Assembly: GCA_029570835.1 (NCBI GenBank)
Contig: JAKPTX010000139.1
Coordinates: 1 to 51,269 of the forward strand
Reading direction: 5' to 3'
Origin: Bacteroidota bacterium
GTDB taxonomy: Bacteria > Bacteroidota > Bacteroidia > Bacteroidales > WCHB1-69
DNA: 51,269 nucleotides
Positions 1 through 51,269 of this stretch are shown in pieces (the first letter of the stretch is position 1; each line of letters opens with the position of its first letter). Below the pieces are notes generated by a model. It saw only the letters and a list, made by a program, of their open reading frames with translations. It had not been told where the DNA came from and did no database searches. The position numbers were made by a program, and so were the translations under genes.

Positions 1-8
1 CATTTTGT

Positions 9-107
9 GACCTCCCCCTGCCCCCTCCGAAGGAGGGGGTGCTCTACGGAAGATTTTTTCAAAAAAATGTAGGTTGTTCCCCTCCTTTGGAGGGGCTAGG
101 GGAGGTC
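9..107. repeat. Inverted pair of CCTCCCC-type dispersed repeats
   Basis: One copy of a CCTCCCC...CCCCTCC-GAAGG-AGGGGG unit lies at 9-39 and a related unit in the opposite orientation (CCCCTCC-TTTGG-AGGGG, ending AGGGGAGGTC) at 79-107. Each unit is itself a short hairpin around the CTCC/GGAG core and the two units can pair with each other. A further copy lies at 31540-31570. Units of this type are common between genes in Bacteroidota genomes, as far as I recall. No coding potential is seen. Confidence 0.75.
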
Positions 108-352
108 TAATTCGTAATTCGTAATTCACACTCCATATCAAAAATGGAAAATTTTCCAGAGTGGGGAAATAAAAATTCTAAAAAGGGAAATTTTTTCTGC
201 CCCCCAATTATTTAAATTTAGAAATTAGAAATCAGAAATTAGAAATATAAAGAATCTATATTGAGTATAAACTCCTGAAAATTAATTCTAAATTCTAAAT
301 TCTGAATTCTAAATTTAGGAATCGTAATTCGTAATTCGTAATTGAAGCAGTT
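108..352. repeat. Heptamer-phased repeat tract enclosing GAGTGGGG element copy A
   Basis: This spacer has no gene. Its bases can be written as 35 successive 7-base words without losing register: TAATTCG words at 108-128, AGAAATT-type words at 220-247, AAATTCT words at 283-310 and TAATTCG again at 325-338 (108, 206 and 325 are all 3 modulo 7). Inside it, GAGTGGGG (159-166) is followed after 30 bases by CTGCCCCCC (197-205). TGGAAAATTTTCCA at 145-158 is a perfect palindrome just before GAGTGGGG. The tract stops at the 3' end of the helicase gene. Confidence 0.8.
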
Positions 353-353
353 A

Positions 354-1766
354 TTATATTTCGTCAAAATTAATGAGATACACCTCTTTCTTTCCTCTGG
401 TTATCGCGGTGTAAAGCCAACGTAGATGCTCTATGGTCAACTCTTCATCTTGGAAAAGGACAAAGTCGATCAGGGCAACGCTCCATTCACCACCTTGAGA
501 TTTGTGTCCGGTAACGGCGTACGAGAACTTGATTTGAACGGCATTCAGATAGGGATCCTCTTTGAGGAGTTTCATGCGCTCTTTTATGCCGGTAATATCG
601 GCATAATCCAGTGAAACTGACTCATACAACGCATTGTATTCCTCAAAAGTAAGTGCCGAGGATGTGGACAAAAGGGTGTTCAAAATTACCTTAATCTCAA
701 AAGGGGGAAAGTCAGGATAATCACACAGTTGCACCATCAGATCGGCAAACTGAAAGCCGTGCATCTCCTCGGTTCTAACCACCTTTTGAACCTCCATCAT
801 CTCTCCATTGGCAATAAATCCCAATTCATGATCCTCACTCAGATAGAAGTAGTTGTTTTTGACTGCCATAATCAAATCTCCGCCATTGATCAACGATTCC
901 CTGAACAAAATTCTATTCCGGATCTCCTGATTAAACAGATTGGCTCTCCAGTTTGAACGGGTGATGATAATAATGTCATCGACACTGTAATTGGAATAAA
1001 GCTGATGTAATAATTCTTCCAGATCGATTCCATCCACTTTTATAAAGTCGGGGTAAGTGTCACATAAAAAGCGAATCTTTTCAACTTTCTCTTTTTTGAT
1101 GACTTGTCTTAACAGGTTGGCATTGACCAATATGCCGGATTCCTCCTCTTGGCGCACAATGTCGGTGAGGGTATACTCTTCGCCTAGTAAATCAAAATAA
1201 TCGTTCATAAACGAGAGATTTAATGCTTTGCTTTCAGTCTCATGAATGGGAGCCAACTGCGCATCATCACCCACGAAAATCAACTTGTTATTTTTTCCTT
1301 CAAATACAAACTGAACCAGATCTTCCAATAGATTTCCTACCGGATAATAATCCTCCCGATGCTGATATTGCGCAATCATGGAGACTTCATCCACAATAAA
1401 AAGGGTATTGGACAGTTGATTAATCTTTCGCCGCATGACAAGTTTTCCATCCATGTTTTGGACGGAATAGATCACCTTGTGGATGGTATAAGCTGCTGTG
1501 TTGGCGTAGGATGAAAACACCTTGGCGCTTCTTCCGGTGGGTGCTAACAAAATGATGTTGCGTCGGTTTTGAACAAATGTTTTAACTAAAGCACTGACTA
1601 AACTGGTTTTTCCTGTACCGGCATATCCTCTGAGTATAAAAAAACGGCGCTCTCCCTTCTTAAATAAAAAATCAACTATTTTTTCAATGGCTTCCTCCTG
1701 ACTTTGCGTCATGAGGTAAGGGAACTCATTGATTAATAAGGAGATAAAATCGTTCTTAAAAAGCAT
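354..1766 (-). CDS. RecD-like ATP-dependent DNA helicase
   Basis: Superfamily 1 helicase of the RecD/Pif1 type, expected to unwind DNA with ATP in repair or recombination. Seen: N-terminal Q-rich start, Walker A GYAGTGKTS at about residues 47-55, Walker B IVDEVSM, a GDDAQLAPI motif III, and the C-terminal UvrD_C_2-type signature VTGHKSQGGEW followed by YTAITRGKKEVYLI. There is no N-terminal RecD2-like extension, so it is the short (about 470 aa) form. The open frame reaches a TTG at 1778, but the ATG at 1766 is preferred; it overlaps the end of the upstream tamL gene by 11 bases, so the two are probably co-transcribed. Partner subunits RecB/RecC are not seen. Confidence 0.88.
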   Translation of the reverse strand: MLFKNDFISLLINEFPYLMTQSQEEAIEKIVDFLFKKGERRFFILRGYAGTGKTSLVSALVKTFVQNRRNIILLAPTGRSAKVFSSYANTAAYTIHKVIYSVQNMDGKLVMRRKINQLSNTLFIVDEVSMIAQYQHREDYYPVGNLLEDLVQFVFEGKNNKLIFVGDDAQLAPIHETESKALNLSFMNDYFDLLGEEYTLTDIVRQEEESGILVNANLLRQVIKKEKVEKIRFLCDTYPDFIKVDGIDLEELLHQLYSNYSVDDIIIITRSNWRANLFNQEIRNRILFRESLINGGDLIMAVKNNYFYLSEDHELGFIANGEMMEVQKVVRTEEMHGFQFADLMVQLCDYPDFPPFEIKVILNTLLSTSSALTFEEYNALYESVSLDYADITGIKERMKLLKEDPYLNAVQIKFSYAVTGHKSQGGEWSVALIDFVLFQDEELTIEHLRWLYTAITRGKKEVYLINFDEI

Positions 1767-4152
1767 GATTAATCCCAAATTGTAATCCTTGCGCCCAATG
1801 CCAGGTCTTGTCAGTCATCCACGCTTTGTTAATCCATCGGGAATGGGCATCCCCGACTGTGGGATCATAAATAGGCAGACCATAATCAAAACGCAAGACA
1901 AAAAATGAAAAGTCAAGACGTATACCTGCACCTACAGCGGTAGCAATCTCTTTATAAAAACGATGAAAGGCAAAATCAGCATTTTCCATTTCGGCGTAGG
2001 GCTTACTTAACCATACATTTCCAAAGTCGGCAAAAATACCGTATTTGACGATTTTATAGATAGTACCCCTATATTCCAGGTTGAATTCCAATTTGATATC
2101 TCCCGTTTTCTCTATATAGGATTCGGAATGATAACTCCCCGGACCCAATTGACGGAATGTCCATCCTCTCATACTGTTTGAACCACCGGCAAAAAAACTC
2201 TTTTCAAAGGGGATAACAGCACTATTATACAAAGGAATAGCAAAACCTATATGTAATCTGCTTGCAAAAGAACTTTTATTGGAAATGAATTTCAAATAAC
2301 GAATTGTAAAATCGAGACGTTCAAAAGCACTGTAGTTAAACTGATCCAAGATTTTCCATCTATTTTCTATATCAACAAAATAATTGATGGTTGAAAGAGT
2401 GAGTCCTACAGATTCAAACATACTTGAAATAAATATCTTCCGTTTTTTAGAATCATTAGAGTGAGTGTAACTCAAGCCATATTTGAAAGCTATGAGGATA
2501 AATTTGTCAAACTTTCTTTGGTAACTATCAGGATATGAGGTGATTAACATAGCGTTTCGTGTTCCCCGACTATCAATTGTGCTGACATCGAGTGGTGTGA
2601 AGGTGTGAAATAGGGCAGAGGGTATTCCCCAATGATAAGAAAAATTAGAGAATAACATCAATCTGGAGAAAAGTTCAGAGTAGCTTCCTCCGAGCTTAAT
2701 GGAAGTTCGATACTGTTTTTTGTAGTTATCTCTGGGAGTGGTGATGATGAGAAAGTAAGGAAGATCCAAAGAAACGGATCCCCCGTATTCGCCATACACT
2801 TTAGATTCGTTGACTTCTTTCCCTATTAAATTATTCAACCAATTGTAGTACAGTACATTAACAAACCCACTGATATTCAAATATTCAGCACCTTTAAAGA
2901 GGTTTCTGTCGAAATAAGTACATGAAAAACTGCTCAAATCGGTGCGTATTTCCAATTGTGGTTTAATCCCCCAAGGTTTATTTAAAGTTAATTTGTAAAT
3001 AGTGTTAACTTTTCCTCTTTTTAAGAGGGAATCCGAATCGGAAACATGCTCTTCAAACGAGATGTTGATAATATTAAAATTATTAAGGTCTTTGAGTCTT
3101 TTGTAGGTGTGATTATAGGCTTCTTGTGAGTAGGGGTACCCTTTTTTGGTATAGATGGAATTGTTGATTACGGAATATCTAAAATCGTTTATATGCACTA
3201 ATTTTCCCTTTTTGTTGATCATTACGGGAGTGATGTAATAGTAGTGAGTAGGATCACCATATTCCCTGGTATCAGTGATTAAAGTGGTATCCATCATAAC
3301 TGATCCGGTTTCATACCTGGGATCATAGTTGGTATATATGTAAACCTTGTCAAAGGAATATTTGAATTGGTGTTTGTTTTTTGTTTCCGAATCTTGAATT
3401 CGATCAAAATTGAGCTTTATGCTGATTGCAACAGTTGGAAAACCTTCTTTATTTCGTAAAAGTTGTGAATTGGTGGTGTCCACCTCTATCGTAATAATCG
3501 AATTAGATGCGTGGTAATAGCCCTCATTTCGAATGGAGGAGAGGATTCTGTTTTTTTCTTGAATCAATCTCTTTTCATCATACTTCATCCCTTTTTTGAT
3601 CAGAGATTGCGCAGTGTCCTGCATGACAATTCTTTTATACTCCGTAATTTCAACCTGGAAGTCAACATCTCTTATATAATAGGGTTGGTTAGTATACACA
3701 TGATAATTAACTGCTACAATTTGTTCACGACGAGAAATAACCTCAGGAATGACATGAGCATCAAAATGACCTCGTTGCCTTAATACTGAATTGAGTTGAT
3801 TGACCGAGTAGATGACATTGAGTGTGTCATACAAAACCTGCTTTTCACCGTGCTTTCTCAACCATTGTCTGACTTTACCATCGCTGATAACTTCACCGGT
3901 AATGGAGTCGGTAATAGGTTGATTATTTGCGTATAAATAAGGTTTTATTAGAAAAATTCCCATTGACCGTTTATTGGGAATCGGTCGTACATAATCGATT
4001 AAATCATAAAACTCATCCGGTTTGGCATCTTTAATGGTAACACTGTTTTTTATTAAAACTGACTCGTTTTTATTTAAGTTTGTCGTAATGCTACACGAAG
4101 TAACACTGACACCCAAAAGAGTAAAAAGGATCAGTTTAAATTTTAAATTCAT
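1756..4152 (-). CDS. tamL: TamL-like lipoprotein of the Omp85 (BamA/TamA) family
   Basis: Outer-membrane Omp85 protein of the Bacteroidota TamL type. The N-terminus carries a lipoprotein signal with lipobox VTSC (Cys20), unlike proteobacterial TamA. Residues of about 50-380 look like POTRA repeats (for example YYIRDVDFQVEI... and GYYHASNSIITIEVDTTN), and the rest is a surface-antigen beta barrel with the family-typical SFFAGGSNSMRGW motif and a final Phe. Known role of the family: assembling or inserting envelope proteins together with TamB. No tamB gene adjoins it. Its ATG overlaps the stop of the lolA-like gene (TAATG), which implies translational coupling. TamL rather than BamA because of the lipobox and the length (798 aa). 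Confidence 0.85.
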   Translation of the reverse strand: MNLKFKLILFTLLGVSVTSCSITTNLNKNESVLIKNSVTIKDAKPDEFYDLIDYVRPIPNKRSMGIFLIKPYLYANNQPITDSITGEVISDGKVRQWLRKHGEKQVLYDTLNVIYSVNQLNSVLRQRGHFDAHVIPEVISRREQIVAVNYHVYTNQPYYIRDVDFQVEITEYKRIVMQDTAQSLIKKGMKYDEKRLIQEKNRILSSIRNEGYYHASNSIITIEVDTTNSQLLRNKEGFPTVAISIKLNFDRIQDSETKNKHQFKYSFDKVYIYTNYDPRYETGSVMMDTTLITDTREYGDPTHYYYITPVMINKKGKLVHINDFRYSVINNSIYTKKGYPYSQEAYNHTYKRLKDLNNFNIINISFEEHVSDSDSLLKRGKVNTIYKLTLNKPWGIKPQLEIRTDLSSFSCTYFDRNLFKGAEYLNISGFVNVLYYNWLNNLIGKEVNESKVYGEYGGSVSLDLPYFLIITTPRDNYKKQYRTSIKLGGSYSELFSRLMLFSNFSYHWGIPSALFHTFTPLDVSTIDSRGTRNAMLITSYPDSYQRKFDKFILIAFKYGLSYTHSNDSKKRKIFISSMFESVGLTLSTINYFVDIENRWKILDQFNYSAFERLDFTIRYLKFISNKSSFASRLHIGFAIPLYNSAVIPFEKSFFAGGSNSMRGWTFRQLGPGSYHSESYIEKTGDIKLEFNLEYRGTIYKIVKYGIFADFGNVWLSKPYAEMENADFAFHRFYKEIATAVGAGIRLDFSFFVLRFDYGLPIYDPTVGDAHSRWINKAWMTDKTWHWAQGLQFGINHAF

Positions 4153-4814
4153 TAGCGCATATCATTAATTTCAACACCGGGATATTGCTCTTTTTTAAAG
4201 CTAAAAATTTGGTCATTAATAGTTCCATTAGGAACCAATTTTGTAATTTTGTACAAATAGATCGTATTGTCTTTATCGTGAATTTCCGTTTGGGTTACCT
4301 CTTTTTTACTCTTATCAATATAGATTCTGATTTTATAGTAACTATTATTTTTAAGGGGGATCAGGTCAATGATTTGCAATATGCGTCCATTTTTTGTCTC
4401 CTCTCGGATAAAACGAGCTTTAAACTCCTTTTTCCAATGGGCTAAAAATTTAGTGGGATGGAAAATGGGAATATCTGCTTCATCATACTCGTAAATATTC
4501 ACTTCATTCCCGTTTTTTTGATAATTCCATACACTCTCTTTATCACAAGCGTAGATATCTCCATCTAAAGAAGCATGATATTTTTCTTTTTTGATAATCA
4601 GTTTACCCGTTAAAGATGAGACTGTTTTTTTCTCCTTTTTAGTCTGAAACTGAAAATCTATATTCATGGTTGAGTAAGAGTCATATTTTGCCAGTACACC
4701 CTCCAGGATAGTTCCTGCACCCTGATCTTTATCCACAGTTGTTTGTCCTTTTAATGTGAATAACAAAAGGCTAAAGGAGATTAAAGCGATCCAACTGATG
4801 ATTGTTTTTTTCAT
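4152..4814 (-). CDS. LolA-like periplasmic lipoprotein carrier
   Basis: A 220-residue secreted protein with an N-terminal signal peptide (hydrophobic stretch at about 5-20, then LKGQTTVD) and the LolA-type half-barrel pattern: YDSYSTMNIDFQFQT, LTGKLIIKKEKYHASLDGD, SVWNYQKNGNEVNIYEYDEADIP and a terminal beta strand KEQYPGVEINDM. The family carries lipoproteins or other lipids from the inner to the outer membrane through the periplasm. It lies 56 bases after ftsK and overlaps tamL, an arrangement that ties it to outer-membrane assembly. The ATG at 4814 directly precedes a good signal peptide. Confidence 0.83.
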   Translation of the reverse strand: MKKTIISWIALISFSLLLFTLKGQTTVDKDQGAGTILEGVLAKYDSYSTMNIDFQFQTKKEKKTVSSLTGKLIIKKEKYHASLDGDIYACDKESVWNYQKNGNEVNIYEYDEADIPIFHPTKFLAHWKKEFKARFIREETKNGRILQIIDLIPLKNNSYYKIRIYIDKSKKEVTQTEIHDKDNTIYLYKITKLVPNGTINDQIFSFKKEQYPGVEINDMR

Positions 4815-4870
4815 TTTCTTGTCAATTTATTAACCTTCTATCTGTATAGACTCTGCTTTTTAGGTTCTGT

Positions 4871-7432
4871 TTAATCAAATAAGCCCATTCTGATAAAAAT
4901 TTGTCTTAATTCTTCTTCAGATCTAACCTTAACCTCACGGGCTTTACTACCAATTGAGGGCCCCACAATATCAAACTCTTCCAATTGATCCATGATACGT
5001 CCTGCCCGGTTATACCCTAACTTCATTTTTCGTTGAATATTGGAAGTGGATCCAATTTGTGTTTGGACAATGAGTGTGGCTGCATCCATAAAGAGCGGAT
5101 CAATCTCGTCAATAGAACTCATATCATCTTCCAATCCTTTATTTTCTTCCATATCATATTCCGGTAGCATATAAGCATCGGGGTAGGATTGCTGCTCTTC
5201 AATAAATTGAGTAACCCTTTCAATTTCAGGTGTATCCACAAATGCACATTGCAGACGAATCAAATCACTTCCCGTAGAGAGCAACATATCACCCTTTCCA
5301 ATCAATTGATCGGCACCATTGCCATCCAAAATAGTTCGGGAGTCGATTTTTGAAGATACACGGAAAGCAATTCTGGATGGGAAGTTGGCTTTGATAATTC
5401 CTGTGATAATATTGACTGAAGGTCTTTGAGTTGCAATAATCAAGTGGATTCCGATAGCACGTGCCAACTGGGCTAGGCGTGCAATCGGTGTTTCAATCTC
5501 CCTTCCTGAAGTCATGATCAAATCCCCAAACTCATCGATAATGAGTACGATATAAGGTAAATAACGGTGTCCCAATGCCGGAGAGAGTTTCCGACTGCAA
5601 AATTTGGCATTGTACTCTTTGATATTTCTGGTTTTGGCCAGTTTGAGCAGATCATATCGTTGATCCATCTCTACACATAAAGAGTTGAGAGTTTGGATCA
5701 CTTTTTTGGAGTCGGTAATGATAGGATCCTCTGTATCCGGTAATTTGGCTAAATAGTGCTTTTCTATGGTTGAGTAGAGCGTGAACTCAACCTTTTTAGG
5801 ATCAATAAGAACCAATTTCAACTCCGAAGGATGCTTTTTGTAGAGTAGGGAAGTGATGATTGCGTTGAGTCCTACCGATTTTCCTTGTCCGGTTGCTCCG
5901 GCCATCAACAGGTGAGGCATTTTAGCTAAATCCACTACAAAAGGTTCATTGCTGATAGTCTTCCCTAACCCGATGGGTAAGTCAAACTTATTATTTTGAA
6001 ATTTTTCTGACTCGATGATACTTTTCATGGAAACCATTTGAGGATTTTTATTGGGGACCTCAATCCCAATAGTTCCTCTGCCGGGAATGGGTGCGATAAT
6101 CCTAATCCCCAATGCCGACAAACTCAATGCAATGTCATCTTCTAAGTTTTTAATCTTGGAGATGCGTACTCCATCATCCGGTATAATTTCGTACAATGTA
6201 ACAGTAGGTCCAATAGTTGCGGATATCTTTTTGATTTTGATCTTGAAATTATCGAGTGTACGGACAATATTGTTTTTATTTTCATGCAACTCTTTGTTTA
6301 CCAATGACATGTCAATTTCCTGATTTTCGTACTCATTCAATAGGTCGCTGGTTGGGAATTGATAAAAGGAGAGATCCAAGTGAGGGTCATAATCCTCCAA
6401 GTGTTCGGTAAAGAGCGGCTCATCATCCCCATCAGCCAGTCCATTCTCCTCGCCGAAATACTCTTCCTCCCCCCCTTGATTTAAAGGAAATTGAATCGTA
6501 TCATCAGATTTGGAAGTTGGTGAAACGATTTCGAAATCAACTTGGGATTCCTGAGAAGAAGTCGGTTGTTTATTGTCGGAAGTATGATCATCAAAAATGA
6601 TTTTATTGGTGTCATACTCATCTGTTAACTTATTTCTATCTTCAATATAGAGCTCAGGCAGTTTAATATCTTCAGACTTTTCCTCCTTCTTTGAACTCTT
6701 CTTTTTTCTGAACCAAGAAAATGATTGAGACTCTTGTTTTTCTCCATCTTCCCCATTTGTTCTCTTTTTGGGAAGAGAGTCGGCAACAACTTGATAGCTT
6801 TTTGCAGGAGAAATATTGTAAAAAAGAATTAAAATGATGAGAAAAGAGGCTAAAAGAATCAATATTGTTCCCCATATACCGGTTTTGAGCAACATTTGAC
6901 TAGCTAAATAGTTCCCAAAAAAACCTGAAATGTACTCCCAATCTCCATTAACTAAGAAAGTTCCCAATAAAGTTGAAAGCCATGCCATGGTGATAATAGT
7001 AGTGAGGGAAGTAGAAAGAATAGGTGCGATTTTTTTTCTAAACGCTAAATATAATCCCCAAATAAAAAGTAAAAATGAAAAACCGATAGAGAAAAACCCA
7101 AAAGTGAATTGAACGATATAATATGCACAATAGGCACCCACTTTTCCTGTTATGTTCTTAATTCCGGGTGTGTGAGTAGCGATGAGATGTGCATCATTTT
7201 GAAATACAAAATAGGAACTCAGTATGGCAGTAAAAAGATAAAGAGAAAAAGCAAGAATCAAGATACCATACACCTGAATCATCTTTTGACTAGTCCAAAA
7301 AGCAAAGAACTTTTTCCCGTTCTGATTGCTTTTTTTGCCCTTTTTCGGACTGCTCTTCCGATAAACCGTAACACTGTTCTTTGCAGGCCTGTCTGACAAT
7401 GGATGGAATCGTGTATTTTTGGATTTTGCCAT
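4871..7432 (-). CDS. ftsK: FtsK/SpoIIIE DNA translocase
   Basis: Septal DNA pump that clears chromosome ends and activates XerCD at dif during division. Four membrane segments lie within the first 210 residues. A charged, acidic linker runs to about residue 370 (DGDDEPLFTEH...). The RecA-like motor has Walker A GATGQGKS (Lys518), LVLIDPKKVEF, Walker B YIVLIIDEFGDL and the IIATQRPSVNIITG signature. The C-terminal gamma winged helix (QRKMKLGYNRAGRIMDQLE) would read KOPS sites. At 853 aa it is a normal Bacteroidota length. It is the first gene of the minus-strand run, behind a TATTTTTG box at 7461-7468. Confidence 0.96.
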   Translation of the reverse strand: MAKSKNTRFHPLSDRPAKNSVTVYRKSSPKKGKKSNQNGKKFFAFWTSQKMIQVYGILILAFSLYLFTAILSSYFVFQNDAHLIATHTPGIKNITGKVGAYCAYYIVQFTFGFFSIGFSFLLFIWGLYLAFRKKIAPILSTSLTTIITMAWLSTLLGTFLVNGDWEYISGFFGNYLASQMLLKTGIWGTILILLASFLIILILFYNISPAKSYQVVADSLPKKRTNGEDGEKQESQSFSWFRKKKSSKKEEKSEDIKLPELYIEDRNKLTDEYDTNKIIFDDHTSDNKQPTSSQESQVDFEIVSPTSKSDDTIQFPLNQGGEEEYFGEENGLADGDDEPLFTEHLEDYDPHLDLSFYQFPTSDLLNEYENQEIDMSLVNKELHENKNNIVRTLDNFKIKIKKISATIGPTVTLYEIIPDDGVRISKIKNLEDDIALSLSALGIRIIAPIPGRGTIGIEVPNKNPQMVSMKSIIESEKFQNNKFDLPIGLGKTISNEPFVVDLAKMPHLLMAGATGQGKSVGLNAIITSLLYKKHPSELKLVLIDPKKVEFTLYSTIEKHYLAKLPDTEDPIITDSKKVIQTLNSLCVEMDQRYDLLKLAKTRNIKEYNAKFCSRKLSPALGHRYLPYIVLIIDEFGDLIMTSGREIETPIARLAQLARAIGIHLIIATQRPSVNIITGIIKANFPSRIAFRVSSKIDSRTILDGNGADQLIGKGDMLLSTGSDLIRLQCAFVDTPEIERVTQFIEEQQSYPDAYMLPEYDMEENKGLEDDMSSIDEIDPLFMDAATLIVQTQIGSTSNIQRKMKLGYNRAGRIMDQLEEFDIVGPSIGSKAREVKVRSEEELRQIFIRMGLFD

Positions 7433-7460
7433 GGAAAAAATAGATAATCAATATAAACAA

Positions 7461-7468
7461 CAAAAATA
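7461..7468 (-). promoter_or_regulatory. Putative -7 box for ftsK operon
   Basis: TATTTTTG on the minus strand, about 30 bases before the ftsK ATG, fits the Bacteroidota consensus TAnnTTTG. No TTTG box at 19-21 bases upstream. Confidence 0.45.
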
Positions 7469-7570
7469 CAACTTTAATTTAAAATAGCTAAATAATGGAG
7501 GGAAAGAATATTAACAATAATCTGTTAGGAAAAAACGTTATATTATCCATAAAAAAAGAGATAAGAACTG

Positions 7571-7578
7571 TATTTTTG
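7571..7578 (+). promoter_or_regulatory. Putative -7 box for exbB operon
   Basis: TATTTTTG, 20 bases before the exbB ATG, fits TAnnTTTG. The -33 element is not recognisable. Confidence 0.45.
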
Positions 7579-7598
7579 CTTGAATAATATTTTGTCGT

Positions 7599-8291
7599 AT
7601 GAAAAGTTTGTTTTTTTTACAAATTGCTGATGCTGCCGGAGTAGAAGCTGCCGCACCTGTTGTTAAAGAGTTAAAGTTCATTAACTTTATATTTGACCCC
7701 AATAGTTTGTGGATCATGATTCCGCTCTATATCATGTTTTTCCTAGCTATTTATATCTTTGTTGAGCGGTGGCTAACTTTAAACAAAGCATCCAAGGAGG
7801 AACGCAACTTTATGAATAATATTAAAGATTTTATTCATGATGGAAAGGTGGATTCTGCTTTAGCTTTGTGTAAGGGAAATGACACTCCATTGGCAAGAAT
7901 GATTGAAAAAGGACTCACAAGAATTGGAAAACCTCTCGAAGATATTGCAACAGCAATTGAAAATACAGGGAAATTGGAGATTCAAAGATTGGAAAAAAGT
8001 GTACCCTATTTAGCAACCATTGCCGGTGCCGCACCGATGTTGGGTTTCTTGGGTACTGTTGTCGGGATGGTTGTTGCATTCCACAATATGGAAGCCAATG
8101 CCAATAACGTAAATATTGCAGATTTGGCAGGAGGGATCTACACCGCAATGATTACTACTATTGCAGGGTTAATTGTAGGGGTTATTGCTTATATCCTCTA
8201 TAACGTGATTGTTACCAGAATCTCTTCTGTGGTTTATGTTTTGGAAGCCAAAACAACCGAATTCATGGATCTGCTCCATGAACCGTTATAA
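7599..8291 (+). CDS. exbB: ExbB/TolQ/MotA-family proton channel
   Basis: Inner-membrane channel subunit that, with ExbD, turns proton flow into movement of TonB to power outer-membrane receptors. Seen: first membrane segment at about 36-55 (YIMFFLAIYIFVERWL), a cytoplasmic domain with the family motif PLARMIEKGL and IQRLEKSVPYLATIAGAAPMLGFLGTVVGM, then a third segment MITTIAGLIVGVIAYILYN. At 230 aa it is the usual size. It begins the exbB-exbD-tonB-folC run; the gap to exbD is 27 bases. Confidence 0.93.
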   Translation: MKSLFFLQIADAAGVEAAAPVVKELKFINFIFDPNSLWIMIPLYIMFFLAIYIFVERWLTLNKASKEERNFMNNIKDFIHDGKVDSALALCKGNDTPLARMIEKGLTRIGKPLEDIATAIENTGKLEIQRLEKSVPYLATIAGAAPMLGFLGTVVGMVVAFHNMEANANNVNIADLAGGIYTAMITTIAGLIVGVIAYILYNVIVTRISSVVYVLEAKTTEFMDLLHEPL

Positions 8292-8318
8292 TCGTGAAAT
8301 CTAAAAAAATGAAAAATT

Positions 8319-8780
8319 ATGGGTCTCAAAATGCAAAATAAGATTAGCTCTTCTTTTAGTGCTACATCTATGTCTGACTTGGTTTTTCTTTTGTTGATCT
8401 TTTTTATGATCACCTCCACTCTTGTTTCCCCTAATGCAATTTCAATTAATCTACCCAGAAGTGATTCGTCTAAGCATTTGGTGGCAAAGAATATAGAGGT
8501 ATATATAGACTCTTTAAGCAACTATTATGTCAATCCACAAGGAGGAAATAGAGAACCGGTTCCGGTAGAGGAGATGATGCCACGTTTACTGGAAGCTGCT
8601 CAACAATATCAAGTTACTCCCGGAGATACATCAACCCCTAAGTTGATTGTTTTACGTGCGGATGCTCAGGTTCCTGTTCAAGCTGTTGTAACTTTATGGG
8701 ATATCCTTAATCAATTGAATGAACAATTTGAAGAAGCGGATCGCTTTAAATTAATATTTGCAACTGAAGCTAAAGAATAA
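8319..8780 (+). CDS. exbD: ExbD/TolR-family biopolymer transporter
   Basis: Second subunit of the ExbB-ExbD motor. One membrane helix at about residues 20-40 begins with the conserved proton-carrying Asp (Asp20 in MSDLVFLLLIFFMITST). A periplasmic domain follows (VEVYIDSLSNYYVN... KLIVLRADAQVPVQAVVTLWDILNQ). Start: ATG at 8319; an ATG four codons later (8331) is equally possible. Three bases separate it from tonB. Confidence 0.92.
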   Translation: MGLKMQNKISSSFSATSMSDLVFLLLIFFMITSTLVSPNAISINLPRSDSSKHLVAKNIEVYIDSLSNYYVNPQGGNREPVPVEEMMPRLLEAAQQYQVTPGDTSTPKLIVLRADAQVPVQAVVTLWDILNQLNEQFEEADRFKLIFATEAKE

Positions 8781-8783
8781 AAT

Positions 8784-9482
8784 ATGATTCCTACTGAAAA
8801 GAAACATAAACGAATAGCATTGAGCGTTTCAACCGTGGTAACGCTTCTTTCGCTATTGTTGTTTTCTTTGTACGGTTTTAAATATGAGGATCCCCCCCCT
8901 CCACCTAAAAAGATGATTTATGTTGAACTCTCCGAGTGGGACGGCGGTGGCGGCGGTGGTGGAAATCAAGCTCAAGTGAAATCCAATCAGGTACCTTCTG
9001 CTTCGCAAAATGTACAAACTCAAAATGTGGATAATCAACCCGCAGTATTTACAAATCCGGTGCAACAAACTCAAACAACAACACCTGCTGTACAAACTCC
9101 AAAACCTGACCCAAATGCTGTTTTTCGTCCCGGTATGGGTGGTGGCACAGGCGGTGGTACAGGTACAGGTGTAGGACAGGGAAGAGGCAGTGGAATTGGT
9201 TTGGGTGATGGAGGTGGTATGGGTGGAGGAATTGGTTATGGCACAGGAAAAAGGAAAATGCTGAAGATTCCCGATATGACAATTAAAGAGGAGGGAATTG
9301 TTTATGTTGAAGTCCATGTTAATAAAGATGGAACAATACGTGATGCCAGAGTGATTTCTACACCCAAATACTCTACAACAATAACCTCTGCTACAATTCG
9401 GAATGAGTGTGTAACTCGTGCGAGGAATACCCGATATGAACCGGGAAAAGAGGAGTTGAGAATTATTGAGTTTAAACCTTAA
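8784..9482 (+). CDS. tonB: TonB-like energy transducer with glycine-rich linker
   Basis: Links the ExbBD motor to the outer membrane. Seen: one N-terminal membrane helix (about 11-30), a proline/lysine stretch PPPPPKK, then two glycine-rich linkers (seven Gly in a row near residue 55; a longer Gly/Thr/Met region at about 115-155) and a C-terminal TonB-type domain (VYVEVHVNKDGTIRDARVIS). Classical TonB linkers are Pro/Lys-rich, so the Gly-rich spacer is unusual; TolA-like roles are possible. Location after exbBD supports the call. Confidence 0.8.
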   Translation: MIPTEKKHKRIALSVSTVVTLLSLLLFSLYGFKYEDPPPPPKKMIYVELSEWDGGGGGGGNQAQVKSNQVPSASQNVQTQNVDNQPAVFTNPVQQTQTTTPAVQTPKPDPNAVFRPGMGGGTGGGTGTGVGQGRGSGIGLGDGGGMGGGIGYGTGKRKMLKIPDMTIKEEGIVYVEVHVNKDGTIRDARVISTPKYSTTITSATIRNECVTRARNTRYEPGKEELRIIEFKP

Positions 9483-9506
9483 CCCGTTTATTTATTGTTG
9501 ATAGTT

Positions 9507-10811
9507 ATGGATTATCATCAAATTCTTGAGGATATATTTGCCCGTTATCCAATGTATCATAAACAGGGAAGCAGTGCCTATAAAGAAGGATTGGAAAATA
9601 TTGAGGAGCTGGCTCAAATGGTAGAAAATCCTCAAGATAAACTGCTTGCGATTCACGTTGCCGGAACCAATGGTAAAGGCTCTGTTGCCCATTTGTTGAG
9701 CTCCTATTTTCAGGAATTAAATTACAAAACAGGACTCTTTACTTCACCTCACTTGGTCGACTTTAGAGAAAGAATTAAAATCAATGGAGCTTCTATATCA
9801 GAAGAGGAGGTAATTCATTTTTTTAAAAAATATCAATCCCAAATTGATCCGATAGAACCCTCTTTTTTTGAGATTACTACCGTTCTTGCTTTTGATTATT
9901 TTGCCAATCAGGAGGTTGATATTGCCATTATAGAAACCGGATTGGGAGGTCGACTGGATGCGACCAATATAATTCAACCCGTTTTGTCGATTATTACCAA
10001 CGTGGGGTTAGATCATCAACAGTTATTGGGGAATACATTGCCTAAGATTGCTATGGAGAAAGCGGGAATCATAAAACCTGAAACTCCGGTCTTAATTGGA
10101 GAACCCAACCCCAAAACTTTACCTGTTTTTCAGGCGGTTGCAACACGTCAAAATGCACCTCTTTATACCACAACAGAACAGTTGAAAGTGGAACAGGTAC
10201 AGAGTTTGGATTCTTCGAAAATGGCAATTCGTATTAAAAAATATGGGCAGGTGCTTTATCCCTATATAGAGTTGCCGCTCTCCGGTGGTTATCAGCTTAA
10301 AAATATCAATACTTTCATTCATGCAGTCGAATTATTGAACTCAATTCTGAAAATCAAGGAGAATAAATTGGTGCAATCAATACAAAATTGGGTGGAAAAC
10401 ACTCATTTAATAGGAAGATGGCAACAAATTAGTGAAAAACCGCTGGTGATTTGTGATGTGGGACATAATCAGGATGCTTTTCAACTCATTGTTCCTCAAT
10501 TGAATGCTATTGAAGCTGAAACAAAATATGCAATCCTGGGTTTTGTGGATGATAAAGATTTGACCCATATTGTGGATATTTTACCCCGCGATTTTCAATA
10601 TTATCTCTGTAAAGCACCTATTTCCAGAGCTTTAGATCCTGAAAAACTGCTCATATTTTTTCAAAAAGAGGGGTTGAATAGTACCATCTACTCCCCATCG
10701 GTGTATGAAACTTTTCAATATCTCAGGTCAAAAATTAAACCTAATGACTTCATTTTTATTTCCGGTAGTTTCTTTGTTGTAGGTGATTTCCTGGCTCAGT
10801 ATTATTCCTAA
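9507..10811 (+). CDS. folC: Folylpolyglutamate / dihydrofolate synthase
   Basis: Adds glutamate to dihydropteroate and to folates, using ATP. Mur-ligase fold: P-loop GTNGKGSVAHLLS near residue 50, SPHLVDFRERIKING, the DIAIIETGLGGRLDATN motif, SIITNVGLDHQ, and in the C-terminal domain ISEKPLVICDVGHNQDAF. The frame opens at a TTG (9495), but the ATG at 9507 (MDYHQILEDIF) matches the usual FolC N-terminus. It is 24 bases after tonB on the same strand. Confidence 0.95.
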   Translation: MDYHQILEDIFARYPMYHKQGSSAYKEGLENIEELAQMVENPQDKLLAIHVAGTNGKGSVAHLLSSYFQELNYKTGLFTSPHLVDFRERIKINGASISEEEVIHFFKKYQSQIDPIEPSFFEITTVLAFDYFANQEVDIAIIETGLGGRLDATNIIQPVLSIITNVGLDHQQLLGNTLPKIAMEKAGIIKPETPVLIGEPNPKTLPVFQAVATRQNAPLYTTTEQLKVEQVQSLDSSKMAIRIKKYGQVLYPYIELPLSGGYQLKNINTFIHAVELLNSILKIKENKLVQSIQNWVENTHLIGRWQQISEKPLVICDVGHNQDAFQLIVPQLNAIEAETKYAILGFVDDKDLTHIVDILPRDFQYYLCKAPISRALDPEKLLIFFQKEGLNSTIYSPSVYETFQYLRSKIKPNDFIFISGSFFVVGDFLAQYYS

Positions 10812-10921
10812 TGAAGTACAGGAATAGGAGAAAATTGAAAAATAATAAAAAATATTAAAAAATGTTGAAAAATCCTTATAGGTTTCTGAAAACCAGAATA
10901 GTATCTTTCAATAATTTTATA

Positions 10922-10929
10922 TAACTTTG
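10922..10929 (+). promoter_or_regulatory. Putative -7 box for rbfA
   Basis: TAACTTTG, 44 bases before the rbfA ATG, in the AT-rich spacer 10812-10973, which shows nothing else. Confidence 0.45.
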
Positions 10930-10973
10930 CAAATTGTTCGTATTAGTGTTGGATTTAAAAATAAAAGTGAATT

Positions 10974-11309
10974 ATGGAATCGACAAGACAAAGTAAAATA
11001 GGCAGATTAATTCAAGTAGAATTGGCGGATATATTTCATGCTGATGAACTTACGGTTTATAATTGTATGATTACGGTAACAAAAGCTACTGTTACCAAAG
11101 ATCTTTCTATCGCCCGGGTTTATCTTTCAATTTTCAATGCGAAAGATCCTCAGGAGGTCCTCCAAATGATTAAAAGCAGAACTAAAGAGATTAGATATAA
11201 GTTGGGACAAAGAGTGAGAAATCAGTTGAGAGTGATTCCTGAGTTGGAGTTCTATCTTGATGATTCATTGGATTATATCGAAAATATAGAAAACCTGTTA
11301 AAAGAGTAA
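10974..11309 (+). CDS. rbfA: 30S ribosome-binding factor A
   Basis: Helps mature the 16S rRNA 5' end in the small subunit. A 111-residue KH-like protein: it opens STRQSKIGRLIQVELADIF, holds TVTKATVTKDLSIARVYLS and ends with VRNQLRVIPELEFYLDDSLDYIENIENLLKE, all typical of RbfA. Three bases separate it from the next gene, so the two are probably co-transcribed. Confidence 0.93.
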   Translation: MESTRQSKIGRLIQVELADIFHADELTVYNCMITVTKATVTKDLSIARVYLSIFNAKDPQEVLQMIKSRTKEIRYKLGQRVRNQLRVIPELEFYLDDSLDYIENIENLLKE

Positions 11310-11312
11310 ACG

Positions 11313-12560
11313 GTGCGAAAATATAATTTTCAACTCCCTTTTTTTATTGCCAAAAGATACCTGTTTTCTAAGAAAAAACACAATTTTATTAATGTTATCT
11401 CCCTCATTTCGATGATTGGGATTATGGTCAGTTCAGCTGCCCTGATTATTGTTCTTTCCGTTTTTAATGGTCTGCAAGATTTGGTGGAGAAATCGTTTAA
11501 TCAGTTTAATCCCGACTATGTGATTCTCCCTAAACAAGGTAAGGTGTTTGATCCTAATTTGATAAATATCAGTCAATTAGAGCAAATTAAGTCGGTAAAA
11601 TCTGTTGAAGTGGTGTTTTCCGACATGGTGCTCCTCTCTTTAGGTGAAAAGCAAGCATTGACACATCTGAAGGGAGTGGATTCTGCTTACCCTCAACGAA
11701 CAGGTATTGACACTATTCTTTATGATGGTTTTTTTAATTTAAATAAAGGGGGGAGGGAATCCGTTGTTCTGGGCGCGTACGTAGCAGGGACGCTAGACCT
11801 GAACCTCAATCAAATCGAGTTGATCAAGTTCTATTACCCAAATAGAACCCGCAAAAATCTTTCCAATCCGTTGGAGTCGTTCAATACCCTCTATTTGCCC
11901 GCTGCCGGAGTATTTCTCTCTCATACTCAATATGATGAGCAATATGTTTTTGTTCCAATTGAGTTTGCCAGAGAGTTAACACTCCATGAAAATGAAATAA
12001 CCTCCTTGGAAATCTTTTTAAAAGAGGAATCAACCTCTTTTTCGGAACAGAAACAGATTCAGAAAATCGTTGGAGATCAATTTGTTGTAAAAAATAAATA
12101 TGAACAGGAAGAATTGCTTTTTAAAACGATGAAATCTGAAAAACTGATCATCTTTATTATTCTCTCTTTTGTAATTTTGATGGCTCTTTTTAACATCATT
12201 GGTGTGATTGGGATGTTGATTGTGGAAAAGAGAGAAGATATTGAGATTATGACTACGATGGGGATGAAACCATCCCAAATTCATACGCTTTTTTTGACTG
12301 AGGGAGTGCTTATTTCACTGATTGGTGGATTAGCCGGACTTTTTATAGGATCCCTTTTATGTTGGATACAGCAAACTTTTAAACTGATTCAGTTGGGACC
12401 CGATACAGGTAGTTATATCATTAGTCACTATCCGGTTTTAATGCAACCTGCCGATTTTTTCTACGTATTGACGGCAGTTGTCTTAATTAGTTTTGCAGTT
12501 TCAGCAATTTCTATTATTGGATTGAAGAAAATTAAAACAAATCAAGAATTGTATCGTTAA
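11313..12560 (+). CDS. LolC/LolE-type ABC transporter permease (FtsX fold)
   Basis: Inner-membrane permease expected to act with an ABC ATPase in lipoprotein release (LolCDE type). N-terminal LPFFIAKRYLFSKKKHNFINVISLISMIGIMVSSAALIIVLSVFNG is the family signature; a periplasmic domain of about 210 residues follows, then three membrane segments with the FtsX motif IGMLIVEKREDIEIMTTMGMKPSQI. The start is a GTG at 11313. No ATPase gene (lolD) lies beside it. 415 aa is normal. Confidence 0.88.
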   Translation: MRKYNFQLPFFIAKRYLFSKKKHNFINVISLISMIGIMVSSAALIIVLSVFNGLQDLVEKSFNQFNPDYVILPKQGKVFDPNLINISQLEQIKSVKSVEVVFSDMVLLSLGEKQALTHLKGVDSAYPQRTGIDTILYDGFFNLNKGGRESVVLGAYVAGTLDLNLNQIELIKFYYPNRTRKNLSNPLESFNTLYLPAAGVFLSHTQYDEQYVFVPIEFARELTLHENEITSLEIFLKEESTSFSEQKQIQKIVGDQFVVKNKYEQEELLFKTMKSEKLIIFIILSFVILMALFNIIGVIGMLIVEKREDIEIMTTMGMKPSQIHTLFLTEGVLISLIGGLAGLFIGSLLCWIQQTFKLIQLGPDTGSYIISHYPVLMQPADFFYVLTAVVLISFAVSAISIIGLKKIKTNQELYR

Positions 12561-14926
12561 TGGTAAAAGATAATCTTAATAACATGAAACAAACATACAG
12601 TTATAATTGGATACTTCTTCTCGTTTCCTTTTTAATATTTGGAGAATTTTCCGGCCTTTACGCACAAATCCCAATTGGAGCTTTTCGGGAACACCTTCCA
12701 TTTCGTTCCTTTTTTGATGTTACTGTATCGCCACATACGATTTATGCTACTACGGGTAATAATATCATGATGCTGGATAAAAAAAATCTGTATGAAAAAT
12801 CGATAATCTCTAAAATTGACGGGCTTTCTGAGATTGGGATTCGCCATTTGCAATATTTGGAGCATAATGATATGTTGGTGATCATTTATGACAACTCTAA
12901 TATTGACTTTTTAAGAGGTGATAAGATAGTGAATATGGCTGAAATTAAGAATAAACCAATCATGGGTTCCAAAGAGATTTTCTCAGTTCATGAAGAGGGA
13001 AACAAACTTCTTCTAACTACCGGATTTGGAATTGTGATTATTGATTTGGAGCGATTTTTAATTATAGATACCTGGTTTACTCATTATAATGATCGTTTTT
13101 GTCCGGTTTATGATCTGACCTCATATCACGATAAATACTATATCGCAACTCAATATGGTGTTTTTTCAATAGCGAAAGGAAATCCGCATGCACCTGATTT
13201 TACGGTTTGGAATCGGGAGGTGGAGTTGGGTGAAACTTCGTATAACTTCATTGTTACTTTTGGAGATTATTTGGTCGTGAATAAACCGGGAGATACCCAT
13301 GATCAAGTGTGGGTGTATAATGGTTTTGAATGGAATAGCAATGATGAGATGGGTGCAGAACAGATGAGAGATATCAAAGTTCGAAAGAATGAGTTAGCTA
13401 TCCTGGACTGGAATCAGATTAAGTTTTATAACCCGGATTTGTCATTCAAACTGCTATATAAGTGGAATGAGGGAGACTTGTTACCTCAAGCTCGCGGTTT
13501 TGATTTTGACGGGTCTGAGTTGTTGTGGATTGCAGATCAATATTGGGGATTGGTTTCGTACTATCGGAAGAACACTTATCCTGTTTTTTATACAGCTAAT
13601 GGTCCGGCCAGTGAGATGGTGGAAGGGATGGATTGTCAAGCTGCTTTAGTTGCCGTTGTACCCGGTTCACGTAGAGGGTGGGAGTTCAACTACGTTGCCC
13701 CCTCCCTCAGCGTTTTTTATAATCAACAGTGGAATTATATCACAGCTCCATTTAATGATTATCTGCATGGACACGATTTGAATAACGTAGTCGTAAATCC
13801 GGATAACAACAAGGAGATTTATGTTGCTTCCTGGACGGGAGGATTGTTCAAAGTAGAGGATCTGAAAATAACTCAACATTGGGATTATTCCAACTCACCT
13901 CTCGTTGGATATCAAGTTTTGGCTCACGATTCTACGCGATATACAACTCTTTCCGGATTGGCATTTGACAAAAGTGGAAACTTGTGGATTACAAATAGTA
14001 AGGTATCCACTCCACTACATGTCTTAAAGAAGGATGGGACTTGGCGTTCTTACTCTCTGGATCCGTACATACAGGGTGGCTCTGAAACAGTAGTAGAACA
14101 TATTTTAGTTGACTCCAGAGGCTTTAAGTGGATGACTGTACCGCGTCAAAATAAATTGATTGTTTTTACTGATAACAATACCATTGACAACCTTTCAGAT
14201 GACAAAGTAGCTCAGGTTGACCTCAACTCAGCTGCTAATATTGCCACAAGTGAGATCAAATGTATTGTAGAAGATTTGAACGGGAATATATGGATTGGGA
14301 ATGATCGAACCATTAAGGTGGTCTATAATCCCTCTTCAGTATTTAATAAACCATTGACTGCCAAGAATATACTGATTGACCAAAAAGGGTATGTACAAAA
14401 CCTCTTTGAGTTTGAAACCATCAATGCAATTGCCGTAGATGGGGCTAATCGTAAATGGGTTGGAACCTCCCAGGCAGGAGTTTTCTTGCTTTCTGAAAGT
14501 GGAACGGAACAACTTTTACACTTTGATCAAAGTAATTCACCACTCTTGTCTGATAATATTATCGATATTACGATAGACCATGAGTCCGGAGAAGTGTTTT
14601 TTGGGACAGCTGCAGGAATTATCTCTTATCGTGGAACGGCCATAGCACCGAAGAGTAATTATGATGAATGTATCGTTTATCCAAATCCGGTAAGGGAGGA
14701 CTACCAAGGTTCTATAACAATAAGTGGTCTGAAAATCAAATCCTTATGTAAAATAGTGGATAGTTCGGGCAATCTGATTTGGCAAGGATATTCGCTGGGA
14801 GGACAGTTAATATGGAATGGTCTTGATTTTTATGGCAGACGTCCTAAAACCGGAGTAATGTACGTTTTTGTATCAGATGACAAAGGAGAAGACAGACAGG
14901 TGGCTAAATTTTTAATGATTCAATAG
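12560..14926 (+). CDS. porZ: PorZ-like type IX secretion protein
   Basis: Resembles PorZ, a surface part of the T9SS attachment complex that in Porphyromonas gingivalis helps deliver anionic LPS to cargo. Seen: a signal peptide (WILLLVSFLIFGEFSGLYAQ), N-terminal IPIGAFREHLPFRSFFDVTVSPHTIYATTGNNIMML typical of PorZ propeller blades, further repeated blades with WIAD, LWITN and IWIGND motifs, and a C-terminal sorting-type domain from about residue 705 (IVYPNPVREDYQGSITISGL) to the end. Length (788, or 780 from the ATG at 12584) is close to that of PorZ. The gene before it overlaps by one base; recO follows after one base. The inner ATG at 12584 gives the cleaner signal peptide. Confidence 0.87.
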   Translation: MVKDNLNNMKQTYSYNWILLLVSFLIFGEFSGLYAQIPIGAFREHLPFRSFFDVTVSPHTIYATTGNNIMMLDKKNLYEKSIISKIDGLSEIGIRHLQYLEHNDMLVIIYDNSNIDFLRGDKIVNMAEIKNKPIMGSKEIFSVHEEGNKLLLTTGFGIVIIDLERFLIIDTWFTHYNDRFCPVYDLTSYHDKYYIATQYGVFSIAKGNPHAPDFTVWNREVELGETSYNFIVTFGDYLVVNKPGDTHDQVWVYNGFEWNSNDEMGAEQMRDIKVRKNELAILDWNQIKFYNPDLSFKLLYKWNEGDLLPQARGFDFDGSELLWIADQYWGLVSYYRKNTYPVFYTANGPASEMVEGMDCQAALVAVVPGSRRGWEFNYVAPSLSVFYNQQWNYITAPFNDYLHGHDLNNVVVNPDNNKEIYVASWTGGLFKVEDLKITQHWDYSNSPLVGYQVLAHDSTRYTTLSGLAFDKSGNLWITNSKVSTPLHVLKKDGTWRSYSLDPYIQGGSETVVEHILVDSRGFKWMTVPRQNKLIVFTDNNTIDNLSDDKVAQVDLNSAANIATSEIKCIVEDLNGNIWIGNDRTIKVVYNPSSVFNKPLTAKNILIDQKGYVQNLFEFETINAIAVDGANRKWVGTSQAGVFLLSESGTEQLLHFDQSNSPLLSDNIIDITIDHESGEVFFGTAAGIISYRGTAIAPKSNYDECIVYPNPVREDYQGSITISGLKIKSLCKIVDSSGNLIWQGYSLGGQLIWNGLDFYGRRPKTGVMYVFVSDDKGEDRQVAKFLMIQ

Positions 14927-14927
14927 A

Positions 14928-15641
14928 ATGTTTGTTTCTACTGAAGGCATTGTGCTCCATAGAGTTAAATATTCAGATACCTCACTGATTGTTAAAATAT
15001 TTACAGAAAAGTTTGGAACACAATCTTTTATAATTAAAAATGCGTTTTCAAAAAAGAATAGGATCCATCATACCTTTTTCAGTTCCTTAGCACTGATTGA
15101 TTTAACTTTTGATGATCGTTATTTGCATCAGTTGGGATTTCTTAAGGATGTGAGTTTCGTCAAAATTTATGATCAAATTCCGTTGGATCCTCGCAGAAAC
15201 AGTATCCTCTTTTTTTACAATGAACTCCTTTATAAACTCCTCTATAGCTCTTCTGAAGACCCTAAACTGTTTCGGATTATTAAGGATGGAATGTTGAGAT
15301 TAGATGATCCCAACTCATTTCAAGCGGATCAACATATCTGTTTTGTTGTGGAATTGATTGCTGCCTTGGGACTTCAACCTTTAAATAACTACGATCCTGG
15401 CACTCCTTTTTTTTGTGCGGAGTCTCACTCCTTTGGTGATCTTTACTTACAAAATGAAGCTTTCTTATCAAAAGAGGCGAGTTTGTACTATTCCCTATTG
15501 ATGTCGGGTGAATCGTATGAACTTCCTCCTAAATCGATCCGGAATGAGCTGCTGACAGGTTTGGTTCATTACATAATCAGGACCAATGACCAAGTACACT
15601 CCATCGACTCGCTATCAGTACTGATTGAATTGATGCGATAG
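14928..15641 (+). CDS. recO: DNA repair protein RecO
   Basis: Loads RecA with RecR in gap repair. Opens with the family N-terminus STEGIVLHRVKYSDTSLIVKIFTEKFGTQSFIIK (OB fold), and the rest is helical (ELLYKLLYSSSEDPKLFRIIKDGMLRLD; FVVELIAALGLQPLNNYDP). The four-Cys zinc site of some RecO proteins is not evident. It starts one base after porZ; recO next to porZ makes sense as a read-through operon. Confidence 0.9.
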   Translation: MFVSTEGIVLHRVKYSDTSLIVKIFTEKFGTQSFIIKNAFSKKNRIHHTFFSSLALIDLTFDDRYLHQLGFLKDVSFVKIYDQIPLDPRRNSILFFYNELLYKLLYSSSEDPKLFRIIKDGMLRLDDPNSFQADQHICFVVELIAALGLQPLNNYDPGTPFFCAESHSFGDLYLQNEAFLSKEASLYYSLLMSGESYELPPKSIRNELLTGLVHYIIRTNDQVHSIDSLSVLIELMR

Positions 15642-15779
15642 AGTGCGAAAAATGAGGTTAATACCCCAGGATGGGCTTCCCCCCTTTTTATTTTTCTTTC
15701 AAAAAAAAGAGAACCATAATTATTTGTAAAAAAAAGAGTGTTTATCGATAAATAGAAAGAAAAATTGAACAATTCTTCA

Positions 15780-15787
15780 TATCTTTG
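15780..15787 (+). promoter_or_regulatory. Putative -7 box for pyrG
   Basis: TATCTTTG, 25 bases before the pyrG ATG. The spacer 15642-15811 also holds a GGGCTTCCCCCC run followed by T-rich DNA (15673-15695), possibly a weak terminator for recO. Confidence 0.55.
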
Positions 15788-15811
15788 CCGCTTATTTAAA
15801 AACTCAAAAAA

Positions 15812-17413
15812 ATGGCTTGCAAGTATATTTTTGTGTTAGGAGGTGTGGTTTCCGGCTTAGGAAAAGGGATTACCGCTGCTTCGTTGGGGAGACTGCTCAA
15901 GTCTCGTGGTCTTAAAGTGACTATGCAAAAATTGGATCCCTACTTGAATAGAGATCCCGGGAGGATGAATCCGATTCAACACGGAGAGGTTTTTGTGACT
16001 GAAGATGGTGCGGAAACTGACTTGGATGTGGGCCATTATGAGAGATTTATTGACGAAAATCTGAATAAACACTCTAATGTTACCTCAGGAAAAATCTATT
16101 TTGAGGTGTTGGAAAATGAACGTAAAGGGGTTTATGCCGGCTCTACGGTCCAAATGATTCCTCATATTACCAATACGATACAGGATAAGATCCGCTTGAA
16201 TGCCAAATCAAATAAAGCGGATGTAGCAATTGTTGAAGTGGGTGGAACCGTTGGAGATTACGAGAGTTTGCCTTTTTTGGAAGCGATTCGTCAGTTCTCT
16301 TTGGAAGAGGGATACATCAATTGTATGTATATCCATGTTGCTTTGGTACCTTTTATTACACCAAGTAATGAATTGAAAACCAAGCCGGTACAGCATAGCG
16401 TTAAAGAACTGCTTTCATTGGGTATTCAGCCTGATGTTTTGGTTTGTAGAAGCGATAGACCGATTGGAATAGAGATTAAACAGAAATTATCCCTTTTCTG
16501 TAATGTGAAAACGGCATCGATTATAGAAAATATCAATGCACCTTCTTTATATGAAGTGCCGTTGGCACTGGAAGAGGAGGGGTTGGCTACTCAGGTGATC
16601 AAAAGATTGCGTTTGAGATGTAAGGAGAAAGATCTTTCCGATTGGACTGCCATGGTGGAGATGAGTAAAAAGGTTGATCATCAGGTTACTATCGGTTTGG
16701 TAGGAAAATATACTGAACTGAAAGATGCTTATTTGAGTGTTGTTGAATCATTGTATCATGCCGGTATTTTTACGCATACTGCTGTGGATATTCGCTGGAT
16801 AGATGCTGAAACGATCACTGATAAAACCGCAGCGAAAGAACTAAAAGGATTGGATGGAATTCTCATACCGGGTGGATTTGGAGTGAGAGGTACGGAAGGG
16901 AAAATTGAGACCGCACGTTATGCCAGAGAAAATAAGATTCCATTTTTGGGCATCTGTTTAGGAATGCAGATTGCAACCATCGAATATGCTCGGAATGTAG
17001 CAGGGTTACCCGATGCAGGAAGTATTGAATTAGATCCTAAAGTAAAAGATCCTGTGATTCATGTGATGGGTGATGCTGACCCCAAGAAAAAAATAGGTAC
17101 ACTGAAATTGGGTAGTTATCCTGTTGAGTTATCTCCTAATTCTCATGTGATTGAAGCTTATGGTACAACTCAAATAGAGGAAAGACATCGTCACCGTTAC
17201 GCTTTTAACCTGGATTATTTAGATCGATTGAAAAATAGCGGATTGAAGATTACAGGTATTTCTCCGGATGGAAAAATTATAGAAGTAGTTGAAGTAGAGG
17301 ATCATCCATGGTATGTGGCATGTCAGTATCATCCTGAATTCAAATCCAGACCCAACCGTCCTCATCCATTGTTCTTAGCATATCTAAAAGCGGTTCTAAA
17401 AAATCAAAAATAG
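15812..17413 (+). CDS. pyrG: CTP synthase
   Basis: Makes CTP from UTP, ATP and glutamine. N-terminal synthase domain: KYIFVLGGVVSGLGKGITAAS, LDPYLNRDPGRMNP, EVFVTEDGAETDLDVGHYERF. C-terminal class I glutamine amidotransferase domain: ILIPGGFGVRG, nucleophile Cys382 in GICLGMQ, and the His/Glu pair in CQYHPEFKSRP. 533 aa is the standard length. It follows a spacer with its own promoter box, so it is probably expressed apart from recO. Confidence 0.98.
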   Translation: MACKYIFVLGGVVSGLGKGITAASLGRLLKSRGLKVTMQKLDPYLNRDPGRMNPIQHGEVFVTEDGAETDLDVGHYERFIDENLNKHSNVTSGKIYFEVLENERKGVYAGSTVQMIPHITNTIQDKIRLNAKSNKADVAIVEVGGTVGDYESLPFLEAIRQFSLEEGYINCMYIHVALVPFITPSNELKTKPVQHSVKELLSLGIQPDVLVCRSDRPIGIEIKQKLSLFCNVKTASIIENINAPSLYEVPLALEEEGLATQVIKRLRLRCKEKDLSDWTAMVEMSKKVDHQVTIGLVGKYTELKDAYLSVVESLYHAGIFTHTAVDIRWIDAETITDKTAAKELKGLDGILIPGGFGVRGTEGKIETARYARENKIPFLGICLGMQIATIEYARNVAGLPDAGSIELDPKVKDPVIHVMGDADPKKKIGTLKLGSYPVELSPNSHVIEAYGTTQIEERHRHRYAFNLDYLDRLKNSGLKITGISPDGKIIEVVEVEDHPWYVACQYHPEFKSRPNRPHPLFLAYLKAVLKNQK

Positions 17414-17434
17414 GAATTGACAAAAGCTGTTTTT

Positions 17435-17959
17435 ATGAACTTCTCAATTCAGCCCTTCTTGGAAAATGATCGGGTTCAATTGGTTCCACTGAAAGAAGAG
17501 CATTTTGAACTAGTGTATGCAGTCGCCTCTGATCCTGCAGTATGGGCTGAACATCCCAATAAAAATCGTTACGAAAGAGCTGTATTTCAAAACTTTTTCA
17601 AAGGTGCTTTAGAGAGTGGGGGAGGCTACATGATTGTGGAAAAGGGTGAGAATAGGGTGATTGGATCTACACGCTTTTATGATTATGATGCAGAAGAAAA
17701 CTCTATTCTGATTGGATATACCTTTTATGGTGTTGAGTATTGGGGTAAAGGGTACAATAATATGGTGAAAAAGATGATGTTAGAGTACATTTTTCAATTT
17801 GTGAACCGGGTACTCTTTCATGTTGGGAGCGAAAATTATCGCTCTCAGGCTGCCATGAGAAAATTGGGAGCAATCGTGGTACGGGAGATTGAAGTTGCCT
17901 ATTACGGAGAACCTACCAGACGCAATATAGAGTACGAAATTAAACGTGCTGATTTTTGA
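17435..17959 (+). CDS. GNAT-family acetyltransferase
   Basis: RimJ/RimL-type N-acetyltransferase: FLENDRVQLVPLKEEHFELVYAVASDPAVWAEHP at the start, then IGSTRFYDYDAEENSILIGYTFYGVEYWGKGYNN (acetyl-CoA region) and GSENYRSQAAMRKLGAI. Substrate unknown. The frame runs back to a TTG at 17417, but the ATG at 17435 is the better start, 21 bases after pyrG. It is convergent with sufB, whose stop is six bases away. Confidence 0.87.
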   Translation: MNFSIQPFLENDRVQLVPLKEEHFELVYAVASDPAVWAEHPNKNRYERAVFQNFFKGALESGGGYMIVEKGENRVIGSTRFYDYDAEENSILIGYTFYGVEYWGKGYNNMVKKMMLEYIFQFVNRVLFHVGSENYRSQAAMRKLGAIVVREIEVAYYGEPTRRNIEYEIKRADF

Positions 17960-17965
17960 AACCTC

Positions 17966-19405
17966 TTACCCTACGCTACCTTCAAGACTGATAGCCAATA
18001 ATTTCTGAGCTTCTACAGCAAACTCCATAGGTAGTTTATTGAGTACCTCTTTGGCATAACCGTTCACAATCAGGCTGACAGCCGATTCCGGATCAATGCC
18101 GCGTTGCTGACAGTAAAAGAGCTGATCCTCAGAGATTTTGGAGGTCGTAGCCTCATGCTCAATCACGCTGCTTTTATTGGAGCAGTCGATATAAGGCCAG
18201 GTATGCGCTCCACATTGATCTCCCATGAGTAATGAATCACATTGAGAGAAATTTCTGGAGTTTTCAGCGTTTTTGGTAACTCTGACCAATCCTCGGTAAC
18301 TGTTTTCGCTCTTTCCGGCTGAAATCCCTTTAGAAATAATCAAACTGCGGGTATTTTTGCCGATATGAATCATCTTGGTACCGGTATCCGCCTGCTGGAA
18401 GTGGTTTGTTAAAGCAACGGAGTAAAACTCTCCGATAGAATTATCGCCCTGCAATACACAGGATGGATATTTCCAGGTTACGGATGAACCGGTTTCCACT
18501 TGTGTCCAGGAGATTTTAGAGTTTTTCCCTTTACAAAGTCCTCTTTTGGTCACAAAGTTATAGATTCCTCCCTTGCCCTCTTTATCTCCGGGATACCAAT
18601 TTTGAACTGTCGAGTATTTTACTTCGGCATTGTCCATCGCCAATATCTCTACTACAGCAGCATGTAACTGATTTTCATCCCGTTGTGGTGCCGTACACCC
18701 TTCCATATAACTTACGTAAGCGCCTTCATCGGCGATGAGGAGTGTCCGTTCAAACTGACCGGAATTGGCGGCATTAATCCGGAAATAAGTAGAGAGTTCC
18801 ATCGGACAGCGTACTCCTTTAGGAATATAGCAGAAAGAACCCTCACTAAAAACAGCCGAGTTGAGAGCTGCAAAATAGTTATCTCCGTAAGGAACAACTG
18901 TTCCCATATATTTCCGAACCAATTCAGGATGGTTTTGCACTGCTTCCCCGAAAGAACAGAAGATGATTCCATGCTTTTCCAACGTTTCGGTAAAAGTCGT
19001 TTTAACAGAAATAGAGTCTATAACCGCATCCACTGCAACGCCGGCTAATGCTTTTTGCTCATCCAGGCTAATTCCCAACTTGTTGAAAGTATCCAACAGT
19101 TCCGGATCTACTTCATCCAAACTCTTTAACTCTTTCTGTTTTTTAGGTATAGCAAGGTATATAATATCCTGATAATTAGGTTTTTCATAATTCAAATGCG
19201 CCCAATCCGGTTCCTTCATGGTGGTCCACTTGCGATACGCTTTCAATCTGAACTCCAACAACCAATCCGGCTCATTTTTCCGAGCTGAAATCTTTCTGAT
19301 GATATCTTCATTTAATCCCTTAGGGAACTCTTCAATTTCGATATCAGAAACAAACCCATATTTATAGTCACTTTCCGTGATATTTTCAATAATCTCTTTC
19401 GACAT
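17966..19405 (-). CDS. sufB: Fe-S cluster assembly scaffold SufB
   Basis: Scaffold subunit of the SufBCD complex that builds Fe-S clusters. It has the SufB-specific N-terminal region ([22 protein letters not shown]), [44 protein letters not shown], and the beta-helix core [30 protein letters not shown]. The frame extends upstream to 19507, but the ATG at 19405 ([18 protein letters not shown]) is the conserved start. It lies 11 bases after omp28 in a four-gene run. sufC and sufD, normally next to sufB, are missing from both sides. Confidence 0.95.
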
Positions 19406-19416
19406 ATTTACGAATG

Positions 19417-20289
19417 CTAATTCACTTTGGTTTCTTCCACCTGAATAATCTCTTTTGTTTCCATGTCGATCAGATAGGCGACAATCGAGCAATTGGACGC
19501 TACCCAATCTCTATTCCTAAGTGAAACCCTATACCCTTTGAGATAGGTTCCTCCGTTCGCTACTAATCCATTACTGGTTAGAGGTACGCCGTAGTTTCCG
19601 TTTAAAGAGCCTCGCAAAACATGATTGTGGGTATAATCGGGTACGATAACACCGGCGTTAAGCTGAGGCTTTACAATGCCATTCTCAGTTACAACAACAC
19701 AAAATTGTACTTTATTAACAATCTCTTCTAAAATCGTCACTTTTGCGTAAGTAGTAATGGTTTGAGCTGTAGGATTATACTCATTAATCAACTGAATTGC
19801 TGCAGAGTTTTTACTACGGTCAACCATATTGAAATGATCAATCCACTTATTGATAGGAGAACCCCAGGAGTTGGCATTATATCTCACACGACTCATGATA
19901 GCCAAAGGGATCTGAGGAATATTAAAATCATTAAAAAGTTGAGTTCCTTGAGGCGTAACAAAGTTGTATGGATACTCCTCATCAGTACTCGCTAACGGTC
20001 CGGCATGAACACCAATCGCAACGATAGTATCGCCATACAAACCGAACATCTCATCCAGTTTAGCGTGGCCGGTGGGACAATTGGTACATTTATGTCCGGT
20101 GTACTCTTCGACGAGTACTTTACGATAGAGATTTGCCGGAGTGAGTTCCGGGAAAGTAACTGTTACGGTAACTTCTCCTTCCTCTTCATTATCCCCAACA
20201 ATAGGAAGATATGGTTTTTCAATCTCATCACAAGCAAAAAAGAATGTGCCTAAAATGAAAATAAACGATATAATTTGGATCTTTTTCAT
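19417..20289 (-). CDS. Omp28-related lipoprotein with thioredoxin-like CxxC
   Basis: Surface or periplasmic lipoprotein (lipobox FFFAC, Cys20) of the Omp28 family. After the signal: [44 protein letters not shown], a thioredoxin-like start with a CTNC site near residue 73, then a beta-rich C-terminal domain. The CxxC suggests redox or metal chemistry; the true function is unknown. It is 4 bases after the DUF6029 gene and 11 before sufB. Confidence 0.85.
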
Positions 20290-20293
20290 GAGC

Positions 20294-21970
20294 TTAAAAT
20301 TTAGTTGTAATGTTTAAACCGAATCCGTAAGAAGCGGGTACAGCGCGGCATACACCACCGATACAAAGAATTCCCTCTTTGGTTTTACCAAAGTTGGCTG
20401 CGATACGAGTAGCACCCACTACGTAAGCAACTGAAAAGTTGTAATAATGGATTCTCATTGCTTCTGCCTGATTTCCGTAATTGTATTGATCTCCCACAGA
20501 GAAGAACCAATTGGGACTGATAGAATACTCCAACATACCATAAATCCAGTCACCCATATCCTGTTTAGTGAACAGAGCGTGAAGTTCCCCTCTTAAGGCA
20601 TGTTTTCTGTTGATTCTGTAGGTTACTTCAGAGGTAATATGGTGAATATGAGCCAATTCTCCGTGTCCTTGCAGTATCAAAAGGTTATAATCGATGTAGT
20701 TGTATCCTAACATCAACTTCCAGTCTGCATTGATCTTTTTGGTAACGTCAAATCCAATATCCTGATAGAGTAAGTCTTTCCCAAATTTAAAGAAAGAGGA
20801 GGTGTATCCGTCAGTTCCTGAAGGAGTACCAAGCGATAGAGCTTCCTCTACCGGGATCTGCTCAATAGTATGGAAACGGGAGTAGTTGAAAGTGAGGTCA
20901 GTGCCATATTTTCCGCCCAATTTTGATTTTTTAGGAATCTGATAGTTCACTTGTCCCTGGAAACCGATTTGGTTGTTGGGTTGACTGGCATAGCTGTAGT
21001 TTCCGAGCAACTGATAGGAATATTGTCTGTTGATGGCAGGAATGTAGTTGATACCTAAGAGTGGGGTAGTGGCGCTGATATTGCGTTGAGATCTGAAATC
21101 CATATTGTCCGCGCGGATAAAGGATGCCGAGACCCCAAATCCTTTCTGCGAATAGGTAGTTGTAACCAAAAGAGCTTCCCCCTTTTTATAAATAAAATCA
21201 TTAGTTAAATTAGGATCATTAATTTTAGACGCCATTTCAGCTTCAAGGCGGAATCCTTTAAATCCAAAATTGATACGGTAGGCATACAATCCAACGTTTT
21301 GGGGAATCTTTTCAGGAGGAATAAGTCCTTGATATTCAGTTGATTTCTCAAATTTGCTCACAAAACTACCACCGAAAGCCAGGCTAAAGCCTTTCTCTTG
21401 CATCTTTTCAAAGATCTGATCCAGACTCACTTCACCATCGATACCGCGAATCATATCGCTTCGCTTAGTATAGTCAAAATCGAAGTTATTGCGCTCGATA
21501 CCCCATACTCCTTTCACGGCAACTCCTTTGTAAGGATTCACTCTGAAACGAGCACCTAAAAGGGAGTTGTCAATTCCTAACTGACGATCCTCATACGCTC
21601 TGAATGACAATCCTGAACCAAACTGTTCATAGAAAGTACCCACAGTAACTTGCAGTAAATCAGTCTTGTAATCAGCGAAATAATGTGTGATGCCTTGTCC
21701 TTTGTAGCCAATCTTTTCAAAGTCGATCAGCGGGAATAGATAAAACTCATAGCGTGCTCCTAAAGTAAAACCACCATTATTATAGTTGAGGTTCAACCAG
21801 GAGTTGGCACGCACCTTAGATTCCACTTTCTCCGCGCCAATCAATGAATCGGGGATATAGAACATGCCGTTAAAGCAAACATCTCCGGAGATATGTCCAC
21901 TATTTTGTGCATAACCCATTCCAACAGCAAAAAGGAACAGGAGGGTAATAACCAATTTGATCTGTTTCAT
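20294..21970 (-). CDS. DUF6029 outer-membrane beta-barrel protein
   Basis: A 558-residue predicted barrel with a signal peptide cleaved near GYAQ. It shows alternating strands ending in aromatic residues throughout (for example WLNLNYNNGGFTLGARYEFYLF; ALRGELHALFTKQDMGDWIYGMLEYSISPNWFFSVGDQYNYG) and a terminal GFGLNITTKF strand. The family, DUF6029, is frequently found beside Omp28 and TlpA genes in Bacteroidales, as here. Cargo or role unknown. Confidence 0.8.
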   Translation of the reverse strand: MKQIKLVITLLFLFAVGMGYAQNSGHISGDVCFNGMFYIPDSLIGAEKVESKVRANSWLNLNYNNGGFTLGARYEFYLFPLIDFEKIGYKGQGITHYFADYKTDLLQVTVGTFYEQFGSGLSFRAYEDRQLGIDNSLLGARFRVNPYKGVAVKGVWGIERNNFDFDYTKRSDMIRGIDGEVSLDQIFEKMQEKGFSLAFGGSFVSKFEKSTEYQGLIPPEKIPQNVGLYAYRINFGFKGFRLEAEMASKINDPNLTNDFIYKKGEALLVTTTYSQKGFGVSASFIRADNMDFRSQRNISATTPLLGINYIPAINRQYSYQLLGNYSYASQPNNQIGFQGQVNYQIPKKSKLGGKYGTDLTFNYSRFHTIEQIPVEEALSLGTPSGTDGYTSSFFKFGKDLLYQDIGFDVTKKINADWKLMLGYNYIDYNLLILQGHGELAHIHHITSEVTYRINRKHALRGELHALFTKQDMGDWIYGMLEYSISPNWFFSVGDQYNYGNQAEAMRIHYYNFSVAYVVGATRIAANFGKTKEGILCIGGVCRAVPASYGFGLNITTKF

Positions 21971-21997
21971 AAATGAATCGGTTTATAAATAAGCAAT

Positions 21998-22513
21998 CTA
22001 TTCGATAGGTTCACCGTTGGCGATTTTCTTAACGATCTCGAACACTTCATATTCGGATCCGGGAGCGTAGGAGGTGTGTTGCCAAACAATCTCTCCATCA
22101 CCATTGAGGATGCAGAGGAAAGGAATGTCAACAATATTCAACGCTCTTTTTAAATCCCAGTTTTGATCCAACAAAACGGTAAATTCCCAACCTTTACCAT
22201 TCACAAAAGGCGCGACGCGGGAAGCTGTTTTGGCATCATCAATAGAGATAGCATACAATTTTACACCGGTTTCTTCCACCCAATCTTCGTAAAGATCGTC
22301 TATAGCCATCAATTCAGCCAAGCAGGGTTTACACCAGGTTGCCCACAAACTCACAATGATCGGCTTCCCTTCATTGGTGATATCTTTTGTGTTAAAAGCT
22401 TTTCCATCAAGGGTTTTGATATCTACTGATGGAAATTGTTGTGCTTTCTTTTCTTGTGCAAATAGGACTAAACCTATCATTAAAAATAATCCTAAAAAAA
22501 CAGTTTTCTTCAT
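21998..22513 (-). CDS. TlpA-like periplasmic thioredoxin
   Basis: Secreted thiol:disulfide oxidoreductase: signal peptide (FLGLFLMIGLVLFAQ), FPSVDIKTLDGKAFNTKDI, active site WATWCKPCLAEL (CKPC), and a cis-Pro region NIVDIPFLCILNGDGEIVW. Reduces or isomerises disulfides in envelope proteins. First gene of the tlpA-DUF6029-omp28-sufB run; promoter box on the minus strand at 22544-22551. Confidence 0.92.
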   Translation of the reverse strand: MKKTVFLGLFLMIGLVLFAQEKKAQQFPSVDIKTLDGKAFNTKDITNEGKPIIVSLWATWCKPCLAELMAIDDLYEDWVEETGVKLYAISIDDAKTASRVAPFVNGKGWEFTVLLDQNWDLKRALNIVDIPFLCILNGDGEIVWQHTSYAPGSEYEVFEIVKKIANGEPIE

Positions 22514-22543
22514 AATTCTATATCAATCGTTTAAAAAAGTATG

Positions 22544-22551
22544 CAAAAATA
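22544..22551 (-). promoter_or_regulatory. Putative -7 box for the tlpA operon
   Basis: TATTTTTG read on the minus strand, 31 bases before the tlpA ATG; divergent from the kdsC box. Confidence 0.5.
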
Positions 22552-22594
22552 CACATTTCTCACTGATTTAGACTGCCAAAACGATAAAAAGTTG

Positions 22595-22602
22595 TAAATT
22601 TG
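22595..22602 (+). promoter_or_regulatory. Putative -7 box for kdsC
   Basis: TAAATTTG, 30 bases before the kdsC ATG; fits TAnnTTTG. No clear -33 box. Confidence 0.45.
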
Positions 22603-22631
22603 CTGCTGATTTTTTTTAAAAATAAATACTT

Positions 22632-23153
22632 ATGGTGAACTATAGAGAGAAATTGAAGCATATTACTACCTTTATTTTTGATTTTGACGGGGTCTTGTCG
22701 GATGGTAAGGTGTGGGTTTTGCCCAATGGAGAACAGTTGCGTGCTACCGGCGTTAAGGATGGCTATGCACTGCAATATGCGTTGAAAAAAGGGTATCGTG
22801 TTGCGGTTATTTCAGGTGGAATAGGGGAGTCGATGCGATTGAGATATCGTAAATTTACCAATATGGAGATCTACCTGGAAGTCAGCAATAAAAACGAAGT
22901 GTTCCAGCAATATCTGGCAAAACACAATATTACTCCGGATGAAGTTTTGTTTATGGGCGATGATATTCCTGATCTGGATGTCATGAAACAGTGTGCCATC
23001 AAAACCTGTCCTGCTGATGCGGCTGAAGAGGTGAAGGCTATTTCCGATTATATATCACATAAAAAAGGGGGAGAGGGAGCTGCTCGCGATATCATAGAAC
23101 AGACCCTCAAGGCTCAAGGACGGTGGATGGAAGCCGATGCAACCATCTGGTAA
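22632..23153 (+). CDS. kdsC: 3-deoxy-D-manno-octulosonate 8-phosphate phosphatase
   Basis: HAD-superfamily C0 phosphatase that makes Kdo for lipid A/LPS. Catalytic DxD in FDFDGVLSDGKVW (Asp near 18 and 20), a short GVKDGYALQYALKKGYRVAVISGG segment, and motif IV FMGDDIPDLDVM. 173 aa fits KdsC tetramers, which lack a cap domain. It abuts the convergent gene at 23155. Confidence 0.93.
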   Translation: MVNYREKLKHITTFIFDFDGVLSDGKVWVLPNGEQLRATGVKDGYALQYALKKGYRVAVISGGIGESMRLRYRKFTNMEIYLEVSNKNEVFQQYLAKHNITPDEVLFMGDDIPDLDVMKQCAIKTCPADAAEEVKAISDYISHKKGGEGAARDIIEQTLKAQGRWMEADATIW

Positions 23154-23154
23154 C

Positions 23155-23565
23155 TTAGCGCGATAGCGTAAGGGTTGCGTTGAGTCCGGCGCGGTTACAG
23201 CTTCGGATTACATTCAGTGATACAGCATCCTTTTTGTTATCCACAATGCGGATTTGCATCTTGCGAACGTAAACATTATTCTCTTTCTTCCACTCGGTAG
23301 CTTTGAGAATTTTGATTCCGTCGGTTTTATAATCTGTGTCTTTCAGATCAACACCGCAATTACCGTGTGTATAGCGGTAAGTCAAGACCAATGTATAGGT
23401 TTCTCCGTTCTTAACATGCTCCGGTTTAACCTCTTTGCCTGATTTGTCGGTCAATACAAAGTCGATACCGCATGCAAAGGAAAAGGTGATACTCATGAAT
23501 AAAATAGCAAATATGAGAGTTAATTTTTTGCCCATTCCGGATGTTGAAAAATAGTTACGTTTCAT
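23155..23565 (-). CDS. Small secreted protein of unknown function
   Basis: 136 residues with a signal peptide (LTLIFAILFMSITFSFA, then CGIDFVLTD), followed by a compact beta-rich domain with Cys in NGETYTLVLTYRYTHGNCGVDLKD and VIRSCNRAG, which may form a disulfide. I recognise no family. Start: ATG at 23565, or the ATG at 23535 just before the hydrophobic stretch. It is divergent from the methylase gene. Confidence 0.7.
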   Translation of the reverse strand: MKRNYFSTSGMGKKLTLIFAILFMSITFSFACGIDFVLTDKSGKEVKPEHVKNGETYTLVLTYRYTHGNCGVDLKDTDYKTDGIKILKATEWKKENNVYVRKMQIRIVDNKKDAVSLNVIRSCNRAGLNATLTLSR

Positions 23566-23611
23566 GATTAGATATTTTGTAATTTTGTTGATTAATATTA
23601 AAACTCAATTT

Positions 23612-24319
23612 ATGAACAAAGGGAAGCTCTATTTAATTCCATCGCCCTTAGGTGAAACAGCGTTTGAACACCTTTTTCCACCCTTCAACTCCACTTTAAT
23701 TCACTCCTTAGACTATTTTATTGTAGAAGAGTTTAAAACGGGACGAAGATTTATCAAGAAAATGGGAATGCCTAAGCCGATAGATCAGTTACACTTCTTT
23801 TTACTGAACGAACACACCCGTCCGAAAGAGGTTGAAGCATTGTTAGAGCCCTTACTTTTCGGGTTTAATATGGGACTCCTTTCCGAAGCAGGAACGCCTT
23901 GTGTCGCCGATCCGGGTTCGTTGGTAGTCAACAAAGCGCAGCAGATGGGCATTGAGGTCATTCCGTTAATTGGACCTAACTCCATCTTGCTGGCATTAAT
24001 GGGCTCCGGATTAAACGGACAAAAGTTTGCTTTCAACGGCTATCTTAACCGTGACAGGAAATTAAGAGAAAAAGAGTTGAAGTTTTATGAATCTTTAGTC
24101 TTTAAAACCGACCAAACCCAGATATTTATCGAAGCTCCCTACCGCAATAATCACTTTTTTGAGTCGATGTTGGAGGTCTGCTCCCCTGAACTCAAAATCT
24201 GCCTCGGCGTAGACCTCACCACCGACCAACAGCTCCTTAAAACCCGCACCGTCTCCCAATGGCGCAAAGAAAATATAGACCTGCACAAACGCCCAACAGT
24301 GTTTCTAATGGGAAAATGA
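23612..24319 (+). CDS. RsmI-like tetrapyrrole-methylase-fold SAM methyltransferase
   Basis: Resembles RsmI, which 2'-O-methylates C1402 of 16S rRNA. Seen: KLYLIPSPLGE, IVEEFKTGRRFIKKMG, the motif GLLSEAGTPCVADPGSLVVNKAQQMGIEVIPLIGPNSILLALMGSG, and FIEAPYRNNHFFESMLEVC. It is shorter (235 aa) than E. coli RsmI (286 aa) and lacks the C-terminal part, so it is the short Bacteroidota paralogue and its target is uncertain. The frame extends to 23564, but the ATG at 23612 (MNKGKLYLIPSP) is the likely start. Confidence 0.82.
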   Translation: MNKGKLYLIPSPLGETAFEHLFPPFNSTLIHSLDYFIVEEFKTGRRFIKKMGMPKPIDQLHFFLLNEHTRPKEVEALLEPLLFGFNMGLLSEAGTPCVADPGSLVVNKAQQMGIEVIPLIGPNSILLALMGSGLNGQKFAFNGYLNRDRKLREKELKFYESLVFKTDQTQIFIEAPYRNNHFFESMLEVCSPELKICLGVDLTTDQQLLKTRTVSQWRKENIDLHKRPTVFLMGK

Positions 24320-24515
24320 AACTGATTTCGGATTTCCGCCTTTTTTTGATTTCTAACTCGTAATTCGTAATTCGTAATTGGATTTATTTCGCCTTTCGAC
24401 TTTCGACTTTCGCCTTTATTTCCTGTTTTTTATTTTGGATTTTAAAAAAAAATAGGGGGCAGGACATTCTTTCCTATTTAGATATTTCATTTCCCCACTC
24501 GGAAAATATTGGAGC
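24320..24515 (-). repeat. Heptamer tract and GAGTGGGG element copy B (minus)
   Basis: On the minus strand GAGTGGGG (24500-24493) is followed after 30 bases by CTGCCCCC (24462-24455), then a T/A-rich tail and about 20 successive 7-base words in one register, including CGAAAGT, TTACGAA and AAATCCG words. It begins right after the methylase gene. The remainder, 24516-24660, is AT-rich with nothing recognised. Confidence 0.8.
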
Positions 24516-24660
24516 TTTTTTTATTTTTGAGTGTAAAAAGATCGAACATCAAATTTTGACTTTTATCCAGTTATACTTTTGTTTGCCATATTCTTGAATT
24601 CTCTTGATTAAATATTGGAATTGTTATCTTTTAGAAAAATTCTTTTTATTCTTCTTCATT

Positions 24661-25266
24661 CTATTTTTTTGATTTAAGATATTTTTTCCCTTCCCAAACG
24701 AGATAATAAATCTTATTTTGATAATAAAATAACAACCAAAACAATCCTATAAACAAAATAATCAAAATTATAACTAACCCCAATGTGTTATTAAAATAAG
24801 TTTTGACAAATTTATAAATCATATTATCACAATGAACCAAGATAGCTATATAGAAAGGTATGACTCCAATAATATTTCTTATAAAAGCTACTTTAATTTC
24901 TAAATTTGGGATATTATTCAAAGAATTCTTTTTCATTAGAAAATAGTATGCTTTATAATACTTATCGTGAATTTCTTCTGTCACTAACTCTTTACCGATC
25001 TCTTTATTGTATAGTTTTTTATATTGTTCAGATATGAGACGTGCATTGTTTCTAAATCTATAAAAACATAAGTCTAATAATCTATGCCATAATAAACCGA
25101 TGAGATAACTCAAAAATAAAATTATGCTAACAAACCAAAAATTATTTGAGACTTCAGAACTAATTGGGAAATTACCAGATAAAAGAAATATTATTACCGA
25201 AATTAGTAATCCTGGTACAAGAATGGAAAAGAAGTCGTACACTGAAAATTTTGAAGAAAAATCCAT
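24661..25266 (-). CDS. Membrane protein of unknown function
   Basis: 201 residues with an N-terminal YDFFSILVPGLLISVIIFLLSG membrane segment, a second (VSIILFLSYLIGLLW), a basic cytoplasmic stretch (FYRFRNNARLISEQYKKLY) and two C-terminal segments (VIPFYIAILVH; LGLVIILIILFIGLFWLLFYY). The YDFxxxxxPG opening recurs in uncharacterised membrane proteins of accessory regions; I cannot give a function. Very AT-rich compared with flanking housekeeping genes. Last gene of the minus-strand accessory run. Confidence 0.75.
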   Translation of the reverse strand: MDFSSKFSVYDFFSILVPGLLISVIIFLLSGNFPISSEVSNNFWFVSIILFLSYLIGLLWHRLLDLCFYRFRNNARLISEQYKKLYNKEIGKELVTEEIHDKYYKAYYFLMKKNSLNNIPNLEIKVAFIRNIIGVIPFYIAILVHCDNMIYKFVKTYFNNTLGLVIILIILFIGLFWLLFYYQNKIYYLVWEGKKYLKSKK

Positions 25267-25721
25267 AATTAAACTGTTTATTTATTTGGGTTAAGTACTA
25301 ATTTAAAACATTAAATCTTTCAATATTAAATAGAGACGTTTTTTCAACCATTCTATTGTCATTAATATAGCGAGCAATTGCTAAAAAAACTCCGATGCCC
25401 ATGTTAGATCCTCAAAAAAAAGAAAATATAAATAAAATTGCAAACACTTTCACAGTGGATAAATGATGACAAAATAAATGTATAAATAAAAAATATTTTC
25501 CTTCTTCGGCGTAGGATAAATATTGGGGATAAACCAAAAATTGTACTCACTTCCATTTTTGTATGTGAATATAAACTATATTCTTCATTTTTAGAAAATG
25601 TTTTATTTACTTTTAAATAACTACATGTTTTGCCTAATATTTTTTGGTTATACGCTTTTGATATATTTTCAACTTTTTAAAATTTTTCTGCAGAAAAACA
25701 CGATTTATTTAATAAGGCACA
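25267..25721. other. AT-rich spacer with one very small ORF
   Basis: 455 bases without a convincing gene. A 34-codon minus-strand frame (25298-25402, MGIGVFLAIARYINDNRMVE...) looks protein-like and may be a gene fragment. No heptamer repeats are seen. Confidence 0.4.
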
Positions 25722-26372
25722 TTATTCTATTTTATTGTCATCATTGTTATTTGAATCAGTATTAAAGTTTTCTTGTTTAACTTCTAATTCATCTTCTAGG
25801 TCTGTCATTTTTCTAAAATTTTCCCTTAAGACAACTAGGAATAAAATATCCACAGTGTAAGAAATGATATGAAGCCATAAGGGAATTCCATATTCAAAAA
25901 TATAGTATATAGTGATAAGATTTAGTACAATTGTTAATACTGCATATATTATAAATAAAGTTCCTATTTTTTGCTCTTCTTTAATTTCATGCAGTTGTAT
26001 TCCAGCAACTAGAATTAATATTTTTTCTATAAAAATTAAGATTATAAATAAATATGCAAATACTTCACTATTAAATACTTCCAATAACCCAAAACATAGT
26101 ATTGCTACAATATCAACCCGAGCTATTACTACTAGTAAGGGGATCACCTTTTGATAAAATTTTTGGATATAATCCTTTAGCAGTAACCATATGCCTACAA
26201 ATGACAAATTTAGTAGTGCAAAAACAAGCAAATCAGGAATTTTTGTAATCCACCTAAATTTATATTCAATACCAACGTCTTGCATAAAACTAATAAAAGA
26301 AAATGCAATACCAAAATAACATAACAGGTTAATCAAGTATGCTTTGTCATAAATTTTTGATTTTTCAATCAT
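25722..26372 (-). CDS. Membrane protein of unknown function
   Basis: 216 residues, about six membrane segments (for example LINLLCYFGIAFSFISFMQDV, LLVFALLNLSFVGIWLLLKDYI, VIPLLVVIARVDIVAILCFGLLEVF, IGTLFIIYAVLTIVLNLITIYYIF) and an acidic, Asn/Asp-rich tail (DSNNNDDNKIE). No family recognised. AT-rich. A TAGCTTTG box lies 156 bases upstream, so it probably has a leader of about 150 bases. Confidence 0.72.
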   Translation of the reverse strand: MIEKSKIYDKAYLINLLCYFGIAFSFISFMQDVGIEYKFRWITKIPDLLVFALLNLSFVGIWLLLKDYIQKFYQKVIPLLVVIARVDIVAILCFGLLEVFNSEVFAYLFIILIFIEKILILVAGIQLHEIKEEQKIGTLFIIYAVLTIVLNLITIYYIFEYGIPLWLHIISYTVDILFLVVLRENFRKMTDLEDELEVKQENFNTDSNNNDDNKIE

Positions 26373-26754
26373 AACAATTAATTTTTAAAATTTGCACCTA
26401 CTCTTTTTAAGGTTTTCGGCTTTCCCTTTTTGGGTATTGTTATAGTTAAGGTAAGTACCAAACTATATTTAGGGCAGTATTTTTTATTTGTTTATATTCT
26501 TTTCAAAGAGCTTGATCTCTAAGTTTGCAAAGCTACTTGTTTTATTAATAATTTCAATAATTTTGTTCAATTAAAAAATGTAAACTATAATAACTAAAAA
26601 AATGTCAATTTTTAATCACTAATATTGTGCTTCTTTAAAATAAATTGCCCATACTCCCGTCTTTTGTATAAGTATATCACCTCTTTTTTCCATGTGACAG
26701 ATTGATTATTCCGGTGAAACTGAGATTACATTAACTTAATGCTATGACATTTTT
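26373..26754. other. Spacer carrying the leader of the upstream-facing gene
   Basis: 382 bases. It holds the leader and promoter of the 25722-26372 gene, including a motif at 26397-26420 (CCTACTCTTTTTAAGG then TTTTCGGC) that recurs at 28934-28958. The rest is AT-rich and shows nothing. Confidence 0.4.
26528..26535 (-). promoter_or_regulatory. Putative -7 box, minus strand
   Basis: TAGCTTTG on the minus strand fits TAnnTTTG and would start a leader of about 150 bases before the gene ending at 26372. Confidence 0.4.
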
Positions 26755-27138
26755 TTAATCCCAAAATGAATCATAATCATAAAATGTGTAATTTCCTTCA
26801 TACGATGTTATTTTCCAATCAAAATCTTTTGTTAAATAAAAAAATACATTAAAACTTAATCCATCACCAGTTATATATAAAACTTCAACTTCTGCAGACT
26901 TATTATCATCAGATATTTCTTCATCGATTATATTATAACTCACTAAGCCATCTTTTGCCCTATACATTTCTATATAATCTTCTTTAATTGAATTTGCCTC
27001 AATGTTTTTTGTGCATTTTGAAGCATTTTCATAGTCCCCTTCCATGACATAAAAACAAAAGTCCGAAACTTTTTCTCTAGGAGAAGAACAACTCATTAAT
27101 AAAAACAGTAATGTTGATATAAAAAAATACTTTTTCAT
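26755..27138 (-). CDS. DUF4878-like lipoprotein
   Basis: 127 residues from the ATG at 27138; lipobox LLMSC (MKKYFFISTLLFLLMSCSS). The mature part (VSDFCFYVMEGDYENASKCT...SAEVEVLYITGDGLSFNVFFYLTKDFDWKITSYEG) has the pattern of DUF4878/NTF2-like lipoproteins. The frame extends to 27177, but the signal peptide fixes the start. Function unknown. Promoter box TACATTTG at 27175-27182 (minus). Confidence 0.75.
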   Translation of the reverse strand: MKKYFFISTLLFLLMSCSSPREKVSDFCFYVMEGDYENASKCTKNIEANSIKEDYIEMYRAKDGLVSYNIIDEEISDDNKSAEVEVLYITGDGLSFNVFFYLTKDFDWKITSYEGNYTFYDYDSFWD

Positions 27139-27174
27139 AATGGATATTGTTTGAATTGTTATAATTTCTACTCT

Positions 27175-27182
27175 CAAATGTA
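27175..27182 (-). promoter_or_regulatory. Putative -7 box for DUF4878-like lipoprotein
   Basis: TACATTTG on the minus strand, 36 bases before the ATG at 27138. Confidence 0.45.
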
Positions 27183-27218
27183 ACCTTGGAGGTTTAATGT
27201 TAATGTTATTAAAAAATA

Positions 27219-27540
27219 TTAGTCAGGTGTAACATATCTATTTAGTTCTTTTAATATTTCATCTATTGGTATGACATTTATAATTCAAAAAACTTGCAGG
27301 ATTCATGTACAATTTTAATTGATATGATAGTTTTACTAGTTTTGAATTATCTTCTTTTTCAGTAATTGCAATTGCACAAAACTCGGCAACTGCTTTACGA
27401 AGTTCTGTTAAGTACTCCTTTCGAGCAATCGTTATTGTGTTAATAAAAGTGTTTTTGTTTGATTGCCTCAAAGTTACAAAAATATTAGTTAAACTAACGG
27501 CAAGTGTAAATATTATACCAATGAAAGTAATTAAGTCCAT
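27219..27540 (-). CDS. Small membrane-anchored protein, possible 3' frameshift
   Basis: One N-terminal membrane segment (LITFIGIIFTLAVSLTNIFVTL) and a helical cytoplasmic part (TIARKEYLTELRKAVAEFCAIAITEKEDNSKLVKLSYQLKLYMNPASF). The frame as written stops at 27259 with an unlikely end (LNYKCHTNR). Just after a run of T in an adjoining frame, IINVIPIDEILKELNRYVTPD continues to a stop at 27219, which looks more natural. Either a frameshift or sequencing error near 27283-27292, or a real short end. No family recognised. Confidence 0.55.
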
Positions 27541-27561
27541 ATCTTTTTTTTTAGAGTGATG

Positions 27562-27966
27562 TTAATCGTGATCGTCATTGTCATCGTCATCATCACCACT
27601 AAAAATTCCGGAAAATAACACGTAAATTGACATAATAAATGCTATCATTGATAGAAATAGCATAATCCATTGTAGCAGTGGTGAATCAAAGAAGTGACCA
27701 TCTTTTACAAACCCATAATATTTTTCATTAATACGAAAGAGAAAGCCATCGGGATCAAGAATAACGCTTGATTCAAATTGTCCGGTATAAAGATAGTGGA
27801 GGAAAGCATCTATTTCTATTCCCAAAATCAAATGCCAACTACCAAAATAAAATAAAGCCAATCCAATCCCAACGACAATAATAAATCCAATTATTCTTCC
27901 ACCCCAACCCCAAGACTTATTTTCTTCTTTTGTTTTTTTCTCATCATTTTTTTTTATTTCTTCCAT
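27562..27966 (-). CDS. Membrane protein with acidic tail, unknown function
   Basis: 134 residues: charged N-terminus (EEIKKNDEKKTKEENK), two membrane segments (RIIGFIIVVGIGLALFYFGSWHLIL; LLQWIMLFLSMIAFIMSIYVLFSGIF), a central soluble region, and a tail of Asp (SGDDDDDNDDHD). No family recognised. It precedes the 27219-27540 gene by 21 bases. Confidence 0.7.
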   Translation of the reverse strand: MEEIKKNDEKKTKEENKSWGWGGRIIGFIIVVGIGLALFYFGSWHLILGIEIDAFLHYLYTGQFESSVILDPDGFLFRINEKYYGFVKDGHFFDSPLLQWIMLFLSMIAFIMSIYVLFSGIFSGDDDDDNDDHD

Positions 27967-28075
27967 TTTTAATTGATTGATTAGTTGATTGTTTTTAAAA
28001 TTTTATTAAATATGATTATGCAAAATTGGCTCTTGATAGAGTTCATCTTAAAGCTAATTATGATTTGAAATTAGA

Positions 28076-28864
28076 TTAGTGCTTTCTTGACATTTCTTTC
28101 ATCTCTCTCCAATATTTTTTTAACTTTTTCCAAGCAGAACCACTAACATATTCTTTCTTTCCATCCTCGTCATATAACTGCCGACCATATTTATCTTTTC
28201 TCTCTTTGCTAGAATCAGCAATTAAAAGAGTCAATGTAATTAAAAACAATACAAGAGCAGAAAGGAGAAATGCAGATTTACATATAATAGAAATAACTTT
28301 AAAATTTATAGGATGAGATGTCCGTATGGTTAGAAAAACTGATATAAAAAAAGGAATTAGTGCTAAAACTAGTAATATACCAGAGAAGTTACCCTGATTT
28401 ATAGATAATATCGTAAATGTCATAAAAACAGCAGAAATTACAAGAAGAACGATATCCCAAATGGTAAAAAATATTGGAATTCTTTTTTTATATGATATTC
28501 TAAAGAGTATAAAGAAAACAACAAGAGAAATTAAACCCATATAGAATAATGGACGTAAAAAAAAGTCATCTTTTTTTTCTTTTACCGAACTATTGTCTGT
28601 CTTGATTATAGTTTCCAAGTATTGCATCATAACATATCCTTCAGAGTTGTTTGATAATGTAATTTTTCCCCATTCATTACCATCTTCTGAAGTTATTATT
28701 TCTTGTAAATTCACAACATCATTTTGGTAGAGCTGTCCTATAACTTCGCAGTTTTTATTTGCACAGGCTCTTATGTTTAGCTTGTTTGCTGTTACCTTGT
28801 AGTTATCAGCGAACGCAACTACATTCAACATAATAAGTAGTATAAAAACTAGATATTTTTTCAT
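28076..28864 (-). CDS. SH3-domain membrane protein
   Basis: 262 residues from the ATG at 28864. Signal peptide (YLVFILLIMLNVVAFA), then a bacterial SH3 domain (YKVTANKLNIRACANKNCEVIGQLYQNDVVNLQE...WGKITLSNNSEGYVMMQYL), then about four membrane segments and a charged C-terminus (KYWREMKEMSRKH). SH3b domains often bind peptidoglycan. The open frame extends to 28918, but the signal peptide sets the start. Role unknown. Confidence 0.77.
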   Translation of the reverse strand: MKKYLVFILLIMLNVVAFADNYKVTANKLNIRACANKNCEVIGQLYQNDVVNLQEIITSEDGNEWGKITLSNNSEGYVMMQYLETIIKTDNSSVKEKKDDFFLRPLFYMGLISLVVFFILFRISYKKRIPIFFTIWDIVLLVISAVFMTFTILSINQGNFSGILLVLALIPFFISVFLTIRTSHPINFKVISIICKSAFLLSALVLFLITLTLLIADSSKERKDKYGRQLYDEDGKKEYVSGSAWKKLKKYWREMKEMSRKH

Positions 28865-28978
28865 ATTTGACAAATTTAATGTGTTCATTTTTGATACCCT
28901 CATTCGTGTCGGGTGCAACTTTTTAAAATGGAATGCCTACTCTGTTTAACGCTTTTCGGCGATGGTGTTTAAATATTA

Positions 28979-30016
28979 CTATAATGGGAAGGAATAAAAT
29001 CCATTATCGATCAGCATTTTAGCAAAAGTAAGACCGTCTACCAAATAGACATTTTCCTCTTTAGCAAGTTTCTTCGTATCGTCAGTGAAGTCATCACACG
29101 TGGAAATTACCCACAATTGAGTTGAACGGTCCTCTAGACTACGTTCAAAGGTCTTGGCGTAAGAGGTAATTTGTTCAACTGCCCAAGAATCTGTATTACC
29201 GCTATGTGCTTTTACTTGAATCAATATGGTGTGATTATTTAATTTATCAAAGGTCGCGATTACATCCGTATCACCATCTTCAGTTGAGGCAGAGTTTTTA
29301 GCAGGCACATCAACGGAAGCTCCTAAAGATTCCATATACCATCTCACCAAATCTTCAATTTTACGGTCGTTCATCAATTCGCGCATCTGTTGACTAAGAA
29401 CTTTAGCAGATTCATCTATAAATGCAGCTCTTAAATTGATCGGTTCTTTCTTTTCAATAGCTAACCCCACATCTTCTGCTAAATCTGAAATATTCGCATT
29501 GGTAGTCATGATTTTCATACGGGAATATAATTTTTGAGTGGCGTATTCGTTACGCGATATGTTTAATCTAATCGGTGTAACTTTTCGATAAAATCCCATA
29601 TCTATTTCACCATGCTCGTATTCGGGATACCCATTTTTATTCAATACAGCCTGCTTGCCATTCCAATTTACCCACAAATTTTGATCAAAAGTTTCATTGT
29701 TAAACACTACATTGTCTGTAATTTGGTAAATGCTGAATTCTCCACCATCCAGTGGAACTACTACAATGTCACCCTGTTTCATTTCTTTTAAAAAGCGCCA
29801 TAGGTTGTTTCTATTTCGTGGACGTCCCCATCCAATTTCTTCAAAAACTTTTTCAAAAGATTCTCTATCTTTGATAAGTCTCTTGTGAAAATTCTGATCA
29901 GATAAATCACTCCAACCGATGGAGATAATGTTGTGTTTTGTAAGCAGTTCGTGTGTGAACGGCCAAGCGTGGTCGCCACATTTGCAACGATGTAACCAAT
30001 AATTTTTTTCTTCCAT
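28979..30016 (-). CDS. Mrr-type restriction endonuclease
   Basis: Two parts. The N-terminal 150 residues (WLHRCKCGDHAWPFTHELLTKHNIISIGWSDLS...FLKEMKQGDIVVVPLDGGEFSIYQI) look like an EVE/PUA-type or other nucleic-acid-reading domain. The C-terminal part is an Mrr-like PD-(D/E)xK nuclease: MESLGASVDVP, Asp in EDGDTDVIATFD, and the QVK of ILIQVKAHSG, then WVISTCDDFTDDTKKLAKEENVYLVDG. This suggests modification-dependent or type IV-like cleavage; no methylase is next to it. It has a long leader (about 230 bases) and a divergent WYL gene upstream. Confidence 0.82.
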   Translation of the reverse strand: MEEKNYWLHRCKCGDHAWPFTHELLTKHNIISIGWSDLSDQNFHKRLIKDRESFEKVFEEIGWGRPRNRNNLWRFLKEMKQGDIVVVPLDGGEFSIYQITDNVVFNNETFDQNLWVNWNGKQAVLNKNGYPEYEHGEIDMGFYRKVTPIRLNISRNEYATQKLYSRMKIMTTNANISDLAEDVGLAIEKKEPINLRAAFIDESAKVLSQQMRELMNDRKIEDLVRWYMESLGASVDVPAKNSASTEDGDTDVIATFDKLNNHTILIQVKAHSGNTDSWAVEQITSYAKTFERSLEDRSTQLWVISTCDDFTDDTKKLAKEENVYLVDGLTFAKMLIDNGFYSFPL

Positions 30017-30222
30017 AACGATAATGATTTAATATTAATAAGGTGTTTTTTGATTTCGCGATAAAAAGGAAAGAGCGCACCCCTCCAGACCTTCAGGTAG
30101 AAAAGGCATCGCCAAACGCCGCGAAACACTGAAATACAGGAAAAGGGCACGCCTATAGCGACGTACCTTGCCTGTGTTCCTTGTTTCTGATTTTGGCGAT
30201 TTCTTTCTACAAGAACACAACC

Positions 30223-30247
30223 AATTACGGATAATTACTCCGTAATT
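30223..30247 (-). promoter_or_regulatory. Dyad at the predicted transcript start of the nuclease gene
   Basis: AATTACGGA (30223-30231) and TCCGTAATT (30239-30247) form perfect 9-bp arms with a 7-base loop, directly after the minus-strand -7 box, so the dyad sits at about +2 of the nuclease transcript. It could be an operator or a leader hairpin. Confidence 0.45.
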
Positions 30248-30255
30248 CTCATCTG

Positions 30256-30263
30256 CAAAGATA
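30256..30263 (-). promoter_or_regulatory. -7 box for the restriction endonuclease
   Basis: TATCTTTG on the minus strand; transcription would begin near 30249 and give a leader of about 230 bases before the ATG at 30016. Confidence 0.5.
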
Positions 30264-30401
30264 ACACTTCTTTTCATAATTTCAATGTTTTTTATAATTT
30301 TTTTTTAGCAGTTTGGCGATGCCTTTCCATCAATGAAGAAAAAGAGGGTAATGCTCTAACTCTGCATAGCAAAAGTAGATAGCAAGTATGCGATTACATT
30401 G

Positions 30402-30464
30402 CATAGTCAATTTTATTTTAATCTTTCTTAAAACATTAAGACTATGCCACAAAGTTTCATAGTC
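30402..30464. promoter_or_regulatory. CATAGTC operator cluster before the WYL gene
   Basis: CATAGTC occurs at 30402-30408 and 30458-30464, and its complement GACTATG at 30440-30446, so the last two form a dyad with an 11-base gap. The cluster ends 6 bases before the -7 box. It is a candidate binding site for the WYL protein itself. Confidence 0.5.
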
Positions 30465-30470
30465 TTTCTG

Positions 30471-30478
30471 TATCTTTG
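30471..30478 (+). promoter_or_regulatory. -7 box for the WYL regulator
   Basis: TATCTTTG, 20 bases before the ATG at 30499; no TTTG box at the usual distance, which fits a repressor- or activator-controlled promoter. Confidence 0.55.
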
Positions 30479-30498
30479 CGGTATAAAAAATAAATATT

Positions 30499-31461
30499 AT
30501 GACTATAAATTTAATAAAGAGGTATATATGGTTGATCGACACCATTAATCAAGCTGGTTTTGAAGGAATTACATTTAAGGAAATAACAAATAGGTGGCAA
30601 CGGCAATATTCCCTATCGGGAGGGGAGGATTATAAATGGCGTACTTTTATGAACCACAAGAGTGATATTTCGGAACTATTTGGCATTAACATAGCTTGCC
30701 GGAAGAGTACTAATAGCTATTATATTGCTGACCGTGAAGATCTGAAGAAGGTTTCAGGTATAAAGCATTGGATGTTAGAAGCCTTGTCGTTGAGCAATCT
30801 GCTTAATGAAAGTATGCAGCTTAAAAATCGTATCATTTTAGAGGAAAATCCTTCCGGACGTGAACTGCTTCCCATTATATTTGAAGCTATGCGTGATAGT
30901 AAAATGTTGACTTTCAATTATAAACCATTTTGGGTTGAGGATGATTATGTTGCTCCCCACGACAATGTGGAACCCTATGCCGTCAAATTGTTTAAACGCC
31001 GTTGGTATCTGTTGGCAAAGTACGGCGAATCACCGCTAAAGATTTATGCTTTGGATCGTATTTCAGAACTGGATATCGAGTTTGAGAGTTTTACGTTACC
31101 TGATGATTTTGATGCAGAGGAGTTTTTTAGCACCTGTTTCGGAATTATTGTCAGCGATGAAGAACCGGAACACATAGAGATCAAAGTGGAAGATTTTCAG
31201 GCTAATTATTTGCGTACGTTACCATTGCATCATTCTCAAAAAGAGGTAGAACGCACAGAGCAATACACAATATTCAGATTTTTCCTTCGTCCAACGTTCG
31301 ACTTTATACAAGAGTTGCTATCCCTTGGGAATACAACAGAAATATTATCTCCTGCTCATTTACGTGCAGAAATAGCGCATATCGGCAAAACAATGGCGAA
31401 ATTGAATGGGAAGAAAAAAAAACCAATAAAGTCGAAAGTCGAAAGGCGGAAGGCAGAATGA
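30499..31461 (+). CDS. WYL-domain transcriptional regulator
   Basis: N-terminal winged helix (RYIWLIDTINQAGFEGITFKEITNRW), WYL domain at about 130-200 (MLTFNYKPFWVEDDYVAPHDNVEPYAVKLFKRRWYLLAKYGESPLKIYALDRI) and a C-terminal WCX-type part. WYL proteins often control defence or DNA-damage genes and sense nucleic-acid ligands. It is divergent from the Mrr-type nuclease and is its probable regulator (inference). The last codons (SKVERRKAE) come from the GTCGAAA/GGCGGAA heptamer repeats, so its C-terminus has been replaced or extended by repeat DNA. Confidence 0.85.
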   Translation: MTINLIKRYIWLIDTINQAGFEGITFKEITNRWQRQYSLSGGEDYKWRTFMNHKSDISELFGINIACRKSTNSYYIADREDLKKVSGIKHWMLEALSLSNLLNESMQLKNRIILEENPSGRELLPIIFEAMRDSKMLTFNYKPFWVEDDYVAPHDNVEPYAVKLFKRRWYLLAKYGESPLKIYALDRISELDIEFESFTLPDDFDAEEFFSTCFGIIVSDEEPEHIEIKVEDFQANYLRTLPLHHSQKEVERTEQYTIFRFFLRPTFDFIQELLSLGNTTEILSPAHLRAEIAHIGKTMAKLNGKKKKPIKSKVERRKAE

Positions 31462-31590
31462 TTTCGGATTTCGGATTTCGGAATGGAAAAAATGCGGAAG
31501 GCGGAGGGCGGAAGGCGGAATGAATTCAATTACAAATTAGACCTCCCCTAGCCCCTCCAAAGGAGGGGAACAATCAAAAAAACAATGAAA
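31420..31590. repeat. Heptamer tract plus CCTCCCC repeat
   Basis: GTCGAAA, GGCGGAA and ATTTCGG words follow each other from inside the WYL gene end to about 31520. A CCTCCCC...GGAGGGG unit lies at 31540-31570, matching those at 9-107. Confidence 0.75.
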
Positions 31591-31598
31591 TGGTCGTA

Positions 31599-31620
31599 GA
31601 GACAGGGTATGCCCTGTCTC
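31599..31620. repeat. REP-like palindrome, AGGG core
   Basis: GAGACAGGG and CCCTGTCTC form 9-bp arms around TATG. It keeps the GAGAC/GTCTC frame of the other palindromes but has a different inner word. Confidence 0.7.
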
Positions 31621-31700
31621 CATGATGTTATTATGCGACAGATTTAAATTAATTTCAAATATTTGATATTCATGAAATTACGGGACAAAAATATTAATTG

Positions 31701-31925
31701 AACGTGGTTGTAGAGACGCAATGCTTTGCGTCTCTAAGACAATATTCACATTTCCATGCACATAACCACAAAACGATCCATTCATTCCGAAATCCGAAAT
31801 TGTTTCCAGAGTGGGGTAGTGGAATAACAAAAGAGACACCTCAAATCCTGCCCCCCATTTTTTTTTAATCCAAAATAAAAAACAGGAAAAAACAGGAAAT
31901 CTATTAAAGTCGAAAGGCGTTTTTT
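31701..31925 (+). repeat. Composite repeat copy C: palindrome plus GAGTGGGG element
   Basis: A REP palindrome (TAGAGACGCAA and TTGCGTCTCTA arms, 31711-31736) is followed by about 65 bases of shared DNA and then GAGTGGGG (31809-31816), 31 bases, CTGCCCCCC (31848-31856) and a T/A-rich tail running into heptamer words (AAAGTCG, AAAGGCG). 31701-31856 aligns with 35456-35608 at roughly 85 percent, by eye. 31804-31856 is identical to 50888-50940. Confidence 0.85.
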
Positions 31926-31955
31926 TGTGATTTTAATTTTAAAGTTGTACATTTG
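31924..31955 (+). promoter_or_regulatory. Complete Bacteroidota promoter
   Basis: TTTG (31924-31927), 20 bases, TACATTTG (31948-31955): both boxes of the sigma-ABfr consensus at correct spacing. It would transcribe the gene at 32015. The TTTG sits at the edge of the repeat tract. Confidence 0.7.
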
Positions 31956-32014
31956 CAACTTGAATTGTAGTCGAGAAAAATCTACACAAAACTCTTAATC
32001 TAAATAAACTCATT

Positions 32015-32404
32015 ATGTTACAAGAATCTACAATTAAAGACAAGTTAAAGTACATTGAAAGACCAATGAAAGACCTAACAAATTCAAATATTGATAGGCA
32101 AAACATTCTAAATAATCGATTTGCCCTTGAGAAAATCCAAGAATATATTGGAGTTTCCGGCTTGTTCTTCGAAGGAGAATATAAATTTACGACTCAAATG
32201 GTTGCTGATTTTTATGGCGTTGAAGAAAGGACGATCAAAAGATATTTGGAAAACTATGAGCAAGAGCTAAAGCATAACGGATATATTTTAAGTAAGGGTA
32301 AACAGTTGAAAGACTTGAAGTTACAGTTTGGTCATGTCATCAATGTCCCGAGCAAAACAACACAACTTGGACTTTTTATATCCGATGAAAATATCAACGA
32401 GTAA
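32015..32404 (+). CDS. Probable DNA-binding protein, likely C-terminally truncated
   Basis: 129 residues with a helix-turn-helix-like centre (YKFTTQMVADFYGVEERTIKRYLENYEQELKHNGY). It resembles, from memory, the N-terminal third of longer Bacteroidota DNA-binding proteins that continue beyond the TTQLGLF segment; here the protein ends abruptly (ISDENINE). If so, this is a remnant, though it still has a full promoter. Function unknown. Confidence 0.6.
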   Translation: MLQESTIKDKLKYIERPMKDLTNSNIDRQNILNNRFALEKIQEYIGVSGLFFEGEYKFTTQMVADFYGVEERTIKRYLENYEQELKHNGYILSKGKQLKDLKLQFGHVINVPSKTTQLGLFISDENINE

Positions 32405-32516
32405 ATCATTTTACATTTATTGACTTTAATTTGTGATTTGTTTATTCCGCCTTTCGACTTTCGCCTTTAAACTTTTATATAACCCTTTAAGGCTAACATT
32501 ATAATAAATTTGGGCT
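32405..32516. repeat. Short repeat remnants
   Basis: TTTCGAC-type words (32450-32468) and a segment ending ACATTATAATAAATTTGGGC (from 32497) that matches one at 50669-50690. Confidence 0.6.
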
Positions 32517-33419
32517 CTAATTTGTTTGTTTATATGGTAAATGTTCGATAAATGCCACACCATTTTGATTCTCAATTATTTTTAAAGCACCTGAGTTGGA
32601 AAAGGTGTGCATAAATGCATGGTGGGTTGTTAATACTAAATCCTGTAATTTATTATCTGATTCCAATTCAACAATGTTTAATCCCATCTCTTTACAGGTT
32701 GAAAGTGATATATGTCTTGCATGAGTTTTTGAATTATCATGACTCGAAAAGTGCTCGATCACCCTTTCTGTTTTATGACTTTCATTTTCAAACATATTAT
32801 CATTAAGCCAGTACTCGGCAAGTTGAACTGACATATCTATTGCGTGTTTGCAAGAGCTTAAAAATGTTGGATGATATTTTGAAATGATAAACTGCCACAA
32901 AGCTGCATTTTTTGGATCATTTAAGATCTCTTTTCTAGCCCTTTCAAATTCAGCAATGACTGCCTGACAAGGGATGTTACCCATTTGGGGATCAATGGGG
33001 CCTAAACTGGAATGTTTTCCCATTAAAATCTCTTTGCATGAGAAAGCGATCATTGTCCCGGCTGACATTGAAAGCTGTGGTACAATCGCACGGATATTTT
33101 TACCAAACATGGACTTTAAATATGTAACAAGTGCTTCAGCTGCAACAAGACTACCTCCTGGTGTATGCAGGATTAAGTCCAATCCTTTTGTTCTATCCAT
33201 TTTATGGATATTTAGCATAAAACCGGAAATATCTTTATCGTTAACGATAACATCAGGAGAATTAGGACGTTGAAGCCATCCGGAATAATAGGCAATTACG
33301 TTCCGCTTTGTGTATAAGAAAATTTGTTTTAAATATTTTCTTCTTACAACATCAAGGGCTTGATTACCTTGCATGTTGACTTTAGCAACTTCTTCAATTA
33401 CTTCTTTCCAATTGGGCAT
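32517..33419 (-). CDS. SDH_sah (ClpP-fold) serine protease
   Basis: 300 residues of the 'serine dehydrogenase proteinase' family, a ClpP/crotonase-fold membrane-associated or cytosolic protease. Seen: LDLILHTPGGSLVAAEALVTYLKSM (oxyanion GG), IVPQLSMSAGTMIAFSCKEILMGKHSSLGPIDPQMG with the presumed nucleophile Ser in MSAGT. No signal peptide, so probably cytosolic. Its start overlaps the small upstream gene by 26 bases. Substrate unknown; the pairing in an accessory region suggests a role in defence or stress (inference). Confidence 0.85.
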   Translation of the reverse strand: MPNWKEVIEEVAKVNMQGNQALDVVRRKYLKQIFLYTKRNVIAYYSGWLQRPNSPDVIVNDKDISGFMLNIHKMDRTKGLDLILHTPGGSLVAAEALVTYLKSMFGKNIRAIVPQLSMSAGTMIAFSCKEILMGKHSSLGPIDPQMGNIPCQAVIAEFERARKEILNDPKNAALWQFIISKYHPTFLSSCKHAIDMSVQLAEYWLNDNMFENESHKTERVIEHFSSHDNSKTHARHISLSTCKEMGLNIVELESDNKLQDLVLTTHHAFMHTFSNSGALKIIENQNGVAFIEHLPYKQTN

Positions 33420-33627
33420 AGTCGTGATTTAGTGAATGAGTGTTTGGAGTTATTATAGGAGTAGGATGTTCTTCATAAAGAGTAAATTCTTTGATCGTAT
33501 CGCCCTCTTTATTCCATTCATGTTGAATGTTGTTAGCATTAATACCAAGAATAGAGAAAATTTCAGAGTATTCCTTTTGAAAGTTCTTTACATTATTCTT
33601 CTTTACTTTTCTATCTTCCTTGGTCAT
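33394..33627 (-). CDS. Small protein paired with the SDH_sah protease
   Basis: 77 residues: basic N-terminus (MTKEDRKVKKNNVKNFQKEYSEIFSILG) and an acidic, Pro-rich end (FTLYEEHPTPIITPN). Overlaps the protease start by 26 bases in another frame and has a TATCTTTG box at 33688-33695. Translational coupling makes a functional pair plausible. No family recognised. Confidence 0.6.
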   Translation of the reverse strand: MTKEDRKVKKNNVKNFQKEYSEIFSILGINANNIQHEWNKEGDTIKEFTLYEEHPTPIITPNTHSLNHDYAQLERSN

Positions 33628-33687
33628 AATAATTTAGTTTAATGTTTTGTATAAAGATAAATGATTCGAAAATTAACGATTCTGCGG

Positions 33688-33695
33688 CAAAGATA
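33688..33695 (-). promoter_or_regulatory. -7 box for the protease pair
   Basis: TATCTTTG on the minus strand, about 60 bases before the ATG at 33627. Confidence 0.5.
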
Positions 33696-33764
33696 CAATT
33701 TTCTTGAACATAAAGACCCACTTTCTAAATTATTATTTGCTCGGAACATTGATGCTATAATAAT

Positions 33765-33800
33765 TCGTAATTCGTAATTCGTAATTGATTCACTCCGCCT
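33765..33800. repeat. Heptamer tract over the hipA stop
   Basis: ATTCGTA words run into the 3' end of hipA; its last codons (ELKAE) derive from an AAGGCGGA-type word. Confidence 0.65.
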
Positions 33801-34872
33801 TCAATTCATTCTTCATTCGTAATTGAAATTCCTCCGCTTTGTCTTGGTCCAAACCGAATTCTGTGGCGAGTGCTAACAGGTCGGTTGGGGTTGGTTCTAT
33901 AGCATTGTTAACCGTTGTGGTGTGGTAGCCATTGAAGCCGTCGGAGGGGAGGAGGTCGTATGCGGGGGCTAATTGCCATTCGCCGTCGTAGAGAAAAGCG
34001 AAATTCTTGGCATGGTCATCTTTGTTGCCAATGAAGACGTTGAAACACATCAATTTATATAGTTGCCACAACTCAACCATCGAGTGGGTGAGGAGAGAAG
34101 TGACCTGAAAGAGGTGTTTGTAATCGATGGAAGGTACACGGTAATCCGCACCGAGCAGTCCGGCAGCGCTAATCACATGCTGGCGGGTGCCCTGTTGGCG
34201 GTCGAAACGCTTCGTGCCGAAGAAGCGGTTGTCAAAAAGTTTGCAGGGCATCATCCGAATGCCTAGTTTTTGCGTTAATTCTGCATAGTAGAGCTCCTGT
34301 TTGCCAATATTTTTGGGATCTTGCTTAGCAGGGAACTTTACCAGCCACTCTCCCTCTTCGTTGGTAACAAATATTTTGGGACGTGCCCCACCGGGAGAAC
34401 CCCCACGCTGAACCAGTTCCTGTAGATTGTCGCCCGTATAATTGTCATTGCTGAGAATCGCTTCCGATTCTGCCGCTAATCGCTCAAAATTAACGTAATC
34501 CGAACATTTTGAGAAACTTTGATCCGGTCGAAATTCTAATGCACCCCGTCCCTGACTACCAACCAGATACAGTTGTTGCAATAAGTTTAGTTTCTCCACT
34601 TGAATCCCTTGCGTCAAAAGGTATCGCGACAAGATCAATTGTCCCCAACCATCCGGCAAACAATCGTCGAAAACGCCGAAACCACCCTCAAAAGGATCTC
34701 GTTTTGCGATTTTCAGATCTGCGGTGAGCGGCAACTCGAAAGGTGAAATGGAGAATCCATCTGTCAACCACTCTGCTGAATATTCAAAGGCACATAAACC
34801 GTCGGGAGTCATCGCCATCCGTCCGACAAGCCTATGGTGCATCCAGACTTCAATTTTATCGGGTATTTTCAT
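33790..34872 (-). CDS. hipA: HipA-family serine/threonine kinase toxin
   Basis: Type II toxin kinase; E. coli HipA phosphorylates glutamyl-tRNA synthetase and induces persistence. N-terminal HipA_N region (WMHHRLVGRM... FSISPFELPL), phosphoserine loop RGGSPGGARPK, kinase motifs FIGNKDDHAKNF (Asp285, Asp286, His287) and LAPAYDLLPS. Full length (360 aa), no missing key residue. It overlaps hipB by 4 bases. The C-terminal LKAE is repeat-derived. Confidence 0.92.
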   Translation of the reverse strand: MKIPDKIEVWMHHRLVGRMAMTPDGLCAFEYSAEWLTDGFSISPFELPLTADLKIAKRDPFEGGFGVFDDCLPDGWGQLILSRYLLTQGIQVEKLNLLQQLYLVGSQGRGALEFRPDQSFSKCSDYVNFERLAAESEAILSNDNYTGDNLQELVQRGGSPGGARPKIFVTNEEGEWLVKFPAKQDPKNIGKQELYYAELTQKLGIRMMPCKLFDNRFFGTKRFDRQQGTRQHVISAAGLLGADYRVPSIDYKHLFQVTSLLTHSMVELWQLYKLMCFNVFIGNKDDHAKNFAFLYDGEWQLAPAYDLLPSDGFNGYHTTTVNNAIEPTPTDLLALATEFGLDQDKAEEFQLRMKNELKAE

Positions 34873-35192
34873 TTTCGTGTTCCTCTTTTTCGTTTCATAT
34901 TCTTATTTTCCAGCATTTCATCCAATGATTGCCATTGTCGTTGTTGAAACAGCGCATTAAAGTCATTCAGACAATTGAGTGCAAACGCCAATTTCAACAG
35001 ATTTTGAAGCGAAATCTTCCCGGTTCGTTCAAACAATCGATAGGTAGGCAAAGGTAGATCCGCCCGCGATGCCAATCCCGCTTGTGTCAGATTCCGTTCC
35101 AACCGCCGTTGCTTCACCTTTTCGGCAATTTTTATCGCCATCTCATTCATTTTTACCCCTTCCAAATCCAAAATCTCAATCATGATATCCAA
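34869..35192 (-). CDS. hipB: HipB-like XRE-family antitoxin
   Basis: 107 residues with an XRE helix-turn-helix (RRLERNLTQAGLASRADLPLPTYRLFERTGKISLQNLLKLAFAL). It should neutralise HipA and repress the operon. Two starts are possible: ATG at 35192 or ATG at 35150 (MNEMAIKIAEKVKQ). Promoter box at 35207-35214. Its 3' end overlaps hipA. Confidence 0.88.
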   Translation of the reverse strand: MDIMIEILDLEGVKMNEMAIKIAEKVKQRRLERNLTQAGLASRADLPLPTYRLFERTGKISLQNLLKLAFALNCLNDFNALFQQRQWQSLDEMLENKNMKRKRGTRK

Positions 35193-35206
35193 TTTTATTC
35201 AATATG

Positions 35207-35214
35207 CAAAGATA
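35207..35214 (-). promoter_or_regulatory. -7 box for hipBA
   Basis: TATCTTTG on the minus strand, 14 bases before the ATG at 35192. Confidence 0.55.
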
Positions 35215-35280
35215 CAAATAATTAATAATATAATAATAGTTAATGTGAAATAAATCTGTTAAGTGATAAAATGATATCAA

Positions 35281-35385
35281 AAGGCGGAAGGCGGAATGCG
35301 GAAGGCGGAATGAGAAAAAGTCGAAAGGCGAAAGTCGAAAGGCGGAATACAATTACGAATTACGAATTACGACAAATTAACAATT
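35281..35385. repeat. Heptamer tract (GGCGGAA to GTCGAAA to TTACGAA)
   Basis: Three heptamer families follow each other in the same register over about 100 bases, for example GGCGGAA from 35282 and TTACGAA from 35353. Confidence 0.85.
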
Positions 35386-35417
35386 CGAAATTTTTGAATT
35401 TATGTGTTTAATTGTAG

Positions 35418-35437
35418 GGATAGGTCGCGACCTGTCC
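35418..35437. repeat. REP-like palindrome, AGGTCG core
   Basis: GGATAGGTCG and CGACCTGTCC form 10-bp arms with one mismatch and no loop. Confidence 0.7.
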
Positions 35438-35455
35438 ACGATAAATAAAACAATG

Positions 35456-35818
35456 AACGTGGCTGTAGAGACGCAATGCTTTGCGTCTCTATGACAATAT
35501 GCACATTTCCATACACATAACCACAAAGGATCCATATATTTCGAAATCCGAAATCGTTTCCGAGTGGGGAAACGGAATAACTAAATAGGGAAGAGTGTCC
35601 TGCCCCCCTTTTATTTAAAATACCAAATAAGAAATCAGAAATAAGAAATAAAGGCGAAAGTCGAAAGTTGGAAGGCAATATAAAACAATTACATCCTGAA
35701 CCTAAAAAATCGAAATCCGAAGATATTCTAAACTGTTTTTTTATTCCGATATCCGCCCTCCGCCTTCCGCCTTTTAATTCTAAATTCTAATTTCTAATTT
35801 CTAAATTTTATTTATCTT
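35456..35818 (+). repeat. Composite repeat copy D and the longest heptamer mosaic
   Basis: Palindrome at 35466-35491, GAGTGGGG at 35562-35569, 30 bases, CTGCCCCCC at 35600-35608. From 35609 to 35811 the DNA divides into 29 successive 7-base words: purine-rich words first (AGAAATA, AAGGCGA), then pyrimidine-rich words (CCTTCCG, TTTCTAA). It ends at the kamD promoter. No gene. Confidence 0.88.
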
Positions 35819-35820
35819 TG
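35813..35820 (+). promoter_or_regulatory. -7 box for kamD
   Basis: TATCTTTG, 44 bases before the kamD ATG. A TTTC, 18 bases upstream and inside the heptamer array, may act as the -33 box. Confidence 0.6.
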
Positions 35821-35863
35821 CGGATTGTTTTTGAATTTATAACACGATAATAGATTTTAAGAT

Positions 35864-37420
35864 ATGAGAAAGAGTAAATTAGGTCTGGATTTTGACAAAG
35901 TGGACAAAGCAAAAGGGTTTGCGAAACAGATTGCAGATGGTGTTCAACAATTTGTGAATAAACATACGACTGTTGCGGTGGAGAGAACATTGTGTCGTTT
36001 ATTGGGTATCGATGGGGTTGATGTTCATGATGTGCCGCTGCCTAATGTGGTTGTGAATCAAATCCAGGAGGCCGGATTGCTTTCTCAAGGAGTGGTTTAT
36101 TATCTCGGTAATGCGATATTGGAAACCGGGTTAAAACCTCAGGAAATCGCTGAAAAGATTGCCAATGGAGAGTTAGATATTACTCGTTTGCCGATCCATT
36201 CCAATGAAGAGATTCATAAAGCAATTGCGCCTTATGTGGATCAAACTATGGAGCGGATTAACCGCAATGTGGCTCGCAGAAATCAATATTTAGAAGAGAT
36301 CGGTGAAGGTCCGAAACCTTACATATACGTTATTGTAGCGACCGGTAATATTTTTGAGGATGTGGTTCAGGCGCAAGCAGCTGCCAGACAAGGTGCGGAT
36401 ATCATTGCGGTGATCAGAACTACAGGACAAAGTTTGCTCGACTATGTGCCTTATGGTGCTACTACAGAAGGATTTGGAGGAACTTATGCAACGCAGGAGA
36501 ACTTCAAAATTATGCGTAAAGCATTGGATGAAGTAGGTGAGGAGGTAGGTCGTTATATCCGCTTGTGCAACTACTGCTCCGGCTTGTGTATGCCTGAAAT
36601 CGCCGCTATGGGCGCGTTGGAACGCTTGGATGTGATGCTGAATGATGCGCTTTATGGAATCCTGTTTAGAGATATTAACCCTCAAAGAACTTTGGTTGAC
36701 CAGTTTTTTTCCAGAGTTATCAATGGTTATGCCGGTGTGATTATCAATACTGGGGAGGATAACTACCTTACTACTGCGGATGCATATGAAGAAGCACATA
36801 CCGTACTGGCTTCCGACCTGATTAATGAGCAATTGGCTCTGCTTGCCGGAATTCCGGAAGAACAAATGGGCTTGGGTCACGCTTTTGAGATGGATCCCGA
36901 TATGAAGAACGGATTCTTGTATGAATTGGCACAAGCACAAATGACCCGCGAAATTTTCCCTAATGCTCCTCTGAAATATATGCCTCCAACCAAGTTTATG
37001 ACCGGAAATATATTTAAAGGACATATCCAGGATGCACTCTTTAATATGATCTCAATTTGGACCGGACAAGGGTTGCAACTATTGGGTATGATGACCGAAG
37101 CGATTCATACTCCTTTCATGTCTGACCGTTATTTGGCGATTGAAAATGCCAGATACATATTCAATAATATGAGAGATCTGGGTGATGAAGTCACCTTTAA
37201 AGAAGGAGGAATCATCAGTGAAAGAGCAAAATTAGTTCTGGATAATGCGTATAATCTGCTTGAAGCAATGGCTAAAGAGGGGTTATTTGACACCCTTGAG
37301 AAGGGCTTGTTTGCAGGAATTAAACGTTCCAAAGTGGGAGGAAAAGGATTGGCAGGAGTAAGTCAGATTAACGAGAAATTCTACTTTAATCCGTTTATTC
37401 CTCGTATGCTTCAAAAGTAG
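35864..37420 (+). CDS. kamD: Lysine 5,6-aminomutase alpha subunit
   Basis: Large subunit of the B12- and PLP-dependent enzyme that moves the terminal amino group of D-lysine or beta-lysine to carbon 5 in lysine fermentation. Opens KLGLDFDKVDKAKGFAKQIADGVQQFV and contains VAVERTLCRLLGIDGVD, YIYVIVATGNIFEDVVQAQAAARQGADIIAVIRTTGQSLLDYVPYGATTEGFGGTYATQENF and RYIRLCNYCSGLCMPEIAAMGALERLDVM, all KamD features; 518 aa is the normal length. The beta subunit kamE and the other lysine-pathway genes do not adjoin it. The 3' end overlaps the convergent MATE gene by 26 bases. Confidence 0.94.
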   Translation: MRKSKLGLDFDKVDKAKGFAKQIADGVQQFVNKHTTVAVERTLCRLLGIDGVDVHDVPLPNVVVNQIQEAGLLSQGVVYYLGNAILETGLKPQEIAEKIANGELDITRLPIHSNEEIHKAIAPYVDQTMERINRNVARRNQYLEEIGEGPKPYIYVIVATGNIFEDVVQAQAAARQGADIIAVIRTTGQSLLDYVPYGATTEGFGGTYATQENFKIMRKALDEVGEEVGRYIRLCNYCSGLCMPEIAAMGALERLDVMLNDALYGILFRDINPQRTLVDQFFSRVINGYAGVIINTGEDNYLTTADAYEEAHTVLASDLINEQLALLAGIPEEQMGLGHAFEMDPDMKNGFLYELAQAQMTREIFPNAPLKYMPPTKFMTGNIFKGHIQDALFNMISIWTGQGLQLLGMMTEAIHTPFMSDRYLAIENARYIFNNMRDLGDEVTFKEGGIISERAKLVLDNAYNLLEAMAKEGLFDTLEKGLFAGIKRSKVGGKGLAGVSQINEKFYFNPFIPRMLQK

Positions 37421-38753
37421 GTTCCGGCTTCCAGCTCTGTTTATCGTACCATTTGTAGATAATCAAAATGTTCATCAGTAATGCGAAAAGTGATGAGATG
37501 GGTTCGCTGTACCATACTCCGTTGACACTCCATATTGGTGGCAGAATCAGCAAGAAGGGGAGTAAAACAATCACCTGACGGAACATGGACAAAAAGATCG
37601 ATATACGTGCTTTTCCAATGGCAAGAAAAAACTGAGAAGTAACCAATTGAAATCCTACAAAAGGAAAGGCTAAAAAGTAGATTCTTATTCCATTGGTTGT
37701 GATATCAATCAATTCTTTATCTGTGGTGAATGCCTGAGCGATCATGTGCGGGTAGAGTAGTGCAACAACCCACGCTACAATTCCAACAATAGTAGCCCAT
37801 TTTACAGTCAATTTATAGGTATCCCACATTCTTTGGTATTGCTTGGCTCCGTAGTTATATCCCACAATGGGTTGCATTCCCTGGGCAAATCCAAAGAAGA
37901 TCATGGTTACTAATCCCGCTAAACTATTGATAATTCCGGCAGCTCCAATGGCAAAGTCGCCACCATATTGCTTGAGTTGCCGATTGATCACCGCTATGAC
38001 AATAAACGCGAATATGTGAACTAAAAAGGGAGACAATCCGATAGAGAAGATTTTTGCGATAATCTTTCTGGAGAGTTTAAAGCCATTTTTAGCATAATGC
38101 ACTGTGTGTTTGGATGACAGAAAATGGTAGAAGAGCATATTCAGTCCGATGAACTGCGATAAAACTGTCGCCAGTGCGGCACCTCGAATCCCCCAATGTA
38201 GTACAAATATAAAAAAGGGAGCCAAAATAAGATTGCAAATCACAGAGACGATCATGCCGAGCATAGCTTTGGATGGATAACCGGAAGCACGCATGATGTT
38301 GTACAACCCGTAAAACAGATTTCCAAAAACATTCCCGATCAGGATAACCTGCATAAAATCGCGGGCGTAGGGAAGGGTTAACTCACTGGCACCAAACGCG
38401 ATCAATATGGGATCCAGGAAAATAAAGGCAAGAATTGAAAAGGTACCCCCAAAGATAAAAAAGAGCAAGGTGGCATTCCCTAACGTTTTGTTAGCCAGAT
38501 TGTAACGTCTTTCTCCTAAACGAATTGAGATAATGGCAGCAGCACCGGCACCAATAAGCGTACTGAGTGCAACGGCAATATTCATCAAGGGAAGCGTCAA
38601 CGCCAAGCCGGAAATAGCGTAAGGACCAACTCCTTGTCCAATAAAAATACGGTCGATAATGTTGTATAATGATGTGGATGTAGAAGCAACAATGGCAGGA
38701 ATGGAATATTTCCAAAAAAGAGATTTGATCGATTCCGTTCTTAACTTGCTCAT
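37395..38753 (-). CDS. MATE-family efflux transporter
   Basis: 452 residues, about 12 membrane helices. Exchanges drugs or metabolites for Na+ or H+. Seen: FWKYSIPAIVASTSTSLYNIIDRIFIGQGVGPYAISGLALTLPLMN, the repeated second half beginning KIFSIGLSPFLVHIFAFIVIAVINRQL, and FFGFAQGMQPIVGYNYGAKQYQRM. Substrate not predictable. Convergent overlap with kamD. Confidence 0.93.
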   Translation of the reverse strand: MSKLRTESIKSLFWKYSIPAIVASTSTSLYNIIDRIFIGQGVGPYAISGLALTLPLMNIAVALSTLIGAGAAAIISIRLGERRYNLANKTLGNATLLFFIFGGTFSILAFIFLDPILIAFGASELTLPYARDFMQVILIGNVFGNLFYGLYNIMRASGYPSKAMLGMIVSVICNLILAPFFIFVLHWGIRGAALATVLSQFIGLNMLFYHFLSSKHTVHYAKNGFKLSRKIIAKIFSIGLSPFLVHIFAFIVIAVINRQLKQYGGDFAIGAAGIINSLAGLVTMIFFGFAQGMQPIVGYNYGAKQYQRMWDTYKLTVKWATIVGIVAWVVALLYPHMIAQAFTTDKELIDITTNGIRIYFLAFPFVGFQLVTSQFFLAIGKARISIFLSMFRQVIVLLPFLLILPPIWSVNGVWYSEPISSLFALLMNILIIYKWYDKQSWKPEPTFEAYEE

Positions 38754-38906
38754 ATAATGATTGTTAGAATATTTTAGTTCAATAAATTGAGAACCAGCGA
38801 AATTATGAAAAAAATCCGAAATTATTTTGATTTTTGATTTTGTAATCTTCCGACAGGCAGAACGAATCCAATTTTAGAACCCCAAAATGTATTCAATGCC
38901 GTTTCA

Positions 38907-38934
38907 GTAGAGACGTTGCATGCAACGTCTCTAC
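38907..38934. repeat. Perfect 28-bp REP-like palindrome
   Basis: GTAGAGACGTTGCA followed directly by its complement TGCAACGTCTCTAC. It lies 150 bases upstream of the RAYT remnant, and a truncated copy lies at 39453-39474 downstream. The rest of 38754-39087 is AT-rich. Confidence 0.9.
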
Positions 38935-38966
38935 AAATAAAAATTTCAAATACAAAATTAAATTAT

Positions 38967-38997
38967 TTTGACAATTGAATAAAAACGGTTATATTTG
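38967..38997 (+). promoter_or_regulatory. Complete promoter for the RAYT remnant
   Basis: TTTG (38967-38970), 19 bases, TATATTTG (38990-38997): both Bacteroidota boxes at ideal spacing, with about 85 bases of leader before the ATG. Confidence 0.7.
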
Positions 38998-39087
38998 TGT
39001 GTCAAATTCTAAATTAACTGTATTAACTTGTGCTATCAGGGTTCTTTTAATTATGCCTGTAGCTTGAATCTAATAAATTACTAAATT

Positions 39088-39372
39088 ATGACTGACAAAT
39101 TCCGAAACAAGTATCGTGTACCATCCACCAGATTACAAAACTGGGACTATCGTTCACCGGGCGCCTACTACATCACCATTTGCACCCATGACAGTTCCTA
39201 TAAATCTGCTATAACCTATCATGTACATCGGTTAGGATTTGATTTTCAATGGCAACCCCGTTTTCACGACTATATCATTCGTGATGAAAAAATATTTCAA
39301 AAGATTGCCAAATATATTCGTGATAATCCGGCAAATTGGGAAAAGGACAGGTTTTATAAAAACAATTTTTAG
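39088..39372 (+). pseudogene. RAYT (REP-associated tyrosine transposase) with internal deletion
   Basis: 94 codons. Residues 1-38 (TDKFRNKYRVPSTRLQNWDYRSPGAYYITICTH) match the start of a Y1/RAYT transposase and residues 39-94 (KSAITYHVHRLGFDFQWQPRFHDYIIRDEKIFQKIAKYIRDNPANWEKDRFY) match its end, but the middle, with the catalytic His-x-His (usually in a PNHVH motif), is gone in frame. It should be inactive. RAYTs process REP palindromes; those at 38907 and 39453 flank it, so this was a REP-RAYT unit. Confidence 0.85.
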
Positions 39373-39383
39373 GGTATCAATGC

Positions 39384-39475
39384 GTTGAAATGTTGCATGT
39401 TCATTTGTAGAAACATTGCAAATTCGTCTGTTGAAATGTTGAATGTTCGTTTGTAGAGACGTTGCATGCAACGTA
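39384..39475. repeat. 46-bp tandem repeat ending in a half palindrome
   Basis: GTTGAAATGTTG units start at 39384 and 39430, 46 bases apart. The second carries GTAGAGACGTTGCA with only part of its complement (39453-39474). Confidence 0.75.
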
Positions 39476-39576
39476 AATTCTAAATTTACATATCCGTAAT
39501 TCGTAATTCGTAATTCGTAATTCGTAATTTGTAATTGGATTCCGCCTTCCGCCTTCCGCCTTTCGCCTTCTATAGG
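39476..39576. repeat. Heptamer tract (GTAATTC then CCTTCCG)
   Basis: About five GTAATTC words (39500-39540) pass in register into CCTTCCG words up to 39570, just before the lipoprotein stop. Confidence 0.85.
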
Positions 39577-39580
39577 GGTT

Positions 39581-39997
39581 TTACCTCAAAGCAGATTCCA
39601 GCATCATTAATTCTAAAATCACTAAGCCTGCCAATAAATTTTGAGATTCACCATTGATTTCTAAATCTTTAAGTTTAATGAATCCTGTTTTTTTGTTAAA
39701 CAGATATTGCAGTTTGGCAGTTTTAAACTCAACTGATTCATCCCTTTTATCAATGCTTACTTCAATGATCTTAATATCCCGATTGGTTTCACTATCGTCG
39801 CTCAACACTGAATAGTTCACTTCACCCCTTAATCCGGCTAATTTTGTGAAATAATCATCATACGTTGTGGAACCATCTTCTCTTATTGTCGCTTTAAACT
39901 TCTCGATAATCTTTTGATTTGCAATGTTAAATGGATTACATGAAAAAATAGCTAGTAAACAAACAATAACTGCAAAATAACGTGTTACTCTTTTCAT
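39581..39997 (-). CDS. Lipoprotein of unknown function
   Basis: 138 residues from the ATG at 39997: lipobox LLAIFSC, then FNIANQKIIEKFKATIREDGSTTYDDYFTKLAGLRGEVNYSVLSDD and a beta-rich remainder. The frame extends upstream to 40120 through repeat DNA, but the signal peptide sets the start. A TATATTTG box lies at 40024-40031. No family recognised. Confidence 0.65.
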   Translation of the reverse strand: MKRVTRYFAVIVCLLAIFSCNPFNIANQKIIEKFKATIREDGSTTYDDYFTKLAGLRGEVNYSVLSDDSETNRDIKIIEVSIDKRDESVEFKTAKLQYLFNKKTGFIKLKDLEINGESQNLLAGLVILELMMLESALR

Positions 39998-40023
39998 TGG
40001 TTTATACATTTCTTCTAAGGGTA

Positions 40024-40031
40024 CAAATATA
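40024..40031 (-). promoter_or_regulatory. -7 box for the lipoprotein
   Basis: TATATTTG on the minus strand, 26 bases before the ATG at 39997. Confidence 0.5.
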
Positions 40032-40054
40032 CAAAACTTTAGAACACACCAGCC

Positions 40055-40180
40055 TATTTTGAAAGTCGAAAGTCGAAAGTCGAAATATTTTGAAGATAGA
40101 ATGAACTCCCTGATAATCAAATAATTCTAAATTTAAATTTTCGTAATTCGTAATTCGTAATTGGTCAAATATTTTCCAAA
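40055..40180. repeat. GTCGAAA tract and dispersed 70-bp repeat
   Basis: GTCGAAA words (40060-40085) and a segment up to 40131 that matches 50514-50590 in the opposite orientation; 21 bases (40111-40131) are identical. ATTCGTA words follow at 40140-40165. Confidence 0.75.
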
Positions 40181-40184
40181 AGCC

Positions 40185-40290
40185 ATAAAATAGAAGAGTG
40201 GGGTGATAAATTAGCAGTTACGGGAGGTTTTGTCTGCCCCCCTTTTATTTTAAATACCAAATAAGAAGTAAGAAATTAGAAGTAAAGATA
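40185..40290 (+). repeat. GAGTGGGG element copy E
   Basis: GAGTGGGG (40196-40203), 30 bases, CTGCCCCCC (40234-40242), then TTTTATTTTAAATACC and AAATAAG-type heptamers. The centre differs most from the other copies. Confidence 0.75.
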
Positions 40291-40341
40291 AAGCATTCAT
40301 AATGTGAAAGATAAAAGAAATTTTGAAAGTACAGTCCCCTC

Positions 40342-40373
40342 AAAAAAAAATTACGAACCCGTAATTCGTAATT
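40342..40373 (-). terminator. Intrinsic terminator after tRNA-Leu, built from heptamers
   Basis: On the minus strand AATTACGAA, a 7-base loop and TTCGTAATT form a 9-bp stem followed by nine T. It is 48 bases after the tRNA 3' end. The stem is made of ATTCGTA repeat units in opposite orientations. Confidence 0.55.
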
Positions 40374-40420
40374 CGTAATTTCCTTCTACCTTCTACCTTC
40401 TTCCTTCTACCTTCAATTTG

Positions 40421-40504
40421 TGCCCAGGACAAGAGTCGAACTTGCACAGGATTGCTCCCACTACCACCTCAAAGTAGCGTGTCTACCAATTCCACCACCT
40501 GGGC
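40421..40504 (-). tRNA. tRNA-Leu (anticodon GAG)
   Basis: 84 bases, read on the minus strand. Acceptor stem GCCCAGG pairs with CCTGGGC, discriminator A, no encoded CCA. Anticodon stem CTACT/GGTAG encloses the loop TTGAGGT with GAG. A long variable arm and TTCGACTC T-loop fit a class II tRNA-Leu. Heptamer repeats (TTCTACC words, 40383-40413) begin 8 bases after its end. Confidence 0.93.
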
Positions 40505-40577
40505 TAGCAAAACTTCGTAATAAAAATTTAATCACTACGAAGTAACTTTGAGGGCGCAAAGATATAGAAAAATATTG

Positions 40578-40585
40578 TACTTTTG
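40578..40585 (+). promoter_or_regulatory. -7 box for pbp1A
   Basis: TACTTTTG, 34 bases before the ATG. Confidence 0.5.
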
Positions 40586-40618
40586 CAGGTTGGTAAATAA
40601 AAATTCAATTTTTATATA

Positions 40619-42913
40619 ATGTACAATCAACCCACTAGAAAAAAGCCTGTTAGGAAGGTGAAAAAAGAGAAATCAAAATGGATTAAGCGCTTTTGGATCT
40701 TCTACGTAGTCGCAGTACTCCTTGTTTTTCTTCTTTTTGTTCTCATATCTTACGGCTATTTGGGTTTTATGCCCTCTTTTGCTGATTTGGAGAATCCTAA
40801 AACCAATCTGGCAACCGAGGTTTATTCTGCCGACGGGGAGCTGTTAGGTAAATATTATCTGGAAAATCGTTCTCCCTGTAAGTATGATGAGTTGTCACCT
40901 TCCTTGGTGAATGCACTGATTGCAACGGAAGACGCGCGCTTTTACAGACACTCCGGAATCGATGGAAGAGCTTTGGTAAGGGTTTTCTTTGGGGTAATGA
41001 CCGGAAGTCACAAGGGGGGAGGAAGTACGATTACCCAACAATTGGCAAAAAATCTTTTCCCCAGAGATCCTAATGCAGGAAAAATGAAAATCATTTTTAC
41101 AAAGCTGAAAGAGTGGGTGGTGGCTATCAAATTGGAACGGGGCTACTCGAAAAATGAGATTATTGCCATGTATTTCAATACGGTTGATTTTGGGAGTAAC
41201 TCCATGGGGATCAAGTCAGCGGCAGCTACCTTTTTCAATAAAACTCCGGCAGAATTAAGTGTTGAGGAGTCTGCGCTATTGGTGGGAATGTTGAAAGCGC
41301 CAACCAAATATAGTCCGCGTAGAAATCCAAATGCTTCTTTAAACAGAAGAAATACAGTACTCTCTCAAATGGAGAAGTATAAATATCTGGAAAAAGAGCA
41401 ATTTGACTCCATCAAAGCGATTCCTATTGATATTTCAGGATATAAGATGCAGCATCATGCAACCGGTTCTGCCACCTATTTCAGAGAGTATCTGAGATTA
41501 TATTTGACAGAATGGTGCCGAAAAAATCCTAAACCTGACGGCACCTATTACGATATCTACAAAGATGGTCTCAAAATATACACCACAATCGATTCCAGAA
41601 TGCAAAAGCATGCCGAAGAGGCAGTGAGAGAACATATTTGCGGGCATCTTCAACCCCTCTTTTTTAATCATATCAAAGGAAGAGCCAACGCGCCTTTTGT
41701 CAATATCAGCAATGAAGAGACGGAACGGATTCTGGTTGCCGCGATGAAGCGTTCGGAGCGATATGAGATCATGAAAGATGCCGGTTTTTCCGATGCAGAG
41801 ATCAGGAAAGCTTTTGACAAAAAAGTGGAAATGCAGGTTATGACGTGGGATCGCGGTATGGTGGATACGGTGATGACTCCCATGGACTCAATCCGCTACA
41901 TGAAATCGTTCTTGCACTGCGGAATGATGGCGATGGATGTGAATACCGGATATGTCAAGGCGTACGTTGGTGGAGTGGATTACATGTATTTTCAATTCGA
42001 CCATGTGAAGTTGTCCAAACGACAAGTAGGTTCTACCTTTAAACCTTATGTTTACACTGTCGCGATGCAATCCGGAGAGTACTCTCCTTGTACGATGGTG
42101 CCCAATGTGCCGGTTACTTTTAAGTTGCCGGAAGGAACTACCTGGACACCCAAAAATTCCGGGGATTACAAAAATGGTCAGATGATCTCTTTGAGCGAGG
42201 CACTGGCACACTCTGTGAACTATATATCCGCCTATTTGATGAAACAGTTTGGACCGCAAGCGGTAATCCAGTTAATTCGCAATATGGGGATGACATCCGA
42301 GGTTCCTGCGGTTCCCGCTATCTGTTTGGGAGCTTGTGAACTTTCGCTGTATGAACAGGTTGGAGCAATGAACTGTTTCCCCAACCAGGGAGTTTATGTA
42401 GAACCCTCTTTCATTACCAGAATTTGTGATTTTAACGGAAACGTAATCCATACCTATGTTCCTAAAACCAATGAGGCAATCGACCAGATTACGGCCTTTA
42501 AAACTGTACGTTTGATGCAGGGGGTGGTGCAACATGGTACCGGTGCCCGATTGAGAGGACAATATAAGTTGACATTTCCTCTTGCAGGAAAAACAGGAAC
42601 TACCGATAACCAGTCGGATGGTTGGTTTGTGGGTTATACGCCTGCTCTTACTGCCGGAGTGTGGGTAGGAGCGGAGGATAGATCGGTACACTTTAGAAGT
42701 ATTTCCTTAGGACAAGGAGCGCGTACCGCAATGCCTATTTTTGCTCTGTTTCTGCAAAAGTGTTATAGTGATCCCGAGTTGCCCTACGCAAAAATGGTGA
42801 GAAATCCGGAGAAGTATCCCGGCTATGACTTCACCATCCCGGAAGCTTACACCGGCGACGCCAGCGGGTGTAATGAACAAAAACGGGAAAAGAAAAGACC
42901 CGCGTTTGATTAG
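40619..42913 (+). CDS. Penicillin-binding protein 1A (bifunctional)
   Basis: Class A PBP that polymerises and cross-links peptidoglycan. One N-terminal membrane helix (WIFYVVAVLLVFLLFVLISY), glycosyltransferase family 51 domain (TEDARFYRHSGIDGRALVR; GGGSTITQQLAKNLF; EIIAMYFNTVDFG), then the transpeptidase with SxxK in GSTFKPYVY, SVN, and KTGT in AGKTGTTDNQSDGWFVGYTP. 764 aa is normal. It is behind a TACTTTTG box and not tied to the tRNA. Confidence 0.96.
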   Translation: MYNQPTRKKPVRKVKKEKSKWIKRFWIFYVVAVLLVFLLFVLISYGYLGFMPSFADLENPKTNLATEVYSADGELLGKYYLENRSPCKYDELSPSLVNALIATEDARFYRHSGIDGRALVRVFFGVMTGSHKGGGSTITQQLAKNLFPRDPNAGKMKIIFTKLKEWVVAIKLERGYSKNEIIAMYFNTVDFGSNSMGIKSAAATFFNKTPAELSVEESALLVGMLKAPTKYSPRRNPNASLNRRNTVLSQMEKYKYLEKEQFDSIKAIPIDISGYKMQHHATGSATYFREYLRLYLTEWCRKNPKPDGTYYDIYKDGLKIYTTIDSRMQKHAEEAVREHICGHLQPLFFNHIKGRANAPFVNISNEETERILVAAMKRSERYEIMKDAGFSDAEIRKAFDKKVEMQVMTWDRGMVDTVMTPMDSIRYMKSFLHCGMMAMDVNTGYVKAYVGGVDYMYFQFDHVKLSKRQVGSTFKPYVYTVAMQSGEYSPCTMVPNVPVTFKLPEGTTWTPKNSGDYKNGQMISLSEALAHSVNYISAYLMKQFGPQAVIQLIRNMGMTSEVPAVPAICLGACELSLYEQVGAMNCFPNQGVYVEPSFITRICDFNGNVIHTYVPKTNEAIDQITAFKTVRLMQGVVQHGTGARLRGQYKLTFPLAGKTGTTDNQSDGWFVGYTPALTAGVWVGAEDRSVHFRSISLGQGARTAMPIFALFLQKCYSDPELPYAKMVRNPEKYPGYDFTIPEAYTGDASGCNEQKREKKRPAFD

Positions 42914-42954
42914 GTGTGGGGTTTTAAATTATTCGTAATTATAAATATTAATCG

Positions 42955-42962
42955 TATTTTTG
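42955..42962 (+). promoter_or_regulatory. -7 box for the glycosyltransferase
   Basis: TATTTTTG, 35 bases before the ATG. Confidence 0.5.
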
Positions 42963-42997
42963 CCATTCTTTTGTAAAATTAAGGAAATTTTGAATTT

Positions 42998-43738
42998 ATG
43001 AAACTCTCCATTGTCATCCCTGTTTATAACGAAGAAAAAACAATCCACCTGATTTTAGATAAAATCCTCGAGGTGAATTTGATCAATCAACTGGAAAAAG
43101 AGATTATCCTGGTGAACGACTGCTCCACAGATGGCAGTAAAGAGGCGTTAATGCGCTATATTGACAATTTCAACTCCAATCCGCAACCGGGCGTAGAGTT
43201 CAAATTTGTAGAACAAGAGGTCAATAAGGGTAAAGGCGCAGCGCTACACCGCGGATTTGACGAGGCAACCGGCGATTTCATCATCGTGCAGGATGCAGAC
43301 CTGGAATATGATCCACAGGAATACAACCTGTTGTTGCAACCCATCCTGGATGACCATGCTGATGTTGTGTACGGTTCACGCTATAGAGGTGGAAAACCTC
43401 ACCGTATCCTTTTCTTCTGGCACTCGATCGGGAACAAGTGGTTGACCAAATTCTCCAATATGTTCACCAATCTGAACCTGACCGATATGGAAACCTGCTA
43501 CAAACTCTTTAAAGCGGAAATCGCAAAAAAGATCTACTTCAAAGAGAATCGCTTTGGTTTTGAACCTGAAGTAACGCAGAAATTAGCCCGTATGAAAGGA
43601 ATTCGGATCTATGAAGTAGGGATCTCCTATTACGGCAGAACCTTTGAAGAGGGCAAAAAAATTGGCTGGAAAGACGGCATGAGAGCGATCTATTGCATCC
43701 TCAAATACAAATTTTTCAGCAAAAAATACCTGAAATAA
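42998..43738 (+). CDS. Family 2 glycosyltransferase (dolichol-phosphate-mannose-synthase type)
   Basis: Transfers a sugar from a nucleotide donor to a lipid carrier. GT-A fold with [35 protein letters not shown] (DxD) and YGSRYRGG; no membrane helix, so cytosolic or peripheral. 246 aa. It lies 19 bases before the S9 peptidase gene. Confidence 0.92.
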
Positions 43739-43757
43739 ATTACGAATTACGGATAAT

Positions 43758-46289
43758 ATGAAAAGAACAATAGCTTATTTTTTACTGATTACAATCACAA
43801 TTATATTTGCAAATCGAGTTGCGGCGCAACAATTGATGGAAGTAGAATGTTTCGATCCTGTTACGGTTCAATTGCCATATCTGGCTGATTCCGTGAATGT
43901 TAAAGATGCCGCATTTAAGGAGATTGATCTGCTCAAAATGGTGCCTGTTTCTAAGTCAATCCTAAAAAATGGCAAAACGCTCTTGACAAGTTATGATAGT
44001 CTTTTTATTCTCAAAGGTGATACTGAGGCATATCAGATCCATTTTTTGCAATTTTCTATCTATTCGGAGCAATTCCAAAAGGGAAAATTGGATATCAGAA
44101 CCAATGGGATTTTTGAGTTGTATATGGATGGAGTGAAGAAAAAAGATAAGCTGAAAGCAGATTCTACACTGAAAACAACATCTGTTGATTTGATCCTGGA
44201 ACCCGGCTCTGTTACTTTTGTTTTGAAAGTGCTCATTTTACCCGATTCCGCACAGACAGAACAACGATTTAAAATCTCTTTCAAAAGTGATTTGGAGGAT
44301 GTTGCTGTACAAATGGGAACCAAAGAGGAGAAACGATTTACCATTATGAATTTGCAAGATGGTAAAAATATTACCGGTGTTTCGATATCGCCAAACGGAA
44401 AATATTGTAAGGTGAGCTATTCCGAAAGAAAGAATGCGGAAACAATCAGATATGCAGAACTGATTGATAATGAGAGTAAAAAAGTGCTTCTGCAGGAGAA
44501 CGGATATCTTTCCAAAGCCTCCTGGATGCCCAAAAGTTCCCTTTTGTACTATACTCGTGACGGATTGAATGGAAAAGAGCTAATCACGCTGGATCCCACT
44601 ACTTTGCAGACAAAAGTGATCCATTCCAATTTACCCGATGGTTCCTATACGATGGCTCCCGGTGAGAAAACCTTGATCTTCTCTATCAAAGAAGAGGGAC
44701 CGAAAGAAAGTAAATCGATGAATCGTATTTTGGACAACCGGGATCGTTACGGCAGTTTTAGAGACCGCTATTTCTTAGCTAAATATGATCTGGAAACTAG
44801 TGAGTATCAGTTGCTAACTTATGGATATCGTGGAACTTACCTACAAGATATCAGTCCCGATTCGCGCTACATCCTCTTCGGAATTTCTGAGTATGATTAT
44901 ACAAAACGACCCTTTTCTACCTCTTCATTGTACCAAATGGATCTGCAAACCTTAAAGGTGGATACGTTGTATGAGAATGAACCTTATGCGAGTGGTGCTG
45001 CCTATTCTCCCGATGGGAAACAATTACTGATCTCAGGTGGTCCGGAAGCATTCAATAAAATAGGACTCAATATCGGGAACGAACCAATAGGTAATGCTTA
45101 TGATACTCAGTTGTTTATATTTGACTTAAAAGATAAAAAGGTGACTCCGATTACCAAAGAGTTTGATCCTTCCGTGGATGACGCAACCTGGAATTATTCA
45201 GATCGTTTAATCTACATGAAAGTCTCTGAAAAAGATTGCAAAAATATCTACTCCTATGATCCAAAATCCAATAAATTTACGAAACTGGAAATGGAAGAGG
45301 AGGTAGTGAAGTCCTTTTCAGTATCGCAATATGGTTCCGCTTTGAACTATTACGGTCAGAGTGTAAGCAACGCAGATCGTCTCTATTTCTACAATGTGAA
45401 GAAGAAAGGATCTACGCTTTTATATGATCTTTCTAAGGAAAAAATGGAAGGTGTTCAGTTGGGTGAGGTGTACGACTGGGACTTTACCAGTGCGGATGGC
45501 ACGCTCATTACCGGCCGTTTCTACCTTCCTCCCAACTTCGATTCCACCAAAACTTATCCGATGTTGGTGTACTATTACGGCGGCACAACGCCCACCGTTC
45601 GTACGTTGGAGTTCAGCTACTCGATGCACATGTACGCGGCACAAGGTTACGTGGTGTACACCTTGAATCCAAGCGGAACAATCGGGTTTGGACAGGAGTT
45701 CAGCGCAAGACACGTGAATGCGTGGGGTAAAAGAACCGCTGATGAGATTATTTTGGGAACGCAACTCTTTTACCGCTCTCATCCTTACGTGGATTCCACC
45801 AAAGTGGGCTGTTTTGGAGCCAGTTACGGCGGTTTTATGACGATGTATCTGCAAACTCAAACCGATATTTTTGCTGCTGCCATCAGTCACGCGGGAATCA
45901 GCGCACTGACCAGCTACTGGGGTGAGGGGTACTGGGGAATCGGTTACTGCTCTATCGCTAATGCAGACAGCTACCCATGGAATAATCCTGACCTTTTTGT
46001 GAATCAAAGTCCGCTCTTTTTGGCCGACAAAATCAATACTCCACTGTTACTTCTTCACGGCGACAAAGATACCAATGTGCCTGTGGGAGAGAGTATTCAG
46101 ATGTATAATGCTTTACGTATTCTAGGAAAACCTGTGGCTTTCATCCAGATTGAAGGAGAGGATCACGGGGTTGTGGATTACCACAAACGGATCCAATGGG
46201 CTAAAACCATGCAAGCCTGGTTTGCGAAGTATTTGAAAGATCAGCCGGAGTGGTGGGAAGAACTATATCCAACCTTAAAGTTGAAATAG
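43758..46289 (+). CDS. Secreted S9 (prolyl oligopeptidase) family peptidase
   Basis: 843 residues with a signal peptide (cleavage near VAAQ), a beta-propeller region (SPNGKYCKVSYSERK; ISPDSRYILFGISEYD; AYSPDGKQLLISGG) and a C-terminal alpha/beta hydrolase with Ser689 in GASYGGFMT, Asp771 in HGDKDTNVP and His803 in GEDHGVVD. It should cut short peptides in the periplasm, in line with an amino-acid-fermenting life style (inference). Confidence 0.92.
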   Translation: MKRTIAYFLLITITIIFANRVAAQQLMEVECFDPVTVQLPYLADSVNVKDAAFKEIDLLKMVPVSKSILKNGKTLLTSYDSLFILKGDTEAYQIHFLQFSIYSEQFQKGKLDIRTNGIFELYMDGVKKKDKLKADSTLKTTSVDLILEPGSVTFVLKVLILPDSAQTEQRFKISFKSDLEDVAVQMGTKEEKRFTIMNLQDGKNITGVSISPNGKYCKVSYSERKNAETIRYAELIDNESKKVLLQENGYLSKASWMPKSSLLYYTRDGLNGKELITLDPTTLQTKVIHSNLPDGSYTMAPGEKTLIFSIKEEGPKESKSMNRILDNRDRYGSFRDRYFLAKYDLETSEYQLLTYGYRGTYLQDISPDSRYILFGISEYDYTKRPFSTSSLYQMDLQTLKVDTLYENEPYASGAAYSPDGKQLLISGGPEAFNKIGLNIGNEPIGNAYDTQLFIFDLKDKKVTPITKEFDPSVDDATWNYSDRLIYMKVSEKDCKNIYSYDPKSNKFTKLEMEEEVVKSFSVSQYGSALNYYGQSVSNADRLYFYNVKKKGSTLLYDLSKEKMEGVQLGEVYDWDFTSADGTLITGRFYLPPNFDSTKTYPMLVYYYGGTTPTVRTLEFSYSMHMYAAQGYVVYTLNPSGTIGFGQEFSARHVNAWGKRTADEIILGTQLFYRSHPYVDSTKVGCFGASYGGFMTMYLQTQTDIFAAAISHAGISALTSYWGEGYWGIGYCSIANADSYPWNNPDLFVNQSPLFLADKINTPLLLLHGDKDTNVPVGESIQMYNALRILGKPVAFIQIEGEDHGVVDYHKRIQWAKTMQAWFAKYLKDQPEWWEELYPTLKLK

Positions 46290-46290
46290 G

Positions 46291-46797
46291 CTACTCTTCC
46301 TCATCATACAATGAAATCCACTCGTAGGAATTGCCGCAATGCTCTAAAAAGCGGACAAAATCGGTACGGGACACAATCGCTGATGCCGTGTTGATACAAG
46401 GGTGAAAACTGAGTCTCTCAGCCTCTTGCAGCTTCTCGTCAATAAAGAGGTGCACATGCTTTTCAGTATCATTAATCAACCCGAAAGGCGTTACGGAACC
46501 GGGCGTTACACCCAACCATTTCATCAGCCGCTGTTCAGACGCAAAGGTCAATTTCCCCTGCTTGAGCATCTTCTCAATCTGATGGATATTCATATTCCGA
46601 TCACAGTGCAAAACCACCAAATAGTGCCGATTTCCCTTATGATTCCTGAAAAAGAGGTTCTTGCAATGTTGCGCATCATGCCCCTCCCAATACTGCTTGG
46701 CAATCTCAATCGTCGGCGCCGGCGGGTGCTCAATATATTCGTATGCTATATCTAATTGATCTAAAAGCTGATACAGTTTTGGATCTCCATTTTTCAT
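46291..46797 (-). CDS. ProX/YbaK-type aminoacyl-tRNA deacylase
   Basis: 168 residues of the INS/YbaK superfamily; such proteins clear mischarged tRNA(Pro). Seen: HCKNLFFRNHKGNRHYLVVLHCDRNMN, LTFASEQRLMKWLGVTPGSVTPFGLIND and a C-terminal LSFHPCINTASAIV. Best fit is a stand-alone prolyl-tRNA editing protein. It follows the phosphohexomutase gene by 8 bases. Confidence 0.88.
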   Translation of the reverse strand: MKNGDPKLYQLLDQLDIAYEYIEHPPAPTIEIAKQYWEGHDAQHCKNLFFRNHKGNRHYLVVLHCDRNMNIHQIEKMLKQGKLTFASEQRLMKWLGVTPGSVTPFGLINDTEKHVHLFIDEKLQEAERLSFHPCINTASAIVSRTDFVRFLEHCGNSYEWISLYDEEE

Positions 46798-46805
46798 GGT
46801 ATAAT

Positions 46806-48158
46806 CTATTTGAATTTATTAATTATTTCCGTTATTTCTTTTATTTTTAAATCTAAAAGGGGGGCCACTTTAGCCTCCACTATCAACCTCAGATAGGGTT
46901 CGGTATTAGAGGGTCTCACATTAAACCACCAGTCGTGGAACTCCAAGCGATATCCATCGAAATCGAGCAGCTGTAGCACCTTTTCCTGCTTAGAGAAATG
47001 ATCTTTGAGCGCTTCCATCGCTTCTTGCTTCCGATCCAAAGTGAAGTTGATCTCTCCCGAATTGTGATACACTTTAATCTTGTCAATCAATTTCGAGAAG
47101 GGGATTCCCTCCTTTTTGAGTTTGGCGAGTACATTCAACACGATTAAAACTGCGACCATCGCGGAGTCGGAGTAGTAAAAGTCTTTGAGATAGTAATGTC
47201 CGGCAAATTCACCGCCAAACAATCCATCTATTTCTCTTAGTTTCAGTGCTGCAAAAGCCCTTCCCACGCGCCAGATATAGGGTTTAAAGCCCATGGCTGT
47301 CAAATATTCCGTTACCGACTTGGAAGTTCGGATATCCTGAATGTAGTAGATCCCTTCATGATCCTTTTCGCGTTCCGCAAAATAGTGTCCCATTACCGCA
47401 ATAATCAAGTCTGGCGGGATAAAATTACCTTTTTCGTCAATAAACACAACCCGATCCGCATCTCCGTCAAATAAAATTCCCACATCGGCTTTGGAGCTGA
47501 GTACCAAATTCTCGATATCCTCACGATTTTCAGCTTCTAACGGATTAGGATCATGATTGGGGAAGCTGCCATCCGGTGTATCATGGATGTAAAGTTGATG
47601 CTCTCCAATCACTTTCTTGGCTAAGATCGATCCCATTCCATTGGAGCAATCCACGGCAATCTTAAGGTCGGAGAAATCGCTCTGATATTGGGATAAAAAC
47701 TCGATATACTCATCCATGACAGGGTGGGGGATTACCTTGCCCGGAACTGTTGCTTTGACAGCGGGAGTGTCACTCAAAACCAATTCTTCCAAATCGCTAA
47801 GTCCTGAGTCATAGCCGAATGGAAGCGCTTCTTTACGTGATACTTTTAATCCGTTGTACTCTTTGGGATTGTGTGAAGCAGTGATCATCACCGAAGCCTC
47901 AAAATGATGTTTGGCAGTGAAATAGTAAACCATCGGAGTGGTGGTCAAGCCCATATCGTACAGGTCCGCACCCGCATCATTGATACCCATGCGCAAATGT
48001 TCGAAAATTTCAGGTGTGGATAAACGTACATCTCTGCCGACCAGTACTTTGTCAGTTTTCAATAGTTTGGGTAAAAAGTATCCAAATCGATAAATGGTGT
48101 TGAGGTCAAAGTCAATGCCATATACTCCTCTAAAATCGTAAGCTTTAAATGCACTCAT
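46806..48158 (-). CDS. Phosphomannomutase / phosphoglucomutase
   Basis: Alpha-D-phosphohexomutase that interconverts 1- and 6-phosphates of mannose or glucose. Phosphoserine Ser95 in MITASHNPKEYNG, metal site DGDADR, sugar-binding GGEFAGHYY, and phosphate-binding RPSNTEPYLRL. The frame reaches 48230 but the ATG at 48158 (MSAFKAYDFRGVYGID) is the usual start. Divergent from the hexosaminidase gene. Confidence 0.93.
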   Translation of the reverse strand: MSAFKAYDFRGVYGIDFDLNTIYRFGYFLPKLLKTDKVLVGRDVRLSTPEIFEHLRMGINDAGADLYDMGLTTTPMVYYFTAKHHFEASVMITASHNPKEYNGLKVSRKEALPFGYDSGLSDLEELVLSDTPAVKATVPGKVIPHPVMDEYIEFLSQYQSDFSDLKIAVDCSNGMGSILAKKVIGEHQLYIHDTPDGSFPNHDPNPLEAENREDIENLVLSSKADVGILFDGDADRVVFIDEKGNFIPPDLIIAVMGHYFAEREKDHEGIYYIQDIRTSKSVTEYLTAMGFKPYIWRVGRAFAALKLREIDGLFGGEFAGHYYLKDFYYSDSAMVAVLIVLNVLAKLKKEGIPFSKLIDKIKVYHNSGEINFTLDRKQEAMEALKDHFSKQEKVLQLLDFDGYRLEFHDWWFNVRPSNTEPYLRLIVEAKVAPLLDLKIKEITEIINKFK

Positions 48159-48175
48159 TTCTTCTATTATTTCTG

Positions 48176-48183
48176 CAAAAATA
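48176..48183 (-). promoter_or_regulatory. -7 box for the phosphohexomutase operon
   Basis: TATTTTTG on the minus strand, 17 bases before the ATG; back to back with the hexosaminidase box. Confidence 0.5.
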
Positions 48184-48195
48184 GGAAAAATTTTA

Positions 48196-48203
48196 TACTT
48201 TTG
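48196..48203 (+). promoter_or_regulatory. -7 box for the hexosaminidase
   Basis: TACTTTTG, 30 bases before the ATG at 48234. Confidence 0.5.
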
Positions 48204-48233
48204 TGGATTCGTTTCATTAGATTTGTCCATATT

Positions 48234-50432
48234 ATGAAGAAATTGATCCTTGCCTTTGTAGTTGCTTTATTGATCCCTTTGACTCAAGCACAAGAAACTC
48301 TACCGATCATTCCTAAACCGGTATCTTGTAAAATGAATCCCGGAACCTTTAAAACGACAGTACAAACGATTGTCAATCAAGAAAATAATGCAAAACAATC
48401 CTTTGTGGTGCAAAACGATTTGTCGATTCCCCGTGAAGGATATAAAATAGCAATCACTCCTGAAAAGTTGCGAGTAACTGCATCATCAGAAGCAGGACTT
48501 TTTTACGCTGTACAAACGCTGTTACAGATGATGCCTACAGCCGTTTTTGATCCTCAAATGAACTTGGATACCGAAGTACAACTGCCCTGCTGTGAAATTG
48601 TCGATTATCCCCGCTTTTCTTATCGCGGTCTCCATCTGGATGTGTGCAGACACTACTTTCCTGTCGCTTTTATCAAAAAGTATATCGACCTGATGGCAAT
48701 GCACAAACTCAATATGTTCCATTGGCACCTGACAGATGATCAGGGATGGCGTATTGAGATTAAGAAATATCCTAAACTGCAAGAGATTGCATCACAAAGA
48801 AAAGAGACCTGGATTGGTCACTATAACTCCGGATTGGGCTATGATGGCGTTCCTTACGGCGGATATTACACTCAGGAGGAGATCAGAGAGATTGTAGAGT
48901 ACGCCAGAGCGCGTCATATCACGATTATCCCCGAAATTGAGATGCCCGGACATGCCAGAGCGGTAATTTCAGCTTATCCGGAACTTTCCTGTACCGGTGG
49001 ACCACATGAAGTGGCTAAAACCTGGGGCGTTTTTGACGATGTTTTCTGCACTACCGAAGAGGTGTTTACTTTTCTGGAAAATGTGCTGACTGAAGTGATT
49101 GATCTGTTTCCTTATTCTCCCTACATCCACATTGGTGGCGATGAGTGTCCTAAAGTGAGATGGGAAAACTGTCCAAAATGTCAGGCGCGCATTAAAGAAC
49201 AGGGGTTACAAGATGAGCATGAGCTGCAAAGCTATTTTGTGAATCGGATGGCACGCTTTTTACAAGGTCATGGCAAACAGGTCATCGGCTGGGATGAAGT
49301 GATTGAGGGAGGATTTCCCAACGAAATCATCGTGATGTCCTGGAGAGGGGAGGAGGGTGCTATTCAGGCAGTTAAGCAGAATCACTACACCATATTGACC
49401 CCAAATGGCAATCTCTATCTGGATTATTATCAAGGAGTTCCGGAAACCGAACCGGTAGCCATCGGAGGATTTCTGCCTCTGAAAAAAGTGTACGATTACA
49501 ATCCGCTTCCGGTACAGATTCCGGTTGAGAAACAAAATTTTATTTTGGGTGTGCAAGGCAATTTGTGGACTGAGTATATTGCTACTCCTGAACATGCAGA
49601 GTATATGGCGTACCCAAGAGCTTGCGCGGTGGCGGAAGTGGGCTGGTCCCCCGGGGAAGTTAAAGATTATGATAACTTTATAGATCGTTTGTCAATCCAT
49701 TTTGAGCGATTAAATGAGCTGAACGTGAATTATGCCAAGAGCCACTTTGCAGTCAAAGCGATGACGCAATGGAATGCGCAATTGCAAAAACCGGAGGTTT
49801 CACTGGCTACCGATTGCCGCGATTGTGAAATCCGATATACCGTTGATGGGAAAGAGCCCAACCTGAACTCAAAGCGCTACACTGAACCGATTGTGTTGAC
49901 CAAAACAAGTGTAATCAAGGCGATGGTGTATCGCGATGGAGAACCGTATTCACCGCTCTATACGGAACAGTTTCACCTCAATTTGTCCACCGGGAAGCCT
50001 TACCAAATGGAACATGTCAATCCTGCCTATTCCGGCGGACATCCTTACGCCTTAACGGATGGCATTGTAGCGAAAGGAACAGCCTGGAATCGCTGGGTTG
50101 GCACTCTTGGTAAAGATATGGATGTAAAAATCGACCTGTTGAAGGTAACTCCAATCAAGAGAGTGAAGATGCAGTTCAATCACTTACCCGACTCCTGGAT
50201 CTACGCCCCAACTCAGGTAACACTTTATGTATCAGATGATCAGAAAGAGTGGACCAAAGTGGAAACCCAACAGATCAATCCCAAAACCGATATTGTTGAA
50301 GTGCTTTTCAAAGTCAAACTCAAGAAAAGATATGTTCGCGTAGTCGCCCAATCGATCGGCAAAATTCCACCCAAAGCCCAAGGCGCCGGCAACGACGCAC
50401 ACCTTTTCTGCAATGAAATCATTATTGAATAA
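48234..50432 (+). CDS. GH20 beta-N-acetylhexosaminidase
   Basis: 732 residues, secreted (signal peptide cut near TQAQ). Releases N-acetyl-hexosamine from glycans or chitin fragments. Order: GH20b domain (residues 20-140), catalytic barrel with MHKLNMFHWHLTDDQGWRIEIKKYPKL and the Asp303-Glu304 pair in HIGGDECPK, then a CHB_HEX_C-type domain (IRYTVDGKEPNLNSKRYTEPI) and a C-terminal F5/8-type carbohydrate-binding domain. The frame extends back to a TTG at 48201; the ATG at 48234 begins the signal peptide. Confidence 0.95.
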   Translation: MKKLILAFVVALLIPLTQAQETLPIIPKPVSCKMNPGTFKTTVQTIVNQENNAKQSFVVQNDLSIPREGYKIAITPEKLRVTASSEAGLFYAVQTLLQMMPTAVFDPQMNLDTEVQLPCCEIVDYPRFSYRGLHLDVCRHYFPVAFIKKYIDLMAMHKLNMFHWHLTDDQGWRIEIKKYPKLQEIASQRKETWIGHYNSGLGYDGVPYGGYYTQEEIREIVEYARARHITIIPEIEMPGHARAVISAYPELSCTGGPHEVAKTWGVFDDVFCTTEEVFTFLENVLTEVIDLFPYSPYIHIGGDECPKVRWENCPKCQARIKEQGLQDEHELQSYFVNRMARFLQGHGKQVIGWDEVIEGGFPNEIIVMSWRGEEGAIQAVKQNHYTILTPNGNLYLDYYQGVPETEPVAIGGFLPLKKVYDYNPLPVQIPVEKQNFILGVQGNLWTEYIATPEHAEYMAYPRACAVAEVGWSPGEVKDYDNFIDRLSIHFERLNELNVNYAKSHFAVKAMTQWNAQLQKPEVSLATDCRDCEIRYTVDGKEPNLNSKRYTEPIVLTKTSVIKAMVYRDGEPYSPLYTEQFHLNLSTGKPYQMEHVNPAYSGGHPYALTDGIVAKGTAWNRWVGTLGKDMDVKIDLLKVTPIKRVKMQFNHLPDSWIYAPTQVTLYVSDDQKEWTKVETQQINPKTDIVEVLFKVKLKKRYVRVVAQSIGKIPPKAQGAGNDAHLFCNEIIIE

Positions 50433-50600
50433 TCTTGAAGGCGGAATGTTGAAGGCGGAGGGCGGAATGATTTCGGATTTCGGATTTTGGATTTCGGAAT
50501 CTTAAATTTAGAATTTAGAATTATTTGATTATCAAGTGATTATATTCTAACTTCAAAATATTTCGATTTTTGACTTTCGACTTTCGACTTCAAGATAACC
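50433..50600. repeat. Heptamer mosaic and dispersed 70-bp repeat
   Basis: From about 50438, GAAGGCG, TTCGGAT and TTTAGAA words follow in one register for about 13 units. 50514-50590 matches 40055-40131 inverted, ending in GACTTTC words. Confidence 0.85.
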
Positions 50601-50737
50601 CCGAAGGGGTGACATTATTATAGCAAAACATTGACCTCAAAAGGCAAAAGAACCCCGAAGGGGTGACATTATAATAAATTTGGGCTAAAGCCCTTTGTGT
50701 CAAGGGGATAATCCGATCCACGACTTAAAAGTCGTGG
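50599..50737. repeat. CCCCGAAGGGG repeats and a 20-bp palindrome
   Basis: ACCCCGAAGGGGTGACATTA occurs twice (about 50598 and 50653). GGGCTAAAGCCC follows, and CCACGACTT-AA-AAGTCGTGG at 50718-50737 is a perfect hairpin. The part ending in AATAAATTTGGGC recurs at 32497-32516. Confidence 0.8.
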
Positions 50738-50783
50738 CAATTGATATGCTTGAATTTCAGGGAGTTATGTTAAAAATAGCTCA

Positions 50784-50865
50784 AAAATTCTAAATTCTAA
50801 ACTCTAAATTCTAAATTTAAGAATCGTAATTCGTAATTCGTAATTCGTAATTCGTAATTGATCAC
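50784..50865. repeat. Heptamer tract (AAATTCT to TAATTCG)
   Basis: AAATTCT words switch in register to TAATTCG words through AAATTTA and AGAATCG, the same junction as at 283-345 near the window start. Confidence 0.85.
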
Positions 50866-50887
50866 ACATTCTCCAAAAGGTCTAAGA

Positions 50888-51060
50888 TTCCAGAGTGGGG
50901 TAGTGGAATAACAAAAGAGACACCTCAAATCCTGCCCCCCTTTTATTTTAAATACCAAATAAGAAGTAAAAAATAAGAAATATGACATTGCTGTAAAGAC
51001 GCAATGCTTTGCGTCTCTAAGATAAAACGTGATTCCGCCTTCCGCCTTCAACCTTCCGCC
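50888..51060 (+). repeat. GAGTGGGG element copy F plus palindrome
   Basis: GAGTGGGG (50893-50900), 31 bases, CTGCCCCCC (50932-50940), tail TTTTATTTTAAATACC, then heptamers and the palindrome TAAAGACGCAA...TTGCGTCTCTA (50994-51019, one mismatch). 53 bases are identical to copy C, but the tail follows copies D and E. Confidence 0.85.
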
Positions 51061-51067
51061 TTCAGGA

Positions 51068-51269
51068 TCATCTTCTCCTTCTCTTCGCTGCTTTCAACGG
51101 CTCATCTCCAAAGGAATAGGTAACCCCGACAATGAAGTTCAATCCAAAATTACTGATGTCATAATAGTGGGATAAATATTGCGATGCCAGATTGTTAACT
51201 TGCGCAAAACAGGCAAATTGAGGTGTAATCAGATATTCAAAGGCAGCATCAAAATTAAGCACGGGTTTC
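51068..51269 (-). CDS. C-terminal end of an outer-membrane barrel protein (partial)
   Basis: 66 codons enter from the window edge and end at 51068. Strands such as FDAAFEYLITPQFACFAQVNNLASQ and NFGLNFIVGVTYSFGD, followed by KAAKRRRR, look like the last strands of a TonB-dependent receptor or similar barrel. The basic tail after the last strand is odd. The start is outside the window. Confidence 0.6.
   Translation of the reverse strand, partial: KPVLNFDAAFEYLITPQFACFAQVNNLASQYLSHYYDISNFGLNFIVGVTYSFGDEPLKAAKRRRR

Follow-up and report, generated by a model that had tools for sequence, protein, structure and literature searches.

The six similar elements in the window, the stretch of 51,269 nucleotides analysed here, probably belong to a genus-restricted intergenic mosaic repeat, which consists of a 5′ module, a core of 29–31 bases and a T-rich 3′ module, with two nearly invariant boxes acting as exchange junctions. 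The family itself, the constraint on its boxes and the mosaic arrangement of its modules emerge from comparing the sequences of two drafts. One is the genome of the window (G000; 2.92 Mb, 277 contigs), and the other (G001) is that of the sister species Bacteroidales bacterium UBA5429, which belongs to the same genus and is 98% complete. The copies in the window, with copy C divided into its parts, are as follows:

159..205, plus strand: copy A, spacing 30
24455..24500, minus strand: copy B, spacing 30, with a T after the C box; ends in CTGCCCCCT
31804..31808, plus strand: copy C, end of the 5′ module, TTCCA
31809..31816, plus strand: copy C, G box GAGTGGGG
31817..31847, plus strand: copy C, variable core of 31 bases, the same as the core of copy F
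31848..31856, plus strand: copy C, C box CTGCCCCCC
31857..31885, plus strand: copy C, 3′ module, a T-tract followed by an A-rich tail
35562..35608, plus strand: copy D, spacing 30
40196..40242, plus strand: copy E, spacing 30
50893..50940, plus strand: copy F, spacing 31

All six copies had been located correctly in an earlier note on this DNA. Five of them are exact instances of GAGTGGGG-N30/31-CTGCCCCCC and copy B ends in CTGCCCCCT; the maximum count over 100 dinucleotide shuffles of the window was 0. Copies C and F have identical cores and different 5′ modules. Copy B has a counterpart in UBA5429 with one core base changed, which was not placed as an ortholog in the flank comparison, and the UBA5429 ortholog of copy D has a similar core (0.93). 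Copy E lies at or adjoins a break of synteny with UBA5429; its core equals that of a copy on contig C87, and the 56 upstream bases of both are also alike. The spacing, described previously as fixed, is indeed narrow but varies: among 143 unique copies with flanks, 98 have a spacing of 30, 30 of 31, 14 of 29 and one of 28.

Searches with the pattern GAGTGGGG-N26..36-CTGCCCCC gave 125 exact matches in G000 and 154 in UBA5429, versus 0 in both for the reversed pattern used as a control. Among 60 relatives, the exact pattern is found 154 times in UBA5429 and once in G003, a member of another genus; it is absent from G002, which is of the same genus and 65% complete. A covariance model, as proposed in the earlier note, recovered copies in three of 104 family genomes (G000, UBA5429 and the single copy in G003), where no more than 38 candidates per genome were scored. 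Exact matches in the genome collection beyond UBA5429 number one per record among the matches listed, and five single matches in viral contigs were read as chance. By these comparisons, the repeat family is apparently restricted to one little-known bacterial genus. A literature search with the G box GAGTGGGG as a word returned no on-topic title among the matches listed, and further searches on the repeat gave analogues or nothing; we claim its absence from print no further. All comparisons are between two draft genomes, partly sampled: the regions compared cover 808 kb in G000 and 1,471 kb in UBA5429, and the box-conservation counts used the first 696 kb of the latter. In UBA5429, six draft contigs (C1, C2, C3, C7, C10 and C14) stop some 300 bases or less from a copy, so assembly was probably interrupted by the repeat or by its surroundings.

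A copy spans about 100 bases and is laid out as 5′ module, G box GAGTGGGG, core, C box CTGCCCCC and 3′ module. The 5′ module often ends in TTCCA, the core measures 29–31 bases and the 3′ module starts with a T-tract. With a profile built from exact-box cores, 77 copies scored above 28 in G000 (808 kb) and 128 in UBA5429 (1,471 kb). Both boxes are exact in 73 copies in the 808 kb of G000 and in 66 copies in the 696 kb of UBA5429, and near-exact copies scoring above 30 number five and seven, respectively. Point substitutions account for two of these near-exact copies in G000, with one substitution each, and for three in UBA5429, with four in all; the others (three in G000, four in UBA5429) seem to be interrupted by a different repeat, which ends in GAGGAGGGG. 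This interrupting repeat, CCACCCCGCCC...GAGGAGGGG, is seen just past the G box at L044, L101, L106, L069, L076 and L084 as well as at G-box-only sites. Weak sites with changed boxes, scoring 20–30, are few (five in G000, one in UBA5429), and these six may be decayed copies or unrelated. Conversely, an exact C box lies within 52 bases of 72 of the 75 intergenic G boxes in G000 and of 116 of the 123 in UBA5429. Ten G boxes lack one: six lead into that interrupting repeat, in three the C box carries a substitution, and the last seems unrelated. Cores of random copy pairs are 62% identical on average (about 38% different). Judged from these counts, the boxes are much better conserved than the core, and their uniformity could itself come from frequent conversion. 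In five of 200 copies (C62 and C92 of G000; C12, C17 and C6 of UBA5429), a second module of 109–120 bases follows, with a second C-run and T-tract. Seven-base tandem repeats flank many copies, with CGTAATT on the G side and, on the C side, either AAGAAAT or GTCGAAA, and other palindromic repeats (GTAGAGACGC..., GTAGGGGCAGGG...) occur near or directly upstream of copies (window 31700-31760; L010, L011, L018, L019, L025).

The mosaic character shows in the linkage between positions, calculated as normalised mutual information over 128 unique 30-spaced copies without N. At distances of 10–14 bases, linkage within the 5′ module, core and 3′ module is 0.078, 0.031 and 0.062, versus 0.013 over the G box and 0.004 over the C box. 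The corresponding values at 15–19 bases are 0.062, 0.025 and 0.053 within the modules and 0.015 and -0.003 over the G and C boxes. Part of the linkage in the 5′ module may come from palindromic upstream types. Identical cores provide a second line of evidence. Among 190 copies compared, six pairs within one genome share a core exactly. In four of them, one being copies C and F, the match upstream of the G box extends over at most five bases; of the remaining two, one matches over 56 bases upstream and the other is part of a longer duplicated segment. Towards the 3′ side, similarity in the same four pairs continues, with mismatches, for 9–39 bases, and the break is thus sharper at the G box.

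Orthologous sites tell the same story. Such sites could be assessed for 31 of the 77 G000 copies; 28 were excluded for flanks on different contigs or strands, 16 had no flank and two had far flanks. UBA5429 has a same-orientation copy at 26 of the 31 sites. At three of the others it has no copy and at two its only copy is in the opposite orientation; the mapping is poor for some of these five. We compared the cores in 24 of the 26 pairs, since two are interrupted by another repeat in G000; none was dropped for a changed UBA5429 box. Both copies have exact boxes in these 24 pairs; 14 retain the core (identity 0.83–1.00) and 10 have had it replaced (0.48–0.77), with boxes and orientation unchanged at the replaced sites. 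Two of the 24 pairs come from UBA5429 intervals longer than 5 kb and may be non-orthologous, and two G000 copies map to one UBA5429 copy. All three modules are kept in only two pairs, one being the in-gene copy described below; the cut-off for the 3′ module was 0.92, and several ‘different’ calls at 0.80–0.88 could be plain divergence. As far as the compared sequences indicate, the modules assort independently, and cores have been replaced, or copied from one site to another, with the boxes as limits.

Larger rearrangements also coincide with copies. Counting G000 gaps of at least 250 bases mapped on both sides, synteny with UBA5429 is broken in 12 of 34 gaps with a copy and in one of 25 without (Fisher p 0.004; the counts are small). 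Of the 12 copy-bearing breaks, five have both sides within UBA5429 contigs. One side reaches a contig end in four more, and both sides do so in the other three, which are possibly assembly breaks and two of which share one junction. The sole break without a copy is in the gap neighbouring copy E’s junction, so that the true break lies in one of these two gaps. The rearrangement at copy E looks reciprocal: C84 joins UBA5429 C15 to C39, and C55, in a copy-bearing gap, joins C39 to C15. Copy-bearing gaps exceed the others in length (505 versus 371 bases), which may contribute to the excess of breaks. Of the readings offered in the earlier note, that of a recombination site is the best supported, given the drop of linkage at both boxes, the replaced orthologous cores and the commoner synteny breaks.

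How the exchange works, and whether the host gains by it, is a matter of inference from these patterns. A putative factor might recognise either the boxes themselves or, in single-stranded DNA, their G4/C5 complementarity. Recombination or template switching between dispersed copies would then resolve at the boxes, modules would be exchanged thereby, and larger rearrangements might sometimes follow. A more specialised version is possible, if at fairly low probability, namely a dedicated box-specific recombination system in which an unrecognised enzyme would swap cassettes of 46–48 bases among more than 100 intergenic sites, keeping site, orientation and boxes and replacing the content.

Copies are almost exclusively intergenic (202 of 205, according to codon-model gene calls). 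In both species, a gene whose protein carries lamin-tail and CHU_C domains contains a conserved exact-box copy in antisense orientation (L046:15277-15339 on G000 C55; G001 C15:109777-109837). Leaving out 24 copies at stretch edges and three overlapping genes, we could assign 178 of the 205 to a gap type: convergent gaps (30 kb) hold 59, co-directional gaps (104 kb) 90 and divergent gaps (47 kb) 29. Among the co-directional ones, 47 copies run along the genes and 43 against them, revealing no polarity. The C side of solitary copies is closer to a gene in 73 of 122 cases (p 0.037). The listed exact copies (166, comprising 100 of 125 in G000 and 66 of 154 in UBA5429) are divergent whenever consecutive ones lie less than 1 kb apart (15/15), with C boxes outward; once near-exact copies are included, one ++ pair appears among the close pairs. 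Alternation of orientation between consecutive exact copies is clear in the 66 from UBA5429 (40/52; 28/39 for gaps longer than 3 kb) and weak in the 100 from G000 (40/64; 27/47). Local GC skew is unrelated to orientation in 107 solitary copies, giving no link to the replication strand, and the spacing along the genome does not differ from that of a random choice of gaps.

Copies are densest in convergent gaps, which fits a reading that we consider unlikely, in which the repeat is an intrinsic terminator or transcription insulator, with GGGG–CCCC pairing over a long loop and a T-tract halting read-through into neighbouring genes. Five T positions of the tail are conserved in at least 90% of 67 copies. 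A scan for the 3′ module in the G000 and UBA5429 stretches gave 158 windows above threshold, of which 139 follow CTGCCCCC and 19 (17 places) follow another C-run; none of the 158 lacks a C-run, and the reversed control gave 0. The 17 places comprise three copies of the family whose C box is altered, five second modules and nine other C-runs, all with the family tail and one of them read as a G6/C6 hairpin after a gene. A scan for solitary 5′ modules gave 434 matches without a G box versus 300 in the reversed control. Hairpins of the form G-run/C-run/T-tract sit after genes in UBA5429: 15 matches are intergenic, all in UBA5429 stretches, 12 on the same strand as the genes and three on the opposite one (three hairpins were counted on both strands, and 15 more matches lie inside genes). 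The terminator-like character proposed in the earlier note holds for the tail only, with its C-run and T-tract as in these hairpins, and the orientation that such a function would impose is missing in co-directional gaps. Moreover, the stem has just 4–5 pairs around more than 30 bases, with structure no greater than in shuffles, and termination leaves both the core replacement and the invariant GAG and CTG unexplained. In sequence, the 3′ module resembles terminator tails, and the family as a whole is not terminator-oriented. The tail may derive from an intrinsic terminator, as its resemblance suggests; terminator action is not the main present constraint on it.

It is quite unlikely that the family is a miniature inverted-repeat element (MITE), or another kind of non-autonomous transposon, that a transposase dispersed and that has since become partly mosaic. 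High copy number and intergenic preference would agree with it, as would the outward-facing close pairs, which form imperfect inverted repeats, and the presence of DDE_Tnp_1 matches in both copy-rich genomes (eight in G000, two in UBA5429). Yet no target duplication was seen by eye in the displayed close pairs, the inner sequences of close pairs differ, and boxes are mostly intact despite differing cores. For the same reason, decay products of one IS end, the outcome that the earlier note had set against its own proposal, do not fit. An empty core site is likewise not found, considering that no 3′ module lacks a C-run and that nearly all intergenic G boxes have a C box. Y1, IS110 and rve have no match in UBA5429, despite its 154 copies; Y1 transposase has two matches in G000. 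Apart from DDE_Tnp_1, the enzyme matches in UBA5429 are two tyrosine recombinases, one reverse transcriptase and one resolvase. Tyrosine recombinases are present in all 10 genomes searched, and we take the UBA5429 pair as putative housekeeping Xer proteins. The resolvase occurs in 10 of 24 family genomes, including G000 and UBA5429, and is absent from G002 and G003; we rejected it as the enzyme of the repeat, since it is also present in eight of the 20 other family genomes without the repeat and so does not track it. None of the seven families searched (Y1, reverse transcriptase, IS110, tyrosine recombinase, DDE_Tnp_1, rve and resolvase) tracks the repeat, and a factor from some other enzyme family is possible.

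A structured small RNA or pseudoknot, also suggested previously, is very improbable and largely refuted. Every selected copy has GGGG/CCCC complementarity, and plus-strand minimum-energy folds form this pairing in 116 of 133. It is also the only pairing predicted by RNAalifold, without covariation, the columns being invariant partly since copies were selected by their boxes. The TTCCA/TGGAA and TTCCG/CGGAA sequences taken before as a compensatory change do exist, but not as compensation: over 133 distinct cores, the five pairs form no more often than column composition predicts, and in 67 aligned copies 76.3% of cells of the TTCC/GGAA stem pair, versus 76.6% in shuffles. Interiors fold as their shuffled versions do (mean z -0.05 for one strand and 0.14 for the other). 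Mutual information over 95 unique 30-spaced copies without N placed no long-range core-internal pair among the 40 strongest couplings, and no covariation emerged. Neither did any Rfam family reach threshold for the repeat, and transcription polarity is absent. Elsewhere in the window, an Rfam match to DUF805b RNA lies at 26395-26429 on the minus strand, inside a low-G+C stretch (0.293 at 25001-30000).

A remnant of coding sequence in the frame P-E-W-G...C-P-P is hardly credible: stops interrupt forward frame 0 in 39 of 143 copies, compared with 94 and 119 for the other forward frames and 84 for shuffles, but one reverse frame is poorer still in stops (20/143), the counts are non-independent as the copies share ancestry, cores of 29 or 31 bases do not preserve the frame, and the synonymous share in close core pairs (19/74, 10/34 and 2/16 for 30-, 31- and 29-base cores; expected 23–26%) reveals no amino-acid constraint on substitutions, for which we rejected it.

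As an intergenic mosaic repeat with probable exchange at its boxes, the family resembles elements such as dRS3/NIME and BOX in kind. The neisserial dRS3 is described as a 20-base repeat, ATTCCC-N8-GGGAAT, with 6-base inverted ends and as a target of phage integrase, and dRS3/NIME as hundreds of short intergenic repeats that form mosaics with other repeat units and are proposed to promote recombination (PMC3898611). Conserved ends, a variable centre, small size, intergenic location and mosaic combination are common to both (PMC3898611). Unlike in dRS3, the boxes GAGTGGGG/CTGCCCCC form no 6-base inverted repeat, the centre measures 28–31 bases versus N8, and no phage integrase is linked to the family. 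The pneumococcal BOX, a modular intergenic repeat as well, is outlined as boxA-boxB(n)-boxC with a variable number of boxB and predicted RNA folding (PMC3049150). The present family differs from that outline in having usually three modules, an unstructured core and swapping at the boxes; the two are set apart by layout, not by sequence comparison. High copy number, intergenic location and neighbours in opposite orientation recall REP/BIME (PMC2817692, PMC3733652). In contrast to these, there is no palindrome of 20–40 bases, only four constant pairs around a long unstructured interior, and in contrast to the REP-associated Y1 systems, UBA5429 with its 154 copies has no Y1 transposase match. Separate REP-like palindromes adjoin some copies.

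Transposition followed by decay is the usual explanation for intergenic repeats in bacteria. In this family, two boxes of eight bases have mostly stayed intact, and the segments between them and on either side appear to be exchanged at the same sites across two species. The family may therefore offer a testable case for exchange guided by short boxes and for the reshuffling of intergenic regions without an evident transposase.
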